A stretch of 59,204 bases of DNA from an uncultured Faecalibacterium sp. (GTDB lineage Bacteria > Bacillota > Clostridia > Oscillospirales > Ruminococcaceae). The position numbers were made by a program, and so were the translations under genes. Location of the stretch: contig CAKTCY010000005.1 in assembly GCA_934540955.1 (NCBI GenBank), positions 1 to 59,204 of the forward strand, read 5' to 3'. Position 1 is the stretch's first letter, and the number at the start of each line of letters is the position of its first letter. This document shows, piece by piece, positions 1-59,204 of the stretch. A model generated the notes under the pieces. The model saw nothing but the letters and a program-made list of their open reading frames with translations, searched no databases and had not been told where the DNA came from.

Positions 1-12
1 GGTGGGTGGAGT

Positions 13-58
13 CCAGAGGTAGGGAGGGGGGAGTCGGAACACCCCTCCCTGCCTCTGG
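13..58. repeat. Long GC-rich inverted repeat at window edge
   Basis: The 17-base arms at 13-29 and 42-58 pair along their whole length with one G-T wobble, around a 12-base loop. No T-run follows either arm, so it is not an obvious intrinsic terminator. It lies downstream of the stop codon of gpr, next to the fragment of the CGCA element family at 105-132, and may be part of a larger element cut by the window edge. Confidence 0.6.
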
Positions 59-104
59 CCCAGCGGAGCGTCCCTGCTCGCTAAAGGCAGGCAGGAACTT
101 TCCC

Positions 105-132
105 CGCGGAGCGATGCACATTCCAAATCGTT
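105..132 (+). repeat. Fragment of CGCA-hairpin element family (E1)
   Basis: The segment carries the conserved right end of the family: GCGGAG, a few bases, then CATTC and AAATCGTT. The terminal T at 132 is the first base of the complement of the gpr stop codon (tca, 132-134), so the element end touches the gene end. The CGCA hairpin and the CCGCTGAATATG core seen in other copies are missing, so this is a fragment or a diverged copy. Confidence 0.5.
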
Positions 133-917
133 CACCCCGTCAGCCAGCAGAGCTGCTGCACGGTAAGGCGGGGCTGCAAGGCGCGGTTGACGCTGCCCGC
201 CAGCAGAGCCGCGCCGTGGGCGATGACGCTGTCCAGCGCGCGGGGCGTGACCACAAGGTCTGCCCCCTCCTGCGCCTGCATCAGGGTGGGGATGCCTGCC
301 GCCACCACCGGCACGCCTAAGGTGTCCCGGGTCAGGTGGCGGGTGTGGTCGGCCTGCGCCGGGTAAAGCCCCGAGTCCGAAAACTGCACCGTGCGCCCCA
401 GCCGCTGCCCCTCGGCAGAGCAAAGACTGTCCACACAGACCACCGCCGCCGGGCGCAGCTGCCCCACCAGCGCCGCCGCCAGCTGCTGTAAGGAAAGCCC
501 GGTGGCTGCCGCCACCCCGGGCGCAACGGCTGCTACCGGGCGCAAGCCCCGCACCGGCGGGGCAGCGCCCGCGCCCATGGTGACAAGGATGCGCTGCACC
601 GTGCGCGGGCCAAGGGCATCGGCGGTGATGCGGCGGTTGCCCACCCCCAGCACCAGTACCGGGCCCTCCGGCGGCAGCAGGGCGCGCAGCTCCCGGGCGC
701 ATATTTCAATAACGGCGGCGTCCCGCTCGTCCAGCACGCTGACGCTGGGCATTTCCAGCGTGACATACCTGCCCCGGGGGCGGCTGAGCCCCTCGCGGGC
801 GATCTCCACCCTTGTCACCGTGACCCCGCCGTGGCGGGCGGTGGCCAGCCGCACCCCTGCGGGCAGGGGCTGCGCCGCTGCCGAAAACAGCTCGTCGGCC
901 ATATCCGTAGTACGCAT
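132..917 (-). CDS. gpr: Spore germination protease GPR
   Basis: GPR degrades small acid-soluble spore proteins when spores germinate. The protein has family blocks: an LGVGNRRITADALGP stretch matching the GPR nucleotide-like motif, VCVDSLCS, FSDSGLYP and VVAAGIPT. I chose ATG at 917 because GGAGAG lies about eight bases upstream and the homologous part starts soon after. This gives 261 residues, somewhat shorter than Bacillus GPR, with a short propeptide. It is divergent from rpsT, a common clostridial arrangement, and sits next to the spoVA genes. Family assignment is firm; activity is inferred. Confidence 0.9.
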   Translation of the reverse strand: MRTTDMADELFSAAAQPLPAGVRLATARHGGVTVTRVEIAREGLSRPRGRYVTLEMPSVSVLDERDAAVIEICARELRALLPPEGPVLVLGVGNRRITADALGPRTVQRILVTMGAGAAPPVRGLRPVAAVAPGVAAATGLSLQQLAAALVGQLRPAAVVCVDSLCSAEGQRLGRTVQFSDSGLYPAQADHTRHLTRDTLGVPVVAAGIPTLMQAQEGADLVVTPRALDSVIAHGAALLAGSVNRALQPRLTVQQLCWLTG

Positions 918-1016
918 TTTCCACACTCTCCGTTCCTTTTTGGGGGCAAAAGCCCGCCTTCTTGCCGGAAAGTATGGGAAAAACAAAACTTTTCCAAACA
1001 AAAATCAAAAAAACGC

Positions 1017-1045
1017 TTGCGCTGGTACGCGAAATATGGTATCAT
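1017..1045 (+). promoter_or_regulatory. Sigma-A promoter of rpsT
   Basis: The -35 TTGCGC (1017-1022) and -10 TATCAT (1040-1045) are separated by exactly 17 bases. The -10 is preceded by TGG, giving an extended -10 feel. It lies about 40 bases upstream of the rpsT start. Confidence 0.8.
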
Positions 1046-1083
1046 AGGGTGCGCTGTTATAGGTAGCCAAGGAGGTGGAACGA

Positions 1084-1344
1084 ATGCCTAACATCAAATC
1101 TCAGAAGGACCGCGTCGTGCAGGCTGCTGCAGAGCAGGCTCACAACAAGGCCATTAAGACCAACCTGAAAACAGTCGTCAAGAAGGCAGACGCTGCCATC
1201 GATGCGAATGCCGCTGACAAGGACGCAACCGTCCTGGCTGCTGTTTCCGCGATCGACAAGGCTCGCGCTAAGGGTGTCATCAAGAAGAACACCGCCAGCC
1301 GCAAGATCAGCCGTATGGCAAAGCGTGCTAACAAGAACGCTTGA
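1084..1344 (+). CDS. rpsT: 30S ribosomal protein S20
   Basis: S20 is a small basic protein that binds 16S rRNA in the body of the 30S subunit. The 86-residue product starts MPNIKSQKDRV and has the Lys/Ala-rich helices and the ending typical of S20. I prefer ATG 1084 over an in-frame GTG at 1075, because GGAGGTGG (1071-1078) is the ribosome site for 1084. The gene is monocistronic, with its own promoter and a strong terminator. Confidence 0.97.
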   Translation: MPNIKSQKDRVVQAAAEQAHNKAIKTNLKTVVKKADAAIDANAADKDATVLAAVSAIDKARAKGVIKKNTASRKISRMAKRANKNA

Positions 1345-1370
1345 TCGCGCAGTTTGATTGACGAACAAAA

Positions 1371-1407
1371 CCTCTGTACCGGGTACCCGGCACAGGGGTT
1401 TTTGTTT
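1371..1407 (+). terminator. Intrinsic terminator of rpsT
   Basis: CCTCTGT pairs with ACAGGGG and CCGGG with CCCGG, in a hairpin followed by a TTTTTGTTTTT tract. Confidence 0.9.
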
Positions 1408-1415
1408 TTCCGCCG

Positions 1416-1667
1416 TTATGTCCCGCACAGCGCGGCAAGGTTTTGCCGCTGCACCGGCTCCAGCAGCTGCTCCGGCGGCAGGGGCTGCGGCGGCACCGCC
1501 ATCCACCACGCCGCCCACGCGGCGGGAACCACCGCCGCCAGCGAAAGCCCCGGGTACAAAAGCGCCGGCTCGTGCAGCCACGGGCTGCCGGGCGGCAGCT
1601 CCAGCGCCGTGCACAGGCACAGCGCCGCCCACAGCTCCCACAATACGGTCTGACCGCTGTGTTTCAT
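1416..1667 (-). CDS. Small membrane protein downstream of spoVAE
   Basis: I do not recognise a family. The 83-residue product has two hydrophobic stretches (about residues 7-22 and 38-58, rich in Leu, Ala and Trp) and a proline-rich linker near residues 59-70. ATG 1667 is preceded by GGAGGTGA. It lies 75 bases after spoVAE on the same strand, so it is probably the last gene of the spoVA operon, and a spore membrane location is a guess from that position. The coding call rests on the ribosome site and the absence of a better reading. Confidence 0.6.
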   Translation of the reverse strand: MKHSGQTVLWELWAALCLCTALELPPGSPWLHEPALLYPGLSLAAVVPAAWAAWWMAVPPQPLPPEQLLEPVQRQNLAALCGT

Positions 1668-1742
1668 GCACCTCACCTCCGTTTTGCCCCCAGTTTACCA
1701 GCCGCCGGGCGCAAAATATGGCGAAGCAGCGCAGACAAAACA

Positions 1743-2099
1743 TCAGTTCTGGTCGTGGCTCTTGCCCACAAGGCTGCACACTACGCCGCAGACAAGGCTG
1801 GCGGTGATGCCCGCAGAGGCAGCGGTCAGTCCGCCGGTCAGGATGCCGATGGCGCCCTTTTCCGCCACGGCGGTGTGCACCCCCTTTGCCAGCAGATGCC
1901 CGAAGCCCAGCAGGGGCACGCTCGCCCCCGCACCGGCAAACTCTGCCAGCGGTGCATACAGCCCCACCGCCGAGAGCACCACCCCCGCCACCACATAGCC
2001 GGTCAGGATGCGTGCCGGGGTAAGCTTTGTCAGGTCGATGAACAGCTGCCCCACCGCACAGAGGACACCGCCCACTAAAAATGCCCACAGATAGTTCAT
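1743..2099 (-). CDS. spoVAE: Stage V sporulation protein AE
   Basis: This is a small integral membrane protein of the SpoVA channel, which moves dipicolinic acid into the developing spore and out at germination. The 118-residue product is almost entirely hydrophobic, with about four membrane segments and the family glycine patterns (FLVGGVLCAVGQ, LGFGHLLAKG). AAAAGGAGG sits inside the end of spoVAD and the start codon follows that stop by one base, so the two are translationally coupled. Length matches the short SpoVAE of clostridia. Confidence 0.92.
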   Translation of the reverse strand: MNYLWAFLVGGVLCAVGQLFIDLTKLTPARILTGYVVAGVVLSAVGLYAPLAEFAGAGASVPLLGFGHLLAKGVHTAVAEKGAIGILTGGLTAASAGITASLVCGVVCSLVGKSHDQN

Positions 2100-2100
2100 T

Positions 2101-3117
2101 TCAGTCCTCCTTTTCCGGCGCGGTCAGCTCTACCAAGTGCGCCACCGCCGGGATGCTCTCCTTCTGCAAAAAGGTGGTCTGGCTCATCAGCGCCCCGGTG
2201 GCGATAAACAGCACCCGGCGGCTGCCGCGGCGCAGAAGCTTTGGCAGGATATGCGCGCAGAGCACGGCGGCGCAGCAGCCCGCGCCCGAGCCGCCGCTTT
2301 TTACCCGCTGCTCCCCGGCATCGTAGAGCAGACAGCCGCAGTCCGCGTGGTTTTTCAGCAGCAGGCCCTCTGCTGCCAGCAGTTCCCGCAGCATCTGACT
2401 GCCCACCAGCCCAAGGTCGCCGGTATAGATGCAGTCGAAATCCCGCAGCTCTGCGCGGGTATCGGCAAGATAGTGCAGCAGGGTGGCGGCGGCCGCCGGT
2501 GCCATGGCTGCGCCCATGTTGTTGATATCCTTGATATTATAATCCTGCACCCTGCCAAGGGTGGCGGCGGCAATGCCCACCCCCTGCCCTGCCGGGCGCA
2601 GCAGGCAGCACCCGGCGGCGGTGGCCGTCCACTGGGCGGTAGGGGTGCGCACCGCGCCGTAGCTCAGCGGGGTGCGGAACTGACGCTCTGCCGCGCAGAA
2701 ATGGCTGGAGGTCATGGCCAGCAGGTTCTGCGCCGCCCCGCTGCTGCACAGCGCCGCGCCCAGCGCCAGCGCCTCGGCCATGGTGCTGCACGCCCCGAAC
2801 AGCCCCGCAAAGGGCACGCCCAGCTCCCGCAGCGCGTAGCCGGAGGCGGTGCACTGCGCCTGTAAGTCCCCCGCCAGCGCAAGGTCTACCTGCTCGGCGG
2901 GCAGAGCCGCTTTTTGCAGGCAGCGCCGCGCCGCCCGCAGCTGCAACTGCTTTTCGGCAGCTTCCCAGCTGCGCTGTCCCAGCCGGTTGTCGGTGGTCAA
3001 TTCGTCAAAGCCCGCCGCCAGCGGGCCCTCGCTCTCTTTTTTGCCGCCCGCCGCCGCCTGTGCGGCGATGACCGGCGGAGTATGGAACAACAGGGTATCG
3101 CCCCGGCGCTCTGTCAT
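2101..3117 (-). CDS. spoVAD: Stage V sporulation protein AD
   Basis: SpoVAD is the dipicolinic-acid-binding subunit of the SpoVA complex and has a thiolase-like fold without thiolase activity. The 338-residue product has the usual family length and motifs such as GACSTMAEALALGA, SSHFCAAERQFRTPL, and a C-terminal GSGAGCCAAV stretch. ATG 3117 is chosen because AAGGAG lies upstream and the open frame further 5' is unrelated arginine-rich sequence. The order AC-AD-AE is the clostridial minimal spoVA operon. Confidence 0.95.
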   Translation of the reverse strand: MTERRGDTLLFHTPPVIAAQAAAGGKKESEGPLAAGFDELTTDNRLGQRSWEAAEKQLQLRAARRCLQKAALPAEQVDLALAGDLQAQCTASGYALRELGVPFAGLFGACSTMAEALALGAALCSSGAAQNLLAMTSSHFCAAERQFRTPLSYGAVRTPTAQWTATAAGCCLLRPAGQGVGIAAATLGRVQDYNIKDINNMGAAMAPAAAATLLHYLADTRAELRDFDCIYTGDLGLVGSQMLRELLAAEGLLLKNHADCGCLLYDAGEQRVKSGGSGAGCCAAVLCAHILPKLLRRGSRRVLFIATGALMSQTTFLQKESIPAVAHLVELTAPEKED

Positions 3118-3205
3118 AAAAAATTTCTCCTTTTCTGCAAAAAATGCCCCGGAACGTGCTATACTGGTGCTGTGGCGCTGCAATATCCGGCGGGGCTGTT
3201 CCGTA

Positions 3206-3655
3206 TTATAAGGCAGAAGCCCCCAGCAGCCACAGCACCGCACCGTACACCACCGCCGCCAGCGTGCCGTACACGATGACCGGCCCGGCGATGAGGAACA
3301 TCTTGGCTCCCGTGCCCGGCACCCGCCCCTCGGCCTTGAACTCGATGGCCGCACTGACCACCGCGTTGGCAAAGCCGGTGATGGGCACCAGCGACCCCGC
3401 CCCGGCCTTTGCCGCCAGCTTCTGGTACCAGCCCAGCGTGGTCAGCACCGCCGAGAGCAAGATCAAAGTGCAGCTGGTCAGGGTGCCCGCCGCCTCGGCG
3501 TCCGCGCCCTGCCGCAAAAACAGCTGCCGCAGCCCCTCGCCCAGCAGGCAGATGCCGCCGCCCACGCAGAACGCCCACAGGCAGTCTGCCAAAAGCGGCG
3601 AGTGCGGCCCCGCCTTCTGCACCCGGCGTGCATATTCCTGCGCTGTCATCTTCAT
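3206..3655 (-). CDS. spoVAC: Stage V sporulation protein AC
   Basis: SpoVAC is a membrane protein of the SpoVA channel, proposed to act as a mechanosensitive pore for dipicolinate release. The 149-residue product starts with a short polar region, then has about four hydrophobic segments and the conserved block LVPITGFANAVVSAAIEFK. ATG 3655 or ATG 3649 could start it; GGAAG lies just before the first. An 88-base gap separates it from spoVAD, larger than the other junctions, so a processing or promoter site could lie there. Confidence 0.95.
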   Translation of the reverse strand: MKMTAQEYARRVQKAGPHSPLLADCLWAFCVGGGICLLGEGLRQLFLRQGADAEAAGTLTSCTLILLSAVLTTLGWYQKLAAKAGAGSLVPITGFANAVVSAAIEFKAEGRVPGTGAKMFLIAGPVIVYGTLAAVVYGAVLWLLGASAL

Positions 3656-3733
3656 CTTCCCGCGCCCCCTTTTGCGGATAGTCTGCCCGGGGCGGCGGGT
3701 GCTTATCCCTTTTTGTGAAAGAAGGTAGGTTCT

Positions 3734-4552
3734 ATGCGTTCCTCCCGTCACCGTAAACCTCGTGCCCGCCGTCTGCTCTGCCTGACGGCGCTGGCCTGCT
3801 TTGTGGCGGGCGGCACTGCCTACGCCTGCACCCGCAAGGCTGCGGTGCCGCAGCTGCCGGAGCTGCCCGCCGAGAGCCTTGCGCAGCCCGCCGAGAACGG
3901 CGCGCAGCAGAGCGTCCTTACCGCCGCACAGGCGCAGGCGCTGCTGGATGACCCCCGCATGATCCTTGTCAACCGCACCCACAGGATAACGGAGGACTAC
4001 CCCGTCGAGACCAAGGAATGCGGCTCGGCCACCGCCATCAATAAGACCCTGCAGACCGAAGCCGCCGAGGCTTTTCTCTCCATGCAGGCCGCTGCCGCCA
4101 AGGACGGGGTGGATGTGCGGATGCAGAGCGGCTACCGCAGCGTCAGCTACCAGAAAAAGCTGTACAATGACAAGACCCAGTACTACCGCAACAAGGGCTT
4201 GAGCGAAGCCGCCGCCCGGGAAAAGGCCGCTGCCATCGTCAACCCGCCGGGCTGCTCGGAGCACAACTGCGGCCTTGCCGCCGACCTGAACAGCCCGGAG
4301 CACACCACCCTTGACACCGGCTTTGCCGACACCGCCGCCTTCCGCTGGCTGTGCGAGAACGCGGAGCAGTACGGCTTTATCCTGCGCTACCCCAAGGAGG
4401 CCGAAAGCGTGACCAGCATCACCTACGAGCCGTGGCACTGGCGCTATGTGGGCCCGGAAAACGCCGCCCTGCTCAACCAGAGCGGCCTGTGTCTGGAGGA
4501 CGCGGTAGCCGTTTTGCAGCGCATTGCCGCCGGGGAGACCGTGACCGGTTAA
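3734..4552 (+). CDS. D-Ala-D-Ala carboxypeptidase, VanY/LAS type
   Basis: This is a zinc peptidase that trims the terminal D-Ala of peptidoglycan stem peptides outside the membrane. The N-terminus is basic, with a hydrophobic segment near residues 13-30 that fits a signal anchor. The domain after about residue 70 shows MQSGYRS, SEHNCGLAADL (zinc ligands His177 and Asp184) and EPWHWRY (His235). Length 272 is usual. It is divergent from spoVAC with only 78 bases between. A role in general wall turnover is more likely than glycopeptide resistance, since no van genes are near. Confidence 0.88.
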   Translation: MRSSRHRKPRARRLLCLTALACFVAGGTAYACTRKAAVPQLPELPAESLAQPAENGAQQSVLTAAQAQALLDDPRMILVNRTHRITEDYPVETKECGSATAINKTLQTEAAEAFLSMQAAAAKDGVDVRMQSGYRSVSYQKKLYNDKTQYYRNKGLSEAAAREKAAAIVNPPGCSEHNCGLAADLNSPEHTTLDTGFADTAAFRWLCENAEQYGFILRYPKEAESVTSITYEPWHWRYVGPENAALLNQSGLCLEDAVAVLQRIAAGETVTG

Positions 4553-4590
4553 AATCCAATGAAAACTGCCGGAAAACCCTGCGGGGTGCG

Positions 4591-4619
4591 TTGCAATTTA
4601 CCTGCTGTTATGGTAAGAT
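4591..4619 (+). promoter_or_regulatory. Promoter of the surface-acetylation cassette
   Basis: TTGCAA (4591-4596) and TAAGAT (4614-4619) are spaced by 17 bases, with TGG directly before the -10. They lie 75 bases upstream of the DUF4358 start. Confidence 0.7.
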
Positions 4620-4693
4620 AAATACAGTCTGCCCGTGTGCGCGGCGCAGCCCCGCACCCCGACAAATGAATTCAACAAAAGAAGGAATATTTT

Positions 4694-5263
4694 ATGATAA
4701 ACCGCACAAAACTCTCTGTGCTTGCTGTCAGCGCCGTGCTGGCTGTTGCCCTGACCGGCTGCGGCGGCAGCGCCTCCTCTGCGCCGTCCTCCGTGTCCAG
4801 CGCCTCTGCCTCTGCACCGGTCGCCGATGCAGCCTCTCCGGCAGCGGATACCGCTGAAAACGGCACTGCCGAGCTGGACAGCGCCGTGGAGACCCTGCTG
4901 GCTGCTGACCCCATCTCCAACCAGTTCGAGCTCACTGCCATGAACATCGAGTACGACTTCGGTCTGAAGGCCGAGGATGTGGCCAGCTACAAGGGCGTGA
5001 AGAGCAACGACAACGGCGATGCCGGCCTTGTGCTGGTGGTGGAGGCTGCCTCCGGCAAGGCACAGGACGTGGTGACCGCGCTGGAAAGCTACAAGCAGGA
5101 TCAGGTGGCCTTCTACGGCAACTATGCCGAGTTTGCACAGGCACAGAGCAACGTGGAAAACGCCATCATCTCCTCCAAGGGCGACCGTGTGGTCATGGTG
5201 ATCGCCTCCAACGAGTGCACCGCAGACCTGACCAGTGCTGTGGACAGCGCCCTGAACAGCTGA
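4694..5263 (+). CDS. DUF4358 lipoprotein
   Basis: The 189-residue product begins with a lipoprotein signal: a basic start, a hydrophobic core and the lipobox LTGC, with Cys near residue 21. A Ser/Ala-rich linker follows, then a domain from about residue 55 matching DUF4358, with an LVLVVEA strand and a VVTALESYKQDQ helix. The molecular role of DUF4358 is unknown to me. It commonly precedes MBOAT acyltransferase and DHHW genes in clostridia, as here, which suggests an accessory role in O-acetylation of a surface glycan. Confidence 0.85.
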   Translation: MINRTKLSVLAVSAVLAVALTGCGGSASSAPSSVSSASASAPVADAASPAADTAENGTAELDSAVETLLAADPISNQFELTAMNIEYDFGLKAEDVASYKGVKSNDNGDAGLVLVVEAASGKAQDVVTALESYKQDQVAFYGNYAEFAQAQSNVENAIISSKGDRVVMVIASNECTADLTSAVDSALNS

Positions 5264-5277
5264 ATCTGATCTTCTGA

Positions 5278-5308
5278 GCCGGTGCCATCTGCGGCATCGG
5301 CTTTTTTC
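5278..5308 (+). terminator. Terminator after the DUF4358 gene
   Basis: GCCGGTGCC pairs with GGCATCGGC (one G-U) and is followed by TTTTTT. It would partly separate the lipoprotein gene from the MBOAT gene, whose expression then depends on read-through or its own promoter. Confidence 0.8.
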
Positions 5309-5384
5309 AGTAGAAAGCCCTCCCGCACCCGGGATGGGAAAACCGTTATTGCCCGCAAAACTTGTAAAAAAGGAGGCTGACCCC

Positions 5385-6803
5385 TTGGTTTTCAGCACCA
5401 TCATCTTCCTGTTCCGTTTTCTGCCCATCACGCTGGCGCTGTACTATCTTGCCCCCGCAAAGCTGAAGAACACCGTGCTGTTTTTGTGCAGTCTGGTGTT
5501 CTACTGCTGGGGCGAGGTGCGCTTTTTTCCGGTCATGGTGGCGCTTATCCTCATCAACTACCTCAGCGGCCTTGCCATCGAGCACTTTGATGCAAAGCCC
5601 GCGCTGCGCCGCTTCTTTCTGCTGGTGGCGCTTGTCGGCAGTCTGGGGATGCTGTTCTACTTCAAGTACGCAAACTTTGTGCTGCGCAGCGCAAACGCCC
5701 TGCTGGGCACCGCCTTTGCCGAGATACAGGGCATCGGCACCCTGCCGCTGGGCATCAGCTTCTACACCTTCCAGACCCTTTCCTACTCCATCGACGTCTA
5801 CCGCCGGGATGTAAAAGCTGAGCGCAACATCATTGACTTCGGCGCTTATGTGGTCATGTTCCCGCAGCTCATCGCGGGGCCCATCGTCAAGTACCGGGAC
5901 GTCTCCGACCAGCTGCACGTCTACAAGCACCGCTATAACTTCAAGCAAATTGAAGAGGGCATGACCCTGTTCACCTTCGGTCTTGCCAAAAAGGTGCTGC
6001 TGGCGGACGCCGTGGGCGCACTGTGGACGGACATCATCGGGGTAGCTGACAGCCCCTCCACCACCTTTGTGGGTCTGGCAAACGCCTCCACTCCGCTGGT
6101 GTGGCTGGGCATCCTCGCATACAGTTTACAGCTGTACTTCGATTTCTCCGGCTACTCCCTCATGGGCATCGGCATGGGCAAGATGCTGGGCTTCGACTTC
6201 CCCGCAAACTTCAACTACCCCTATATCTCCGCTTCCATCACCGAGTTCTGGCGGCGCTGGCACATGACCCTGTCCGGCTGGTTCCGCGAGTATGTGTATA
6301 TCCCGCTGGGCGGCAACCGCAAGGGGCTCAAGCGGCAGATCCTGAACCTGTTCATCGTGGAGCTGCTCACCGGCATCTGGCACGGTGCGAACTGGAACTT
6401 TATCTGCTGGGGTCTTTACTACTTTGTGCTGCTGGCGGCTGAAAAGCTGTTTTTGCTGCCCTACCTGAAAAAGGGCAGGGTGTGGCCGCACCTCTACACC
6501 CTGTTCCTCGTGGTGGTAGGCTGGGCGATGTTCGTAGGCAACGACACCGGCGTATCCTTCGGGCTGCTGTTCCAGAAGCTCTTCATCCCCTCCGGCGGGG
6601 TGTCGCCGCTGTATTTCCTGCGGAATTACGGCGTGCTGCTGGCGGTAAGCGTGGTGTGCTGCACCCCGCTGATCGAAAAGCTGTGGGATGTGCTGCGCAA
6701 GAACGTAGTCACCCGCTGCGCCGCCATCCTGACGCTGCTGGTGGTCTCCACCGCCTATGTGGTGGGCAGCACCAACAGCCCGTTCCTGTACTTTAACTTT
6801 TAA
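5385..6803 (+). CDS. MBOAT membrane O-acyltransferase (AlgI/DltB-like)
   Basis: The product transfers acyl groups across the membrane to an extracytoplasmic polysaccharide. It has about ten membrane segments and the MBOAT signature GIWHGANWNF with catalytic His333, plus PLGISFYTFQTLSY and FPQLIAGPIVKY, which mark the AlgI group. I chose a TTG start at 5385, because AGGAGG (5371-5376) is eight bases upstream and the homology starts directly after it; the longer frame from 5334 lacks a ribosome site. Length is 472 residues. The next gene starts 12 bases after its stop. Confidence 0.93.
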   Translation: MVFSTIIFLFRFLPITLALYYLAPAKLKNTVLFLCSLVFYCWGEVRFFPVMVALILINYLSGLAIEHFDAKPALRRFFLLVALVGSLGMLFYFKYANFVLRSANALLGTAFAEIQGIGTLPLGISFYTFQTLSYSIDVYRRDVKAERNIIDFGAYVVMFPQLIAGPIVKYRDVSDQLHVYKHRYNFKQIEEGMTLFTFGLAKKVLLADAVGALWTDIIGVADSPSTTFVGLANASTPLVWLGILAYSLQLYFDFSGYSLMGIGMGKMLGFDFPANFNYPYISASITEFWRRWHMTLSGWFREYVYIPLGGNRKGLKRQILNLFIVELLTGIWHGANWNFICWGLYYFVLLAAEKLFLLPYLKKGRVWPHLYTLFLVVVGWAMFVGNDTGVSFGLLFQKLFIPSGGVSPLYFLRNYGVLLAVSVVCCTPLIEKLWDVLRKNVVTRCAAILTLLVVSTAYVVGSTNSPFLYFNF

Positions 6804-6815
6804 GGAGGCGGGAAG

Positions 6816-7988
6816 ATGTCCAAACACGAAAAAAAGACCTCCTCCCTTTTGCACTATCCGGTGCTGGTGGTGTTCAGCCTGTTCTTTATCGGGCTGTTCG
6901 CGCTGGATATGGTCACCCCGGACCGCAGCTACAGCGAGCTGGAAAACACCACCCTGAGCCAGCGCCCGGCGCTGACCCAGTTCACCGCCAAGGGGCTGAA
7001 CAGCTACTTTACCGCCTACACCAAATACGTCAAGGATCAGGTGGCGGGGCGCGACCAGTGGATCAGCCTGCAGAGCGTGGTGGAGACCACCCTGCTGCAA
7101 AAGCAGCAGAACGGCGGCATCCTGCTGGGCAAAGAGCACATGATGTTCCCCCGCACCTACGGGCTGCTTTCCAGCGAGGAGCGCACCCTGCCCAAGAACA
7201 CCGCAGCGCTCACCAGCCTGTGCCAGCGCTACCCGGGCAAGGTGAATGTGCTGGTGGCACCCGCTGCCAGCGATATCTACAAGGAGAACGTGCCCGCAAA
7301 CGCCCCCTTGCTGGACGAGGACGGCTATCTTGACCAGCTTTCCGCTGCGGTGCAGGCTGCGGGCGGCAGCTTTGTGGACGTGCGCCAGACCCTTTCCGCC
7401 CACAAGAGCGAGTATATTTACTACCGCACCGACCACCACTGGACGAGCCTTGGCGCCTACTACGCCTACAGCCAGCTGTGCGATGCCCTTGGCCTAACCC
7501 CCTTTGACACCGCCGCCCACACCGCCCTGACCGCCGACGGCTTTTACGGCACCCACTACGCCAAGGCGCGCACATGGAACGCCGTGCCGGACGTGATCAC
7601 CTACTACGACCTTGCCAACACCCTGACGGTATGGAACGTGACGGCGGCAGGCCAGCCCGCCGAGGGGCAGACCACCGGCCTGTACGACACGGAGAAGCTC
7701 TCCGTCTATGATAAGTACGCCATGTTCCTGCACGGCAACAACGGTTTAAGCCGAGTGCAGGGCAACGGCAGCGGGCGCATCCTTGTCATCAAGGACAGCT
7801 ACGCCAACTGCTTTGTGCCCTACCTGACCGCCAACTACGCCGACATCGATGTGGTGGACTTCCGCAACTACAACTACGGCCTGGACAAGCTGATTGCCGA
7901 TAACGGCTACGACCAGATCCTTGTGCTGTACAATTTCGACAGCTTCAAGAGCGACCCCTACCTCTACCGCGCCGGGGTGACGGGGTAA
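6816..7988 (+). CDS. DHHW-family surface acetylation protein (AlgJ/AlgX-like)
   Basis: The 390-residue product has an N-terminal membrane anchor (about residues 14-32) and an extracytoplasmic SGNH-hydrolase-like domain. The diagnostic DHHW motif is at residues 206-209 and an IKDSYAN block near the end supplies the nucleophile-type serine. Such proteins pair with MBOAT acyltransferases to complete O-acetylation of surface glycans. AAGGAGG overlaps the stop of the MBOAT gene, so the two are coupled. The target polymer is not revealed by neighbouring genes. Confidence 0.9.
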   Translation: MSKHEKKTSSLLHYPVLVVFSLFFIGLFALDMVTPDRSYSELENTTLSQRPALTQFTAKGLNSYFTAYTKYVKDQVAGRDQWISLQSVVETTLLQKQQNGGILLGKEHMMFPRTYGLLSSEERTLPKNTAALTSLCQRYPGKVNVLVAPAASDIYKENVPANAPLLDEDGYLDQLSAAVQAAGGSFVDVRQTLSAHKSEYIYYRTDHHWTSLGAYYAYSQLCDALGLTPFDTAAHTALTADGFYGTHYAKARTWNAVPDVITYYDLANTLTVWNVTAAGQPAEGQTTGLYDTEKLSVYDKYAMFLHGNNGLSRVQGNGSGRILVIKDSYANCFVPYLTANYADIDVVDFRNYNYGLDKLIADNGYDQILVLYNFDSFKSDPYLYRAGVTG

Positions 7989-8086
7989 AACAACCAAATA
8001 TCGGAATTATTGCAGTCTATTTTCACAAATTTATTGAGGTATTTTCATGCGTCCCGCCAGTTTTTGCACAGATGTACCAAAACCCC

Positions 8087-8115
8087 TTGATAAAATCCAA
8101 CTGCTGTTGTAGAAT
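8087..8115 (+). promoter_or_regulatory. Promoter of the double-glycine peptide pair
   Basis: TTGATA (8087-8092) and TAGAAT (8110-8115) have a 17-base spacer. About 95 bases of untranslated leader follow before the first peptide gene. The whole stretch 7989-8211 has no other feature I can identify. Confidence 0.7.
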
Positions 8116-8211
8116 GACCATATAGAGAACAATGCTCTATCGGCACTTGGTATGGACGCCGGGGGATCGGGATGCAATGCGGCATTTCCCTTTGACAAAG
8201 GAGTATTGAAA

Positions 8212-8565
8212 ATGAAAAAGATGAATTATCCCGCAGCTTATGCGGTGCTTTCCAACGAAGAGATGACCTATACCGCCGGCGGCGGCGCGGTGGATGATGC
8301 AGCCGGCATTGCTACCACCGTTGCTACCGCAGTAGGCGCTGTAGTGCTGGGCTCCAGCTACATCTGGGGCATCAAGCAGGCACGCACCTGGCTGCAGCAG
8401 GACGGCAACAAGGACGGCAACTTCTTTACCGTGATGGGCCGCGCCACCGATGCTCTTGCCGCCGATATGGGCAAATCCGCCAGCAACTTTGTGCGGGATG
8501 CCGTTTCTGCCACCATGGTGGTGGCGCTGGCTCCCCTGAGCGCCGTTCTGCTGATCGTGCGCTGA
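8212..8565 (+). CDS. Small double-glycine-leader protein A (bacteriocin-like precursor)
   Basis: The 117-residue product starts with a leader containing YAVLSNEEMTYTAGG, which fits the GG-type leaders cleaved by C39 peptidase-ABC exporters, with cleavage after Gly24. The remainder has a glycine/alanine/valine-rich hydrophobic helix (about residues 28-55), a charged middle (LQQDGNKDGN), the block ALAADMGKSASNF, and a hydrophobic tail. ATG 8212 is preceded by AAAGGAG. It is paired with a similar gene 83 bases downstream. No exporter or immunity gene is near. An antimicrobial or signalling role is inference. Confidence 0.75.
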   Translation: MKKMNYPAAYAVLSNEEMTYTAGGGAVDDAAGIATTVATAVGAVVLGSSYIWGIKQARTWLQQDGNKDGNFFTVMGRATDALAADMGKSASNFVRDAVSATMVVALAPLSAVLLIVR

Positions 8566-8589
8566 ACCCTTTAACCCTTTTAATCAGAT

Positions 8590-8618
8590 AAAACGGTGCG
8601 TTTTGGGTGCACCGTTTT
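8590..8618 (+). promoter_or_regulatory. Hairpin between the two leader-peptide genes
   Basis: AAAACGGTGC (8590-8599) and GCACCGTTTT (8609-8618) are perfect ten-base arms with a nine-base loop, between the two genes. It resembles an attenuating hairpin with a T-ending stem that would lower expression of the second gene or protect the first mRNA. It is 17 bases upstream of the next ribosome site. Confidence 0.7.
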
Positions 8619-8648
8619 GGATAGCTTTGTTTCAAAAGGAGTGTTATT

Positions 8649-8975
8649 ATGGAAAAAATGATGATGCCCGCGTACTACAATGTTCTGTCCACTGAGGAAA
8701 TGACCTACACCGAGGGCGGCGCTACCATGGTTCAGGCTGCCTGCGCATGGTTCCTGCCTTTCTACGGCTGGTTCAAGGGCATTACTGCTGTCCGCGACTA
8801 CCGCAAGAAGAATCCTGACACTTGGACTGAGAAGGGTCTGGATGCTCTGGCTGCTGATATGGAGAAGAGCACTGCCAACATGCTGTATGACATTGCGTGT
8901 GCCGCCAGTGTTGTCGGCTCCTGCGCAAGCGTTGTGGGGCTGATCCCGAACGCTCTCATCGTCTTCGGCACCTGA
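8649..8975 (+). CDS. Small double-glycine-leader protein B (bacteriocin-like precursor)
   Basis: The 108-residue product shares its leader with protein A (MPAYYNVLSTEEMTYTEGG, predicted cleavage after Gly24) and the block LDALAADMEKSTANM further on. The predicted mature part starts with a Trp/Phe-rich hydrophobic stretch, then a basic segment (RDYRKKNPDTW), then a Cys/Val/Gly-rich hydrophobic C-terminus. AAAAGGAG precedes ATG 8649. The different mature sequences on a common leader suggest two partners exported together, like two-peptide bacteriocins. I recognise no named family. Confidence 0.75.
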   Translation: MEKMMMPAYYNVLSTEEMTYTEGGATMVQAACAWFLPFYGWFKGITAVRDYRKKNPDTWTEKGLDALAADMEKSTANMLYDIACAASVVGSCASVVGLIPNALIVFGT

Positions 8976-9005
8976 TTTCCCGGAGTAGACCAAAGAACAA
9001 AGCAG

Positions 9006-9046
9006 GCGGAGGCGCTGCCCGAAAGGGCAGCGCCTCCGCTGTTTTT
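9006..9046 (+). terminator. Terminator of the leader-peptide pair
   Basis: A perfect 15-base stem (9006-9020 with 9025-9039) has a GAAA tetraloop and is followed by TGTTTTT. It lies just beyond the stop of the converging toxin gene. Confidence 0.93.
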
Positions 9047-9050
9047 ATGC

Positions 9051-9407
9051 TCATTCTTCCGGCAAAGATTCTTCTTCCAAAGATTCTTCCCTTGTTCTGT
9101 CAAACAGTACGCTTAGATAGTCCCTGCGACCATAGAGCACACGGTCAACCGTAACTACAGATTTTCCGGTATGGTAAAAGATTATATAGTTCTCGCATAC
9201 AAGGAACCTTTCTTCTCCTATTACTTCCGATATCGCTGAAAGCAGCATTCCGCTCTCCGCAAAATCTTCCAGCTGATCCACTCTGTCCATGATTTTATTG
9301 ACAAGTCTTTCTGCCGCCTGCTGATTTTGCAGATCAAGTGCAATATAATCCCAAATTGAATCCAAATCACAGTGCGCCTCGTCTGTGTATAAGATCTTAT
9401 TTTTCAT
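9051..9407 (-). CDS. RelE/ParE-family toxin
   Basis: The 118-residue product matches the ParE/RelE fold: an N-terminal ILYTDEAHCDLDSIWDYI helix region, a LDFAESGMLLSAI-like middle, and a C-terminal strand pair (YIIFYHTGKSVVTVDRVLYGRRDY). ParE types poison gyrase and RelE types cut mRNA; the sequence here is closer to ParE/YoeB-like plasmid stabilisation toxins, and the exact target is unclear. ATG 9407 overlaps the antitoxin by 11 bases with AAGAG upstream; a GTG at 9419 is an alternative. A/T content is clearly higher than in neighbours, suggesting transfer. Confidence 0.85.
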   Translation of the reverse strand: MKNKILYTDEAHCDLDSIWDYIALDLQNQQAAERLVNKIMDRVDQLEDFAESGMLLSAISEVIGEERFLVCENYIIFYHTGKSVVTVDRVLYGRRDYLSVLFDRTREESLEEESLPEE

Positions 9408-9657
9408 TTGCTCTTGCACGGAAATGTGCCCTCATTTCTTCATTGGTCAGACAGCCCTTCTCTTCCCCGGAGCGGCGACCTTTTGCAATCTCACTCATCA
9501 AACGAATCGTTGCCTGTGCTTTCTCATAATCGCGCAGTTCCACAATGGCATATTTTCCGCGACCATTCTTGGTCAGAAAGACCGGCGAGCCTTCTTCCAC
9601 ATCCCGCAATACCTCGTTATAATTTCGCAAATCAGAAATCGGTTTAATATTCGGCAT
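9397..9657 (-). CDS. Phd/YefM-family antitoxin
   Basis: The 86-residue product starts with MPNIKPISDLRNYNEVL, the typical DNA-binding N-terminus of Phd/YefM antitoxins, followed by GSPVFLTKNGRGKYAIVEL and a charged, probably disordered C-terminus that would wrap the toxin. ATG 9657 has AAGGAG upstream. It precedes and overlaps the toxin gene, the normal order. The complex usually represses its own promoter, which here lies directly upstream. Confidence 0.92.
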   Translation of the reverse strand: MPNIKPISDLRNYNEVLRDVEEGSPVFLTKNGRGKYAIVELRDYEKAQATIRLMSEIAKGRRSGEEKGCLTNEEMRAHFRARANEK

Positions 9658-9679
9658 ACTATCCACTCCTTTCAGTTTT

Positions 9680-9708
9680 AGTATAGCGCATCCTGTTGTA
9701 AAATTCAA
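9680..9708 (-). promoter_or_regulatory. Promoter of the toxin-antitoxin operon
   Basis: On the minus strand, TTGAAT (9708-9703) and TATACT (9685-9680) are spaced by 17 bases, 23 bases upstream of the antitoxin start. Confidence 0.8.
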
Positions 9709-9746
9709 CGTAAAATTTGCAGCGTTTTTCTTCTCATGTATCCCAG

Positions 9747-9781
9747 CTTTCGTCTAAAACAGGGTGTATTTTAGACGAAAG
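9747..9781. promoter_or_regulatory. Perfect 13-base inverted repeat upstream of the TA promoter
   Basis: CTTTCGTCTAAAA (9747-9759) and TTTTAGACGAAAG (9769-9781) are exact complements around nine bases. A further partial copy, GAGACGAAT, follows near 9792. It lies 40-80 bases upstream of the TA -35. It could be an operator or a scar of the insertion that brought the TA module; no T-run is present. Confidence 0.7.
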
Positions 9782-9863
9782 TGCAAGTGTGTGAGACGAA
9801 TCGGCCTTCCTTACACGCAAAAAACGGCGGCACGCTCCGATGGAGCGCGCCGCCGTTTGGCTT

Positions 9864-11036
9864 TTATGCGTTGAACATATCCTTCAGCTTTTTGAAGAAG
9901 CCCTTACGCTTTTCGTAGTTTTCTTCCTTCAGCGTGCCCTCAAATTTCTTCAGGGCATCGCGCTGCGCCTTGTTCAGCTTTTTGGGGATCTCCACCTCGC
10001 ACTTGACGTACATATCGCCGCGGCCGCGGCCGTTCAGATACTGGATGCCCTTGCCGCGCAGGCGGAAGGTGGTGCCGCTCTGGGTGCCCTCGGGCACGGT
10101 GTACTCCACCTTGCCGTCAATGGAAGGCACGTGCACGGTGTCACCCAGCACGGCCTGACTGAAGGTGATGGGCACGGTGACCCACACATCATAGCCGTCG
10201 CGCTGGAACACCTCGCTGGGGCGCACCGTGACCATGACGATCACATCACCGGCAGGGCCGCCGTTGGCACCGGCATCGCCCATGCCGCGCAGTGCAAAGC
10301 TCTGATCGTCGTCGATGCCCATGGGGATGGACACCTCCAGCGTCTTTTTGGCAGCTACCTTGCCCGCGCCGTGGCAGACCTTGCAGGGGTTCTTGACCAG
10401 CTTGCCCTTGCCGCCGCAGCGGGAGCAGGGCTGCTGGGTCTGCATCACGCCAAAGGGGGTGCGCTGCTGGCGGATGACGAAGCCGCGGCCGCCGCAGTCC
10501 GGGCAGGTCTCGGGGCTGGAACCGGCAGCACAGCCGCTGCCGTGGCACTCGGTGCACTCCTGCTGGCGGGTGATGGTGATGTTCTTCTTGCAGCCATGCA
10601 CCGCCTCGTCAAAGCTCAGGGTGATGCGCACCCGGATGTCCTGACCCTTGCGGGGGGCGTTGGGGTTTGCCTGACGGGACGAGCCGCCGAAGCCGCCAAA
10701 GCCGCCGCCGAAGATATCGCCAAAGATGTCGCCCAGATCCACACCATCGCCGCCAAAACCGCTAAAGCCGCCGGGGCCGCCGCCGTTCTGTGCTGCGTAG
10801 GTGGGGTCAACCCCGGCAAAGCCGTACTGGTCGTACAGCTGGCGCTTCTTCGGGTCCGAAAGCACCTCGTTTGCCTCGTTGATCTCCTTGAACTTTGCCT
10901 CGGCGTCCTTATCGCCGGGGTTATAGTCCGGGTGGTACTTCATGGCAAGCTTGCGGTATGCCTTTTTGATCTCGGCATCGCTTGCGCCCTTGGATACCCC
11001 CAGCACTTCGTAATAATCACGCTTTTCCTGTGCCAT
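9864..11036 (-). CDS. dnaJ: Chaperone DnaJ (Hsp40)
   Basis: DnaJ delivers substrates to DnaK and stimulates its ATPase. The J domain covers residues 1-70 with HPD at 35-37. A Gly/Phe-rich linker follows, then four CxxCxGxG zinc-finger repeats (about residues 145-220) and the C-terminal substrate domains. I chose ATG 11036 because AGGTGAG lies just upstream; a GTG two codons earlier is possible. Length 390 is normal. It is the last gene of the hrcA heat-shock operon, 159 bases after dnaK. Confidence 0.97.
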
Positions 11037-11108
11037 ATCCACTCACCTCTCCGGGAACGCCCTCCCCGGGTAACGCCCCGGTCGGTTCCTCACTCTATAA
11101 ACCAGCAA

Positions 11109-11140
11109 GAGCCGCTCCGGCCTAAACCGGAGCGGCTTTT
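11109..11140 (-). promoter_or_regulatory. Strong hairpin between dnaK and dnaJ
   Basis: GAGCCGCTCCGG and CCGGAGCGGCTT form a long stem around a short loop. As minus-strand RNA it is not followed by a clear U-run, so it is more likely an mRNA processing or attenuation site that sets dnaJ below dnaK than a full terminator. Confidence 0.55.
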
Positions 11141-11195
11141 GCTCTATTGCGCGTGTGCCCGCCGGTTTGGCCGGACACAGCGCTTTGTGTCAGAC

Positions 11196-13022
11196 TTAGA
11201 CTTCCTTGAAGTCGGCATCCACAACGCCGTCATCGTTGGGCTTTTCGTCGGCTGCGCCTGCGTCAGCACCGGGCTGTGCACCGGCGGCCTGCTGTGCGGC
11301 AGCGGCTGCCTGATACATCTTCTCGAACACCTGGCTCAGGGCCTCCTGCTTTGCCTTGATGTCGTCCACGTTGCCGGACTGGACAGCGGTCCGCAGGTCG
11401 GCCAGCTTTGCCTCGGCATCGCTCTTCACGTCTGCGGGCAGCTTGTCGCCGTTCTCCTTCAGCATCTTCTCGGTCTGGAACACCATCTGGTCGGCACCGT
11501 TGCGGATATCGACCTCTTCACGCTTCTTCTTATCGTCGGCAGCAAACTGCTCAGCTTCCTTCACAGCCTTGTCGATGTCCTCCTTGGACATGTTGGTGGA
11601 AGCGGTGATGGTGATGTTCTGCTCCTTGCCGGTGCCCAGATCCTTGGCGCTGACCTTCACGATGCCGTTGGCATCGATATCGAAGGTAACTTCGATCTGA
11701 GGCACGCCACGGGGAGCCGGAGCAATGCCGTCCAGATGGAACACACCCAGACTCTTGTTGTCGCGGGCAAACTCACGCTCGCCCTGCAGCACGTTGACCT
11801 CAACAGAGGGCTGGTTGTCGGCTGCGGTGGAGAACACCTGACTCTTGTGGGTGGGGATGGTGGTGTTACGGTCGATGATCTTGGTGCACACGCCGCCCAG
11901 GGTCTCAATGCCGAGGCTCAGCGGGGTGACATCCAGCAGCAGCAGACCCTTCTTCTCGCCGTTCAGAACGCCGCCCTGAATAGCAGCACCGACAGCCACG
12001 CACTCATCGGGGTTGATGCCCTTGAAGGGCTCGCAGTTCAGTTCCTTCTTCACTGCGTCGTAGACAGCGGGGATACGGGTGGAGCCGCCGACCATCAGAA
12101 CCTTCTTCAGGTCGGAAGCGCGCAGGCCTGCATCCTGCAGAGCCTTGCGCACGGGGGTCATGGTGCGGTCGACCAGATCAGCGGTCAGCTCGTTGAACTT
12201 TGCGCGGGTCAGGGTCATATCCAAGTGCTTGGGGCCGGTAGCATCGGCGGTGATGAAGGGCAGGTTGATCTGGCTGCTCATTGCGCTGGACAGCTCGATC
12301 TTAGCCTTCTCGGCAGCTTCCTTCAAGCGCTGTGCAGCCATCTTGTCCTTGCGCAGGTCGATGCCGTTCTCGGTCTGGAAGGCGTCTGCCATCCAGTCGA
12401 TGATGCGCTGGTCGAAGTCATCGCCGCCCAGATGGGTATCGCCGTTGGTGGCCAGAACCTCGGTAACGCCGTCGCCCATCTCGATGATGGACACATCGAA
12501 GGTGCCGCCGCCCAGGTCGTAGACCATGATCTTCTGGTCGTCTTCCTTATCCACACCGTAAGCCAGAGCAGCTGCGGTGGGCTCGTTGATGATACGGCGG
12601 ACATTCAGGCCGGCAATGGTGCCTGCGTCCTTGGTGGCCTGACGCTGGCTGTCGTTGAAGTAGGCAGGCACAGTGATGACAGCCTCGGTGACGGTCTCGC
12701 CCAGATAAGCCTCGGCGTCAGCCTTCAGCTTCTGCAGGATCATAGCGCTGACCTGCTGGGGAGTGTACTCCTTGCCGTTCAGGGTCACCTTGTGGTCGGT
12801 GCCCATCTGACGCTTGATGGAAGAAACGGTGTTGTCGGGGTTGGTGATAGCCTGACGCTTTGCAACCTGACCTACCAGACGGTCGCCGGTCTTGGTGAAG
12901 CCGACAACGGACGGGGTGGTGCGGGCGCCCTCAGAGTTGGCGATGACAACAGGCTCGCCGCCCTCCATAACAGCCACGCAGCTGTTGGTAGTACCAAGGT
13001 CGATACCAATAATCTTACTCAT
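11196..13022 (-). CDS. dnaK: Chaperone DnaK (Hsp70)
   Basis: DnaK is the ATP-driven Hsp70 chaperone. The nucleotide-binding domain begins [15 protein letters not shown] and includes [17 protein letters not shown], the Hsp70 signatures [13 protein letters not shown] and [13 protein letters not shown], and the linker DVTPLSLG. A substrate domain and lid follow, ending [11 protein letters not shown], the conserved EEVD-like bacterial tail. Length 608 is typical for Firmicutes. It lies 101 bases downstream of grpE on the same strand. Confidence 0.99.
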
Positions 13023-13123
13023 AATGAAGTCTCCTCTCGAAAGAACAAATCTTGTTTATATGATGCTTATGATGATGTCAAGCGGATGTTATTGCAAACT
13101 CCCTTGCGGGAGGTTCGGCTTAT

Positions 13124-13741
13124 TTATTCGGCCACCACAACGGTTGCATGGCGGATGATCTTGTCACCCAGCTTGTAACCCTTCTGGAAAACGGTGACCA
13201 CCGTGCCGCTCTCCTGCCCGTCCGGGGCGGGGATCTGCTGCACAGCATTCATAAGGTTGGGGTCAAAGGGCTTGCCCAGCACCTCGAGCTCCTCCACATG
13301 GAGGGCTTCCAGTGCCTTTGCGGCCTTATCCAGCGTCATGACCACGCCCTTTTTGTAGTTCTCGTCAGTGGTGGGGGCGTTGGCTGCCATATCCAGCGTA
13401 TCCAGAATGGGGATGATCTTTTCCACTGCATGGGAAACGCCATCGCTAAACTTCTGGTCAGCCTCGCGGGTGGAGCGCTTGCGGTAGTTGTCGTACTCGG
13501 CAGCCATGCGCAGCAGCTGATCCTTGGCCTGTGCAGCGTTCTTTTCCGCTGCATCCAGCTTTGCCTTAACGGCTTCCATCTCCCGGGCCTTCTTGTTGAA
13601 CCAGCCGCCGTCCTTCTTCTTATCCTCTTCGGCGGCAACTTCGGCAGCAGCCTGTTCGGGCGCTGCGGCAGCGGTCTTTTCCTCGGGGGCAGTCTCCGGC
13701 TGCTCGGTCTCGGGCACCGTGTTCTTTGCTTCTTCGCTCAT
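13124..13741 (-). CDS. grpE: Nucleotide exchange factor GrpE
   Basis: GrpE releases ADP from DnaK. The 205-residue product has an acidic, Ala/Glu-rich disordered N-terminus (about residues 1-50), a long coiled-coil helix, then the conserved AEYDNYRKRSTRE block and the C-terminal beta domain (VVTVFQKGYKLGDKIIRHATVVV). Its start overlaps the hrcA stop in an ATGA junction (13738-13741), so the two are translationally coupled. Confidence 0.97.
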   Translation of the reverse strand: MSEEAKNTVPETEQPETAPEEKTAAAAPEQAAAEVAAEEDKKKDGGWFNKKAREMEAVKAKLDAAEKNAAQAKDQLLRMAAEYDNYRKRSTREADQKFSDGVSHAVEKIIPILDTLDMAANAPTTDENYKKGVVMTLDKAAKALEALHVEELEVLGKPFDPNLMNAVQQIPAPDGQESGTVVTVFQKGYKLGDKIIRHATVVVAE

Positions 13742-14811
13742 TCCAGATCCTCCTTATAGATCACAGTCCGCCGCGGTACGGCAGCCTGCGGGGTGTCTTT
13801 TCGTTTGCCGCTCATGCCCTCGCCCAGCTGGTCTGCAAACTCGTGCAGCAGGGGCATCAGCTTCTGGAAGGGCATCCGGGTGGGGCCGATCAGGGCAATG
13901 GAGCCCCACAGCCCGCCGCCTACCAGATACCGGTCGCTCACGATGCACAGCCCGGGGATCTGCGGCTCCAGATCCTCGCCCAGCAGCACGCTTTCGCTGC
14001 GGTTTTCCGGGGGTGCGATCAGGCTTGCGGCCTGTTCCTCGTCGTTCAGCAGGGTAAGGATATCACCCACCCGGCCGTCCAGCTGCGGCCAGTCCAGCAG
14101 GTACTGCTCGCCGCCCAGAAATACATGGGGCTTTACGCTGTCCTGCAGGATCGCGGCTGCGGCGCTGACCACCGGCACAAGCTCCGGTGCGATCTGGCTG
14201 CACAACTCGCTGAGCATCCGGGTGGAAAGATCCACCGGCGCCACAAAGGTAAGGTTGCGGTTGAGCAGCGCCGCAAGGGCGGCTGCATTTTCCCGGGAAA
14301 GCCCGGTGCGTACCCGCGCCACCCGGGTGCGGACGTAACCGGCGGTGGTCACAGCCAGCACAGCGGCTGCGCTGCGGCCCACCTGCACCACCTCGTAATG
14401 GGCGATGCACAGATCCTCGGCGCAGGGGGTGCTGACGGCGGCGGTGCAGCCGCTGATGGCGGCCAGCGCCTTGGCAGCGCCCTGTGCCAGCTTTTCCGGC
14501 TCGTGGTCAAGGCTGGCGAACACCGCATCCACCCGGGCACGGGTAACGCGGTCCAGCGGCTGATCGTCGGTAAGCAGATTGTCCAGATAATACCGGTAGC
14601 CCTTGGCGCTGGGCACACGCCCCGCGCTGGTGTGGGGCTGCTCCAGCAGGCCCAGCTTTGTCAGCGCCGCCATCTCGTTGCGCAGCGTTGCGCTGGACAC
14701 TGCCATATCAAAGTAGTTTGCCAGCACGCTGCTGCCCACCGGCTCGCCCTCAAGGCCATACAGCGCCACGATCGCCTGCAAGACCCGTTGCTTGCGTGCA
14801 TCCATCGTCAT
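13738..14811 (-). CDS. hrcA: Heat-inducible transcription repressor HrcA
   Basis: HrcA binds CIRCE and represses the class I heat-shock operon until protein-folding stress titrates GroE. The N-terminal winged helix (RKQRVLQAIVALYG, SSATLRNEMAALTKLGLLEQPHTSAGRVPS) is diagnostic; a GAF-like domain and the C-terminal dimer domain (GSIALIGPTRMPFQKLMPLL) follow. ATG 14811 has AAGGAGG eight bases upstream. Length is 357 residues. A CIRCE 35 bases upstream shows autoregulation. Confidence 0.98.
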   Translation of the reverse strand: MTMDARKQRVLQAIVALYGLEGEPVGSSVLANYFDMAVSSATLRNEMAALTKLGLLEQPHTSAGRVPSAKGYRYYLDNLLTDDQPLDRVTRARVDAVFASLDHEPEKLAQGAAKALAAISGCTAAVSTPCAEDLCIAHYEVVQVGRSAAAVLAVTTAGYVRTRVARVRTGLSRENAAALAALLNRNLTFVAPVDLSTRMLSELCSQIAPELVPVVSAAAAILQDSVKPHVFLGGEQYLLDWPQLDGRVGDILTLLNDEEQAASLIAPPENRSESVLLGEDLEPQIPGLCIVSDRYLVGGGLWGSIALIGPTRMPFQKLMPLLHEFADQLGEGMSGKRKDTPQAAVPRRTVIYKEDLE

Positions 14812-14846
14812 AGCGCCTGCCTCCTTTTTGCATTGCTTTTGTTTGT

Positions 14847-14873
14847 TTAGCACTCCTTGTTCCTGAGTGCTAA
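14847..14873. promoter_or_regulatory. CIRCE operator for HrcA
   Basis: TTAGCACTC, nine bases, GAGTGCTAA: an exact match to the CIRCE consensus, immediately downstream of the operon's -10. HrcA binding here would block transcription of hrcA-grpE-dnaK-dnaJ. Confidence 0.98.
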
Positions 14874-14877
14874 GACC

Positions 14878-14905
14878 ATTATAAACTTTTTTGCCCTGCT
14901 GTCAA
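14878..14905 (-). promoter_or_regulatory. Promoter of the hrcA heat-shock operon
   Basis: The minus strand has consensus TTGACA (14905-14900) and TATAAT (14883-14878) with a 16-base spacer. The start site would fall at or inside CIRCE. Confidence 0.93.
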
Positions 14906-14976
14906 GCCCTTTGCAAAAATGTTTATAAAGATTCATAATTCTGTCATAAAGGGGGTGTGAACGCCCTCAGGCGGCT

Positions 14977-15135
14977 GAACCCTCTCAGTCATCGCTACGC
15001 GATGCCAGCTCCCCCGAGGGGGGAGCTTTTTGAGGTAGCGATACAGTTTCTCCTTGCTCCTAACACTTTAGCAACGAGCCTAACGGCTTGGCTCCCCCTT
15101 CGGGGGAGCTGGCGCGGGAGCGCCTGAGAGGGTTC
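14977..15135. repeat. Family-B palindromic element with inverted ends (B1)
   Basis: The 159-base element has terminal inverted repeats GAACCCTCTCAG and CTGAGAGGGTTC. Inside each end is a hairpin of the form AGCTCCCCC-GGGGGAGCT. The left arm also has a small CATCG/CGATG stem. It looks like a small non-autonomous element or paired intergenic palindrome. The stretch 14906-15152 otherwise holds nothing I can identify. Confidence 0.8.
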
Positions 15136-15152
15136 GTCCCCCCTTTTTCAGC

Positions 15153-15184
15153 CATTCGCGCAGTTTCAACCCACATTCGCGCAG
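15153..15184 (+). promoter_or_regulatory. Direct repeat upstream of surface paralogue A
   Basis: CATTCGCGCAG occurs at 15153-15163 and again at 15174-15184, a 21-base period, or two helical turns. It sits about 30 bases upstream of the -10. The same pair precedes paralogue B, so it may be an activator or repressor site. Confidence 0.6.
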
Positions 15185-15210
15185 AATTTCTTTTGTTTTT
15201 GCCTAATTTA

Positions 15211-15219
15211 TGGTATATT
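15211..15219 (+). promoter_or_regulatory. Extended -10 promoter of paralogue A
   Basis: TGGTATATT fits an extended -10 (TGn then TATATT). No good -35 is visible at 17 bases, so activation through the upstream direct repeat is plausible. TATAAT at about 15220 is an alternative -10. Confidence 0.6.
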
Positions 15220-15267
15220 TATAATAACAAGCCCCGTATAAAACCCACACGAAAGGAGCGAAGCTTT

Positions 15268-16851
15268 ATGAAAGCCAAACGCATTGTAAGCATCCTGCTG
15301 ACCGGCAGTATGCTGCTGTCCCTGCTGCCGGTGTCTGCACTGGCAGCTGCCCCGGTGTTCGATGCACCCGCCCAGACCACGGCGAAAAAGGCTGCACCCC
15401 TTGTACAGGAGGCCGACGCCTCCCGCAGCACCGAGGAGGAAGCCTCCACCCGCAGCAGCCGTGATCTGGACGCGGAGAACGGCACCGCCGGCAGCTTTAC
15501 CATCGACCTGAAAGCCGATGGTACGCCCACAGAATCCGGCGACGATGATCATTGGCACTACGACCCAAATTCCAACGGTCGGCTGTACCTGACCGAGGGC
15601 GTCTTTACCCTGCAGCCCTCTAAGGAACCCAACGCGGAAAGCGCCCTGCAAGTGGCAGAGCTGAACATTGAGCAAAAAGCCGACTTTGCCGGCGGCACCG
15701 TCGGCAGGCTAACCTACAATTGCGGCACCATCTCCAATGGCACCTTCCAAGGGTATGTGTACAACGGCTACAGCTACGACGACGAGTTCATCCCCGGCGT
15801 CATCCTTGACGGCACTTTCCAAGGAGAGGTAACCAACGACGGCGTCATCTCCGGTGGCCTCTTCCAAGGAACGGTGTACAACTACGAAATCATCTCCAAT
15901 GGTAACTTCCAAGGGAATGTGCGCAACTACCGAACCATCTCCGGCGGCACCTTTGAAAAGGGTATGAATCTCAAGAATTATGACGCCTCCATCACCATCA
16001 AAGACGGCCAGTTTGACGGCGCGGTTGTCACCGAAGAATGTAAATCCCCGCTTTCCATCACCGGCGGCCTGTTTACCAAAACTGTGGATGTAAGCAACAT
16101 CAGCCCGGACAAGCTTTCTGTCACCGGCGGCTATTTTGTGACCGAGCCCACCCTGCCGGAAGGCAGCGACACCCGCTTTACCACTGTGAGCGATCAGGAT
16201 GGCAGAAAATTCCAAGTGCCTGTAAATGGTGACTGGTCTGAAAGCTACACCAGTCTTTATGTCCCCCGCGGATCGTCTGAGCAGCCCAACACCATTACCG
16301 TAGAGACCCCTACGAAATTGACCGACTGCCTTGCAGACGGCGAAACCATTATGAACTCCGTAGTCAGCAAAGGCGGCAACACTTATGAGATCCCTGTGCA
16401 GAACTACGAAAAGATCGTTCTGGTGACCGAGGAGCATTCGGCACCTCCAACGGACGGCTCCGACAGCGAGCTTGACCCGGACTTCTCCTCCGGCGCAGCC
16501 GCACTCGGCGTAGTGCTGGCCACTGCGGGCTTTGGCAGCATCGCCTATATCTACGGCACCTCCGTGTACCTGTACTACGCAATGCCGGACGGCTTTATCC
16601 CCTCCACCCGGCAGGAGCTGGCCACCGTCCTTTGGACTGCTGCCGGCAAGCCCGACCCCGTAAGCACCGCACTGTATACCGACATCCCCGCTGACGCCAT
16701 CGAGCAGCAAAAGGCTGCCCGCTGGTGCGTGGAGCAGGGTCTGATGTCCGACAACGGCGCAACCTTCGGCCCGGACACCAAGGTGACCAATGCACGCATC
16801 ATCCGCGCATGGAACCGCCTGAAAAAGCTGCCCGTGACCATCACCAAATAA
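15268..16851 (+). CDS. Secreted repeat protein with C-terminal SLH-like domain (paralogue A)
   Basis: The 527-residue product has a Sec signal peptide (MKAKRIVSILLTGSMLLSLL, Ala-rich cleavage region) and a polar Glu/Ser-rich segment. The central region has repeats built on ISGGTFQG or ISNGNFQG every 12-20 residues, suggesting a beta-helix. A hydrophobic span (GAAALGVVLATAGFGSIAYI) precedes a 90-residue C-terminal module resembling one S-layer-homology domain (RQELATVLWTAAG, WCVEQGLMSDNGATFGPD). GAAAGGAG precedes ATG 15268. Function is unknown; a surface or adhesin role is inferred. Its two ends match paralogue B, its centre does not. Confidence 0.85.
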   Translation: MKAKRIVSILLTGSMLLSLLPVSALAAAPVFDAPAQTTAKKAAPLVQEADASRSTEEEASTRSSRDLDAENGTAGSFTIDLKADGTPTESGDDDHWHYDPNSNGRLYLTEGVFTLQPSKEPNAESALQVAELNIEQKADFAGGTVGRLTYNCGTISNGTFQGYVYNGYSYDDEFIPGVILDGTFQGEVTNDGVISGGLFQGTVYNYEIISNGNFQGNVRNYRTISGGTFEKGMNLKNYDASITIKDGQFDGAVVTEECKSPLSITGGLFTKTVDVSNISPDKLSVTGGYFVTEPTLPEGSDTRFTTVSDQDGRKFQVPVNGDWSESYTSLYVPRGSSEQPNTITVETPTKLTDCLADGETIMNSVVSKGGNTYEIPVQNYEKIVLVTEEHSAPPTDGSDSELDPDFSSGAAALGVVLATAGFGSIAYIYGTSVYLYYAMPDGFIPSTRQELATVLWTAAGKPDPVSTALYTDIPADAIEQQKAARWCVEQGLMSDNGATFGPDTKVTNARIIRAWNRLKKLPVTITK

Positions 16852-16877
16852 CCATCCTCACATTCATCCTTTCATAT

Positions 16878-16923
16878 ACACCGCTGCCCGGCTTGCTTCC
16901 ACAGGCCGGGCGGCGGTGTTTTT
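16878..16923 (+). terminator. Terminator of paralogue A
   Basis: ACACCGCTGCCCGGC pairs with GCCGGGCGGCGGTGT and is followed by TTTTT. Confidence 0.92.
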
Positions 16924-16940
16924 GGTCCCCCATTTTCAGC

Positions 16941-16972
16941 CATTCGCGCAGTTTTGACCCCCATTCGCGCAG
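16941..16972 (+). promoter_or_regulatory. Direct repeat upstream of surface paralogue B
   Basis: CATTCGCGCAG at 16941-16951 and 16962-16972, again 21 bases apart, copying the arrangement in front of paralogue A. An extended -10 TGGTATATT follows near 17000. Confidence 0.6.
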
Positions 16973-17055
16973 AATTTCTTTTGTTTTTGCCCAATTTGTG
17001 GTATATTTATAGTAACAAGCCCCGTATAAAAACCACACGAAAGGAGCGAAGCTTT

Positions 17056-18669
17056 ATGAAAGCCAAACGCATTGTAAGCATTCTGCTGACCGGCAGTATG
17101 CTGCTGTCCCTGCTGCCGGTGTCTGCACTGGCAGCTGCCCCGGTGTTCGATGCACCCGCCCAGACCACGGCGAAAAAGGCTGCACCCCTTGTACAGGAGG
17201 CCGACGCCTCCCGCAGCACCGAGGAGGAAGCCTCCACCCGCAGCAGCCGTGATCTGGACGCAGAAAACGGCACTGCCGAAAGCTTTACCATCCAGCTGAA
17301 CGCCGAAGGCATTCCCAAAAGCGCGGGCGACCTTAAGCATTGGACATACAGCGCTGACTCCGGTTGTTGGCTGTACAATGGCGTTTTTGCCCTGCAGCCC
17401 TCCTCGGATTCCGGAGCTGTAAGCGCATTGCAGCCAAATCTCGCTATTGTTTCTAAAGCCGAATTTAACAGCGGCACCGTCGGCGGTGAAACCTACAATA
17501 AGGGCACCATCTCCGGCGGCAACTTCCAAGGAAATGTGATCAACGACTACAGCTACGACATCGCCGCCAGCAAGTACATCTCCGGCGTCATCTCCGGCGG
17601 CATCTTCCAAGGAACGGTGTACAACTCCTGCACTATCTCCAATGGTAACTTCCAAGGGGAAGTGAGCAACCGCGGCACCATCTCCGGCGGCACCTTTGAG
17701 AAAGTTGTCGAGGTATACGCCTCCTCCCGCGATGCTCAGATCGATGGCGGAACCTTTGAAGACGGTATGGAGATCTATCCCGATGTGTACTACTCCACCA
17801 CCATCACGGACGGCCTGTTTGACGGCAAGGTTTCCACCAAAGCAGGTTTCCTCTTCAATTCACTTACGATCAGCGGCGGCCTGTTTACCAAAGCCGTGGA
17901 TGTAAGCAACATCACCAACCCGCCCAATCTTCAGATCACCGGCGGCTATTTTGCAAGCAAGCCCACTGTGCCGGAAGACAGCGGCATCTCCTTTACCTCT
18001 GTGAGCGATCGGAATTACCGAGCCTTCCATGTGCCTGTAAATGGAGACTTTTCTGAAAAGGGCTACAGCAGTCTTTTTGTCCCCCATGGATCGTCTGAGC
18101 AGCCCAACACCATTACCGTAAAGACCCCTACGAAATTGACCGACTGCCTTGCAGACGGCGAAACCATTATGAACTCCGTAGTCAGCAAAGGCGGCAACAC
18201 TTATGAGATCCCTGTGCAGAACTACGAAAAGATCGTTCTGGTGACCGAGGAGCATTCGGCACCTCCAACGGACGGCTCCGACAGCGAGCTTGACCCGGAC
18301 TTCTCCTCCGGCGCAGCCGCACTCGGCGTAGTGCTGGCCACTGCGGGCTTTGGCAGCATCGCCTATATCTACGGCACCTCCGTGTACCTGTACTACGCAA
18401 TGCCGGACGGCTTTATCCCCTCCACCCGGCAGGAGCTGGCCACCGTCCTTTGGACTGCTGCCGGCAAGCCCGACCCCGTAAGCACCGCACTGTATACCGA
18501 CATCCCCGCTGACGCCATCGAGCAGCAAAAGGCTGCCCGCTGGTGCGTGGAGCAGGGTCTGATGTCCGACAACGGCGCAACCTTCGGCCCGGACACCAAG
18601 GTGACCAATGCACGCATCATCCGCGCATGGAACCGCCTGAAAAAGCTGCCCGTGACCATCACCAAATAA
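17056..18669 (+). CDS. Secreted repeat protein with C-terminal SLH-like domain (paralogue B)
   Basis: The 537-residue product has the same layout as paralogue A. By eye the first 206 bases of the gene and about 570 bases from 18122 to beyond the stop match A without difference. The central part (about residues 75-355) keeps the ISGGTFQ-type repeat pattern but differs strongly in sequence. This is a recent tandem duplication, or older copies whose ends have been homogenised by gene conversion. The upstream promoter region is also duplicated. Function is unknown; export and surface display are predicted. Confidence 0.85.
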   Translation: MKAKRIVSILLTGSMLLSLLPVSALAAAPVFDAPAQTTAKKAAPLVQEADASRSTEEEASTRSSRDLDAENGTAESFTIQLNAEGIPKSAGDLKHWTYSADSGCWLYNGVFALQPSSDSGAVSALQPNLAIVSKAEFNSGTVGGETYNKGTISGGNFQGNVINDYSYDIAASKYISGVISGGIFQGTVYNSCTISNGNFQGEVSNRGTISGGTFEKVVEVYASSRDAQIDGGTFEDGMEIYPDVYYSTTITDGLFDGKVSTKAGFLFNSLTISGGLFTKAVDVSNITNPPNLQITGGYFASKPTVPEDSGISFTSVSDRNYRAFHVPVNGDFSEKGYSSLFVPHGSSEQPNTITVKTPTKLTDCLADGETIMNSVVSKGGNTYEIPVQNYEKIVLVTEEHSAPPTDGSDSELDPDFSSGAAALGVVLATAGFGSIAYIYGTSVYLYYAMPDGFIPSTRQELATVLWTAAGKPDPVSTALYTDIPADAIEQQKAARWCVEQGLMSDNGATFGPDTKVTNARIIRAWNRLKKLPVTITK

Positions 18670-18695
18670 CCATCCTCACATTCATCCTTTCATGT

Positions 18696-18741
18696 ACACC
18701 GCCGCCCGGCTTGCTTCCACAGGCCGGGCGGCGGTGTTTTT
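18696..18741 (+). terminator. Terminator of paralogue B
   Basis: ACACCGCCGCCCGGC pairs with GCCGGGCGGCGGTGT, followed by TTTTT. It differs from the paralogue A terminator in compensating or wobble positions only. Confidence 0.92.
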
Positions 18742-18751
18742 GCGGGCTGAA

Positions 18752-18979
18752 GCCCTCTCGTAAAAATGCGTTTGTCGCGCTCCGCAGAGCGCGACAAACG
18801 CGAAATTATAAATAATTCTTCCGCTGATGATGGCCAGAGTGCAACAACGACGACCGCCGCCAGCGGCGGAAACAGGGAGGAGTTGTTGGGGCAGCGGCCA
18901 GCAAGACGCAAGTGCCACCCAAGGCACGATGCGGATGCTGGGTGCCGCAACCCGATAGCGGAGCACATTCTAAATCGTC
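18752..18979 (+). repeat. CGCA-hairpin element, long form (E2)
   Basis: The element starts CCCTCTCGTAAAAA. Its perfect hairpin (18768-18782 with 18787-18801) has loop CGCA, then an AT-rich stretch and the core CCGCTGATGATGGCC. About 110 further bases are shared with the inverted copy at 49265-49495, and it ends GCGGAGCACATTC then AAATCGT. It fills the space between paralogue B and spoVT. Confidence 0.85.
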
Positions 18980-18984
18980 CCGCC

Positions 18985-19527
18985 TTACTCCTCCATCTGC
19001 TTTGCCAGAAAGGCCGCTGCCACCGCCACCGCCTTGCACTGGGCGTCCTCCGGGCAGGCGGCGCGGTCCTCGGTCAGCAAGCCTACTGCGCCGGTCACGT
19101 CCCCGCCCGCCAGCACCGGTGCGGCGCATAGCAGCACCCGGGGTGCGCCCTCGCAGGGCAGCAGGGTCTTTTCCGGGTTGCCCGGGCTCTGGTAGGGCTT
19201 GCGGGCGTCCATCAGCTTTTCCAGCGGCTGGCTGATGCTGCGGTCGGCCAGCTCCCGCCGCCCGCTGCCGCTGACCGCCAGAATGCGGTCCCTGTCGCAC
19301 ACAAAGGCGGTCAACGCAAACTGGCGGCTGAGCACCTCCGCCAGCTGGGCGGCAAGGGTGTTCACCTCGCCCATGGGCGAGTACTTTTTAAAGATCACTT
19401 CCCCATCGCCGGTGGTAAAGATCTCCAGCGGGTCACCCCGCCGGATGCGCTGGGTGCGGCGGATCTCCTTGGGGATCACCACCCTGCCAAGCTCGTCGAT
19501 GCGGCGCACGATACCGGTTGCTTTCAT
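18985..19527 (-). CDS. spoVT: Stage V sporulation protein T (AbrB-type regulator)
   Basis: SpoVT is a forespore transcription factor that tunes sigma-G genes, including spoVA-type genes. The N-terminal swapped-hairpin AbrB domain is clear (MKATGIVRRIDELGRVVIPK, EIRRTQRIRRGDPLEIF), followed by a GAF-like domain from about residue 55. The 180-residue length matches Bacillus SpoVT closely, which separates it from shorter AbrB proteins. ATG 19527 has AGGAGGG upstream. Confidence 0.93.
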   Translation of the reverse strand: MKATGIVRRIDELGRVVIPKEIRRTQRIRRGDPLEIFTTGDGEVIFKKYSPMGEVNTLAAQLAEVLSRQFALTAFVCDRDRILAVSGSGRRELADRSISQPLEKLMDARKPYQSPGNPEKTLLPCEGAPRVLLCAAPVLAGGDVTGAVGLLTEDRAACPEDAQCKAVAVAAAFLAKQMEE

Positions 19528-19683
19528 TCTTTTGCCCTCCTTGCGGTTTCCTTTGTATGTAGTATCTGTCAGCGGCGGCAAATTATACCGGCAGCGCATT
19601 TTTTGCTTTGCCCGCCGCATTGCGTTCCGGGCGGGGTTCTGCTACAATAAATAGGAATAAACCCAAAGAAAGCAGGTGTCCGC

Positions 19684-20934
19684 ATGGCACACATCCTTAT
19701 TCTGGGCGGCGGTGCCGCCGGACTGGCCGCTGCGCTGGCGGCTGCACAGGCCGCGCCCGCTGCCCGCGTCACGGTGCTGGAGCGCAACCCCAAGGTGGGC
19801 AAAAAGCTGCTGGCTACCGGCAACGGCCGCTGCAATCTGGACAACACCGCCATTGCGCCGGAAAAGTACTTCACCGCCGACCCCGCCGCGCTGCGGCCTT
19901 TGCTGGCGGCGGTGGATGCCGCCGCGCCGCTGGCGTGGTTTGAGCAGCTGGGGCTGTACACCCGCACCGATGAAGCCGGGCGGGTGTACCCCTATTCCAA
20001 TCAGGCGGCCGATGTGCTGTCGCTGCTGGAACTGCATTTGCAGCGGCATACCGTACAGCTGCGCACCGGCTGCACGGTAAGCACCCTGCGGCAGAGCAAG
20101 GGCGGCTACGCGGTGCAGTTTACGAACGCCGAGGGCGGCACCGAAAGCCTGCGGGCAGATGCCGTCATCTGCGCCATGGGCGGCGCTGCCGGGCCGCAGT
20201 TCGGCACGGACGGCTTCGGCACCCGCTTTGCCGCCGCCTGCGGCGGACAGCTGCGCCCGCTCTACCCCTGCCTGACCGCCCTGCAATGCGCAAAGCCGAA
20301 CAAGAGCCTTGCAGGCATCCGCGCCAAAGCCGCCGCCCGCCTGCTGGACGGCGACCGGGTGCTGGCCGAAGAAATCGGCGAGGTGCAGTTTACCGACTAC
20401 GGGCTTTCCGGCATCTGCATCATGCAGCTGTCCGGCCTGCTTGCCCCCGGGCGCAGGCCGAAGCACCCGGCGGTGGAGCTGGACCTTTTCCCCGCTGTGC
20501 CGGAGGCAGAGCTTGCAGCTCTGTTTGCGGCGCGTCTGCCGCTGCTTGCCGAGGACACGGCGGCGGCGTTCTGGCTGGGGCTTTTGCACGGCAAGCTGGG
20601 CCGCGCCCTCTGGGCTGCCGCCGCCCTGCCGGACACCGCCCCCCGCGCCCTGCCCGCAGGCAGCTGGCAGAGGCTTGCCCACGCCGCCAAGCACTGGCGG
20701 TTCGAGGGGCTGACCCCCTGCGGCTGGCGGCAGGCGCAGACCACCGGCGGCGGGCTTGCCCTGACCGAGGTGGAGCCGACCTTCCAGTTTAAGGGCTGTC
20801 CGGGGCTGTACTTCGTGGGCGAAACGCTGGACTGCGCCGGAAGCTGCGGCGGCTTCAACCTGCACTGGGCGTTCGGCAGCGGCCTTGCCGCCGGGCGGGA
20901 CGCCGCAAAGCGCCTGCACTGCGGCAGGCGGTAA
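19684..20934 (+). CDS. HI0933/BaiN-family FAD-dependent oxidoreductase
   Basis: The product is a cytosolic flavoprotein of the HI0933 (YhiN/BaiN) group. A Rossmann motif ILGGGAAGLAAALAA starts the protein, followed by NPKVGKKLLATGNGRCNLDN, a signature of this family, and the C-terminal FVGETLDCAGSCGGFNLHWAFGSG, which closes the FAD site. Length 416 is normal. Some relatives reduce bile acid intermediates, but the family is broad and the substrate here is unknown. It converges with the symporter gene at a shared terminator. Confidence 0.9.
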   Translation: MAHILILGGGAAGLAAALAAAQAAPAARVTVLERNPKVGKKLLATGNGRCNLDNTAIAPEKYFTADPAALRPLLAAVDAAAPLAWFEQLGLYTRTDEAGRVYPYSNQAADVLSLLELHLQRHTVQLRTGCTVSTLRQSKGGYAVQFTNAEGGTESLRADAVICAMGGAAGPQFGTDGFGTRFAAACGGQLRPLYPCLTALQCAKPNKSLAGIRAKAAARLLDGDRVLAEEIGEVQFTDYGLSGICIMQLSGLLAPGRRPKHPAVELDLFPAVPEAELAALFAARLPLLAEDTAAAFWLGLLHGKLGRALWAAAALPDTAPRALPAGSWQRLAHAAKHWRFEGLTPCGWRQAQTTGGGLALTEVEPTFQFKGCPGLYFVGETLDCAGSCGGFNLHWAFGSGLAAGRDAAKRLHCGRR

Positions 20935-20946
20935 GCACAAACACAT

Positions 20947-20988
20947 AAAAAGGGACTGCTGCACCATGCCGTGCAGCAGTCCCTTTTT
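20947..20988. terminator. Bidirectional terminator between flavoprotein and symporter genes
   Basis: A perfect 18-base stem (20947-20964 with 20971-20988) begins with A5 and ends with T5, so it can stop transcription from both sides. Confidence 0.95.
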
Positions 20989-20991
20989 GTT

Positions 20992-22440
20992 TTATTCTGC
21001 CGTATCCTCCGCAAGGGCCGACCATAGCGGCGGCGCGGCGCTGCCGTGCAGCTTACGGGCGAGATAGTTCTGGGTGATGCGCACCACCGTACCGGACAGC
21101 GCAATCACGCCGAGGAGGTTTGGCAGCATCATCAGGCCGTTGAAGGTGTCGGAAAGCGTCCATGCAAGGTCCAGCCGCATCACCGCGCCCAGCGGCATCA
21201 GCGCCACGAACAGCACCCGGTAAAATGCCCCTGCCCCCGCGCCGAAGAGATACTCCACGGCCTTGCAGCCGTAGCAGCTCCAGCCAAGGGCGGTGGAGTA
21301 GGCGAACAGCAGCACGCACACCGCAATGAGCTTTGACCCCAGCGCGCCGAACACGGCGTCAAAGGCCTGCCCCACCAGCGCACTGCCCGCCGCCCCGGCG
21401 GCGAGGCGTCCGGTGTCCGGCTCCACAAAGCCGGAGGTCAGCACCACCAATGCCGTCAGGGTGCACACCACCATGGTGTCCGCAAACACCTCAAAAATGC
21501 CCCACATCCCCTGCTGCACCGGCTCCCTTACGTTGGAGGCCGCGTGTACCATTACCGAGGAGCCAAGCCCGGCCTCGTTGGAAAAAGCACCCCGCTTGAA
21601 GCCCCAAGTGACCGCCCGGGACAGGCCGTAGCCTACGATGCCCCCACCGGCGGCGCGCAGCCCGAACGCGCCCTTCAGGATAGCGGCAAGCGCCGCCGGG
21701 ACGGCGGTGATGTGCACCCCTACTACGGTGAGCGCACCCACGATGTACAGCAGCGCCATGGCGGGGACAAGCCTTTCTGCCACAGCAGCCACCCGCTTTA
21801 ACCCGCCCAGCAGGATGACCGCCGACACTGCCGCCAGCACCGCGCCGGTGACAGCCTCTGGCACACCGAAGGCCGCCTGCAGATTGCCCGCGATGGAATT
21901 GAGCTGGCTCAGGTTGCCGATGCCAAAGCTTGCCAGCGCGCAGAACGCGGCAAACAGCACCGCCAGCACCTGCCCCGGCTTGCCGCCAAGGCCGTCCCGC
22001 AGGTAGTACATCGGCCCGCCGCGCCAGCCGCCCGCCGGGTCCTTGCGGCGGTAGTAGATACCCAGAACGTTCTCGGCGTAGCTGGTCATCATGCCCAGCA
22101 GTGCCATGACCCACATCCAGAACACCGCCCCCGCCCCGCCGGAGAGGATAGCGGTAGCCACCCCCACAAGGTTGCCGGTGCCGATGGTGGACGCCAGCGC
22201 GGTGCACAGGCTCTGAAACTGGCTGATGGCCTGCTCCTCGCGGGCGGTATGGGCGGTGACGCTCCGGTCGGTCAGGATAGCGCCGAGGGTGTGCCGCATC
22301 CAGTAGCCCCACCGCCGCAGCTGGAAGCCCCCGGTGCGCACCGTCAGCAGCAGCCCAGTGCCGAAGAGCAGCCCCAGCCCCATCGGTCCCCACACGATGC
22401 CGTTCACGGCCTCGACTCCCCGCATGAACCGCTCTGGCAT
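20992..22440 (-). CDS. Sodium:alanine/glycine symporter (AGCS family)
   Basis: This is an inner-membrane amino acid carrier that uses the sodium gradient to import alanine or glycine. The 482-residue product has about eleven membrane helices and the AGCS signatures ALASTIGTGNLVGVATAI and GGPMYYLRDGLGG, plus FKRGAFSNEAGLGS. Length is normal. A G-rich ribosome site precedes ATG 22440. A 39-residue gene lies 37 bases upstream on the same strand. Confidence 0.94.
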   Translation of the reverse strand: MPERFMRGVEAVNGIVWGPMGLGLLFGTGLLLTVRTGGFQLRRWGYWMRHTLGAILTDRSVTAHTAREEQAISQFQSLCTALASTIGTGNLVGVATAILSGGAGAVFWMWVMALLGMMTSYAENVLGIYYRRKDPAGGWRGGPMYYLRDGLGGKPGQVLAVLFAAFCALASFGIGNLSQLNSIAGNLQAAFGVPEAVTGAVLAAVSAVILLGGLKRVAAVAERLVPAMALLYIVGALTVVGVHITAVPAALAAILKGAFGLRAAGGGIVGYGLSRAVTWGFKRGAFSNEAGLGSSVMVHAASNVREPVQQGMWGIFEVFADTMVVCTLTALVVLTSGFVEPDTGRLAAGAAGSALVGQAFDAVFGALGSKLIAVCVLLFAYSTALGWSCYGCKAVEYLFGAGAGAFYRVLFVALMPLGAVMRLDLAWTLSDTFNGLMMLPNLLGVIALSGTVVRITQNYLARKLHGSAAPPLWSALAEDTAE

Positions 22441-22477
22441 CCCATCCCCCCTTTTTACCGTATCCTATGCAGCAGCC

Positions 22478-22597
22478 TTAATCCTCATGCGGTGCGGGGG
22501 ACTTTTCGGGTGCGGGTGCGGGAAGGGGCTCCAGCGTCAGCCAGAAGTCCTCCTGCTCCTCGCGGTCTTTTTCGTTGGTTTTTTCTGTTTGATCCAT
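22478..22597 (-). CDS. 39-residue acidic small protein upstream of the symporter
   Basis: ATG 22597 with AGGGAAG upstream opens a 39-codon frame: MDQTEKTNEKDREEQEDFWL, then a proline/alanine-rich tail ending in PHED. It is strongly acidic at first, then proline-rich, with no membrane segment. It sits in the 5' region of the symporter transcript and could be a symporter-associated microprotein. I recognise no family. Codon use agrees with the host and the frame ends just before the symporter. Confidence 0.5.
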   Translation of the reverse strand: MDQTEKTNEKDREEQEDFWLTLEPLPAPAPEKSPAPHED

Positions 22598-22670
22598 ACA
22601 GCTTCCCTGCCTTTCTGCATAAAGGGTCGCCCGGTGGGCTATGCTTTATGCACAAAAAGGAGGCAGAGCC

Positions 22671-23594
22671 ATGAAACACGCAAAACGCAGCGGCTGGCAT
22701 CCCTTTTGGGCGGCGCTGTGCGCCGCCCTGCTGGTGCTGCTGCCGCTGGTGGGCGGCACAGTACTGCTCAGCCGCGCCCAGCTGCGCAGCAGTCTGCGGC
22801 AGGCCGCAAAAAGCCAGAGCGGGGTGCCCATCCGTCTGCCCAAGGCCACCGACCGGTGCACCGTGCTGCTGTGCGTGGCAGACGAGACCCCGGGCTTTGT
22901 GCTGGCCTACCTGAACGCCGGGCAGAACTGCATCCATCTGCTGGCGGTGCCCGCCGCGCTGGAAGTGCCCTTTGGGGGCAAAAACGTCCCCCTTGCGGAC
23001 TGTTACGCCGCCGCAGGCCCCGCCCGCTGCCGGGAGGCGCTGGGCGAGGTGTTCGCCCTGCCGGAGGATACCGACTATCTTGCCATCGCCCCGGCGGTGC
23101 TGACAAAGCTGGCGGCGCGGTACGGTGCGGTGCGGGTGGGCTTTACCGGGGCGCTCACCCCGGAGCAGCTGGCGCGGTACGGCAAGGGCACCGGGGTGCA
23201 GGGCATCTCCGCCGCCGATGCCCACAGCTTTTTAGCGGCGCTGGATGCCGACACCTCTCTTTCGCCCCGGCGCAGCGCCGCCGCCCGGGCGGCGGTATGG
23301 GATGCCTTTTTCCGGCAGGCGCTGGAGCTGCTGCCCACCACCCTGCCGCAGGGTCTGCGGGAGGTGAGCGGCAGTCTGCTGACCAGCCTGACCGCCGTAG
23401 ACCTTGCAACGCTGGAGCGCACACTGGAATTTTTAGCCACCAGCGCCGAGCCAGTGGACATCACCGCCGACGCCCTGCCCGGAAAGTGGTCTGGCGGGCA
23501 CTATACGGTGTCCGAGGCCTCCCGGGCGGCGGTGCAGAGCTTTTTCAACCTCTCTCCGGCGGCGGCGCAGTCCGCATCCGGCAGCGAGCCGTAG
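22671..23594 (+). CDS. LytR-CpsA-Psr-like membrane-anchored protein, divergent
   Basis: The 307-residue product has a short basic start, one membrane helix (about residues 14-33) and an extracytoplasmic domain whose pattern recalls LCP phosphotransferases: VLLCVADE, NCIHLLAVPAALEVPFGG, then DYLAIAPAVLTKLAARYGAV. In true LCP enzymes the third block reads like SIPRDT with a catalytic Arg; here it is AVPAAL, so the key Arg is missing. It is probably a degenerate or repurposed homologue. AAGGAGG precedes ATG 22671. Its last 94 bases overlap the 3' end of the opposing MocR gene. Confidence 0.6.
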   Translation: MKHAKRSGWHPFWAALCAALLVLLPLVGGTVLLSRAQLRSSLRQAAKSQSGVPIRLPKATDRCTVLLCVADETPGFVLAYLNAGQNCIHLLAVPAALEVPFGGKNVPLADCYAAAGPARCREALGEVFALPEDTDYLAIAPAVLTKLAARYGAVRVGFTGALTPEQLARYGKGTGVQGISAADAHSFLAALDADTSLSPRRSAAARAAVWDAFFRQALELLPTTLPQGLREVSGSLLTSLTAVDLATLERTLEFLATSAEPVDITADALPGKWSGGHYTVSEASRAAVQSFFNLSPAAAQSASGSEP

Positions 23595-24943
23595 CCCAGC
23601 ACCAGCGTCCCGGCGGCAGAGTGCGCCGTGCCAGTCAGGTCGTAGTCGCTCAGCAGAGCGCAGCGCACCCCGTACTGCCGGGCAGCAGCCCGCAGGGCGG
23701 TGTCCGGCGGCGGGTCCTTCAGCTGCGCCAGCAGGTGCAGCCCGGTGTGCAGCCCCGCAAGGGTCAGCTCCTCCGGTGCAAAGGCGGTGCGCAGCGCCGC
23801 CACCAGCGCATCCCGCCGGGCCTTGTAGGCGGTGCGCTCCCGCGCCAGATGCCGGGTGAAATAGCCCCCGGTGATAAAGCGCGCCAAGGTCTGCTGCTCA
23901 AACCGTCCCACCGTACCGGAGTACAGCCGGTATTTTTCCTGCCACGCGCCCAGCAGCTGCCGGGGCAGCACCATGTAGGCAATGCGGATGCCCGGGGCAA
24001 GGCTGCGGGAGCAGGTGGACAGGTACACCACCGGGCCGTCTGCGCCCGCCATGCCCTGCAAGCTAGGCAGCGGGCGGGTATCAAAACGGAACTCGGAGTC
24101 ATAGTCGTCCTCTATGATGTACCGCCGCCCCGGGGCGCGGGCTGCCCAGTGCAGCAGTTCGGCCCGGCGTCCGGCGGGCATGGTGACCCCGGTGGGGAAC
24201 TGGTGGCTGGGGGTGACGTAGCACACCGCCGCATCGCTGGCGGAAAGGGCGGCAAGGGACAGCCCGTCCGCGTCCACCGGCAGGCAGCGGCAGGGCACGC
24301 CGTTGTTTTCCAGCACCTGCCGGGCGCGGGGGTAGCCGGGGGTCTCCACGGCGGCGGGGCCGGGCAGCAGCGGGGCCAGCAGCCCCAGCAGATACTCCAG
24401 CCCTGCGCCCACCACCAGCTGCTCCGGGTCGCACTGCACGCCCCGGTACTCGGCCAGATACCCGGCCAGCGCCTGCCGCAGGGCGGCATCGCCCCGGGCA
24501 TCCCCGGGGGTGAGCAGCTCCGGCGCGGAGTAGAGCAGCTCCTTTTGCAGCCGCGCCCATGTGCGGAAGGGGAACAGCCCCGGGTCCACGCCCCGGGTGG
24601 ATAGATCGAACTGCACCGGCGGGGCAGCATCGGCGGGGGGCGCTGCCACCGGTGCAGAGGGCGCGGCGGGCGGCTGCACCCCCTGCGGCAGGGCAAGATA
24701 CTCCTGCACCGTGAAGCCGCTGCGCTCCCGGGCGGTCAGGTAGCCCTCTGCCGCCAGCATCTGGTAGGCGGTGTCCACCGTGTTCACCGATACCGACAGC
24801 TCCGCCGCCAGCCGCCGCTTGCCGGGCATCCGGGTGCCCGCCGTCAGGGTGCCCGCCCGCATCTCGGCGGCAAGGCTGCGGTAGAGCTGCTCGTACAGCG
24901 GCACCGCCGAGGCCGGGTCCAGCGCCGTGGTCAGATGTACCAT
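23501..24943 (-). CDS. MocR/PdxR-type regulator (GntR domain plus aminotransferase-like domain)
   Basis: The 480-residue product has an N-terminal GntR winged helix (PLYEQLYRSLAAEMRAG, GKRRLAAELSVSVNTVDTAY) and a fold-type I aminotransferase-like domain after a proline/alanine linker (VTPSHQFPTG, YIIEDDYDSEF). In MocR proteins the PLP lysine sits in a motif like TFSKSL; here residues 310-315 read TCSRSL, with Arg313 at the lysine position. It is divergent from an ECF S-component with an inverted repeat between them, which suggests control of vitamin uptake. ATG 24943 has GGGAGGG upstream. Confidence 0.9.
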   Translation of the reverse strand: MVHLTTALDPASAVPLYEQLYRSLAAEMRAGTLTAGTRMPGKRRLAAELSVSVNTVDTAYQMLAAEGYLTARERSGFTVQEYLALPQGVQPPAAPSAPVAAPPADAAPPVQFDLSTRGVDPGLFPFRTWARLQKELLYSAPELLTPGDARGDAALRQALAGYLAEYRGVQCDPEQLVVGAGLEYLLGLLAPLLPGPAAVETPGYPRARQVLENNGVPCRCLPVDADGLSLAALSASDAAVCYVTPSHQFPTGVTMPAGRRAELLHWAARAPGRRYIIEDDYDSEFRFDTRPLPSLQGMAGADGPVVYLSTCSRSLAPGIRIAYMVLPRQLLGAWQEKYRLYSGTVGRFEQQTLARFITGGYFTRHLARERTAYKARRDALVAALRTAFAPEELTLAGLHTGLHLLAQLKDPPPDTALRAAARQYGVRCALLSDYDLTGTAHSAAGTLVLGYGSLPDADCAAAGERLKKLCTAAREASDTV

Positions 24944-24974
24944 AGAATGTCCCTCCCGTGTAGGCATTGCGTCA

Positions 24975-25024
24975 AACTGACCCCATAAAAAAACTTCATT
25001 CTGGGTATTTTCATAGGGTCAGTT
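24975..25024. promoter_or_regulatory. Inverted-repeat operator between mocR and ECF-S genes
   Basis: AACTGACCCCATAAAAA (from 24975) and the reverse complement of the segment ending at 25024 agree at about 15 of 17 positions; AACTGACCC and GGGTCAGTT are exact. The right arm lies between the -35 and -10 regions of the ECF-S promoter (-10 TATAAT at 25030-25035). This fits a MocR binding site. Confidence 0.75.
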
Positions 25025-25110
25025 CTGCGTATAATAGGAGCATACCCGCCGAACACCCAAATGTCAAGTAGTTTTGTGGGGTTATCGGCGTGATTGGAGG
25101 GAAAGTAATC

Positions 25111-25770
25111 ATGTCTACTACTGCAATGTGGCTGCTGCTGGCAGTCGTCGTTATCCTGATCCTGTTCTTCAGTGTGCTGTACAAGCGCCGCTTTACGGTG
25201 CACGAGCTGGCGCTTACCGGCGTGATGGCTGCGCTGAGCCTTGTGGCCTACCTGTTCTTCCGCATCCCGTTCTACGGCGGCTCCTCGTTCCATCTGGGCA
25301 ACACCTTTACTGCCCTGACGGCGCTGCTGCTGGACGGCGTGTCCGGCGGTCTGGCGGGTGCCATCGGTCTGGCGCTGGCAGATATCCTTGCCGGTGACCC
25401 GGGCTACGCCATTACCACCTTTGTGCTCAAGTTCATCATCGGCATCACCTGCGGTGCCGTGGCACATAAGGTGTTCAAGCTGCGGGATCAGGACCGTCAC
25501 AGCGCCGGGTATCTGGTCAAGGTGATCGTCTCTGCGGGCTCCGGCTTGCTTTTGAACGTGTTCACCGACCCCTTCCTGGGCTACTTCCGCAACGTGTACA
25601 TCTTTGGTCAGGACTACACCGTGGCACAGGCACTGACCAAGATCGCCGGCGGCGTCACCTTTGTGAACAGTGTGGCCTCCACCGCCTGCGCCGTGGTGCT
25701 GTATCTGGCACTGCGCCCCGCACTGGAGCGTGCAAAGCTGCTTTCCAAGGGCGAAGGCAAGACCGTCTAA
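25111..25770 (+). CDS. ECF transporter substrate-binding S component
   Basis: The 219-residue membrane protein has about six hydrophobic segments and the S-component pattern VHELALTGVMAALSLVAYLF near the N-terminus, where it would contact the EcfT subunit, plus FHLGNTFTALTALLLDG. It resembles the ECF riboflavin/pyridoxine-type S components. The substrate is not fixed by sequence; pairing with a MocR regulator favours a vitamin B6 compound. ATG 25111 is chosen over GTG 25090 because GGAGGG lies between them. The shared EcfA/T module is not in the window. Confidence 0.85.
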   Translation: MSTTAMWLLLAVVVILILFFSVLYKRRFTVHELALTGVMAALSLVAYLFFRIPFYGGSSFHLGNTFTALTALLLDGVSGGLAGAIGLALADILAGDPGYAITTFVLKFIIGITCGAVAHKVFKLRDQDRHSAGYLVKVIVSAGSGLLLNVFTDPFLGYFRNVYIFGQDYTVAQALTKIAGGVTFVNSVASTACAVVLYLALRPALERAKLLSKGEGKTV

Positions 25771-25783
25771 GTTAAGATCTCGG

Positions 25784-25824
25784 AATACCGGAGCATCGGC
25801 CGATGCTCCGGTATTCTATTTTTG
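25784..25824 (+). terminator. Terminator after the ECF-S gene
   Basis: A perfect 16-base inverted repeat (25784-25799, 25800-25815) is followed by CTATTTTT. Confidence 0.88.
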
Positions 25825-25838
25825 GGGTTGCCTGCCCC

Positions 25839-25867
25839 TTGTCCCGGGGCGGGCTTTGTGCTATGCT
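25839..25867 (+). promoter_or_regulatory. Promoter of the MATE transporter gene
   Basis: TTGTCC (25839-25844) and TATGCT (25862-25867) are separated by 17 bases, about 40 bases before the start codon. Confidence 0.75.
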
Positions 25868-25909
25868 AAGGGATATAAGCGTTTTTTTACCGAGAGGAGG
25901 AGCAACCCC

Positions 25910-27265
25910 ATGGCCGCCGTAAAGACCCGGAGCACCGCTACCCTTATGACCGAGGGCAGCATTGTAAAAAGTCTGCTGCTGTTTGCCCTGCCGCTGATCT
26001 TCGGCAACCTGCTGCAGCAGATGTACAATACCGCCGACAGCATCATCGTGGGCAATTTTGTGGGCAGCAACGCCCTTGCCGCTGTGGGCTCCAGCGGGTC
26101 GCCCATCTATCTGCTCATCGGCTTCAGTCAGGGGCTTGCCGTGGGTGCGGGCGTGGTGGTGTCGCAGTATCTGGGTGCGGGCGACCACAAGGAGACCCGC
26201 GAGGCCGTGCATACCGCCCTTGCCATTGCGGTGGTCATGGGGCTTTTGCTGACGGTGGGCGGCGTTGCCTGCGGGCGCGCTTTGCTGGTGGCCATGAACA
26301 CCCCCGCCGAGGTGCTGGCCGATGCCGTGACCTATATCCGCATCTACTTTGGCGGGGTGCTGTTCAGCGTGGTGTATAACATGACCGCCGGCATCCTGAA
26401 CGCCGCCGGCAACTCCCGGCGCTCGCTGGTGTATCTGGCATGGGCGTCGGTGACCAACATCGTGCTGGACCTTGTGTTCATCGTGGGGCTGCGGATGGGG
26501 GTGGCGGGCGCTGCCATCGCTACCGACTTGAGCCAGCTGGTGTCCTGCGTGCTGAGCCTGCGTTTTCTGATGAAAAGCGAGGACGCCTGCCGGGTGGAGC
26601 TTTCTGCCATCCGGCTGCACCGCAAAATGGCCAGCCGCATCATCCGGGTGGGCCTGCCCACCGGCATCCAGAACATGGTCATCTCCTTTTCCAACGTGCT
26701 GGTGCAGGCCAGCGTGAACAGCTACGGTGCCGCCGCCATGGCGGGCTTTGCGGCCTACATGAAGATCGACGGCTTCAACATTCTGCCGGTGAGCAGCATC
26801 AGCATGGCCGCCACCACCTTTGTGGGGCAGAACTACGGCGCGGGGCGTCTGGACCGGGTAAAGCGCTCGGTGTGGGTCACCCTTGCCATCGGGATCCTCT
26901 ACACCCTTTGCACCGGCGCGGCGCTGCTGGCCGGACAGGATGCCATTCTGCACCTGTTCACCGCCGACGAGGCCGTGGTCACCTACGGCAAGCTTGCCAT
27001 GCGGTGGTTCTGCCCGTTCTACTTCCTGCTCAGCATCCTGCACGGCCTTGCCGGTGCCGTGCGCGGCACGGGTGCCAGCATCCCGCCCATGGTGGTGCTG
27101 CTGGTCTCGCTGTGCCTGTTCCGTGTGGTGTGGATCCAGTTTCTGCTGCCCTTCTTCCCCGGCATCGAGGGCGTGTTCATCCTCTACCCCGTCAGCTGGG
27201 GTCTGGGCGCAGTACTCATGATCCTGTACGCATGGAAGGGCAAATGGATGGAGTATCATACATAA
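25910..27265 (+). CDS. MATE-family multidrug/metabolite efflux transporter
   Basis: The product is an integral membrane antiporter, 451 residues with about twelve helices in two similar halves. The first starts SLLLFALPLIFGNLLQQMYN, with TADSIIVGNFVG, a family hallmark; the second repeats it around VGLPTGIQNMVISFSNVLVQ. Substrates cannot be told from sequence. AGAGGAGGAGC precedes ATG 25910. It has its own promoter and a strong terminator. Confidence 0.94.
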   Translation: MAAVKTRSTATLMTEGSIVKSLLLFALPLIFGNLLQQMYNTADSIIVGNFVGSNALAAVGSSGSPIYLLIGFSQGLAVGAGVVVSQYLGAGDHKETREAVHTALAIAVVMGLLLTVGGVACGRALLVAMNTPAEVLADAVTYIRIYFGGVLFSVVYNMTAGILNAAGNSRRSLVYLAWASVTNIVLDLVFIVGLRMGVAGAAIATDLSQLVSCVLSLRFLMKSEDACRVELSAIRLHRKMASRIIRVGLPTGIQNMVISFSNVLVQASVNSYGAAAMAGFAAYMKIDGFNILPVSSISMAATTFVGQNYGAGRLDRVKRSVWVTLAIGILYTLCTGAALLAGQDAILHLFTADEAVVTYGKLAMRWFCPFYFLLSILHGLAGAVRGTGASIPPMVVLLVSLCLFRVVWIQFLLPFFPGIEGVFILYPVSWGLGAVLMILYAWKGKWMEYHT

Positions 27266-27277
27266 TATCATTTCGCA

Positions 27278-27314
27278 AAAAAGGACTGCCGTGCAGCGCA
27301 CGGCAGTCCTTTTT
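27278..27314. terminator. Bidirectional terminator between MATE and rlmA
   Basis: A perfect 16-base stem (27278-27293 with 27299-27314) starts with A5 and ends with T5 and serves two converging genes. Confidence 0.95.
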
Positions 27315-27320
27315 ATCTTA

Positions 27321-28169
27321 TTACAGCTTTTCAAACACCAGAAAGCGGAAGGCGATGGTGGTGGTGAGCTGCGGCAGAGCCGCAAGGCGGGCGGCACCGT
27401 CGCGGGGCGTTTTCCAGTAGTAGGGGGTCATGGCGAACAGCGCCTCCAGCTGGGCGGCGGGCACGGTGATGGTGCCCTGCACCTCCCGCTCGTCGATGGC
27501 GCGAAAGCCCGGGTACTCCACCTGCTGCACCGGGTTCTTGTAGGGCTTTTCGTAGAGCACGGCCTTCATCTGGTACAGATGCTCTGCCCCCGGCACAACG
27601 TAGATCATGCGCCCGCCCGGGCGCAGCACCCGGCTGAACTCCTCCTGCGCAAAGGGCGAAAAGCAGTTCAGCAGCACGTCTGCCCAGCCGGTGCGCACCG
27701 GCTGGCTGAAGCTGGACGCCACCGCGTACTGCGCGGCGGGCAGCGCCTTTGCGGCCAAGCGCACGGCGGGCTTTGCGATATCGAACCCGGCCAGCTGCAG
27801 CGGCTTTTCTGCCGCCGCGAACTGCTGCGCGATGCAGCGGTCGTACCAGCCCTCGCCGCAGCCTGCGTCCAGCAGATGCAGCGGGGCGCCCTTCGCGGCG
27901 GGCACGCCGTGGGCAAGGCACAGCTCCCCCAGCGCCTGCCCGAAAATGCCGTAGTATCCGGCGTTCAGGAAGGCGCGGCGGGCAGCTACCATCTCCTTGC
28001 TGTCCCCGGGGGCTTTGGTGCGCATACTCTGCACCGGCAAAAGATGCCAGTAGCCCTCCCGGGCGCGGTCAAAGCAGTGGCCTTTTTCACATTTCAGGTC
28101 GTTCTCCCCTTGCAGCGCGCCGCCGCACAGGGGGCACTGCCACGGGGCAAAGGCTTCGTTCCGGCTCAT
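27321..28169 (-). CDS. 23S rRNA (guanine-N1) methyltransferase, RlmA family
   Basis: The 282-residue protein starts with an RlmA-type zinc ribbon (CPLCGGAL then CEKGHCFD) and continues with a SAM-binding Rossmann domain ([49 protein letters not shown]). RlmA enzymes methylate G745 or G748 in 23S rRNA, which affects macrolide/tylosin sensitivity. Its start overlaps the helicase stop by four bases (ATGA), so it is translated after the RNA helicase, a fitting partner for rRNA modification. Confidence 0.9.
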
Positions 28170-30091
28170 ACTTCTTCGCTGTGATCCTCAATGGGTGCGG
28201 TGGCACCGCCGTGGGCGTCCATATACTCCTCAAAGCTGGTGTACTTCTGCTGGGGCGGGCGGCGGCTGATGAGCATCAGCCCCGGGTCCTCGTCCCGGGC
28301 GGCGGCGCTGCGGCCGCGGCGGGCAGGCTCGGCCTTGGCAGCGCGGGGTGCGCTGCCGGTGCGGCTCTGGCTCCCTGCATTGCCGCGCTCATTGCGGGCA
28401 GGGCGGGCGTTATTGCTCTGGGCAGCGGGGCGGGCATTGCGCTGCTCACTCCGATCGTTGCGGTCGTTGCGGCGGCTGCCGCTGCGGCTTGCGTTCTGGT
28501 TATTCTGGGGCTCCTGTGCGCTGCGGATGGCGGGTGCTGCCGGGGCGGCAGGGGTCTTGCGTGCCGGGCGCAGCGGGGTGGCCTCCGGGGCGCTGACAAA
28601 ATGGGGGTCAAACTTGGGCTGGGCGTTGCTGCCCCGGGCGGGGGCGGCATTCTCGCGGCGGGCGCGGGGTGCTGCTGCCTCCTTGGGGGCGTTTGCGCCC
28701 CGGTTGTTGGCGCGGCGGTCGTTGCGGGCCCCGCGCTTTGCGTTGCTGTCTTGCATCAGTGTTTCCTCTTTTTTCGGTTTTGCAGGCACCGCGTTCTTTG
28801 CGGCCTTCGGCTCCTGCTTCGGCGCGGGCGCAGCTGCCTTTGCAGCCTTTGCGGGCGCAGTTTCGGCCTGTTTTTTCGGCGCTTCGGCCGGTTTTTCTGC
28901 TTCGGGGCGGGGCTTTTTGCCGCGCACGGGCAGCACCGGGCGCACCGGGGCGGGCACGCCATCCCACGGATGGCCGGATACCACCGGGATCTTGCGGCGG
29001 TTCAGCTTTTCGATGCCTGCCAGATACTCCTGCTCCTCCGGGGCGCAGAAGCTGACGGCGGTGCCGTCCGCACCGGCGCGGGCAGTGCGCCCGATGCGGT
29101 GCACATAGGTCTCCGGCACCTCGGGCAGGTCGTAGTTGAACACATGGGAAAGCTCGCTGATATCAATGCCGCGGGCGGCGATATCGGTGGCCACCAGTAC
29201 CCGGGTCTTGCCGGACTTGAAATCCTCCAGCGCAGTGACGCGGGCGGTCTGGCTCTTGTTGCCGTGGATGGCGGCGGCGGGGATGCCCTGCTTTGTCAGG
29301 TCCTTTGCGATCTTATCCGCGCCGTGCTTGGTGCGGCTGAACACCAGTGCATTGACCACCGGCGGCTGCAGATTTTTGATGAGCCACGGCAGCAAAAGCT
29401 TCTTGTTGCCCTTTTCCACATAGTACAGGCTCTGCTGGATGCGATCCACGGTGCTGGACACCGGATCCACCTTGACAAAGGCGGGCTCGTGCAGGATGCC
29501 GGCAGCCAGCTGCTCGATCTCGGCGGGCATGGTGGCGCTGAACATCAGGTTCTGGCGCTGGGCGGGCAGCTTTGCAATGACCCTTTTCACGTCATGGACA
29601 AAGCCCATGTCCAGCATCCGGTCGGCCTCGTCCAGCACAAAGATCTCCAAGGCGGACAGGTCGATAAAGCCCTGCCCGATCAGATCGTTCAGCCGTCCCG
29701 GGCAGGCGATGAGGATGTCCACGCCCTTTTTCAGCGCTTCCACCTGCGGTGCCTGTCCCACGCCGCCAAAGATGACGGTGCTGCGCAGTTTCAGGTACTT
29801 GCCGTAGGCCTCAAAGCTTTCGCCGATCTGCAAAGCCAGCTCCCGGGTGGGGGTCAGGATCAGCGCACGGATGGCACCCTTGCGGCGTGGTGCATTGGCG
29901 GTGAGCCGGTCCAGCATGGGCAGCGCAAAAGCCGCCGTCTTGCCGGTACCGGTCTGGGCGCAGCCCATCAGATCCCGGCCAGCCAACACCGGCGGGATGG
30001 CCGCCGCCTGAATGGGCGAGGGGGTCTCGTAGCCCGCTTCCTGCACAGCACGCAGCAGCGGGGCGGACAGATTCAGTTCTTTAAATGTCAT
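28166..30091 (-). CDS. DEAD-box RNA helicase with basic low-complexity tail
   Basis: The helicase core (about residues 1-375) has the Q motif, [30 protein letters not shown], and [10 protein letters not shown]. It unwinds RNA, probably in ribosome assembly or mRNA turnover. A 250-residue tail follows: an Ala/Lys/Pro-rich stretch, then an Arg/Asn/Ser-rich part with repeated RNDR- and NARPA-like units, likely to bind RNA and to be disordered. RhlE and CshA types have such tails; I do not assign one name. Confidence 0.94.
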
Positions 30092-30101
30092 GGTTCTCCT
30101 A

Positions 30102-31394
30102 TTATTCTGTGATCTTCCGGCACTCGATGTAGTAGCGCTTTTCCTCCGCGTGTCCCATGCTGAAGGTCTTGCGGGGCAGCACGCCGCCCATCACAACGCC
30201 GCGGAACAGGTCGTTCTTGGCGAAGGGCGGCATCAAAAACGCCACCGCGCCCTGCTTGCACAAAGCGCGCACAGCCGGCTCATCATGCACATAGTCCACC
30301 TTTGCCTCCGGGTGGCGCTCGATATAATCCGAAATAAAATCGTCGATGGTACCCACGGTCAGCGGCTCGGTGGGGTCCTCAAAGCTGAGCACATTGGCCA
30401 TGTGGGGGCCTGCCAGCGTAAAGGGCTGCTTTTTGCTGTCGCCAAAGCAGCAGCCTGCCATGTTGGAATCGCTCCATGTGATGAGGCTCAGCAGCACGGT
30501 GGCGCAGTCCACGTTGAACAGCACCCGGTGGATGGGCTCGATCTCGATGGCCGGAGAGTGCACGTTGCACACCTCTGCCAGACACCAGCGGGCGGGGTGG
30601 TTCTCTGCCTGCTCCGGGGTCAGGGTCTTTTTCAGCTCCTCCCAGCAGGCCTTTGCGGTAGCCAGCGAGTGGTTGCCATCGCCCACGGCCAGCGTCAGCG
30701 GGTCGCGGCGGGTGGCATCGGGGTATTTCTTGTCAAATTCCTCCTGACTGCCCAGCACGGTCAGCGCGTTTTCGATCTGTGCGATAAGGGCGGGGTCCTC
30801 CACCGCCCAGCCGGCCACATGACCGCCGCCCAGCATCAGCTCGCCCTCGTATACCTTGGGCAGGCTGTCCTTGTGGGCGGCAATGGGCTCGATGAGGGTG
30901 CAGTCCGGGTCATCCGCCAGCATCATGATGTGGGGCGTTTCCAGCGCAGCGCCGGTGCGCACCTTCATGCGGGGCGGGATGCGGCTTTCCACCGTGCACT
31001 CGCTGGGGCGCACGGCGCATTTTTCGCCACGGCGGTAGCTGTAGGCCTCCAGGTCCACACGCCCCACAAGCCCCTGCCGCACCCGGCCGCTCTGCTCGGT
31101 GCGCTCTACATAGATAAAGCCGTCCACCGCCCGGGTAAGCACGTTTTGGGCGTAGTCCTGCATGGTGGCGTGGATTTTTTCCACCCGCGCATCGGCGTCT
31201 CCGTCCTCCAGATACACCTCCGGCAGGATCAGGTTCAGGGTGCTGGGCGCACCGGCAGCGGTCTCTTCTGCCCGCTGCCAGTAGCTGCGGTCGCTGGTGA
31301 ACTGGTCACAGGCGATGCAGCCCCACTGCTCCAGCGGCACCTGCTCCGAAGGCAGCAGGATGTGTGCGGGTGCAAAACAGGTAGTCGGTTTCAT
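30102..31394 (-). CDS. DUF1015-family protein
   Basis: The 430-residue soluble protein matches DUF1015: [21 protein letters not shown] near the start, [17 protein letters not shown], and a central [20 protein letters not shown]. The family is widespread in anaerobes. Its biochemical role is not established to my knowledge. It lies 10 bases upstream of the helicase gene and so probably shares its transcript. No membrane segment or signal is seen. Confidence 0.88.
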
Positions 31395-31428
31395 AGTGGT
31401 TTCCTCCCCTCTCTATAAAAGCCGCTTT

Positions 31429-32535
31429 TCAGCGGAATGCTGCGGTGTCGTGCACCACAACGTGCTGCACACCGGCGTCGGCAGCGGCCTGCTCCAGCGC
31501 AGCGCGGCTGTCCGCATCCAGTGCGGCGCTGCTGGTGACCAGCAGGTTTTCCATGCCAAGGGACACGCCGGTGGTACCAAGGGCATCGGTGGCAGCGGTG
31601 CACAGTGCGTCCGGGTAGCTGACCCACAGGGTCACGCTGCCCGCAAAGCGGGTCTGCCATGCGGCGATATCGGCGGTAAGCTGGGCGGCGCGTCCCTCCC
31701 GGCTCTTGCCGCCGGAGGCACCGAAGTCCTGCTTGCGGGTGATGATGTTGGGGAACTGCACCCCGGTAAGCACCACCTGCTCGTAGCCCATGCCCTGCAC
31801 CTCCTCAATGAGGTCGCCGACATACTGCACCGCGCTTGCGGCAAAGGGGTTCATCCACGCCTTGCCGCCCTTGGCCGCGCTGACGTTGTCCAGCCAAAGG
31901 CTGTTGCCGTCGTAGTGCACGCCCATGCTGCGGTCGGTGTACACCGACACCGGGTCGGTAAAGGCGGCAAGCTGTGCCGCCGGGATGATGCCCTCCTCCC
32001 GCAGGATGACGGCGATGCTTGCCGCATCCACCGGGTTCTCGGTGATGCTCTGGGCGGCAGCTGCCACCCCGGAAGCGTAGTACACCGTGCCAGCGGCATC
32101 CTTCAGGGTGACAAGGGCGTAGTCTGCGCCCTGCTGCTTCAGCTGCCGGGCGGCGGCGCGGATGGCGGCCTCATCGGTCAGGGTGGTCACATCCAGCTCT
32201 GCCCAACTGCCGCCGGTAACGGCCTTGCCGTCCAGCGGTTTTTCCTCCTCCGGCTCCGGTTCAGACGCTGCCTGCGAGGCAGCGGCGCTGCTTGCCGCCG
32301 CAGAGGAGGCGGCTGCCTCGGCGCGGGAAGCGCTTTCGGCCTCCAAATCCCGATCCTTGACCACAGTGTACCAGGTGTGGGTGGCCCAATCCAGCACATG
32401 GGGTGCGGCAAACCATGCGGCTGCCAGCACTGCCGCCACCAGCACCACGATGCCGATGCCGCGCTTTATGCGCGTTTCCCGGCTGTAAAAGCTGCGGTTA
32501 TAATGCTTGACCTTCTGACGTTTATACTTAGCCAT
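31429..32535 (-). CDS. Membrane-anchored protein of the rnf operon, glycoside-hydrolase-like
   Basis: The 368-residue product has a basic N-terminus (MAKYKRQKVKHYNRSFYSR), one membrane helix (about residues 28-45), an Ala/Ser/Glu-rich linker (about 60-100) and an extracytoplasmic domain with a TIM-barrel-like strand/helix rhythm (YALVTLKDAAG, GVHYDGNSLWLDN, YEQVVLTGVQFPN). This recalls putative glycoside hydrolases of the DUF4015 type, but I am not sure. It follows rnfA by 24 bases with GGGAGGA upstream, so it is co-transcribed with rnfDEA. Confidence 0.6.
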   Translation of the reverse strand: MAKYKRQKVKHYNRSFYSRETRIKRGIGIVVLVAAVLAAAWFAAPHVLDWATHTWYTVVKDRDLEAESASRAEAAASSAAASSAAASQAASEPEPEEEKPLDGKAVTGGSWAELDVTTLTDEAAIRAAARQLKQQGADYALVTLKDAAGTVYYASGVAAAAQSITENPVDAASIAVILREEGIIPAAQLAAFTDPVSVYTDRSMGVHYDGNSLWLDNVSAAKGGKAWMNPFAASAVQYVGDLIEEVQGMGYEQVVLTGVQFPNIITRKQDFGASGGKSREGRAAQLTADIAAWQTRFAGSVTLWVSYPDALCTAATDALGTTGVSLGMENLLVTSSAALDADSRAALEQAAADAGVQHVVVHDTAAFR

Positions 32536-32559
32536 GGTATCCTTTCCTCCCTGTCTGCA

Positions 32560-33171
32560 TTACAGGATGACGGAATGTCCGGTAAAGCCATAGATCGCCA
32601 GCGCCAGCACGCCGATATACACCAGCGCGATGGGCAGGCCACGGAATGCCTTGGGGATGGCCTTGCTGCGCAGGCGGTGGCGCGCCTCGGTGACCAGCAG
32701 CACCGCCAGCATATAGCCAAGGCCGCTGCCAAGGCCAAAGCCAAGGCTCTGGCCAAGGGTAAAGGTCTGGGTGCGCTCCACCAGCACCGTGCCCAGCACG
32801 CCGCTGTTCAGCGCGGCCAGCGGCACGATGCGCAGCAGCTGTGCGCGGCGGGGCAGGCTGCGCAGCAGCCACAGCACCAGGTGCTCTGCCAGACACACCA
32901 CGGCGATGCTGGCAATATACACCAGCGGGCGCAGCTGAGCGCGGTTATCCAGCGGGGCAATGAACCCACCGGCAAAAAACGCCACGGGTGCTACCAGCAC
33001 CTGCGTGATGCACAGCATCATGCCGAACAAGGCGCTGCTGGTGCGGTCGTCCCCCACCAGCTGCACCATGCGGGACACGCCCAGTGCACGGGTAAAGACA
33101 GCGTTCTGTGCAAAAATAGCCAGCAGTGCATAGCTGAAAAACACTGCCGAGGTGCTTACAACTTCCTTCAC
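32560..33171 (-). CDS. rnfA: Electron transport complex subunit RnfA
   Basis: RnfA is a membrane subunit of the ion-pumping Rnf complex that couples ferredoxin and NAD redox to sodium or proton export; homologue NqrE. The 203-residue product has about six helices and the family stretches FAQNAVFTRALGVSRM and LVYIASIAVVCLAEHLV. I chose GTG 33171: AGGAGGTGG is upstream and GTGA overlaps the rnfE stop. The conserved Cys seen in typical RnfA helices is not obvious here, so function may differ. Confidence 0.85.
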   Translation of the reverse strand: MKEVVSTSAVFFSYALLAIFAQNAVFTRALGVSRMVQLVGDDRTSSALFGMMLCITQVLVAPVAFFAGGFIAPLDNRAQLRPLVYIASIAVVCLAEHLVLWLLRSLPRRAQLLRIVPLAALNSGVLGTVLVERTQTFTLGQSLGFGLGSGLGYMLAVLLVTEARHRLRSKAIPKAFRGLPIALVYIGVLALAIYGFTGHSVIL

Positions 33172-33893
33172 GGTTCGCGGTCCACCTCCTTCTGATGGTG
33201 CACGGTCAGGGTATCCCGCGCTTCCTTTTGCAGAAATTCCTTGCGCTTTGCAGCGGCAGCGCGCCAGATGGCGCACAGGATGCCCAGCACGATAAAGCCG
33301 CCCGCCGGCATCTTAGCCAGCGGCAGCAGCGCCCAGCGCCCCACCGGGGCACCGAACACGGTGCCAAGGCTGAGCCACTCGCGCAGCACGCCCACCACGA
33401 GCAGCAGCAGCGCATAGCCCACGGTGATGCGCACGCCCTTGGAGACTGCCTTGTGCACCGTCTCCTGCACGCGGCCGAAGCGGTAGGTCAGAAGCGGCTC
33501 CACCACCAGCATGGGCAGGTAGATGCCAAGGTTCAAAAGACCCGTGCCGAACACGAGGTTCAAAATGGGATACGCCGCCAAGTACACCACGGCGGCGCTG
33601 GCTGCGTACAGAATGGCACGGGGCAGCAGCTTTTTTTGCAGCTGCTCCGGCGAGGGCTCCTCGTCCCGCAGGGGCACAAGGCGGCTGAGCAGGCAGGCCA
33701 GCACGCGGGAGGGCACCAGCAGCAGCGCCACCGCCGCCGCCAGCATCAGGCTGTTCTGGCCGGTGGTAGCCACGACCACCAGCGGTGCCAGACCCATGCC
33801 CTGCATGACCACCGGGTTATTCAGGAACACGCGGTCATGATGGGCAAACTTTTCGGGGTCTTTTAAAATCAGCTCCGCAGTACGCTTTTTCAT
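33168..33893 (-). CDS. rnfE: Electron transport complex subunit RnfE
   Basis: RnfE is a membrane subunit of Rnf (homologue NqrD). The 241-residue product has a longer N-terminal arm (MKKRTAELILKDPEKFAHHD) before the family segment NPVVMQGMGLAPLVVVATTG, then LLPRAILYAASAAVVYLAAYP and IYLPMLVVEPLLTYRFGRV. A polar tail (about residues 215-241) extends past usual RnfE. Both junctions (with rnfD and rnfA) are four-base start/stop overlaps, so the three are one tightly coupled unit. Confidence 0.87.
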   Translation of the reverse strand: MKKRTAELILKDPEKFAHHDRVFLNNPVVMQGMGLAPLVVVATTGQNSLMLAAAVALLLVPSRVLACLLSRLVPLRDEEPSPEQLQKKLLPRAILYAASAAVVYLAAYPILNLVFGTGLLNLGIYLPMLVVEPLLTYRFGRVQETVHKAVSKGVRITVGYALLLLVVGVLREWLSLGTVFGAPVGRWALLPLAKMPAGGFIVLGILCAIWRAAAAKRKEFLQKEARDTLTVHHQKEVDREP

Positions 33894-34909
33894 TCCGCAG
33901 CCTCCTTTCGTTCGGACGGCAGACGGTGCAGCAGACGGTACAGCCGCTCCTCGGTGCGGTCAATGAGCGCGGACACGCTGTTGACCGCCAGCAGTGCAAA
34001 GCAGACGCCGGTCTCGTACACGCCGAAATAGCGGAAGCCCATGGTGGCAGCGCCCGCCAGTGCGCCGTACAGGATGCGCCCAAGCCGGTGATGGGCGCAG
34101 GTGTAGGGCTCGTTGAGCAGGAACACCGCGCAGAACAGCACCGCGCCGGTGTGCAGCTCGTCCCGGACGCCCTGCAGGCGTGGCAGCAGGCTGCTGAAGA
34201 GGGTGCTGTCTGCCAGACCTACCTGACGCGGGAAGAAGAAGGCGATGAGCCCGCAGGTGACCAGAAAGCTTACGGATGCGGCGATATGCACGTCCTTCTG
34301 GGTCCACAGCACAAGGCCGCAGGCCAGAATGACCAGCGCCGCGCCGGTGCCCATGGGGGCGGCGAACTCGCCCAGCACAACAGCGAGGGCGTTCAGGTTC
34401 AGGATGCCGCCGCTGCGCAGGGTATCCTCGATGGCGCTGCCCACCGGCACGGCGGAGGCGTTCCACAGCGGCAGCGGCGTATAGGGCTGCGGGTAGCGCA
34501 CCACCTGCTCCGGCCACGATACCGCCGCCACGGCGTAGCCCACGGCCGCGGGGTTGAAGGGGTAGCTGCCGTAGCCGCCAAAGACCTCCTTGCCGATGAG
34601 CACGCCCGCCAGCACCGCCACCACCAGCACATAGATGTCCACGGTGGCGGGCATGAGCAGGGCGATGATCAGGCTGAAGCTCTCGTTGGAGAGATCTTTA
34701 TTGGTGTACACCCGATGGCGCAGCAGCGCCACCAGACGGTCGCACAGGTTGCCGGTGAGCAGGGCGACGCCGCACAGCAGCAGCGGACGCGCCCCGTAGA
34801 AATAGCAGGCCATGCACAGCAGCGGCACGCACAGCCAGAAAACGTGCTTATAGTACCGGCCGGTCTTTTGCAGCTGCCGCTCCTGCTCTTGGATCAAAGC
34901 TTCATCCAT
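33890..34909 (-). CDS. rnfD: Electron transport complex subunit RnfD
   Basis: RnfD is the largest Rnf membrane subunit (homologue NqrB) and normally carries covalent FMN on a threonine. The 339-residue product has about nine helices and SFSLIIALLMPATVDIYVLV plus GKEVFGGYGSYPFNPAAVGY, clear RnfD marks. Where an SGAT-like flavinylation motif is expected, residues 156-167 read VGSAIEDTLRSG, so the FMN threonine may be absent. Its ATGA overlap with rnfE shows coupling. rnfB, rnfC and rnfG are not beside it. Confidence 0.88.
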   Translation of the reverse strand: MDEALIQEQERQLQKTGRYYKHVFWLCVPLLCMACYFYGARPLLLCGVALLTGNLCDRLVALLRHRVYTNKDLSNESFSLIIALLMPATVDIYVLVVAVLAGVLIGKEVFGGYGSYPFNPAAVGYAVAAVSWPEQVVRYPQPYTPLPLWNASAVPVGSAIEDTLRSGGILNLNALAVVLGEFAAPMGTGAALVILACGLVLWTQKDVHIAASVSFLVTCGLIAFFFPRQVGLADSTLFSSLLPRLQGVRDELHTGAVLFCAVFLLNEPYTCAHHRLGRILYGALAGAATMGFRYFGVYETGVCFALLAVNSVSALIDRTEERLYRLLHRLPSERKEAAE

Positions 34910-34921
34910 ATACAGGCCTCC

Positions 34922-35572
34922 TTACAGGCTGGCCAGTGCGCCCACAGCCGCAGCGGGGTCGGCAGCGCCGAACACAGCACTGCCCGCCACCAGCACATCG
35001 GCACCGGCCTCTACGCACAGGGGTGCGGTGGCGGCGTCCACGCCGCCGTCCACCTCCAGCAGGTAGGAAAGGCCGCGGGCTTCCCGCTCGGCCTTGAGCC
35101 AGCGCAGCTTATCCAGCGCCGAGGGCATGAACCTCTGCCCGCCGAAGCCGGGCTCCACGCTCATCACCAGCACAAGGTCCAGCTGGTCCAGCCACGGTGC
35201 CAACGCCTCGGCCGGGGTGCCGGGCTTAATGGTCAGACCCACCTTGCAGCCCAGCGCACGGACGGCATTGATGGTGGCCTGAATATCATCCTCGCACTCC
35301 AGATGGAAGTTATACAGGGTAGCACCGGCCTTGATGAAGGGCTCGGCGTATTGCAGCGGATGGCTGATCATCAGATGCACGTCGTAAAAGGCATCCGGCA
35401 GCGCCTTGTGCAGGCTTTTGAGCACCGGCACGCCAAAGCTGATGTTGGGCACAAAATGCCCGTCCATCACGTCGTAGTGCAGCATCTGTGCACCGGCGTC
35501 CAGCACCATGCGGCAGTCTGTACCCAGCTTGCCAAAATCAGCAGAAAGAATCGAAGGACTTACGATGGCCAT
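34922..35572 (-). CDS. rpe: Ribulose-phosphate 3-epimerase
   Basis: Rpe interconverts ribulose 5-phosphate and xylulose 5-phosphate in the pentose phosphate pathway. The 216-residue TIM barrel begins SPSILSADFGKLG and has HYDVMDGHFVPNISFG, DVHLMI, VLVMSVEPGFGGQ and LEVDGGVD, covering the metal ligands and catalytic Asp pair. GGAG lies somewhat far (about 16 bases) upstream of ATG 35572. It is 12 bases ahead of rnfD, so it leads the rnf transcript. Confidence 0.96.
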   Translation of the reverse strand: MAIVSPSILSADFGKLGTDCRMVLDAGAQMLHYDVMDGHFVPNISFGVPVLKSLHKALPDAFYDVHLMISHPLQYAEPFIKAGATLYNFHLECEDDIQATINAVRALGCKVGLTIKPGTPAEALAPWLDQLDLVLVMSVEPGFGGQRFMPSALDKLRWLKAEREARGLSYLLEVDGGVDAATAPLCVEAGADVLVAGSAVFGAADPAAAVGALASL

Positions 35573-35675
35573 AATATTTCATTACGCTCCGTTATTTTTA
35601 TCAGTTTTTATCCCATGCGTTGTGCATTTTGCGAGCTTTTCCCGCCCGGAAAACACGCGGGCATGGTTACTCTTT

Positions 35676-35704
35676 AGTTTACATGAAAACGGCCAAAAAA
35701 TCAA
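35676..35704 (-). promoter_or_regulatory. Promoter of the rpe-rnf operon
   Basis: On the minus strand, TTGATT (35704-35699) and TAAACT (35681-35676) have a 17-base spacer, about 100 bases upstream of rpe. No other feature is seen in 35573-35784. Confidence 0.65.
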
Positions 35705-35784
35705 ACCCGCAGCCGTTTTTTTCACCGAAAAGTCGTAAATAGCGCAAAAAAAGTCCATAAGGCAAAGCCCCCCAACGTCAAAGC

Positions 35785-35815
35785 AGCCAGACCGCCCGGG
35801 CGGGGCAGTCTGGCT
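35785..35815 (-). terminator. Probable terminator of the two-component operon
   Basis: As minus-strand RNA, AGCCAGACTGCCC pairs with GGGCGGTCTGGCT (one U-G). On the plus strand the same position is a C-A mismatch, which fits use on the minus strand. The U-run is weak. Confidence 0.55.
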
Positions 35816-35822
35816 GCGGGTC

Positions 35823-37352
35823 TTATTCTACCGGCTTCATGCTGGCGGGATCCTCCACTGCGCCGGGCTGACCGGCGGCGTCCGGCAGGCGCTTCATGCC
35901 GCCGGGATTGGGGGAGCAGGTGGGCAGGGTGAACACAAAGCGGCACCACTCGCCCTGCTGGCTCTCCACGCGGATCTGCCCGCCAGACAGATTGACCAGC
36001 ACCTTGCAGATGTTCAGCCCAAGGCCGGAGCCGCGGGCGTGCAGGCCGCGGGAGCGATCCTCCTTGTAGAACCGCTCGAACACATAGGGCAGCGCCTCCG
36101 GGCTGATGCCCTGCCCGGAGTTCCAGATGGAGATCTCGGCCTCGGGGCCAAGCTTTTCCACGCTGAAGCGGATGGTGCCGCCCGCCGGGGTGAACTTGAT
36201 GGCGTTGTCCAGCAGGTTATACGCCACCTGATGGATCAGGTCGGGGTCGGCGTAGACCAGCACCTTTTCGTCCATGGTCAGGCCTTCCAGCTCGATCATG
36301 CCGTCATTGATGCGCTGCTCTGCGGCCAGCGCCACGCCGGTCAGGGTCTCCCAGATATTGAACATCCGGGCGTTCACCTGATACTCCCCGCTTTCCAGCT
36401 TGGAGAGATCCAGCATATTCTGGATGAGCCGTGCCAGACGCCCGGTCTCCTCGCTGACCAGCTGCAGATAGTGGTTCTGCAGCTCGGGCGGGATGGTGCC
36501 GTCCAGAATGCCGTCCACAAAGCCCTTGATGGTGGTCATGGGAGTGCGCAGCTCGTGGGCGATGTTGCCCATGAACTGTCCCCGGGAGTTATCGTTGGAC
36601 TGGATATTCTCTGCCATCTGGTTGAAGGTGCGGGCAAGGTCTGCCACCTCACCGTCGCCCTCCACGCCCTCCACGCGGACGGAGAGGTCACCGCCGCCAA
36701 AGCGCTGGGCGGCATCGGTGACCTTTTGCAGCGGGTCGGTGAGCTGACGCATCAAAAGGCGGGTCAGCACGCTGGCGCACAGCAGCATCACGCAGGCAGA
36801 CATGAGGAAGTTCGACCAGAACTGCTGCTTGAAGTCGGTAAGCTGCGCGCCGGAGGAGCACAAAAACAGCCAGCCGCCGACCGGGCTCTGGTCATCGATG
36901 GTCTGCACCACCGAGATATAGCTTTTTTCGGTCAGTGCGCCGCCCAAGTCGCTGAAGGCGTGGTAGTGCTGGGCGTCCGGGTCTGCCACTGCGTTGGCGC
37001 GCTGGCAGATATCCAGCGGCACAGTACCGGTGGTAAGCTTTGCCGGGTCGGAGGCAATGAGCACATTGCCCTGCCCGTCCGTAAAGAACAGATAAGCCTC
37101 GGCGCTCTCGCCGATGATCTCCAGCTTGGTGTTCAAAGCGTCCAGCTCTGCACCCTGCGGCATGGTCCCGCTGTTTACCAGATACTCCGCAGTGCGCTTG
37201 GCAACGTTCACTACCTGATCCAGCGTTTCGTAGCGGTCCTTCGCAAAATAGCTCTTGAACAGCACCCACTCCGAGCAGCCCATCAGCACGATGCCCAGCA
37301 CCATCAGGGTGGACACCATGGAGAAAAAGGCCGTGGAGATACTTTTACGCAT
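35823..37352 (-). CDS. Sensor histidine kinase (HAMP, HisKA, HATPase)
   Basis: This is a membrane kinase of a two-component system. TM1 spans about residues 8-28, then an extracytoplasmic sensor domain (about 30-175), TM2 (about 178-200), HAMP (about 201-250), HisKA with phospho-acceptor His266 in NIAHELRTPMTT, and a HATPase domain with NLLDNAIKFTP and GSGLGLNICK. Length is 509. The signal is unknown; the layout resembles VicK/PhoR-type sensors. Its ATG overlaps the regulator stop by one base (TAATG). Confidence 0.94.
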   Translation of the reverse strand: MRKSISTAFFSMVSTLMVLGIVLMGCSEWVLFKSYFAKDRYETLDQVVNVAKRTAEYLVNSGTMPQGAELDALNTKLEIIGESAEAYLFFTDGQGNVLIASDPAKLTTGTVPLDICQRANAVADPDAQHYHAFSDLGGALTEKSYISVVQTIDDQSPVGGWLFLCSSGAQLTDFKQQFWSNFLMSACVMLLCASVLTRLLMRQLTDPLQKVTDAAQRFGGGDLSVRVEGVEGDGEVADLARTFNQMAENIQSNDNSRGQFMGNIAHELRTPMTTIKGFVDGILDGTIPPELQNHYLQLVSEETGRLARLIQNMLDLSKLESGEYQVNARMFNIWETLTGVALAAEQRINDGMIELEGLTMDEKVLVYADPDLIHQVAYNLLDNAIKFTPAGGTIRFSVEKLGPEAEISIWNSGQGISPEALPYVFERFYKEDRSRGLHARGSGLGLNICKVLVNLSGGQIRVESQQGEWCRFVFTLPTCSPNPGGMKRLPDAAGQPGAVEDPASMKPVE

Positions 37353-38050
37353 TACTGACGCACCTCGAACTTATAGCCCACGCCCCAGACGGTTTTCAGC
37401 TCCCACTTATCGGAGGCACCGGCCAGCTTTTCGCGCAGGCGCTTGACGTGGACATCAATGGTGCGGCTGTCGCCGTAATACTCAAAGCCCCACACCTCGT
37501 CCAGCAGCTGGTCGCGGGTGTACACGCGGTTGGGGTGGGAGGCCAGACAGTTGAGCAGCTCCAGCTCCTTGGGGGGAGCCTCCACCACCTTGCCCTTGAC
37601 CCGCAGCTCGTAGCTGTTCATATCCAGACGGAGGTTATCGAACTCGATAACGCCCTCGGTGCTCTCGGCGGCTGCGGAGGTAGTCTGGCAGCGGCGCAGC
37701 ACCGCCTTGATGCGCGCCACCACCTCCTTTGCGTCAAAGGGCTTTACCATGTAATCGTCTGCGCCCAGCTCCAGGCCCAGCACCTTGTCAAAGGTCTCGC
37801 CCTTGGCGGTAAGCATCATCACGGGGGTGTTGCCCGCCTTGCGGATGCGGCGGCAGACCTCAAGGCCGTCCATGCGGGGCATCATCACGTCCAGCAGCAC
37901 CATGTCCGGCTTGACCGCGTTGAACTTTTCCAGTCCTTCTTCGCCATCGTTTGCCACCGTGACCTGATAGCCCTCCTTGGTCAGGTACAGCCGCAGCAGC
38001 TCGCAGATGTTGGCGTCGTCGTCCACCACAAGGATCTTTTCGTTTGCCAT
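37352..38050 (-). CDS. OmpR/PhoB-family response regulator
   Basis: The receiver domain (residues 1-120) has the acidic pair near residues 10-12, phospho-acceptor Asp54 in VLLDVMMPRMDG, and Lys in MLTAKGE. A winged-helix DNA-binding domain follows (about 135-232) with NRVYTRDQLLDEVWGFEYYGDSRTIDVHVKRLR. Length 232 is standard. It is first in the operon with the kinase. A -10 TATAAT lies at about 38130-38135 on the minus strand with a poor -35. Confidence 0.95.
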   Translation of the reverse strand: MANEKILVVDDDANICELLRLYLTKEGYQVTVANDGEEGLEKFNAVKPDMVLLDVMMPRMDGLEVCRRIRKAGNTPVMMLTAKGETFDKVLGLELGADDYMVKPFDAKEVVARIKAVLRRCQTTSAAAESTEGVIEFDNLRLDMNSYELRVKGKVVEAPPKELELLNCLASHPNRVYTRDQLLDEVWGFEYYGDSRTIDVHVKRLREKLAGASDKWELKTVWGVGYKFEVRQ

Positions 38051-38202
38051 AGGTTTTCCTCCCCTTTTATGCAGGTTTTTGCTGTATCTTCAGCCCTTCC
38101 GGGCGTTTTGACAGGCTCTTTCCTTTCTATTATACGGGACAGTTATGACAAAATAAAGAAGGAACTGTAGTTTTTTTCACATTTCTGCCCGCACGGCAGC
38201 GC

Positions 38203-38256
38203 TATCGGCAAGAAACATTCCGCGCAAAACTTGCGAAATTTGATTTCTTGCCGATA
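38203..38256. repeat. Nested inverted repeat between the two-component operon and ychF
   Basis: TATCGGCAAGAAA (38203-38215) and TTTCTTGCCGATA (38244-38256) are exact complements; CGCAA and TTGCG form an inner stem. It lies between divergent promoters and is not followed by a T-run. The rest of 38051-38382 holds only promoter sequence. Confidence 0.7.
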
Positions 38257-38306
38257 AGCCATCCCGGATTATTTCAGGATTCCTTATTCAAGATAGCCCC
38301 GCCCCC

Positions 38307-38335
38307 TTGCGCTGGCGGGGTTCATCGCGTATAAT
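38307..38335 (+). promoter_or_regulatory. Promoter of ychF
   Basis: TTGCGC (38307-38312) and consensus TATAAT (38330-38335) with a 17-base spacer, 48 bases upstream of the start. Confidence 0.88.
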
Positions 38336-38382
38336 GGTAGATGTATCGTTATGCCAAAAAACGTGTAAGGAGCGTATTTTAT

Positions 38383-39516
38383 ATGAAGTTAGGTATCGTC
38401 GGCCTGCCCAACGTGGGCAAGTCCACTCTGTTCAATGCCATCACCTCCACCAAGAATGCGGAGGCTGCAAACTATCCCTTCTGCACCATCGAGCCGAACT
38501 CCGGCATCGTGGCTGTGCCGGACAAGCGGCTGGACAAGCTGGCCGAGATCTGGCAGACCAACAAAAAGACCCCCGCCATCGTGGAGTTCGTGGACATTGC
38601 AGGTCTGGTGAAGGGCGCAAGTCAGGGCGCAGGCCTTGGCAACAAGTTCCTTGGCCATATCCGCGAGTGTGATGCCATCGTGCACGTTGTGCGCTGCTTT
38701 GACGATGACAACATCATCCATGTGGTGGAGGACGTGACCAAGGCCGAGGCCGTGGACCCCATTGCCGACATTGAAGCCATCGACTACGAGCTGATCCTCT
38801 CCGACCTTGAGGTGGTGCAGAACCGCGCAGGCCGCATGGCAAAGGCTGCCAAGAGCGGCAACAACAAGGGCGCTGCCGCCGAAGCCGCATGGCTGCAGCA
38901 GCTGGCCGACCACCTGAGCACCGGCAAGCCCGCCCGCAGCTTCGATTTTGACCCCGCCGACACCGAGCAGCAGACCGTGCTGCACGAGATGGGTCTGCTG
39001 AGCGCAAAGCCGGTGCTGTACGCCTGCAACGTGGGCGAGGATGACCTGATGGAGGGCATCGAGAACAACAAGTACGTCCCGCTGGTGGCTGCCCGCGCCA
39101 AGGAGGAGGACGCCCGCTATATCCCCATCTGCGCCAAGACCGAGGAGGATATCGCAGATTACAGCCCCGAGGAAAAGAAGGCGTTCCTTGCCGAGATGGG
39201 CATCGAGGCCAGCGGTCTGGACAACCTGATCACCGCCAGCTACGACCTGCTGGGTCTGATTTCCTTCCTGACCGACGGCAAGAAGGAGTGCCGCGCATGG
39301 ACCATCCGCAAGGGCACCAAGGCTCCGCAGGCTGCCGGTAAGATCCACAGCGACTTCGAGCGCGGCTTCATCCGCGCCAGCGTCATCGCCTACAACGATC
39401 TGGAGGCCAACAGCTTCGACTACGCCGCCGTCAAGGCCAAGGGCCTGCAGCGCACCGAGGGCAAGGAGTACGTTGTGCACGATGGCGATGTCATCGAGTT
39501 CCTGTTTAATGTTTAA
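38383..39516 (+). CDS. ychF: Redox-regulated ATPase YchF (Obg-like)
   Basis: YchF is a TRAFAC P-loop protein that prefers ATP and acts with ribosomes and stress responses. The 377-residue product begins [20 protein letters not shown] (G1), with [21 protein letters not shown] (G3) and a C-terminal TGS domain ([25 protein letters not shown] end). ATG 38383 is chosen because AAGGAG and the P-loop follow directly; an upstream ATG at 38341 lies in the promoter region. Confidence 0.97.
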
Positions 39517-39518
39517 AG

Positions 39519-39725
39519 CCCTTCCCGTGAAAAGTGGAACCCGAAATGCCCGCGTTTGCGTAGCAATGAAAGCCCCAGTGGGGCTTTTAAGTGGCAGAGC
39601 GGTCTGCGTAAGCAGATGGAGGGGTTTTACCCCGACAAGCTCCGCAGGCGTTTCAGGTTCCTGAATTAAAAAGAATCATTCCTCTGAATATGGCCAAAGC
39701 GCACGCGGCGGCCATTTTTAATCGT
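39519..39725 (+). repeat. CGCA-hairpin element with insert (E6)
   Basis: The copy starts CCCTTCCCGTGAAAA. Its main stem is split: GGAACCCGAAATGCC on the left and GGCGTTTCAGGTTCC on the right. About 85 extra bases lie between them, including a small AAGCCCC-GGGGCTT hairpin. The core CCTCTGAATATGGCC and partner GGCCAT (39710-39715) follow, ending AATCGT just before the mtnN ribosome site. The CGCA sequence is present on the right side. Confidence 0.75.
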
Positions 39726-39739
39726 AAAAGGAGCTTACC

Positions 39740-40423
39740 ATGATCTTTGGTATTATGGGCGCTATGCCCGATGAAGTAGACCAGCTGTGTGCAAAGCTGG
39801 AAAATGTCACCGTTGAGCCCTACGGCGGCGTGGAGTACCACAAGGGTACGCTGGCCGGCAAGCAGGTGGTGGTGTGCTGCGCCGGTATGGGCAAAGCCAA
39901 CGCCGCCGCCACCACGCAGGTGCTCATTACCAAGTTCGGCGCGGAGAAGATCATCTTCTCCGGCATTGCGGGCAACATGACCAGCAAGATCGGCATCGGC
40001 GATGTGGTCATCGGCAAAACGGTGCTGTACCACGACGCCCAGCTGGATATGATCTGCCAGAACCCGCCGTTCCTGAAGGAATACACCGGCGACCCGGCGC
40101 TGATTGCCGCCGCCGAGGCTGCCTGCGCCGAAGCCGGGGTCAAGGCGCTGGTAGGCAAGATCGCCACCGGCGACCTGTTCGTGGGCGACAGCGAGACGAA
40201 GGCCGCCATTGAGGCCAAGTGCGCCCCGGACTGCGTGGAGATGGAGGGCGCTGCAGTAAGCCAGATCGCCGCCAAGAACGGTGTGCCCTGCGTCATCCTG
40301 CGCGCCATGAGCGACAACGCCGATGAGGACGGCCACGAGGTTCTGGTGGTGAAGAAGTTCTCCATCAGCGAGTATGTCGCCACCGCTACCAAGATCGTGG
40401 CAGCAATGGTGGAAAAGCTGTAA
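39740..40423 (+). CDS. mtnN: 5'-methylthioadenosine/S-adenosylhomocysteine nucleosidase
   Basis: The enzyme hydrolyses MTA and SAH to adenine and a thioribose, clearing SAM by-products. The 227-residue product has IMGAMPDEVDQL at the start, GIAGN, the nucleoside-binding VEMEGAAVSQIA and the catalytic Asp in RAMSDNAD. AAGGAG sits at the junction with the repeat element. It is monocistronic with a strong terminator. Confidence 0.96.
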   Translation: MIFGIMGAMPDEVDQLCAKLENVTVEPYGGVEYHKGTLAGKQVVVCCAGMGKANAAATTQVLITKFGAEKIIFSGIAGNMTSKIGIGDVVIGKTVLYHDAQLDMICQNPPFLKEYTGDPALIAAAEAACAEAGVKALVGKIATGDLFVGDSETKAAIEAKCAPDCVEMEGAAVSQIAAKNGVPCVILRAMSDNADEDGHEVLVVKKFSISEYVATATKIVAAMVEKL

Positions 40424-40438
40424 GATATTTGAAACAAC

Positions 40439-40473
40439 AACAGCCAGACCGGCAGTGCCGGTCTGGCTGTTTT
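40439..40473. terminator. Terminator between mtnN and the metal ATPase gene
   Basis: AACAGCCAGACCGGCA and TGCCGGTCTGGCTGTT form a 16-base stem followed by TTT. It can serve both converging genes. Confidence 0.88.
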
Positions 40474-40483
40474 GCATTTATAG

Positions 40484-42367
40484 TCAGTTTTGGGTCAGGT
40501 CCTTGGTATACAAAGCGCGGGTGGCGTTGAGCACGGCGATGACCATCACGCCCACGTCCGCAAAGATGGCCGCCCACATTCCGGCAATGCCCAGAGCGCC
40601 CAGCAGCAGGCACAGCGCCTTGATGCCCAGCGCGAACACGATGTTCTGGTGCACGATGCGCAGGGTTCGGCGGGCGATGCGCATGGCCAGCGCGATCTTT
40701 GCGGGGTCATCGTCCATCAGCACCACGTCTGCGGCCTCGATGGCGGCGTCCGAACCCAGCGCACCCATGGCGATGCCCACGTCTGCGCGGGAGAGCACCG
40801 GTGCGTCGTTGATGCCGTCACCCACAAAGGCAAGGTTCTCCTTGGGCTGCTTTTCGGCAAGCAGCTTTTCGATCTGGTCCACCTTGTCGCCGGGCAAAAG
40901 ACCGGCGTGGTACTCGTCCAGACCAAGCTGCTGCGCCACTGCCTGTGCCACCGGCTGTGCATCGCCGGTCAGCATGACCGTCTTGCGCACGCCGGAGGCC
41001 TTCAGGGCGCGGATGGCCTCGGCGCTGTGGGGCTTTACCACGTCTGCAATCAGCAGATAGCCCGCGTAGCTGCCCTCCACGGCAACGTACACGATGGTGC
41101 CCACGCCCTCCACGGCGGGGACGGTCAGCCCCAGCTTTTCCATCAGGCGGGCGTTACCGGCGGCAACGGTCTTGCCGTCCACCTTCGCAGTCACGCCATG
41201 ACCGCCCAGCTCCTGCACGTCCGTGACCCGGGCGGCGTCGATGGGCTTGCCGTAGGCGGCCTTGATGCTCAGGGAGATGGGGTGCTTGGACCAGCTTTCC
41301 GCCAGCGCAGCGGCCTCCACCAGTGCAGCATCGGTCACGCCCTCGGCGGGATGGATGCCGGTGACCTTAAAGGTGCCCTGCGTCAGGGTGCCGGTCTTAT
41401 CGAACACCACAACGCCGGTGCTTGCCAGCTCCTCCAGATAGGTAGAGCCCTTGATGAGGATGCCGCAGGAGGAGGCGCCGCCGATGCCGCCGAAGAAGCT
41501 CAGCGGGATGGAGATGACCAGCGCACAGGGGCAGCTGATAACAAGGAAGGTCAAAGCGCGGTAGACCCAATCGCCAAAGCGGGCGGGCTGTCCCATGAGC
41601 AGCAGCACCACCGGCGGCAGAAGCGCCAGCGCCAGTGCGCCGTAGCAGACGGCGGGGGTGTACACCCGGGCAAAGCGGGTGATAAAGTTTTCTGCCCGGG
41701 CTTTTTTCATGCTGGAATTTTCCACCAGATCCAGAATTTTAGAGACGGTGGATTCACCAAATTCCTTGGTGGTGCGCACCTTCAGCAGGCCGGTCATGTT
41801 CACGCAGCCGCTGATGACCTCGTCCCCGGCGTTCACGTCCCGGGGCAGGCTCTCGCCGGTCAGGGCGGCGGTGTTCAGGGCAGATGCGCCCTCCACGATG
41901 ACGCCATCAATGGGCACCCGCTCGCCGGGCTGCACCACGATGACCGTGCCCACCTCGACCTCGTCCGGGTCCACCTGCTCCAGCTTGCCGTCCTCGCCCT
42001 CGATGTTGGCGTAGTCCGGGCGGATATCCATCAGGCCGGCAATGCTCTGGCGGCTCTTGCCCACGGCCACGCTCTGGAACAGCTCACCGATCTGGTAAAA
42101 GATGATAACGGCGCAGCCCTCCACATAATCGCCCAGCGCAAACGCACCCACGGTGGCCACTGCCATCAGGAAGCACTCGTCAAAGGGCTGGCGGTTCTTG
42201 ATGCCCTTCAGCGCCTTGCGCAGCACGTCCCAGCCCACCACAAGGTAGGGAATGCAGTAGAGCGCCAGCTCAACCGGCATGGGCAAGGCGGGCAAAAGCT
42301 TGAGCACGATCACCAGCGCCACGGCGATCAGAATGCGCTCAAGGGTCTTTTTTTGTTTCTTGTTCAT
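40484..42367 (-). CDS. Heavy-metal P1B-type ATPase (Zn/Cd type)
   Basis: The product pumps divalent soft metals out of the cell. The 627-residue protein has eight expected helices, CPC in SCPCALVISIP, TGES, the phosphorylation motif DKTGTLTQG, SKHP, and GDGINDAPVLSRADVG. The CPC plus Zn-type regulator upstream points to Zn/Cd/Pb rather than Cu. No N-terminal HMA domain is present; a separate HMA protein is encoded upstream. ATG 42367 has AAGGAGCG; the longer GTG frame lacks a site. Confidence 0.95.
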   Translation of the reverse strand: MNKKQKKTLERILIAVALVIVLKLLPALPMPVELALYCIPYLVVGWDVLRKALKGIKNRQPFDECFLMAVATVGAFALGDYVEGCAVIIFYQIGELFQSVAVGKSRQSIAGLMDIRPDYANIEGEDGKLEQVDPDEVEVGTVIVVQPGERVPIDGVIVEGASALNTAALTGESLPRDVNAGDEVISGCVNMTGLLKVRTTKEFGESTVSKILDLVENSSMKKARAENFITRFARVYTPAVCYGALALALLPPVVLLLMGQPARFGDWVYRALTFLVISCPCALVISIPLSFFGGIGGASSCGILIKGSTYLEELASTGVVVFDKTGTLTQGTFKVTGIHPAEGVTDAALVEAAALAESWSKHPISLSIKAAYGKPIDAARVTDVQELGGHGVTAKVDGKTVAAGNARLMEKLGLTVPAVEGVGTIVYVAVEGSYAGYLLIADVVKPHSAEAIRALKASGVRKTVMLTGDAQPVAQAVAQQLGLDEYHAGLLPGDKVDQIEKLLAEKQPKENLAFVGDGINDAPVLSRADVGIAMGALGSDAAIEAADVVLMDDDPAKIALAMRIARRTLRIVHQNIVFALGIKALCLLLGALGIAGMWAAIFADVGVMVIAVLNATRALYTKDLTQN

Positions 42368-42413
42368 AAGCAACGCTCCTTGTTTTGCGGTGCAGCGGGT
42401 GAAAAACGGGTGG

Positions 42414-42579
42414 TTTTCCACAGGTTTTTCGGCAAAAAATGGTTATTCCACAGTTTTACCCGCGTTTTCCACACAGTTTTCCTGTAAAAAAGCGCTTTTC
42501 CACGCTTCTTTTTCGTTTTTTCCGCAAAGACCGTTGAAAACCCGGTGGAAATTGTTGAAAAGTGGCGGATTTTTCCACA
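42414..42579. other. Cluster of DnaA-box-like 9-mers
   Basis: TTTTCCACA (a match to TTWTNCACA) occurs at 42414-42422, 42465-42473 and 42571-42579. Near matches are TATTCCACA (42444-42452) and TTTTCCACG (42496-42504). Spacings of about 30, 21, 31 and 75 bases are near multiples of a helical turn. The stretch 42368-42580 is AT-richer than its surroundings and has no coding frame that I support. Confidence 0.5.
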
Positions 42580-42580
42580 G

Positions 42581-42612
42581 AAAAACTCCCCCGGTCAGCA
42601 CCGACCGGGAGA
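42581..42612 (-). terminator. Terminator between the HMA gene and the ATPase gene
   Basis: On the minus strand CTCCCGGTC pairs with GACCGGGGG and is followed by TTTTT (A5 at 42581-42585). It would limit transcription into the ATPase gene. Confidence 0.8.
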
Positions 42613-42625
42613 GCTTTGCCGTACA

Positions 42626-42847
42626 TCAGATATCAAAGATCTCGCAGTCGTCCTCTACCTTCTTGCAGGCAGACAGCACGTTCTCCATGGTGGCGTGGGG
42701 GTCGGCACCCTCGGCAAACTCCACCTTCATCTTCTGGGTCATAAAGCTGACGGTCGCCTTTTCCACACCGGCTACGGTGTTGGCGGCATCCTCCATCTTC
42801 TGGGCGCAGTTGGCGCAGTCCACTTCGATCTTGTAGGTCTTTTTCAT
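42626..42847 (-). CDS. Heavy-metal-associated (HMA) domain protein
   Basis: The 73-residue protein is one ferredoxin-like HMA domain with the metal motif DCANCAQKM (CxxC at about residues 11-14), VAGVEKATVSFMTQKMKVEF and an acidic C-terminus. It probably hands metal to the ATPase or buffers it. Many P1B ATPases carry this domain fused at the N-terminus; here it is a separate gene, 43 bases after arsR. ATG 42847 has a weak GGCTGG site. Confidence 0.92.
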   Translation of the reverse strand: MKKTYKIEVDCANCAQKMEDAANTVAGVEKATVSFMTQKMKVEFAEGADPHATMENVLSACKKVEDDCEIFDI

Positions 42848-42890
42848 AATAAGTACCAGCCTTTCTTTTTCTGCGGGCGGTGTGCCCGGT

Positions 42891-43226
42891 TTATTCTTCG
42901 ATATGCTCCATCCCCATGGAGAGGATGCTGCGCACATGGTCATCATCCAGTGCGTAGAAAACGGTTTTGCCCTCCCGCCGGAAGCGCACAAGCTTGGAAT
43001 CCTTGAGCACCCGCAGCTGGTGGCTGACGGCAGACTGGCTCAGCTGCACGGCGTCCGCGATATCCTGCACGCAAAGCTCGCTGTCATGTAAGGCGTACAG
43101 GATCTTGATGCGGGTGGAATCGCCGAACACGCGGAACAGGTCCGCCAGCTCGTACAGCACCTCATCGTCCGGCATCTCTACCGGCTGGGTCTCCTTTTCC
43201 GGCGCGGCTTGTTCTAACCCGGTCAT
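42891..43226 (-). CDS. ArsR/SmtB-family zinc-type metal repressor
   Basis: The 111-residue winged-helix repressor (FGDSTRIKILYAL, LSQSAVSHQLRVLKDSKLV) leaves DNA when it binds metal. The last helix contains the alpha-5 zinc motif DxH then ten residues then HxxE (Asp95, His97, His108, Glu111), as in SmtB/CzrA zinc sensors. The alpha-3 CadC-type CxC motif is not complete (ELCVQD). It starts at ATG 43226 after GGGGAGG. An operator and promoter lie just upstream. Confidence 0.93.
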   Translation of the reverse strand: MTGLEQAAPEKETQPVEMPDDEVLYELADLFRVFGDSTRIKILYALHDSELCVQDIADAVQLSQSAVSHQLRVLKDSKLVRFRREGKTVFYALDDDHVRSILSMGMEHIEE

Positions 43227-43248
43227 GCTGTCCTCCCCTTTCGTTTTT

Positions 43249-43272
43249 ACATATGAGCATCTGTTCATGTGT
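43249..43272. promoter_or_regulatory. SmtB/ArsR-type operator
   Basis: ACATATGAGCA, two bases, TGTTCATGTGT: an 11-2-11 imperfect palindrome (9 of 11 pairs), close to the ATATGAACA-type sites of zinc ArsR repressors. It lies between the -10 and the start codon. Confidence 0.8.
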
Positions 43273-43274
43273 TC

Positions 43275-43303
43275 ATGATAACACGCAGACAGCCCCCTGT
43301 CAA
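43275..43303 (-). promoter_or_regulatory. Promoter of the metal efflux operon
   Basis: Minus strand TTGACA (43303-43298) and TATCAT (43280-43275), spacer 17 bases, with the operator directly downstream. The remaining intergenic DNA up to 43487 has a hairpin GCCGCCCGGC-GCCGGGCGGC near 43442-43472, which fits a terminator for the next gene on the minus strand. Confidence 0.92.
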
Positions 43304-43441
43304 GGCTTTTTTCAAAGATTTTCGGCATCTGCTGTAAATTGATGAAATTCGCCTTAAAACGCAGGAAATTTGCGTTTTTGAATCGCAAGAAGGGTGCAAA
43401 TTAGAGGGCGGCAAAAACAAAAAAGAGCATTGGGCAAAAAA

Positions 43442-43472
43442 GTGCCGCCCGGCGTGTGCAAAAGCCGGGCGG
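43442..43472 (-). terminator. Terminator of the large surface protein gene
   Basis: GCCGCCCGGC and GCCGGGCGGC pair around GTGTGCAAAA. On the minus strand the stem is followed by a T-rich tract (from A-rich sequence at 43412-43441). Confidence 0.75.
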
Positions 43473-43487
43473 CAGTGTTTTTCAGGT

Positions 43488-45923
43488 TCAGGTTTCGCTT
43501 TGCTGCTGTTCGTTCAGCAGCTTTTCCAGATCGTACCACGCCTTGATGGCTTGCGGGCGGAACACATAGCGGTACGGTTTGAAGGTGACTTCCTCATTGC
43601 CGTCTTTGTCGGTCTTGTGGTAGTCCTTCATCAGGCCCTGCTCCACACACCAGCGGGCCGCAGCCTGCGCATCATCGTCATCCTTGTCAATCTCGGGGTA
43701 CAGCGCGGTGCTTTCCGGCTGCGGGCAGTCGGCGCGCTTCCACAGAGCAAGGGCAAGCTGGATGCGGTTTTGCGGGATGAAGCCGTAGAGGTGGTGCAGC
43801 CACGCATGGGTGCCCACAAGATAGGTGGCGGTGCCGATCACGGCACCTGCGATCACAGCGCCTGCGCCGCTGTCACCGCTGCCGCCATCGGAAGGTGTGT
43901 CCGGGTTATCCGGCTGTTTCAGGGTAAAGCTGACCACCACATTGCTGGCGGGCATGGTAAAGGTGCCATCTGTTACGGTGACAGGCTTGCCGCCCGCGTC
44001 GGCCACGACCCACTCGCCAAAGGCTTTGCTGCCGTCAGCAGGCAGAGCGGAGGCGTTGAATGCAATGGACACAGCCGCGCCCTCGGCGGCGGACTTGACC
44101 TGATTACCGCCCACGGTAACGGTCACGGCGTCTGCCGCAATGCCCTCGGGCGGGTCTACAGTAAGGGTGTACTGCGCCTTGACCACCGGTGTGACCTTTA
44201 CCGCGTGGCCGCGCATGGCAAAGGTGTCGCCGTTAATGTCCTGGCCGTCTACCTGCCAGTTTACAAAGTCGTAAGCGCCGGTGTAGGTCAGGACGACGTC
44301 CTTGTTCTCGATAGCATAATCAGGGGAGGCCGTGCCGTCGGTCACGGCAACATGGTATGCCTTGATGGTGCTGATCTCCACATCATTGCCGGGCATGACA
44401 AAGGTGGTTTTGCGGCCGTCCTTGTTGGCATCAAAGCTCACGCCTTGGGACTTGGAATCCCAGCCTGCGAAATGCACGTCCTCGGTGTCCGGGTCGGCCT
44501 CAATGGTCACCGTTTCGCCCTTTTTGGCTTCGGTCACGGTGGTGCCGCCCACACTGGCTGTACCGCCGTTTACCGTAATGGTCGAGGGGATACGGTAACT
44601 GGCCACGAGAGCCATATTTTGGGTCAATGTATTCACATCCACCGGGGTGCCGTCGCGGCCGGGGTTGTAGCGCGCATCGGAGGCATCTTCGTACCAGCCA
44701 TCGATCTTGCTATCGGTAGTGCCGTAGGTCTGCCTCATGTCTGCGGCGTCCAGCAGGGAGGTGCTGCTCATCCAAGAGCCGAGGTAAATGTCTGCGCCCT
44801 GTGTTTTGGCGGTGTTGTTGCAGACCGTGCCGCTGGTAAGGGTGAGTATATCATAATTGTAGATGCCGCCGCCGCCATCGGCTGTGCAGCCGGTAATGCT
44901 GCCGCCGGTCATGGTCATGCGGTTATTGATATACACGCCGCCGCCCCAATTACTGGCTGTGCAACTCTCAATGCTGCCGTTTATCATCTTCAAAGTGCTG
45001 CTAATGCGAGCGATATACACGCCGCCGCCGTAGCTAGCGGAACAGTCTTTGATCGTGCCGCCATTCAGCGTCGTAGTCGCGCTGTGAATATGGACGCCGC
45101 CACCGGAGAGGGCGGAACAATGTGTGATCGAGCCGCCGGTCAGCTCAAACGTGCCTTGAGCGAACACGCCGCCGCCCCAATTACTGGCTGTGCAGCTCTC
45201 AATGCTGCCGCCGCCCATGGTCAGGGAGCCGGAAGAATCAATGTAAATGCCGCCGCCCGACCTGTAACTTCCGACTGCCTTGCAGCCGGAGATGGTGCCG
45301 CCGTTCAGAACAACTGTGCCCGCAGCATAGATGCCGCCGCCGTCGCTAGCGGAACAGTCTTTGATCGTGCCGCCGTTCATGGTCATCGTGCTGCCGCTGC
45401 CGGCATACACACCGCCGCCGCTGCCGTTGCTGGCAGAGTTCGTAAAGTTCTGGATGCAGCTGTTCTCCTCCATCTTCAGGGTGCCGCCGCTCTCCACGGT
45501 GACACCGGGGGCGCGCCTGGTCTGGCTTTGGCCGTCAAGACAGACGTTGGACAGCGCAAGCTCTGCCCCGGAGACCTTCAGGGTGCCATTGTCTGAAAAG
45601 CTGATGGTGTGTCCATTGCCTATGATCTGGACACGGCGCCCCGCTTTAAAAGTGACCTCATCGGTCACATGAATGCTGTTAGAGAGAGATATATTGTGCA
45701 GGGTGTCAGAGCTGGTGTCATTGTTGATCGCGTCAACTTCCTGCTTGAAATCTGCGTCATTGGATACCTGATGCTCTTTGCTCAGAAGGTCATTCTGCTC
45801 GTCCACCGTCTGCGGTGCCGCAGGGTTGGAAAGCATACCCCCCGTATCAGCAAAAGCCGAAACGGGGCAGACGCTCAGTGCCATGCTGAGCGCCAGAAGC
45901 ATACTGAGGATGCGTTTTGTCAT
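43488..45923 (-). CDS. Large secreted beta-helix protein with C-terminal SLH-like domain
   Basis: The 811-residue product has a Sec signal peptide (MTKRILSMLLALSMALSVCP). A long right-handed beta-helix region (about residues 120-390) is built of GGSIESCTASNWGGGV-type rungs. Two or three InlB-like repeat modules follow (about 430-690; VHFAGWDSK, FVNWQVDG, FGEWVV). After a linker (PDNPDTPSDGGSG) and a hydrophobic span comes the same C-terminal module as in paralogues A and B (GFIPQNRIQLALALW, WCVEQGLM). A surface adhesin or glycan binder is likely. ATG 45923 has AAAGGGGAA. Confidence 0.87.
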   Translation of the reverse strand: MTKRILSMLLALSMALSVCPVSAFADTGGMLSNPAAPQTVDEQNDLLSKEHQVSNDADFKQEVDAINNDTSSDTLHNISLSNSIHVTDEVTFKAGRRVQIIGNGHTISFSDNGTLKVSGAELALSNVCLDGQSQTRRAPGVTVESGGTLKMEENSCIQNFTNSASNGSGGGVYAGSGSTMTMNGGTIKDCSASDGGGIYAAGTVVLNGGTISGCKAVGSYRSGGGIYIDSSGSLTMGGGSIESCTASNWGGGVFAQGTFELTGGSITHCSALSGGGVHIHSATTTLNGGTIKDCSASYGGGVYIARISSTLKMINGSIESCTASNWGGGVYINNRMTMTGGSITGCTADGGGGIYNYDILTLTSGTVCNNTAKTQGADIYLGSWMSSTSLLDAADMRQTYGTTDSKIDGWYEDASDARYNPGRDGTPVDVNTLTQNMALVASYRIPSTITVNGGTASVGGTTVTEAKKGETVTIEADPDTEDVHFAGWDSKSQGVSFDANKDGRKTTFVMPGNDVEISTIKAYHVAVTDGTASPDYAIENKDVVLTYTGAYDFVNWQVDGQDINGDTFAMRGHAVKVTPVVKAQYTLTVDPPEGIAADAVTVTVGGNQVKSAAEGAAVSIAFNASALPADGSKAFGEWVVADAGGKPVTVTDGTFTMPASNVVVSFTLKQPDNPDTPSDGGSGDSGAGAVIAGAVIGTATYLVGTHAWLHHLYGFIPQNRIQLALALWKRADCPQPESTALYPEIDKDDDDAQAAARWCVEQGLMKDYHKTDKDGNEEVTFKPYRYVFRPQAIKAWYDLEKLLNEQQQSET

Positions 45924-46007
45924 GGCGGATTCCCCTTTCAATATTATATTCCGTGCATTTTTCCGTGCGTTTCGCAAAGGCGAAAAAACACAATACTACT
46001 ATATAAT

Positions 46008-46036
46008 AAAATACCATTTTTAAAGCCCAAAAGCAA
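46008..46036 (-). promoter_or_regulatory. Promoter of the large surface protein gene
   Basis: Minus strand TTGCTT (46036-46031) and TATTTT (46013-46008), spacer 17 bases, with TGG directly before the -10. It leaves an untranslated leader of about 75 bases. Confidence 0.65.
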
Positions 46037-46158
46037 GCAACCCTGCGTGAAATGCCCTTAAATCGGCGTGAAGTGACCGTTTTGCCCCAAAACAAAGCGC
46101 ACCCTGCGCCCGAAAACACCGAAAACGGGCAAAAGCGGGTGCGTTTTTGCGCAAAATG

Positions 46159-46167
46159 TGGTATGCT
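46159..46167 (+). promoter_or_regulatory. Extended -10 promoter of the thioesterase gene
   Basis: TGGTATGCT fits an extended -10; the -35 region is weak. It is 54 bases upstream of the start codon. Confidence 0.55.
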
Positions 46168-46220
46168 ATAAAGGTATTCATCAAAACTGCGCCGTGCGGC
46201 GCATAAGGAGGAGCTTGTAT

Positions 46221-46610
46221 ATGAAACTGGAAGCCGGTATCTGCGGCGAGCAGAGCGTGCGCGTGAGCGCAGAGAATACCGCAAAGACCATGGGCAGCGG
46301 CACGCTGGACGTGTTTGCTACCCCCGCACTGGTGGCACTGGCCGAAAAGACCTGCTGGCAGAGCGTTGCCCCTGCGCTGGAGGCGGGCAGCGGCACCGTG
46401 GGCACCAAGCTGGAGCTGGAGCACACCGCACCCACCCCTGTGGGCATGACCGTGACCTGCCACAGCGAGCTGGTGGCCGTAGAGGGCCGCAAGCTGACCT
46501 TTAAGGTGACGCTTGCGGACGAAAAGGGCCCTGTGGGCGGCGGCACCCACGAGCGCTTTGTCATTTTTGAGGAAAAGTTTGCCGCTAAGGCCGAGGCCAA
46601 AAAGGGCTAA
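46221..46610 (+). CDS. Hotdog-fold thioesterase, fluoroacetyl-CoA-thioesterase-like
   Basis: The 129-residue protein is a single hotdog domain resembling FlK-type acyl-CoA thioesterases: VFATPALVALAEKTCWQSV with the Thr and Glu used in catalysis, LELEHTAPTPVGMTVTCHSEL, and GGGTHERFVI. FlK itself hydrolyses fluoroacetyl-CoA; most relatives act on other short acyl-CoAs, so the substrate is open. AAGGAGGAGC precedes ATG 46221. It overlaps the end of the next minus-strand gene by four bases. Confidence 0.9.
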   Translation: MKLEAGICGEQSVRVSAENTAKTMGSGTLDVFATPALVALAEKTCWQSVAPALEAGSGTVGTKLELEHTAPTPVGMTVTCHSELVAVEGRKLTFKVTLADEKGPVGGGTHERFVIFEEKFAAKAEAKKG

Positions 46611-46762
46611 GAGTCGTCCGGCTCTGTTTCGTCCAGCCGCAGCGGCGGCGGGTCTGCGGCCAGCAGCTGCTGCTCGGCGCGGGTCTGCGCATCCTGCAAA
46701 AGCTGCACAGCCTGCACACTGGCGCGGAACAGCTCAAAGTACATGGCCTTGTAATCCGGCAC
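46607..46762 (-). CDS. Small conserved-type protein (51 residues)
   Basis: A GTG start at 46762 with GGGGGTG upstream gives VPDYKAMYFELFRASVQAVQ, then an Ala/Gln helix and an acidic, proline-containing tail. Small proteins with a DYKxMYFxLF start are common in Firmicutes and their prophages; their role is unknown to me. It converges tail to tail with the thioesterase gene (stops overlap) and diverges from the antiporter gene. Confidence 0.55.
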   Translation of the reverse strand: MPDYKAMYFELFRASVQAVQLLQDAQTRAEQQLLAADPPPLRLDETEPDDS

Positions 46763-46784
46763 GGTGCACACCCCCTTTGCGTTT

Positions 46785-46806
46785 CTGTGGGTAGTCTGCC
46801 CCACAG
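46785..46806. promoter_or_regulatory. Short inverted repeat upstream of the antiporter gene
   Basis: CTGTGGG and CCCACAG are exact complements, 8 bases apart, between the small minus-strand gene and the antiporter start. It could be an operator or leader hairpin; it does not match a riboswitch that I know. Confidence 0.4.
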
Positions 46807-46869
46807 CCTGCGCCCCGATACGCCGGACGAACCCCGCAGACAATAACTGATACTTGATATGAGGAGTTT

Positions 46870-48543
46870 ATGAAAAACAAAAACTTATCTTGGGCGGGGG
46901 CGCTGTTCGTCTTTGCCCTGCTGCTGTGGTGCACGGCGGTGACCCCCGGCAAGGTGGCCGACCCCGCCACCTACACCTGTGCGGTGTACAGCACCTTCTT
47001 TTCCCTGCTGCCGCCGGTCATTGCCATCGTGCTGGCGCTGAACACCAAGGAGGTGTACACCTCGCTGCTGGTGGGCATTGCCTCCGGTGCGCTGCTGTAT
47101 GCCAACGGCAACCTTGAGCTGGCACTGAACACCCTGTTCTTCAACGAGGATGGCGGCATGATCACCAAGCTGTCGGACTCCGGCAACGTGGGCATTCTGG
47201 CCTTTCTGGTGATGCTGGGCATTCTGGTGGCGCTGATGAACAAAGCGGGCGGCTCGGCAGCCTTCGGCCGCTGGGCGTCCACCCACATCCACAGCCGGGC
47301 AGGCGCACAGTTTGCCACCCTGCTGCTGGGCGTGATGATCTTTGTGGACGACTACTTCAACTGCCTGACCGTAGGCTCGGTGATGCGCCCGGTGACCGAC
47401 CGACAGAAGGTGTCCCGCGCAAAGCTGGCCTACCTGATCGATTCCACCGCCGCGCCCATCTGCATCATTGCGCCGGTGTCCAGCTGGGCGGCTGCGGTCA
47501 CCTCCAGCGTCCCGGCGGGTTCCGGCATCAACGGCTTCACCATGTTCCTGCGCACCATTCCTTATAACTATTACGCCGTCCTGACCGTGGTGATGAGCCT
47601 GTTCCTCATCTTTACCGGGGCAGATTTCGGCCCCATGAAGCTGAACGAGGACAACGCCAAGAACGGCGATCTGTTCACCACCGCCGACCGTCCCTACGGC
47701 GACGACGTGGACGACGGCTCGGACACCAACGGCCACGTTATCGACCTGATCGCGCCGGTGCTGGTGCTGATCGCGGCCTGCATCTTCGGTATGGTGTACA
47801 CCGGCGGCTTCTTTGAGGGCGTGGACTTCATCACCGCCTTTGCGGACTGCAATGCCTCGGCGGGTCTGGTGCTGGGCAGCAGCATTGCCCTGCTGTTCAC
47901 CTTTGTATTTTACCGGGTGCGCAGCGTGATGACCTTTCAGGACTTTGCCGCCTGCATCCCCGAGGGCTTCAAGGCCATGGTCAGCCCCATGCTGATCCTC
48001 TCCCTCGCATGGACCCTGTCCGGCATGACCGGCCTGCTGGGCGCAAAGTACTATGTTGCAAACCTGCTGAACGGCTCTGCCGCTGCCCTGCAGTACATGC
48101 TGCCGGTCATCATCTTCCTTGTGGCGGTGTTCCTTGCCTTTGCCACCGGCACTTCCTGGGGCACCTTCTCCATCCTGATCCCCATCGTCTGTCAGGCCTT
48201 CCCGGACGGCGAGATGCTGGTGGTGTCCATTGCCGCCTGCCTGTCCGGCGCGGTGTGCGGCGACCACTGCTCCCCCATCTCGGATACCACCATCATGGCT
48301 TCGGCGGGCGCACATTGCAGCCATGTGAACCACGTTTCCACCCAGCTGCCCTACGCCATTACGGCGGCAGCCTGCTCGGCGGTGTGCTACGTCATCACCG
48401 GCCTTGCACAGGCGGTGCTGGGCAGCCGCGCAAGCCTGCTTACCTCGCTGGTGCTGCTGGTGGTGGCCATCGTGCTGGAGCTGGCGGTGCTCAGCGTCAT
48501 CCGCGCCCGCACCCGGGCAAAAGCTTCCGGGGATGCTGCGTAA
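46870..48543 (+). CDS. NhaC-family sodium/proton antiporter
   Basis: This is an integral membrane antiporter of the ion transporter superfamily, 557 residues with about twelve helices. Family stretches are FVDDYFNCLTVGSVMRPVTD, IDSTAAPICIIAPVSSWAA, FATGTSWGTFSILIPI and a GDHCSPISDTTIMAS block near the C-terminus. It exchanges sodium for protons, or possibly malate/lactate-type pairs known for some relatives. GAGGAG precedes ATG 46870. Confidence 0.92.
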   Translation: MKNKNLSWAGALFVFALLLWCTAVTPGKVADPATYTCAVYSTFFSLLPPVIAIVLALNTKEVYTSLLVGIASGALLYANGNLELALNTLFFNEDGGMITKLSDSGNVGILAFLVMLGILVALMNKAGGSAAFGRWASTHIHSRAGAQFATLLLGVMIFVDDYFNCLTVGSVMRPVTDRQKVSRAKLAYLIDSTAAPICIIAPVSSWAAAVTSSVPAGSGINGFTMFLRTIPYNYYAVLTVVMSLFLIFTGADFGPMKLNEDNAKNGDLFTTADRPYGDDVDDGSDTNGHVIDLIAPVLVLIAACIFGMVYTGGFFEGVDFITAFADCNASAGLVLGSSIALLFTFVFYRVRSVMTFQDFAACIPEGFKAMVSPMLILSLAWTLSGMTGLLGAKYYVANLLNGSAAALQYMLPVIIFLVAVFLAFATGTSWGTFSILIPIVCQAFPDGEMLVVSIAACLSGAVCGDHCSPISDTTIMASAGAHCSHVNHVSTQLPYAITAAACSAVCYVITGLAQAVLGSRASLLTSLVLLVVAIVLELAVLSVIRARTRAKASGDAA

Positions 48544-48554
48544 TATGGAAAAAA

Positions 48555-48581
48555 GGCGTTCCCCCCGGCCGGGGGAACGCC
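48555..48581 (+). terminator. Terminator-like hairpin after the antiporter gene
   Basis: GGCGTTCCCCC and GGGGGAACGCC form an 11-base stem with a five-base loop. No clean T-run follows, so termination strength is uncertain. Confidence 0.6.
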
Positions 48582-48656
48582 CTTGCTCCGGGTCAGGCTG
48601 CAAGAATTGATTTCTGCGGCTGTGTAAAAATTCCGCTATGCAGCGGGGCATTTTCG

Positions 48657-48665
48657 TGGTATACT
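48657..48665 (+). promoter_or_regulatory. Extended -10 promoter of the MarR gene
   Basis: TGGTATACT is an extended -10 with a poor -35, 43 bases before the start codon. Confidence 0.65.
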
Positions 48666-48708
48666 GAACGTATAGTAAAAAAGTTGAACCATTGGAGGCG
48701 CATGACCC

Positions 48709-49164
48709 ATGCTGGAAAAAGCTTTTCAGGACGTCTACACCAAATTCAAGCTGCATTTTTATCAGAACGTGTTCCAGCGCTTTGCCACCCGTGAGGCTAC
48801 CCTGACCACGGTGGAGTCCTTCTGCATGGAGGGCATCATGGCCATGGGCGAGCCCACCATTGCGGAGTTTTCCCGCATGATGCAGATCTCCACCCCCAAT
48901 GCGGCGTACAAGATCGGCAGTCTGGTGAAAAAGGGCTATGTGGAAAAGATCCAGTCCACCACCGACCGGCGGGAGTACCACCTGCGCCCCACCCAGAAGT
49001 ATATCGACTACTACAACATCAGCTACTCTTACCTGCACACCGTCGTGGAGCGTGCCCGGCACCGCTTTACCCCCGAGGAATGCGCCAAGCTGGAACAGAT
49101 GCTTACCATCGTAAGCACGGAGTTGATGCCGGAGCTGGATATGCCGAAAAAGGGCGAGGAATAA
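48709..49164 (+). CDS. MarR-family transcriptional regulator
   Basis: The 151-residue winged-helix protein has the MarR core: EPTIAEFSRMMQISTPNAAYKIGSLVKKGYVEK, the wing STTDRREYHLRPT, and a long C-terminal dimer helix ending MPKKGEE. Ligand and targets are unknown. ATG 48709 follows GGAGG. Its stop is directly followed by repeat element B2. Confidence 0.9.
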   Translation: MLEKAFQDVYTKFKLHFYQNVFQRFATREATLTTVESFCMEGIMAMGEPTIAEFSRMMQISTPNAAYKIGSLVKKGYVEKIQSTTDRREYHLRPTQKYIDYYNISYSYLHTVVERARHRFTPEECAKLEQMLTIVSTELMPELDMPKKGEE

Positions 49165-49168
49165 AAAC

Positions 49169-49225
49169 GAACCCTCTCAGTCATCGCTGCGCGATGCCAG
49201 CTCCCCCGAAAGGGGGAGCTTTTTT
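49169..49225 (+). repeat. Family-B palindromic element, single end (B2)
   Basis: GAACCCTCTCAG opens the copy, followed by a CATCGC/GCGATG stem and AGCTCCCCC-GAAA-GGGGGAGCT with T6. It lies five bases after the marR stop and may act as its terminator. Confidence 0.8.
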
Positions 49226-49264
49226 CGTGCCGACCGGAAGGCGTAAACGCTCCGCCGGGAAGAT

Positions 49265-49495
49265 AACGATTTAAAATGGCTTCCGCTATCGGGTTGCGGC
49301 TCCCAGCATCCGCTTCGTGCCTTGGGCGGCACTCGCGTCTTGCTGGCCGCTGCCCCAACAACTCCTCCCTGTTTCCGCCGCTGGCGGCGGTCGTCGTCGT
49401 TGCACTCTGGCCATATTCAGCGGAAAAATTATTTTTAATTTCGGGGTTCAGAAACGCCTGCGGGCGTTTCTGAACCCCATTTTCACGGGAGGGGT
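49265..49495 (-). repeat. CGCA-hairpin element, long form, inverted (E3)
   Basis: Read on the minus strand, the element runs from CCCCTCCCGTGAAAA, through a 16-base perfect hairpin (49443-49458 with 49463-49478, loop CGCA), the AT-rich stretch and CCGCTGAATATGGCC, to the 110-base segment shared with E2, ending TTTTAAATCGTT. It faces E4 head to head with about 30 bases between them. Confidence 0.88.
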
Positions 49496-49526
49496 CGTGG
49501 AGGAAAACTGCCGGTCAACCGTTGCA

Positions 49527-49640
49527 CCCCTCCCCGTGAAAAAGTAAATCGGGAAAATCCGCAGATTTTCCCGATTTACATATAAAAATAAAATTCCGCT
49601 ATTGATGCGCAAAGCAACGCGGAGCGCATTCCCAATCGTT
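49527..49640 (+). repeat. CGCA-hairpin element, short form (E4)
   Basis: CCCCTCCCCGTGAAAA is followed by a perfect 16-base hairpin (49544-49559 with 49564-49579, loop CGCA), an AT-rich stretch, CCGCTATTG, and the second stem ATGCGC (49605-49610) with GCGCAT (49624-49629). The end CATTC, then CCAATCGTT, supplies the first bases of the eamA stop codon complement. Confidence 0.88.
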
Positions 49641-50052
49641 ACAGCACCATAAACAGCGTACCGGCGGTGATGAGGGCGCAGCCGATGAGGCTTTTGGCGG
49701 TAAAGGGCTCGTGCAGCACCACAAAGGCCAGCGCAAGGGTGATGACCACGCTCAGCTTATCAATGGGCACTACCTTGGACGCTGCGCCCACCTGCAAGGC
49801 GTGGTAGTAGCACAGCCAGCTTGCGCCGGTGGCAAGGCCGGACAGCACCAGAAACAGCCAGCTGCGGCGGGAGATATCCGCAATGCCGGTCTGAGTGCCG
49901 GTAAGGAACACCATACCCCAGCTCATCAGCAGCACCACCGCTGTGCGGATGGCGGTGGCAAGGGTGGAGTTGACCCCCTCGATGCCGATTTTCGCCAGAA
50001 TCGAGGTAAGGGCGGCAAACACCGCAGACCCCAGCGCGTAAACGAACCACAT
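49639..50052 (-). CDS. EamA/DMT-superfamily transporter (half-size)
   Basis: The 137-residue membrane protein has about five hydrophobic helices and the EamA pattern (FAALTSILAKIGIEGVNSTLAT, LSVVITLALAFVVLHEPFTAKSLIG with the usual E-P near the end, then LITAGTLFMVL). It is half of a normal ten-helix DMT exporter and would work as a dimer. Its substrate is unknown. It is flanked on both sides by inverted CGCA elements, and E4 provides its stop codon. GGAGGC lies before ATG 50052. Confidence 0.87.
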   Translation of the reverse strand: MWFVYALGSAVFAALTSILAKIGIEGVNSTLATAIRTAVVLLMSWGMVFLTGTQTGIADISRRSWLFLVLSGLATGASWLCYYHALQVGAASKVVPIDKLSVVITLALAFVVLHEPFTAKSLIGCALITAGTLFMVL

Positions 50053-50119
50053 GGCAAACGCCTCCTTTTTGCCCCAGTATACGCCTTTGTATGGCAGAAT
50101 ACAAGGCTGCGGGGAGGAG

Positions 50120-50235
50120 AACGATTTGGAATGCGCTCCGCGTTCGCTTTGCGCATAGTCAGCGGAAAGATTATTTTATATTTCGCGTTTGTCGCGCTCT
50201 GCGGAGCGCTCCAAACGCTATTTTCACGGGAGGGG
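50120..50235 (-). repeat. CGCA-hairpin element, short form, inverted (E5)
   Basis: On the minus strand: CCCCTCCCGTGAAAA, hairpin (50185-50199 with 50204-50218, loop CGCA, two mismatches), AT-rich stretch, CCGCTGACTATGCGC, then GCGCAT (50131-50136 on plus is its partner), GGAATTC-like end and AAATCGTT. Its main stem is the same sequence as that of E2. It lies 67 bases upstream of eamA. The stretch 50236-50424 holds nothing else that I identify. Confidence 0.82.
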
Positions 50236-50424
50236 TCGTAACGGCAAGCGGCAGCTACCGCGCTGGTTTCCTACGGAAACAGTCGCGCGGCGGGTAGTGT
50301 CCTCGCCCTCTCTGTTTTTTCCTTCCATCACCTGTGCGTATGGTGGTATGAAAAATTTTCGCCTTTCTGTACAAACGCACTGAAAAATTGTAGGATAAGA
50401 ATGGAAAAGACGTCACTTTCACGC

Positions 50425-50453
50425 TTTACAACTTTACCCAGATAAAGTAAAAT
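50425..50453 (+). promoter_or_regulatory. Promoter of the histidine operon
   Basis: TTTACA (50425-50430) and TAAAAT (50448-50453) are spaced by 17 bases. The start codon of hisZG is about 115 bases downstream of the expected start site. Confidence 0.75.
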
Positions 50454-50477
50454 AAGAACAGAAGCCTTTCATTTTAT

Positions 50478-50505
50478 GGCGCGGAGGATGCCGCGCCGGA
50501 TGTTT
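50478..50505 (+). promoter_or_regulatory. Leader hairpin of the histidine operon
   Basis: GGCGCGG pairs with CCGCGCC, and GGATGTTTTTGTG follows. It looks like a weak attenuator or terminator in the leader. No run of histidine codons and no T-box signature are visible, so the control mechanism is open. Confidence 0.5.
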
Positions 50506-50575
50506 TTGTGTATAGAGACGCCGGAATTGTGCCGGTGCAGGGAAAGAAACAAGGGAAAGGAAACGAGGGAGCGAA

Positions 50576-52171
50576 ATGGAGTTCAGTCTGGAGCATTTGC
50601 AGCCAAAGGAGCGCGCCTCCTTTGCGCTGCGCAGCCTGTACGAGACGGCAGGCTGCCGCAAGTACCACATGGGACGGTTCGAGGAGTACAGCCTGTATCA
50701 GGAGAACCGCAGCTTTCTGTCGTCGGAGCAGGTCATCACCTTTACCGACCTGGATGGCCGTCTGCTGGCGCTCAAGCCGGATGTGACCCTGTCCATCGCC
50801 AAGACGGCACAGCCCGCGCCGGGCGAGACGCTGCGGTACTACTACCACGAAAACGTCTACCGCCCCTCTGCCGAGAGCCACACCTTTAAAGAGATCTCCC
50901 AGATGGGTCTGGAACTGCTGGGCGCTGTGGGCGAGGCCGAGGTGCAGCAGGCGGTGTGTCTGGCGGCGCAGTCGCTGGCGGCGCTGGGCGCAGAGTGGGT
51001 GCTGGAAGTCAGCCACATGGGCTATCTGTTCGGCCTGTTCGATGCACTGAGCGTGCCGGAGGCCGCCCGGGCGCAGCTGCTGGAAAAGCTGCGGCAGAAA
51101 AACGCCCACGAGCTGCGCGCCGCCGCGCTTTCTGCGGGGCTTTCCGAAACGGCGGCAGACGCTTTGTGCGGGGTGCTGGAACTTTCCGGCGGCTACGCCG
51201 CTACCCTTTCCAAGGCGGCGGCGCTCTGCCACAACCCCGCCATGACCGCCGCTGTGGCAGAGCTGACCGCCCTAGCGCCCACGCTGGGACAGGCGGGCGG
51301 CAGCATCCGGTTAGACCTGACCTTAGCCGGTGAGATGGAATACTACAATGGCCTTGTGTTTCAGGGCTATCTCAAGGCTTTGCCCCGCCCGCTGCTGAAG
51401 GGCGGACGGTACGACCTGCTGCTGCAAAAGTTCACCCCCGGGGCGGGTGCCATCGGCTTTGCGGTGTATCTGGACGAGCTGGACCGGCTGAACGCGATGC
51501 CGCCGGTGCAGCATCAGGACACCGGCAAGGTAATGCTGAACGTGGCGCTGCCCAAGGGGCGGCTGGGCGACAAGGTCTATAACCTGCTGGCGGGCATCGG
51601 CTACGGCTGCCCGGAGGACTACAACGCCACCCGCAAGCTGGTGGTGGAGAACCCGGCGGCGGGCATCCGATATTTTCTGGTCAAACCCAGCGACGTGGCC
51701 ATCTATGTGGAGCACGGCGCTGCCGATGTGGGCATCGTGGGCAAGGATATCCTGACCGAGGCCGCCGCAGACGTGTACGAGCTGCTGGACACCGGCCTTG
51801 GACGCTGCCGGATGTGCGTAGCCGCCCCGGCGGGCTACCGGGACGACCCCAGCCGCCCGGTGCGGGTGGCCACCAAGTTCGTCAACATTGCAAAGCGCTA
51901 CTACGCCTCCATGGGGCGGGATATCGATATCATCAAGCTGAACGGCTCCATTGAGCTGGCACCCATCCTTGGGCTTTCGGATGTCATTGTGGACATTGTG
52001 GAGACCGGCACCACCCTGCGGGAAAACGGCCTGCAGGTGGTCACCGAGTTCATGCCCATCTCGGCGCGGTTCATCGCCAACAAGGCCAGCTACCAGTTCA
52101 AGCACCGGCAGATGGACACCATGCTGGAAAAGCTGCGCGACACCTTGCACAAGCAGGAGGAAGAGAAATGA
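50576..52171 (+). CDS. hisZ-hisG: Fused ATP phosphoribosyltransferase: HisZ regulatory and HisG catalytic domains
   Basis: This enzyme starts histidine synthesis by joining ATP and PRPP. Residues 1 to about 312 are a HisZ (HisRS-like) domain with LKPDVTLSIAKTAQ, YYYHENVYRPS, EISQMGLELLG and GEMEYYNGLVFQGYL. Residues 318-531 are a short-form HisG with VALPKGRLGDKVYNLLAG, VEHGAADVGIVGKD and a VDIVETGTTLRENGL PRPP loop. The short HisG needs HisZ for histidine feedback, and here they are one chain of 531 residues without a stop. Its stop overlaps hisD (ATGA). Confidence 0.93.
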   Translation: MEFSLEHLQPKERASFALRSLYETAGCRKYHMGRFEEYSLYQENRSFLSSEQVITFTDLDGRLLALKPDVTLSIAKTAQPAPGETLRYYYHENVYRPSAESHTFKEISQMGLELLGAVGEAEVQQAVCLAAQSLAALGAEWVLEVSHMGYLFGLFDALSVPEAARAQLLEKLRQKNAHELRAAALSAGLSETAADALCGVLELSGGYAATLSKAAALCHNPAMTAAVAELTALAPTLGQAGGSIRLDLTLAGEMEYYNGLVFQGYLKALPRPLLKGGRYDLLLQKFTPGAGAIGFAVYLDELDRLNAMPPVQHQDTGKVMLNVALPKGRLGDKVYNLLAGIGYGCPEDYNATRKLVVENPAAGIRYFLVKPSDVAIYVEHGAADVGIVGKDILTEAAADVYELLDTGLGRCRMCVAAPAGYRDDPSRPVRVATKFVNIAKRYYASMGRDIDIIKLNGSIELAPILGLSDVIVDIVETGTTLRENGLQVVTEFMPISARFIANKASYQFKHRQMDTMLEKLRDTLHKQEEEK

Positions 52172-53445
52172 TCAAGCTGTATAATTTTGACGAGCTGAAA
52201 CCGGAGGAAATTCTGAACCGGGATATCCGCGCCGAGAAGAACGTAGAGGACGTGGTGGACGCCATCATTGCGGACGTGCGCGCCCGGGGCGACGATGCCC
52301 TGAAGGACTACGCCCTGAAATTTGACGGCGCAGAGATCGAAAATTTACAGGTGACGCAGGCCGAGATCGACGAAGCCTTTGCGGGCATGGACCCCTATTT
52401 TCTCGAGACCCTGCGGCAGGCGGCGGAGAACATCGAGCAGTTCCACCGCCAGCAGGTGCACAAAAATTTTGTGATGAACGACCGCCCCGGCATTGTACTG
52501 GGGCAGAAATACACCCCCATTGAAAAGGCCGGTGTCTATGTGCCCGGCGGCACGGCGGCGTACCCTTCCACCGTGCTCATGGACGTTATTCCCGCCAAGG
52601 TGGCGGGGGTGTCCGAGATCGTCATGACCACCCCCGCCGGAAAGGACGGCAAGGTGAACCCGGTCATTCTGGCCGCTGCCGCCACCGCCGGGGTGACTAA
52701 AATTTTCAAGACCGGCGGCGCACAGGCCGTGGCGGCGCTGGCCTACGGTACCCAGAGCATCCCGGCGGTGGATAAGATCGTAGGCCCCGGCAACATCTAC
52801 GTTGCCACCGCCAAGCGCAAGGTGTTCGGCAAGGTGGGTATTGATATGATCGCGGGCCCCAGCGAAATTCTGGTGCTGGCAGACGGCAGCTGCAATCCCG
52901 CGTGGGTGGCGGCAGACCTGTTGAGTCAGGCCGAGCACGACAGGCTGGCAAGCCCGGTGCTTGTCACCGACAGCGAAGCCCTTGCCAAAGCGGTGCAGGC
53001 GGAGCTGGAAGTGCAGATCCCGCAGCTGCCCCGCGCCGCCATTGCCCGCGCCAGCGTGGACGACAACGGCAAGATCATCCTCTGCACCGACCTGCACAAG
53101 GCCATTGAAGCCTGCAACATCATCGCACCGGAGCACTTGGAGGTGTGCGTAGAGGACCCCTTTGGGGTGCTGAACGAGATCCGCAACGCGGGCAGCATCT
53201 TCCTTGGCCGCAATGTGCCGGAGGCGCTGGGCGATTACTTTGCCGGTCCCAACCACACCCTGCCCACCAGCGGCACCGCGCGCTTTTCCAGCCCGCTGGG
53301 CGTGGACGACTTCGTCAAGAAGTCCAGCTTCATCTACTACACCCGGGACGCGCTGGAAGCCGTTGCACCCCGCATTGCAGACTTTGCCGAGCGCGAGGGT
53401 CTGCACGCCCACGCCCGCAGCGTGACCATCCGGTATGAGAAGTAA
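52168..53445 (+). CDS. hisD: Histidinol dehydrogenase
   Basis: HisD makes the last two NAD-dependent oxidations from histidinol to histidine. The 425-residue product has VYVPGGTAAYPSTVLMDVIPAK, the family signature around GPGNIYVATAKR and IDMIAGPSEILVLAD, and the zinc ligands Gln and His in LLSQAEHD, plus GPNHTLPTSGTARFSSPLGV. Start overlaps the upstream gene by four bases. Confidence 0.97.
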   Translation: MIKLYNFDELKPEEILNRDIRAEKNVEDVVDAIIADVRARGDDALKDYALKFDGAEIENLQVTQAEIDEAFAGMDPYFLETLRQAAENIEQFHRQQVHKNFVMNDRPGIVLGQKYTPIEKAGVYVPGGTAAYPSTVLMDVIPAKVAGVSEIVMTTPAGKDGKVNPVILAAAATAGVTKIFKTGGAQAVAALAYGTQSIPAVDKIVGPGNIYVATAKRKVFGKVGIDMIAGPSEILVLADGSCNPAWVAADLLSQAEHDRLASPVLVTDSEALAKAVQAELEVQIPQLPRAAIARASVDDNGKIILCTDLHKAIEACNIIAPEHLEVCVEDPFGVLNEIRNAGSIFLGRNVPEALGDYFAGPNHTLPTSGTARFSSPLGVDDFVKKSSFIYYTRDALEAVAPRIADFAEREGLHAHARSVTIRYEK

Positions 53446-53457
53446 GAGGAAACCATT

Positions 53458-54519
53458 ATGAGCCGTTTTCTTTCCCCTGCCCTGTCTGCTGTTACCCCCT
53501 ACACGCCCGGGGAGCAGCCGCAGGATCAGCAGTACATCAAGCTGAATACCAACGAAAGCCCCTATCTGCCGTCGCCCCGGGTGGTGGCAGCCGTGAGCGA
53601 GGCCGAGGTGGAAAAGCTGCGCCTTTACTCCGACCCCGCCTGTGCCCAGCTGCTGCGCACGGCGGCGGCACATTTCGGCCTGCAGCCGTCACAGGTCATG
53701 CCCGGCAACGGCAGCGACGAGAACCTGTTCTTTGCGCTGCGGGCCTTCTGTGACGAGAGCCACCCGCTGGCCTTTGCGGATATCACCTACGGCTGCTACG
53801 GCGTGTGGTGCGGCCTGCTGCACATCCCCACCCATATCATCCCGTTGAAAGAGAACTTCACCCTTGACCCCGCCGATTACCACGGTCTGCACGAGACCAT
53901 CGTCATCGCAAACCCCAACGCCCCCACCGGGCTGTGTCTGCCCTGCAGTGCCATCGAGGGCATTTTGCGATCGAACCCGGACAGCGTGGTCATTGTAGAC
54001 GAGGCCTATGTGGATTTTGGCGGCGAAAGCTGCGTGCCTTTAATTGACCAATACGACAACCTGCTGGTGGTGCAGACCTTCTCTAAATCCCGGCAGCTGG
54101 CGGGCGCACGGCTGGGGCTTGCCATGGGCAATGCGGCGCTGATCGCCGACCTGAACCGGGTCAAGTTCAGCCTGAACCCCTACAACATCAACCGCCTGAC
54201 TTTGAAGGCCGGGCAGGCTGCGCTGGAGGATACCGCCTACTTTGAAAAGACCCGCGCCGCCATTATGGACACCCGCGCATGGACGGTGCAGCAGCTGGCC
54301 GACCGGGGCTTTACCGTGCTGGACAGCCGCGCAAACTTTGTATTTGCCAGCACAGAGCGGACAAACGGCGGCGAGCTATACAAAGAGTTAAAGAAAAATG
54401 GCATTCTGGTGCGGCATTTCGATGCGCCGCGCATTGAAAACTGGCTGCGCATCACCATCGGCACGCCGGAGCAGATGCAGGCGCTGATGGACGCCGTGGA
54501 CAAAATACTGGAGGTGTGA
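53458..54519 (+). CDS. hisC: Histidinol-phosphate aminotransferase
   Basis: HisC is a PLP enzyme that converts imidazole acetol phosphate to histidinol phosphate. The 353-residue product shows LNTNESPYLPSP, GNGSDENLFFALRAF, ANPNAPTG, VIVDEAYVDFG and the PLP lysine Lys210 in QTFSKSRQLAGARLG. It lies 12 bases after hisD with AGGAAA upstream. Confidence 0.97.
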   Translation: MSRFLSPALSAVTPYTPGEQPQDQQYIKLNTNESPYLPSPRVVAAVSEAEVEKLRLYSDPACAQLLRTAAAHFGLQPSQVMPGNGSDENLFFALRAFCDESHPLAFADITYGCYGVWCGLLHIPTHIIPLKENFTLDPADYHGLHETIVIANPNAPTGLCLPCSAIEGILRSNPDSVVIVDEAYVDFGGESCVPLIDQYDNLLVVQTFSKSRQLAGARLGLAMGNAALIADLNRVKFSLNPYNINRLTLKAGQAALEDTAYFEKTRAAIMDTRAWTVQQLADRGFTVLDSRANFVFASTERTNGGELYKELKKNGILVRHFDAPRIENWLRITIGTPEQMQALMDAVDKILEV

Positions 54520-54521
54520 CA

Positions 54522-55118
54522 ATGGCAGAGCGCATGGTAACACTGGAACGCAACACCAACGAGACCCAGATCGAGCTGACCCTTGATCTGGACGGTACCG
54601 GCCGCTACGAGATCGATACCGGGTGCGGCTTTCTGAACCATATGCTGGAGCTGTTTGCCCGGCACGGACGGTTCGATCTGGTGCTCACCTGCCACGGCGA
54701 TGTGCAGGTGGACTACCACCACACCACCGAGGACGTGGGCATTGCGCTGGGACAGGCCTTTGCCCGGGCGCTGGGCGAGATGCGCGGCATCTGCCGCTAC
54801 GGCAGCTTCTACCTGCCCATGGACGAGGCGCTGGTGCTGTGCGCGGTGGATCTTTCCGGCCGGTGCACCCTGAACTGGGACATCCGCTGCCAGACCGAAA
54901 AGGTGGGCGATTTTGACGTGGAGTGCGCCAAGGAGTTCTGGTACGGCTTTGCCCGCAGCGTGCCCGCCACCGTCCACTTTGTGCAGTTTGCGGGCGAGAA
55001 CACCCACCACATTCTGGAAGCCTGCTTCAAGGGCGCGGGCCACGCGCTGGCCGAAGCCGTGCGCATCGACGCGGCACACCGGGACGAGATCCCCTCCACG
55101 AAAGGACTGCTGGTATGA
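54522..55118 (+). CDS. hisB: Imidazoleglycerol-phosphate dehydratase
   Basis: HisB dehydrates imidazole glycerol phosphate. The 198-residue product has GCGFLNHMLELFARHGRFDL, DYHHTTEDVGIALGQA and ENTHHILEACFKG, which supply the manganese ligands. It is the monofunctional form; the phosphatase is a separate gene (hisK). ATG 54522 follows GGAGGTG; a GTG two codons earlier is less likely. Confidence 0.97.
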   Translation: MAERMVTLERNTNETQIELTLDLDGTGRYEIDTGCGFLNHMLELFARHGRFDLVLTCHGDVQVDYHHTTEDVGIALGQAFARALGEMRGICRYGSFYLPMDEALVLCAVDLSGRCTLNWDIRCQTEKVGDFDVECAKEFWYGFARSVPATVHFVQFAGENTHHILEACFKGAGHALAEAVRIDAAHRDEIPSTKGLLV

Positions 55119-55723
55119 TCGCCATTATTGATTACGGCGTGGGCAACCTGTTCAGCCTGCGTTCCAGCTTGCAGCAGCTGGGGCTGCAGGCGGTGGTCAC
55201 CGCCGATGCTGATGTCATCCGCGCCGCCGACCGGCTCATCCTGCCGGGTGTAGGCGCATTCGGGGATGCCATGGCAAAGCTTACCGCCACCGGCCTTGTG
55301 CCGGTGCTGAAGGAGCAGGCGGAAAAAAAGCCCCTGCTGGGCATCTGCCTTGGGATGCAGCTGCTGTTTGAAAAAAGCTACGAATACGGCGAACACGCCG
55401 GGCTGGGCTTTATCAAAGGCGAGGTCTGCCCGCTGGGGCCCGACCTTGCGGACAAAGATCTAAAGGTGCCGCAGATGGGCTGGAACGCCTTGCACATCGT
55501 AAAGGACGACCCGCTGTTCCGCTACATCCGCGAGGGCGAGTATGTGTACTACGTCCACAGCTACTACGGCAAAAACTGCGCCGAAAGCACCCTTGCCGTC
55601 AGCGATTATTCCATCCCGGTCACCGGCGCGGTGCGGGCAGGGCGGGTGTACGGCACCCAGTTCCACCCGGAAAAGAGCGGCGACACCGGTCTGCGGATTC
55701 TCAAGGCGTTCAGCGAATTGTGA
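55115..55723 (+). CDS. hisH: Imidazole glycerol phosphate synthase, glutamine amidotransferase subunit
   Basis: HisH supplies ammonia from glutamine to HisF. The 202-residue class I amidotransferase has DYGVGNLFSLRSSLQQLG, the catalytic Cys in LLGICLGMQLLFE, and the His/Glu pair in GTQFHPEKSG. ATG 55115 overlaps the hisB stop (ATGA). A family-B repeat (127 bases) separates it from hisA. Confidence 0.97.
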   Translation: MIAIIDYGVGNLFSLRSSLQQLGLQAVVTADADVIRAADRLILPGVGAFGDAMAKLTATGLVPVLKEQAEKKPLLGICLGMQLLFEKSYEYGEHAGLGFIKGEVCPLGPDLADKDLKVPQMGWNALHIVKDDPLFRYIREGEYVYYVHSYYGKNCAESTLAVSDYSIPVTGAVRAGRVYGTQFHPEKSGDTGLRILKAFSEL

Positions 55724-55727
55724 GCGG

Positions 55728-55854
55728 GACGCCCTCTCAGGCGCTCCCGCGCCAGCTCCCCCGAAGGGGGAGCTTCTAAAAAGTGAACCGTAAACTGCAA
55801 AAAGCTCTCCCTTCGGGAGAGCTGGCGAGCGAATGCGAGCCTGAGAGGGTTCGT
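55728..55854. repeat. Family-B palindromic element inside the histidine operon (B3)
   Basis: The ends are ACGCCCTCTCAG and CTGAGAGGGTTC. The left half has GCGCTCCCGCGC and AGCTCCCCC-GAAG-GGGGGAGCT; the right half has AGCTCTCCC-GGGAGAGCT. It sits between hisH and hisA without interrupting either. Confidence 0.85.
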
Positions 55855-55873
55855 CTCTAAAGGAGAAACAACT

Positions 55874-56593
55874 ATGCAGCTATTTCCAGCCATTGACCTG
55901 CGCGGCGGGCAGGTGGTGCGCCTGACACAGGGCGACTACGACCGCATGACCGTTTACGGGCAGGACCCCTGCGCACAGGCACGCAGCTTTGTGGCCGCCG
56001 GGGCAAAAAATCTTCATGTGGTGGATTTGGACGGTGCCAAGGACGGCACCCTTTCCAATTACGACACCATTGCCGCGCTGGCAAAGCAGGGCGGCTTGTA
56101 CATCGAGGTAGGCGGCGGCATCCGCACCGAGGAGCGCATTGAAAAATACCTTTCCCTCGGGGTGGGGCGCTGCATTCTGGGCAGCGTGGCGGTGACGGAT
56201 TTTGCCTTTACCGCCCGGATGCTGCAAAAATACGGCGATAAGATCGCCGTGGGCGTGGACGCCAAGGACGGCTATGTGGCCATCCACGGCTGGAAGGAGG
56301 TCAGCGCCGAGCCGGGCGTGGCCTTCTGCAAGCGGCTGGCAGAGGCCGGCTGCACCGCCATCATCTACACCGACATTGCCTGTGACGGCGCGATGCAGGG
56401 CACAAACCTTGCCCTTTACCGCCAGCTGGCAGCCGAGGTGCCCGGGGTGGCCTTTACGGCCAGCGGCGGCATCTCCTCCGAGGCGGAGCTGCTGGAATTG
56501 CAGCAGATGGGCACGGCAGCGGCCATTCTGGGCAAAAGCCTGTACACCGGCGCGCTGGACCTTGCCCGCTGCGTGCAGCTGGTACAGGACTGA
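55874..56593 (+). CDS. hisA: ProFAR isomerase
   Basis: HisA isomerises ProFAR to PRFAR. The 239-residue TIM barrel starts LFPAIDLRGGQVVRL (catalytic Asp8 region), with VGGGIRTEERIEKYLSLGV and YTDIACDGAMQGTNLALYR (second catalytic Asp) and a phosphate site TASGGISSE. AAAGGAG lies upstream, just after repeat B3. Confidence 0.97.
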   Translation: MQLFPAIDLRGGQVVRLTQGDYDRMTVYGQDPCAQARSFVAAGAKNLHVVDLDGAKDGTLSNYDTIAALAKQGGLYIEVGGGIRTEERIEKYLSLGVGRCILGSVAVTDFAFTARMLQKYGDKIAVGVDAKDGYVAIHGWKEVSAEPGVAFCKRLAEAGCTAIIYTDIACDGAMQGTNLALYRQLAAEVPGVAFTASGGISSEAELLELQQMGTAAAILGKSLYTGALDLARCVQLVQD

Positions 56594-56608
56594 GAAAGAG
56601 GGGTCTTT

Positions 56609-57364
56609 ATGATAACCAAACGCATCATCCCCTGTCTGGACGTGCGCGACGGCCGGGTGGTCAAGGGCACGAACTTTGAGGGCATCAAGGACGTGGCCGA
56701 CCCGGTGGAGATGGCACGACTGTACAACGCCGCCGAGGCAGACGAACTGGTGTTCTACGATATCACCGCCAGCTTTGAGGGACGCGCCCTCTTTACCGAT
56801 ATCCTGACCCGGGTGGCGGGAGAGATTTTTATCCCCCTGACCGTGGGCGGCGGCATCAACACGCTGGAGGATTTTGACCGTGTGCTGAAATGCGGCGCGG
56901 ATAAGGTAAGCGTCAACTCCGGCGCGCTGAAAGACCCCGGTCTCATCCCCGCCGCCGCGCAGCGCTACGGCGACCAGTGCGTGGTACTTTCTGCAGACGT
57001 GAAGCGGGTGAACGGACAGTTCCGGGTGTTCGCCAAGGGCGGGCGCGAGGATACCGGCCGGGATGCGCTGGACTGGATCAGCTGGTGCGCCGCCCACGGC
57101 GCGGGCGAGGTGTGTCTGAACAGCATCGACACCGACGGCGTGCGCAACGGCTTCGACCTTGAAATGCTGGACGCAGTGGCCGCCCGGGTGAACATTCCCA
57201 TCATTGCCAGCGGCGGCGCGGGCAAAAAAGAGGATTTTCTGGAGCTGTTCCACCACAAGGGCATCGACGCCGGGCTGGCGGCGGGCATCTTCCACCAGAA
57301 GCTGCTGGGCATCCGGGAGCTGAAGGAGTACCTGAACGCAAACGGCGTGGAAATGCGGCTGTAA
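56609..57364 (+). CDS. hisF: Imidazole glycerol phosphate synthase, cyclase subunit
   Basis: HisF pairs with HisH to close the imidazole ring and release AICAR. The 251-residue TIM barrel begins RIIPCLDVRDGRVVKGTNF, with PLTVGGGINTLEDFDRVL, SIDTDGVRNGFDLEML and IIASGGAGKKEDF. It follows hisA by 15 bases with GAAAGAGG as ribosome site. Confidence 0.97.
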   Translation: MITKRIIPCLDVRDGRVVKGTNFEGIKDVADPVEMARLYNAAEADELVFYDITASFEGRALFTDILTRVAGEIFIPLTVGGGINTLEDFDRVLKCGADKVSVNSGALKDPGLIPAAAQRYGDQCVVLSADVKRVNGQFRVFAKGGREDTGRDALDWISWCAAHGAGEVCLNSIDTDGVRNGFDLEMLDAVAARVNIPIIASGGAGKKEDFLELFHHKGIDAGLAAGIFHQKLLGIRELKEYLNANGVEMRL

Positions 57365-57379
57365 AAACGCATAAAACCC

Positions 57380-57408
57380 TTGCATTTTTGTCTTGAATAC
57401 GATAAAAT
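57380..57408 (+). promoter_or_regulatory. Internal promoter before hisIE
   Basis: TTGCAT (57380-57385) and TAAAAT (57403-57408) are spaced by 17 bases in the 78-base gap between hisF and hisIE. Confidence 0.65.
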
Positions 57409-57442
57409 ACACAGTATCCCCATCCGGGGAGGGAGAACCGTC

Positions 57443-58078
57443 ATGGAACTGAAATTTGATGAAAAAGGCCTGATCCCCGCCATCGTGCAGGATCACTACA
57501 CAAAGCAGGTGCTCACCCTTGCCTACATGAACGCCGAAACGCTGGCGCTGACCATTGCCGAGGGGCGCACCGTGTTCTGGAGCCGCAGCCGTCAGGAGAT
57601 CTGGCGCAAGGGCGAGACCAGCGGCAACGTGCAGCGGGTGGTGTCCATTACCGCCGACTGCGACGCCGATGCGCTGGTAGTAGAGGTAGTGAAGGACGGC
57701 CCCGCCTGCCACACCGGAGCAGAGAGCTGCTTTTTCAACGAGGTATACGTCTCCCCGGAGCTGAAGCAGTTCAGCTGGCAGGGGCTGTATAACCTCATCA
57801 AGGGCCGCAAGGATACCCCCACGGAGGGCAGCTACACCACCTACCTGTTTGAAAAGGGCAAGGAGAAGATCCTGAAAAAGGTGGGCGAGGAGTGCACCGA
57901 GGTCATCATTGCGGGCGAAAAAGAGGACAAGGCCGAGACGGTCTACGAGATCAGCGACCTTGCCTATCATGTGCTGGTGCTGATGGTCAGCGCGGGCATC
58001 ACCGTTGAGGATGTGACCCGGGAGCTGGAAAAGCGCCACGTGATCGACCACAAGGTCAAGCAGGAAAGGATGCAGTGA
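57443..58078 (+). CDS. hisIE: Bifunctional PR-AMP cyclohydrolase / PR-ATP pyrophosphohydrolase
   Basis: This fused enzyme carries out steps two and three of the pathway. The HisI domain (residues 1 to about 115) has [31 protein letters not shown] and [11 protein letters not shown] with the zinc Cys residues. The HisE domain (about 120-211) has [19 protein letters not shown] and [16 protein letters not shown] 57443 with GGGAGGGAG; the longer frame starts inside the internal promoter. Confidence 0.96.
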
Positions 58079-58085
58079 GAAGCCT

Positions 58086-58910
58086 ATGGCAGATTACAGA
58101 AAGTCCAGCGTACATTGCCACTCTACTTTGTGTGACGGCAAGAACACCCTGCAGCAGATGGCCGGTGCTGCCTGTGCGCAGGGGCTGACCACCCTTGGTT
58201 TCAGCGGCCACAGCTACACAAAGCCCGACCCGGAATACTGCATGACCCCCGGCCGCACCGCCCTGTACCGCGCCACCATTGCCAAGCTGAAAAACGAGTA
58301 CCGGGGCAAGGTGGATATCCTGTGCGGCATCGAGTGGGACCTGCTGAGCGAGGGCACGCCCAAGGGCTTTGATTACTGGATCGGCAGCGCACACCATTTG
58401 TACGGCAAGAACACCGGCAAATACTACGAGATCGATTTCCGCCCCGAGGATCTGCGGGACTGCATCAACAACGATTTTGACGGCGACCCGCTGGCAGCGG
58501 TGGAGGCCTACTTTGCCGAGGTGGAAAAGATCGCCGCCAAAAAGCCGGACATTCTGGGGCACATCGACCTTGTCAAAAAGCTGAACGCGGACGGCAGCTT
58601 TTTTGATGAGGAGTCTCCCCGCTACAAGGCAGCGGCGCTCAAGGCGCTGCAAGCCGCCCGGGAGAACGACTGCATTCTGGAAGTGAACACCGGCGGCGTG
58701 TACCGGGGCTACCGCAAGGACTTCTACCCCGGCGCATGGCTGCTGGGCGAGTGGAACAAGCTGGGCGGCAGGGTGCTCATCACCGCCGACGCCCACGACA
58801 CCGCCGCGCTGACCTTCGACTTTGACGAAGCCGCCGCCGCCATCAAGGCCGCAGGCTTTACCGCCGTAACTGTGCTGACCGTCAACGGATTTGAGCAGCA
58901 GGAACTGTGA
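58086..58910 (+). CDS. hisK: Histidinol-phosphatase, PHP family
   Basis: The enzyme removes phosphate from histidinol phosphate. The 274-residue PHP-domain protein starts with the metal motif VHCHSTLCDGKNTLQQM, then GFSGHS, GIEWDLL, GSAHHLYG, DILGHIDLVKKL and ADAHD near the end, covering the trinuclear metal site. It completes the pathway in this cluster. It starts 7 bases after the hisIE stop. Confidence 0.94.
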   Translation: MADYRKSSVHCHSTLCDGKNTLQQMAGAACAQGLTTLGFSGHSYTKPDPEYCMTPGRTALYRATIAKLKNEYRGKVDILCGIEWDLLSEGTPKGFDYWIGSAHHLYGKNTGKYYEIDFRPEDLRDCINNDFDGDPLAAVEAYFAEVEKIAAKKPDILGHIDLVKKLNADGSFFDEESPRYKAAALKALQAARENDCILEVNTGGVYRGYRKDFYPGAWLLGEWNKLGGRVLITADAHDTAALTFDFDEAAAAIKAAGFTAVTVLTVNGFEQQEL

Positions 58911-58913
58911 AAC

Positions 58914-58967
58914 GAACCCTCTCAGTCACGCCTGACGGCGTGCCAGCTCCCCCGAAGGGGGAGCTTT
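58914..58967 (+). repeat. Family-B palindromic element, single end (B4)
   Basis: GAACCCTCTCAG is followed by CACGCC-TGAC-GGCGTG and AGCTCCCCC-GAAG-GGGGGAGCT. It lies directly after hisK. The small stem differs from that in B1 and B2 at paired positions. Confidence 0.82.
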
Positions 58968-58992
58968 ATCAGCGCTGCCGTTCCCCGCTACG

Positions 58993-59108
58993 CCCCTTCC
59001 CGTGAAAAGGCAATTCTGGAAAATCCGCAGATTTTCCAGAATTGCAAAATAAAAATATTTTTCCGCTGAATATGCCCAAAGTACAAGCGGAGGGCATTCA
59101 AAATCGTT
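58993..59108 (+). repeat. CGCA-hairpin element, short form (E7)
   Basis: CCCCTTCCCGTGAAAA, then a perfect 16-base hairpin (59010-59025 with 59030-59045, loop CGCA), an AT-rich stretch, CCGCTGAATATGCCC, GGGCAT (59092-59097 paired with 59072-59077) and AAAATCGTT at the end. Confidence 0.9.
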
Positions 59109-59119
59109 TAACCGCAAAA

Positions 59120-59159
59120 GAGGCCAGTGCACAGTTTTTTGTGCAACGGCCTCCTTTTT
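59120..59159 (+). terminator. Terminator at the end of the histidine operon
   Basis: GAGGCC and GGCCTC, with inner TGCAC and GTGCA, form a stem around an AGTTTTTT-like loop, followed by CTTTTT. Confidence 0.8.
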
Positions 59160-59178
59160 GCGCGAAGAAAGGAACCCT

Positions 59179-59204
59179 ATGACCCAGACGCGACCCCTGA
59201 AAAC
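59179..59204 (+). CDS. Start of a truncated CDS at the window edge
   Basis: ATG 59179 with AAAGGAA upstream opens MTQTRPLK and runs off the window. Too little is present to identify it. Confidence 0.5.

What the first reader, a model, noticed from the sequence alone, without database searches (positions are those of the whole stretch)
49265..50235. Intergenic element family: constant CGCA tetraloop, variable covarying stems
Six copies (18752-18979, 39519-39725, 49265-49495, 49527-49640, 50120-50235, 58993-59108) plus one fragment (105-132) share a start (CCCCTCCCGTGAAAA), an AT-rich core with CCGCTGAATATG and an end (CATTC then AAATCGTT). The main hairpin has a different stem in most copies (GCGTTTGTCGCGCTC, GTAAATCGGGAAAATC, GCAATTCTGGAAAATC, or the complement of GGGGTTCAGAAACGCC), yet it is nearly always fully paired and the loop is CGCA in element orientation. 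A second stem covaries as ATGGCC/GGCCAT, ATGCCC/GGGCAT and ATGCGC/GCGCAT. Compensatory change at two stems argues for selection on structure (RNA, or a single-stranded DNA recognised by an enzyme such as a REP-type transposase), not simple sequence copying. I do not know a described family with this layout.
Basis: seen in the sequence. Interest (0 to 1): 0.8.

Follow-up and report, generated by a model that had tools for sequence, protein, structure and literature searches.

The report
Exchangeable DNA hairpins dispersed in Faecalibacterium
A gut bacterium carries around a hundred or more copies of a short non-coding element whose hairpin is almost perfectly paired in full copies but differs from copy to copy, sometimes even at the same place in near-identical genomes, and in which other small elements lie nested.

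Summary
The six window copies belong to a dispersed family ("E1") in part of Faecalibacterium: 8 of 31 genus genomes hold 76-120 scored copies (120 is the scoring cap), the other 23 hold 0-3. Covariation is strong: 14 of 16 P1 pairs and 4 of 6 stem-B pairs change on both sides; 0 of 500 shuffles reach the covariation score. Three findings change the interpretation. (1) At 21 sites shared by ~95%-identical genomes, P1 is kept (at most 3 arm positions differ; 12 sites) or largely replaced (9 sites); P1 and stem-B types are unlinked. Much apparent covariation is therefore exchange of ready-made hairpins. (2) P1 lacks a G-U excess: 5 G-U, 2 A-C in 1040 cells. (3) Of Y1, Y2, RT and TnpB, none is found in every E1-rich genome; G006 has none. 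Long copies carry nested independent elements: E2 in the stem-B region, E3 at the P1 tip, in either orientation. Best reading: a REP/BOX-like non-autonomous repeat kept as DNA hairpins and diversified by cassette exchange. How it moves or moved is unknown.

The parts
18752..18979 (+). E1 copy, long form (E2 in stem-B loop; stem B partly mispaired ATGGCC/GCACAT)
   Evidence: G023 lacks E1 here
18841..18954 (+). E2, independent ~113-nt structured repeat nested in E1
39519..39725 (+). E1 copy with E3 at the P1 tip; 13 of 16 arm pairs
39551..39642 (+). E3, 92-nt independent repeat between the 5' arm and the CGCA loop of P1
49265..49495 (-). E1 copy, long form; head-to-head with the next copy
49291..49403 (-). 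E2 nested in the stem-B loop
49527..49640 (+). E1 copy, short form
   Evidence: 110.5 bits
50120..50235 (-). E1 copy, short form, GA/GA in P1; G023 and G027 have another P1 at this site
   Evidence: (119.2 bits)
50258..50290 (-). H0, 5' hairpin module of the 50120 copy
58993..59108 (+). E1 copy, short form
   Evidence: 121.6 bits
105..132 (+). 3' remnant of an E1 copy
   Evidence: comparable remnants at orthologous sites

Best explanation
E1 is a non-autonomous, high-copy dispersed DNA repeat of ~115 nt (about 180 nt with the 5' hairpin H0), of the same general kind as REP/BOX-type small repeats. SHOWN: it is made of modules (lead, P1 hairpin with CGCA loop, AT-rich linker, conserved TTCCGCTGAAT, stem B, AAATCGT end). 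P1 and stem B stay mostly Watson-Crick paired. Where P1 has not been exchanged it changes less than its flanks; elsewhere it is replaced by a different hairpin, often one found at other sites. P1 type and stem-B type are unlinked. Other small repeats sit in its hairpins. INFERRED: structure is maintained on DNA (extruded or single-stranded hairpin), by selection and/or arm-to-arm template switching; diversity spreads by recombination among about a hundred or more copies, including flips within head-to-head pairs; the pairs decay by deletion. Presence or absence of E1 still distinguishes close genomes, but the enzyme that spread it is unknown and may be gone.
For: Copy number and patchiness. 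Covariation. 34 orthologous pairs at 21 sites: 18 pairs keep P1 (arm identity 0.993, flank 0.956), 14 are swapped (gapped arm identity 0.63, flank 0.952, 3' domain 0.856), 2 intermediate; 9 swapped sites, 12 not; in 14 unswapped first pairs 2 arm differences against 17.7 expected from the flanks. One site in the 8 E1-rich genomes: 2 empty, 6 filled with 4 different P1 stems; 3' flanks 84-96% identical to G001. P1 cluster versus stem B: mutual information not above shuffles (322 of 1000 reach it, 109 of 118 copies used); P1 versus lead linked (0 of 1000). 68 of 118 copies share their exact hairpin with another site. G-U 5, A-C 2 of 1040 P1 cells. Convergent gene pairs 45 of 104, divergent 9 of 104, against 118 and 163 of 631 intergenic gaps.
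Against: No clean target duplication or constant 5' boundary was found, so transposition is inferred, not shown. A looser hairpin set gave 29 A-C against 10 G-U in 2019 cells, and partial or degenerate copies 23 against 15, which would fit an RNA of the opposite strand. The most frequent stem keeps a tandem GA/GA, which RNA tolerates well (recalled). One covariation measure, further pair types, is not above shuffles (286 of 500 reach it), and related sequences can exceed shuffles without structure. The 34 pairs come from 21 sites in four held genomes plus the window, mostly in stretches chosen because they hold E1, and hairpin detection required all but 3 arm pairs to match, which favours paired stems. 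Independent insertion at the same site cannot be excluded for every swap.
Confidence: 0.55

Rival explanations
1. E1 encodes a structured RNA (or a 3'-UTR element) and the stems covary because the RNA fold is selected.
For: Strong covariation; purine-rich 3x3 internal loop and a constant loop; P1 nearly unchanged where not swapped; RNA fold of the 50120 copy z -3.1, with P1 in the centroid structure; on the opposite strand P1 is in the MFE fold, z -1.4, and the loop reads C(TGCG)G, which resembles a UNCG tetraloop (recalled).
Against: G-U about as rare as A-C in anchored P1 sets; E2 in the same genomes shows 29 G-U to 1 A-C in 294 cells, though only 3 to 1 over 7 distinct stem types. No Rfam match at gathering score. 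The MFE fold in element orientation lacks P1. No orientation bias: 26 '--' to 24 '++' in co-directional gene pairs. The opposite-strand loop does not vary at N as UNCG would allow (CGCA 145, CGTA 1 of 168).
Confidence: 0.2
2. No function: stems are homogenised by template switching at quasi-palindromes during replication, which mimics compensatory evolution.
For: Template switching is described as creating and maintaining hairpins (PMC8794818) and inverting spacers (PMC8604942); for both only the search listing with the start of the abstract was seen. Two of 168 loops are the reverse complement TGCG. Single-arm mismatches are rare.
Against: Loop CGCA is conserved in 145 of 168 although such correction would not protect loops; at 12 of 21 sites no more than 3 arm positions differ; larger changes are mostly whole-hairpin. 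Of 8 E2-bearing copies in the listing 4 still pair fully at stem B across the E2 insert, 4 do not.
Confidence: 0.15
3. E1 is a portable transcription terminator in the opposite orientation (hairpin followed by TTTTCAC).
For: Enriched between convergent genes; single copies lie close to stop codons on the 3' side (medians 14 nt for 30 '+-' and 6 nt for 17 '--' copies).
Against: Only four T after P1; equal numbers in both orientations in co-directional gaps (26 and 24); constant 3' domain unexplained.
Confidence: 0.15
4. E1 is a REP mobilised by a Y1 (RAYT/IS200-like) transposase.
For: Hairpin repeats, copy number, extragenic position, head-to-head pairs.
Against: Y1_Tnp found in 11 of 31 genomes, none in E1-rich G006 and G031, one partial match in G029. 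No GTAG at the hairpin foot.
Confidence: 0.07

Closest known systems
BOX elements of Streptococcus pneumoniae (PMC3049150, passages seen)
   Same: Modular small intergenic repeats with stem-loops, over-represented between convergent genes, inserting into one another, slow present-day movement
   Different: No E1/BOX sequence comparison was run; hairpin cassettes with a constant loop and exchangeable stems do not appear in the passages seen; for BOX the passages state TIR and target duplications, for E1 neither was established
REP/BIME with RAYT (PMC3733652, passages seen)
   Same: Extragenic palindromes in high copy, head-to-head dimers
   Different: No GTAG foot, no Y1 transposase found in two E1-rich genomes, several hairpins per unit; that paper's main text has 0 mentions of Faecalibacterium
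Insertion sequences that target REP loops, e.g. IS1397 (recalled, no call)
   Same: Insertion at the loop of a repeated palindrome
   Different: E3 is a ~92-105-nt element found at the P1 tip in both orientations
Rfam families
   Same: Structured, covarying
   Different: 0 window matches at gathering score; best sub-threshold hit in 49200-50330 BSR0739, 23.7 bits against 191

Membership tests
REP/RAYT repeat | GTAG (or CGTC) tetranucleotide at the foot of the palindrome | tested here: not met
   P1 is preceded by GTGAAAA in 46 of 46 aligned copies (these were picked with a pattern that allows one mismatch there); window copy 18752 has GTAAAAA
REP/RAYT repeat | cognate Y1 transposase in the genome | tested here: not met
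   no PF01797 match in E1-rich G006 and G031
MITE | terminal inverted repeats | tested here: inconclusive
   only ACGA/TCGT on single units of many but not all copies; head-to-head pairs have long ones: 44 of 168 cores are in such pairs within 400 nt
MITE | target-site duplication | tested here: inconclusive
   none visible at the cleanest empty sites; 5' ends vary
IS91/Helitron-like (HUH Y2) | Y2 transposase | tested here: not met
   PF04986 in 1 of 31 genomes, G031
TnpB/IS605 RNA | TnpB gene | tested here: not met
   PF07282 over cut-off in 0 of 31; weak sub-cut-off hits in 5, none E1-rich
Retro-element/group II-derived | reverse transcriptase | tested here: not met
   PF00078 not found in E1-rich G006, G027, G029; found in 13 of 31
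Known Rfam RNA | match at gathering score | tested here: not met
   0 in the window
BOX-like modular repeat | modules combined freely | tested here: met
   P1 and stem B unlinked, E2 and E3 optional
BOX-like modular repeat | sequence relation to boxA/B/C | not tested
   no sequence comparison made

The most novel reading that the evidence does not exclude
P1 is a physical DNA hairpin that the cell (or a resident enzyme) handles by structure, not sequence: it is exchanged between copies as a unit, and its tip is a landing site for E3, which enters between arm and loop with the same end against the loop whether the loop reads CGCA or TGCG. This would be a structure-addressed insertion and exchange system built from non-coding DNA.
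Probability: 0.28. Interest if true: 0.8.

Novelty: new variant of a known kind. Interest (0 to 1): 0.6.

Why it matters
It is a natural case where covariation, often taken as a sign of a selected RNA fold, largely reflects exchange of whole hairpins, and where the wobble test and site-by-site orthology help to separate the two. It also gives a countable model for how palindromes diversify, attract insertions and decay in a major human gut commensal, and a set of strain-discriminating loci.

Tried and rejected
Pseudoknot CCGC/GCGG crossing stem B: 4 pairs, none with a change on both sides; dropped. Known RNA: 0 Rfam matches at gathering score in the window; relaxed scans of 4 E2 loci and of window 49200-50330 gave only hits far below gathering. 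An HDV-like ribozyme for E2 was considered by eye only and dropped. Y1, RT, Y2 and TnpB as the mover. An autonomous partner bounded by E1 ends: 193 fuzzy 3'-end matches in 1.6 Mb, 21 without the upstream motif; by eye these are E1 remnants or look like chance; 9 outward pairs 0.5-3.5 kb apart were listed, their genes not examined. A general hairpin-tip preference of E2: outside E1 its flanks pair no better than controls (19 sites, mean longest stem 3.37 against 3.47 and 3.46 bp), so not general; inside E1 12 of 28 reach 6 bp against 20% of cross-paired controls, as stem B predicts. H0 detection by a 4-nt-loop rule found 21 of 123 and no CGCA loop, probably because H0 closes on a 3-nt loop. Phage carriage: 0 exact pattern hits in viral contigs; 10 partial matches in unannotated 'Bacteriophage sp.' faecal records, not pursued. 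Outside the genus: among 197 family genomes (Faecalibacterium members included; stricter filters, 18 candidates scored each) one non-genus genome matched at E 1e-5, and that sequence shows only a hairpin. Literature: five searches listed no paper on this repeat; the library lacks most subscription journals. Of papers I saw passages of two and the outline and abstract of one (PMC2267715).

Full report
WHAT IS THERE. The window holds six copies of one element, here E1, plus a 3' remnant, at the coordinates given. In element orientation: lead CCCCTCCCGTGAAAA; hairpin P1 (15-16 bp, loop CGCA); AT-rich linker; TTCCGCTGAAT; stem B (ATGNNC/GNNCAT) closed over a 3x3 purine-rich internal loop and a 2-bp GC/GC; then TYCAAATCGT. 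Many copies have a further hairpin H0 upstream, often also with CGCA at its tip, and TGCCGTTTNCCGTTACGA between H0 and the lead. Of 39 stretches found by a two-part pattern in named genomes, 30 are titled Faecalibacterium; the nine others (Chryseobacterium, Bradyrhizobium and others) were not examined.

FAMILY SIZE. In the nearest held genome the lead (at most 1 mismatch) occurs 44 times against 0 for the reversed control. A covariance model from 46 distinct copies finds matches at E 0.001 in 14 of 31 genus genomes; eight hold 76 to 120 (only 120 candidates per genome were scored, so the highest are lower bounds), the others 0-3. In the family at E 1e-5 with stricter filters, 3 of 197 genomes match, two of them Faecalibacterium; the third shows only a hairpin.

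COVARIATION. On the 46 copies 96.6% of pair cells are standard, 19 of 24 pairs have a change on both sides, and none of 500 shuffles reaches the covariation score; slid partners give 0.06-0.13 against 0.69. The number of further pair types is not above shuffles (286 of 500 reach it), and relatedness alone can beat shuffles. A crossing CCGC/GCGG stem (pseudoknot) has no change on both sides and is not supported.

BUT STEMS ARE EXCHANGED. I fetched 375-400 kb from each of G001, G006, G023 and G027, in G001, G023 and G027 in stretches chosen because they hold E1, in G006 one continuous region. In these and the window I found 168 hairpin cores, 123 with a 3' domain; 118 of 123 passed module parsing. 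Pairing copies by a shared 3' flank gives 34 pairs at 21 sites. In 18 pairs P1 is kept (arm identity 0.993, flank 0.956); in 14 it is different (arm 0.63 by gapped alignment, upstream 0.67, 3' domain 0.856) although flanks are equally alike (0.952); 2 are intermediate. By site, 9 are swapped and 12 are not (at most 3 arm positions differ). The window's 18752 and 50120 copies are among the swapped. In 14 unswapped pairs only 2 arm differences are seen where flank divergence predicts 17.7 (Poisson P 3.5e-6; the filter and the detection favour similar, paired stems). P1 type and stem-B type are unlinked (322 of 1000 shuffles reach the observed value; 109 of 118 copies used), while P1 and the adjacent lead are linked (0 of 1000). 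68 of 118 copies share their exact hairpin with a copy at another site. One site followed in the eight E1-rich genomes shows two empty, and six filled with four different P1 stems, one of the six lacking the 3' domain and one carrying E3; the 3' flanks are 84-96% identical to that of G001. At one site G027's single copy combines the 5' part of one and the 3' end of the other copy of G001's head-to-head pair, as a flip would make. Stem B also changes on both sides at a shared site with P1 unchanged (G023 L244 against G027 L220).

RNA OR DNA. If P1 were kept as RNA, G-U should exceed A-C among non-Watson-Crick cells. In 66 distinct hairpins: 1018 of 1040 Watson-Crick, 15 GA (a tandem GA/GA type), 5 G-U, 2 A-C; in the 49 distinct P1 of the top model matches 3 and 2, in partial or degenerate matches 15 and 23. 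A looser set gave 10 and 29 in 2019 cells, which, if anything, points to the other strand. As a yardstick, a stem of E2 in the same genomes shows 29 G-U to 1 A-C of 294, but mostly at one position, and 3 to 1 over 7 distinct stem types. Folding of the 50120 copy: RNA z -3.1, with P1 in the centroid but not in the MFE structure; DNA z -2.1; opposite-strand RNA z -1.4, with P1 in the MFE structure. I read P1 as maintained on DNA, without excluding opposite-strand RNA.

NESTED ELEMENTS. The long copies contain E2, an independent ~113-nt repeat also present in genomes with no E1 match (G005, G012) and in G021 with three. In the window and the four sets of stretches 20 of 24 distinct E2 copies lie in the stem-B region of E1 (counted by eye, duplicates by sequence removed); in three of the 20 the 5' strand of stem B is missing. 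At a shared site G027 has E2 and G001 has not, with identical P1 and stem B. E2 elsewhere shows no preference for hairpin tips. The 39519 copy contains E3 (~92 nt). Of 14 E3 copies in 1.6 Mb, 11 lie at the P1 tip (my reading; one of the 11 was not resolved by the script), between arm and loop, on different stems; two of these are in the opposite orientation, where the loop next to the same E3 end reads TGCG. Window 39519 and its G023 counterpart are one shared site, so the 11 are 10 sites at most. G001 has E3 where G023 has the same hairpin without it; gain or loss cannot be told.

SURROUNDINGS. With a simple coding-score gene finder, 104 of 123 full copies could be placed between two genes: 45 between convergent and 9 between divergent ones, against 118 and 163 of 631 gaps of at least 120 bp; 7 more overlapped predicted genes, 12 had no gene on one side of the stretch. 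Co-directional gaps show no orientation bias (26, 24). 44 of 168 cores are in head-to-head pairs.

MOVEMENT. Presence or absence at shared sites is seen at several sites, but boundaries on the 5' side vary and no target duplication is clear; some 'empty' sites keep both 3' ends and look like deletions. Y1 (11 of 31 genomes, none in G006 or G031), RT (13 of 31, none in G006, G027, G029), Y2 (1 of 31) and TnpB (0 of 31 over cut-off) are not shared by the eight E1-rich genomes. Other transposase families were not searched.

CONCLUSION. A high-copy family of a known kind (small modular palindromic repeats), with two features that no listed paper seemed to describe: well-paired hairpins exchanged as cassettes, and other small elements placed in its hairpins. 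'Not in print' rests only.

Noticed in passing
window 18841-18954 and 49291-49403; L287-L306: E2: ~113-nt dispersed repeat with two hairpins (by eye), covarying stem including G-U, present in genomes without E1; no Rfam match near gathering.
   Followed up: partly
window 39551-39642; L193, L205, L207: E3: ~92-105-nt repeat, mostly at E1 hairpin tips; three copies outside E1, one of which seems to run in an open frame (by eye).
   Followed up: partly
L267 near 3480, L252 near 7246, L256 near 9055: E4: ~95-nt repeat (TTGCAATTCAACTTTTTAATGCA...TTGCGATA) present in G001 and precisely absent in G023 at one site; by eye also inside the AT-rich linker of two E1 copies (L020, and a diverged one in L027).
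   Followed up: partly
flanks of many E1 copies, e.g. L255, L257: Another frequent intergenic repeat (GAGAGGGCGAG...CTCTCCC type hairpins, 'CAGTCAAAACCTGACGGTTTTGCCAGCTCCC') adjoins E1 and H0.
   Followed up: no
L003, L004, L012, L026: P1-only copies: lead and hairpin without the 3' domain.
   Followed up: no
P1 of many copies: Stems look combinatorial: outer 8 bp (GGGATAGC, GCAATGCC, GGAATACC...) combined with inner 8 bp (GGAGCGTC, GAAACGCC, GGAAAATC...); seen by eye, not tested.
   Followed up: no
MT839212.1, MT837894.1 and eight other records: Partial E1-like matches in unannotated faecal 'Bacteriophage sp.' records, possibly bacterial DNA.
   Followed up: no
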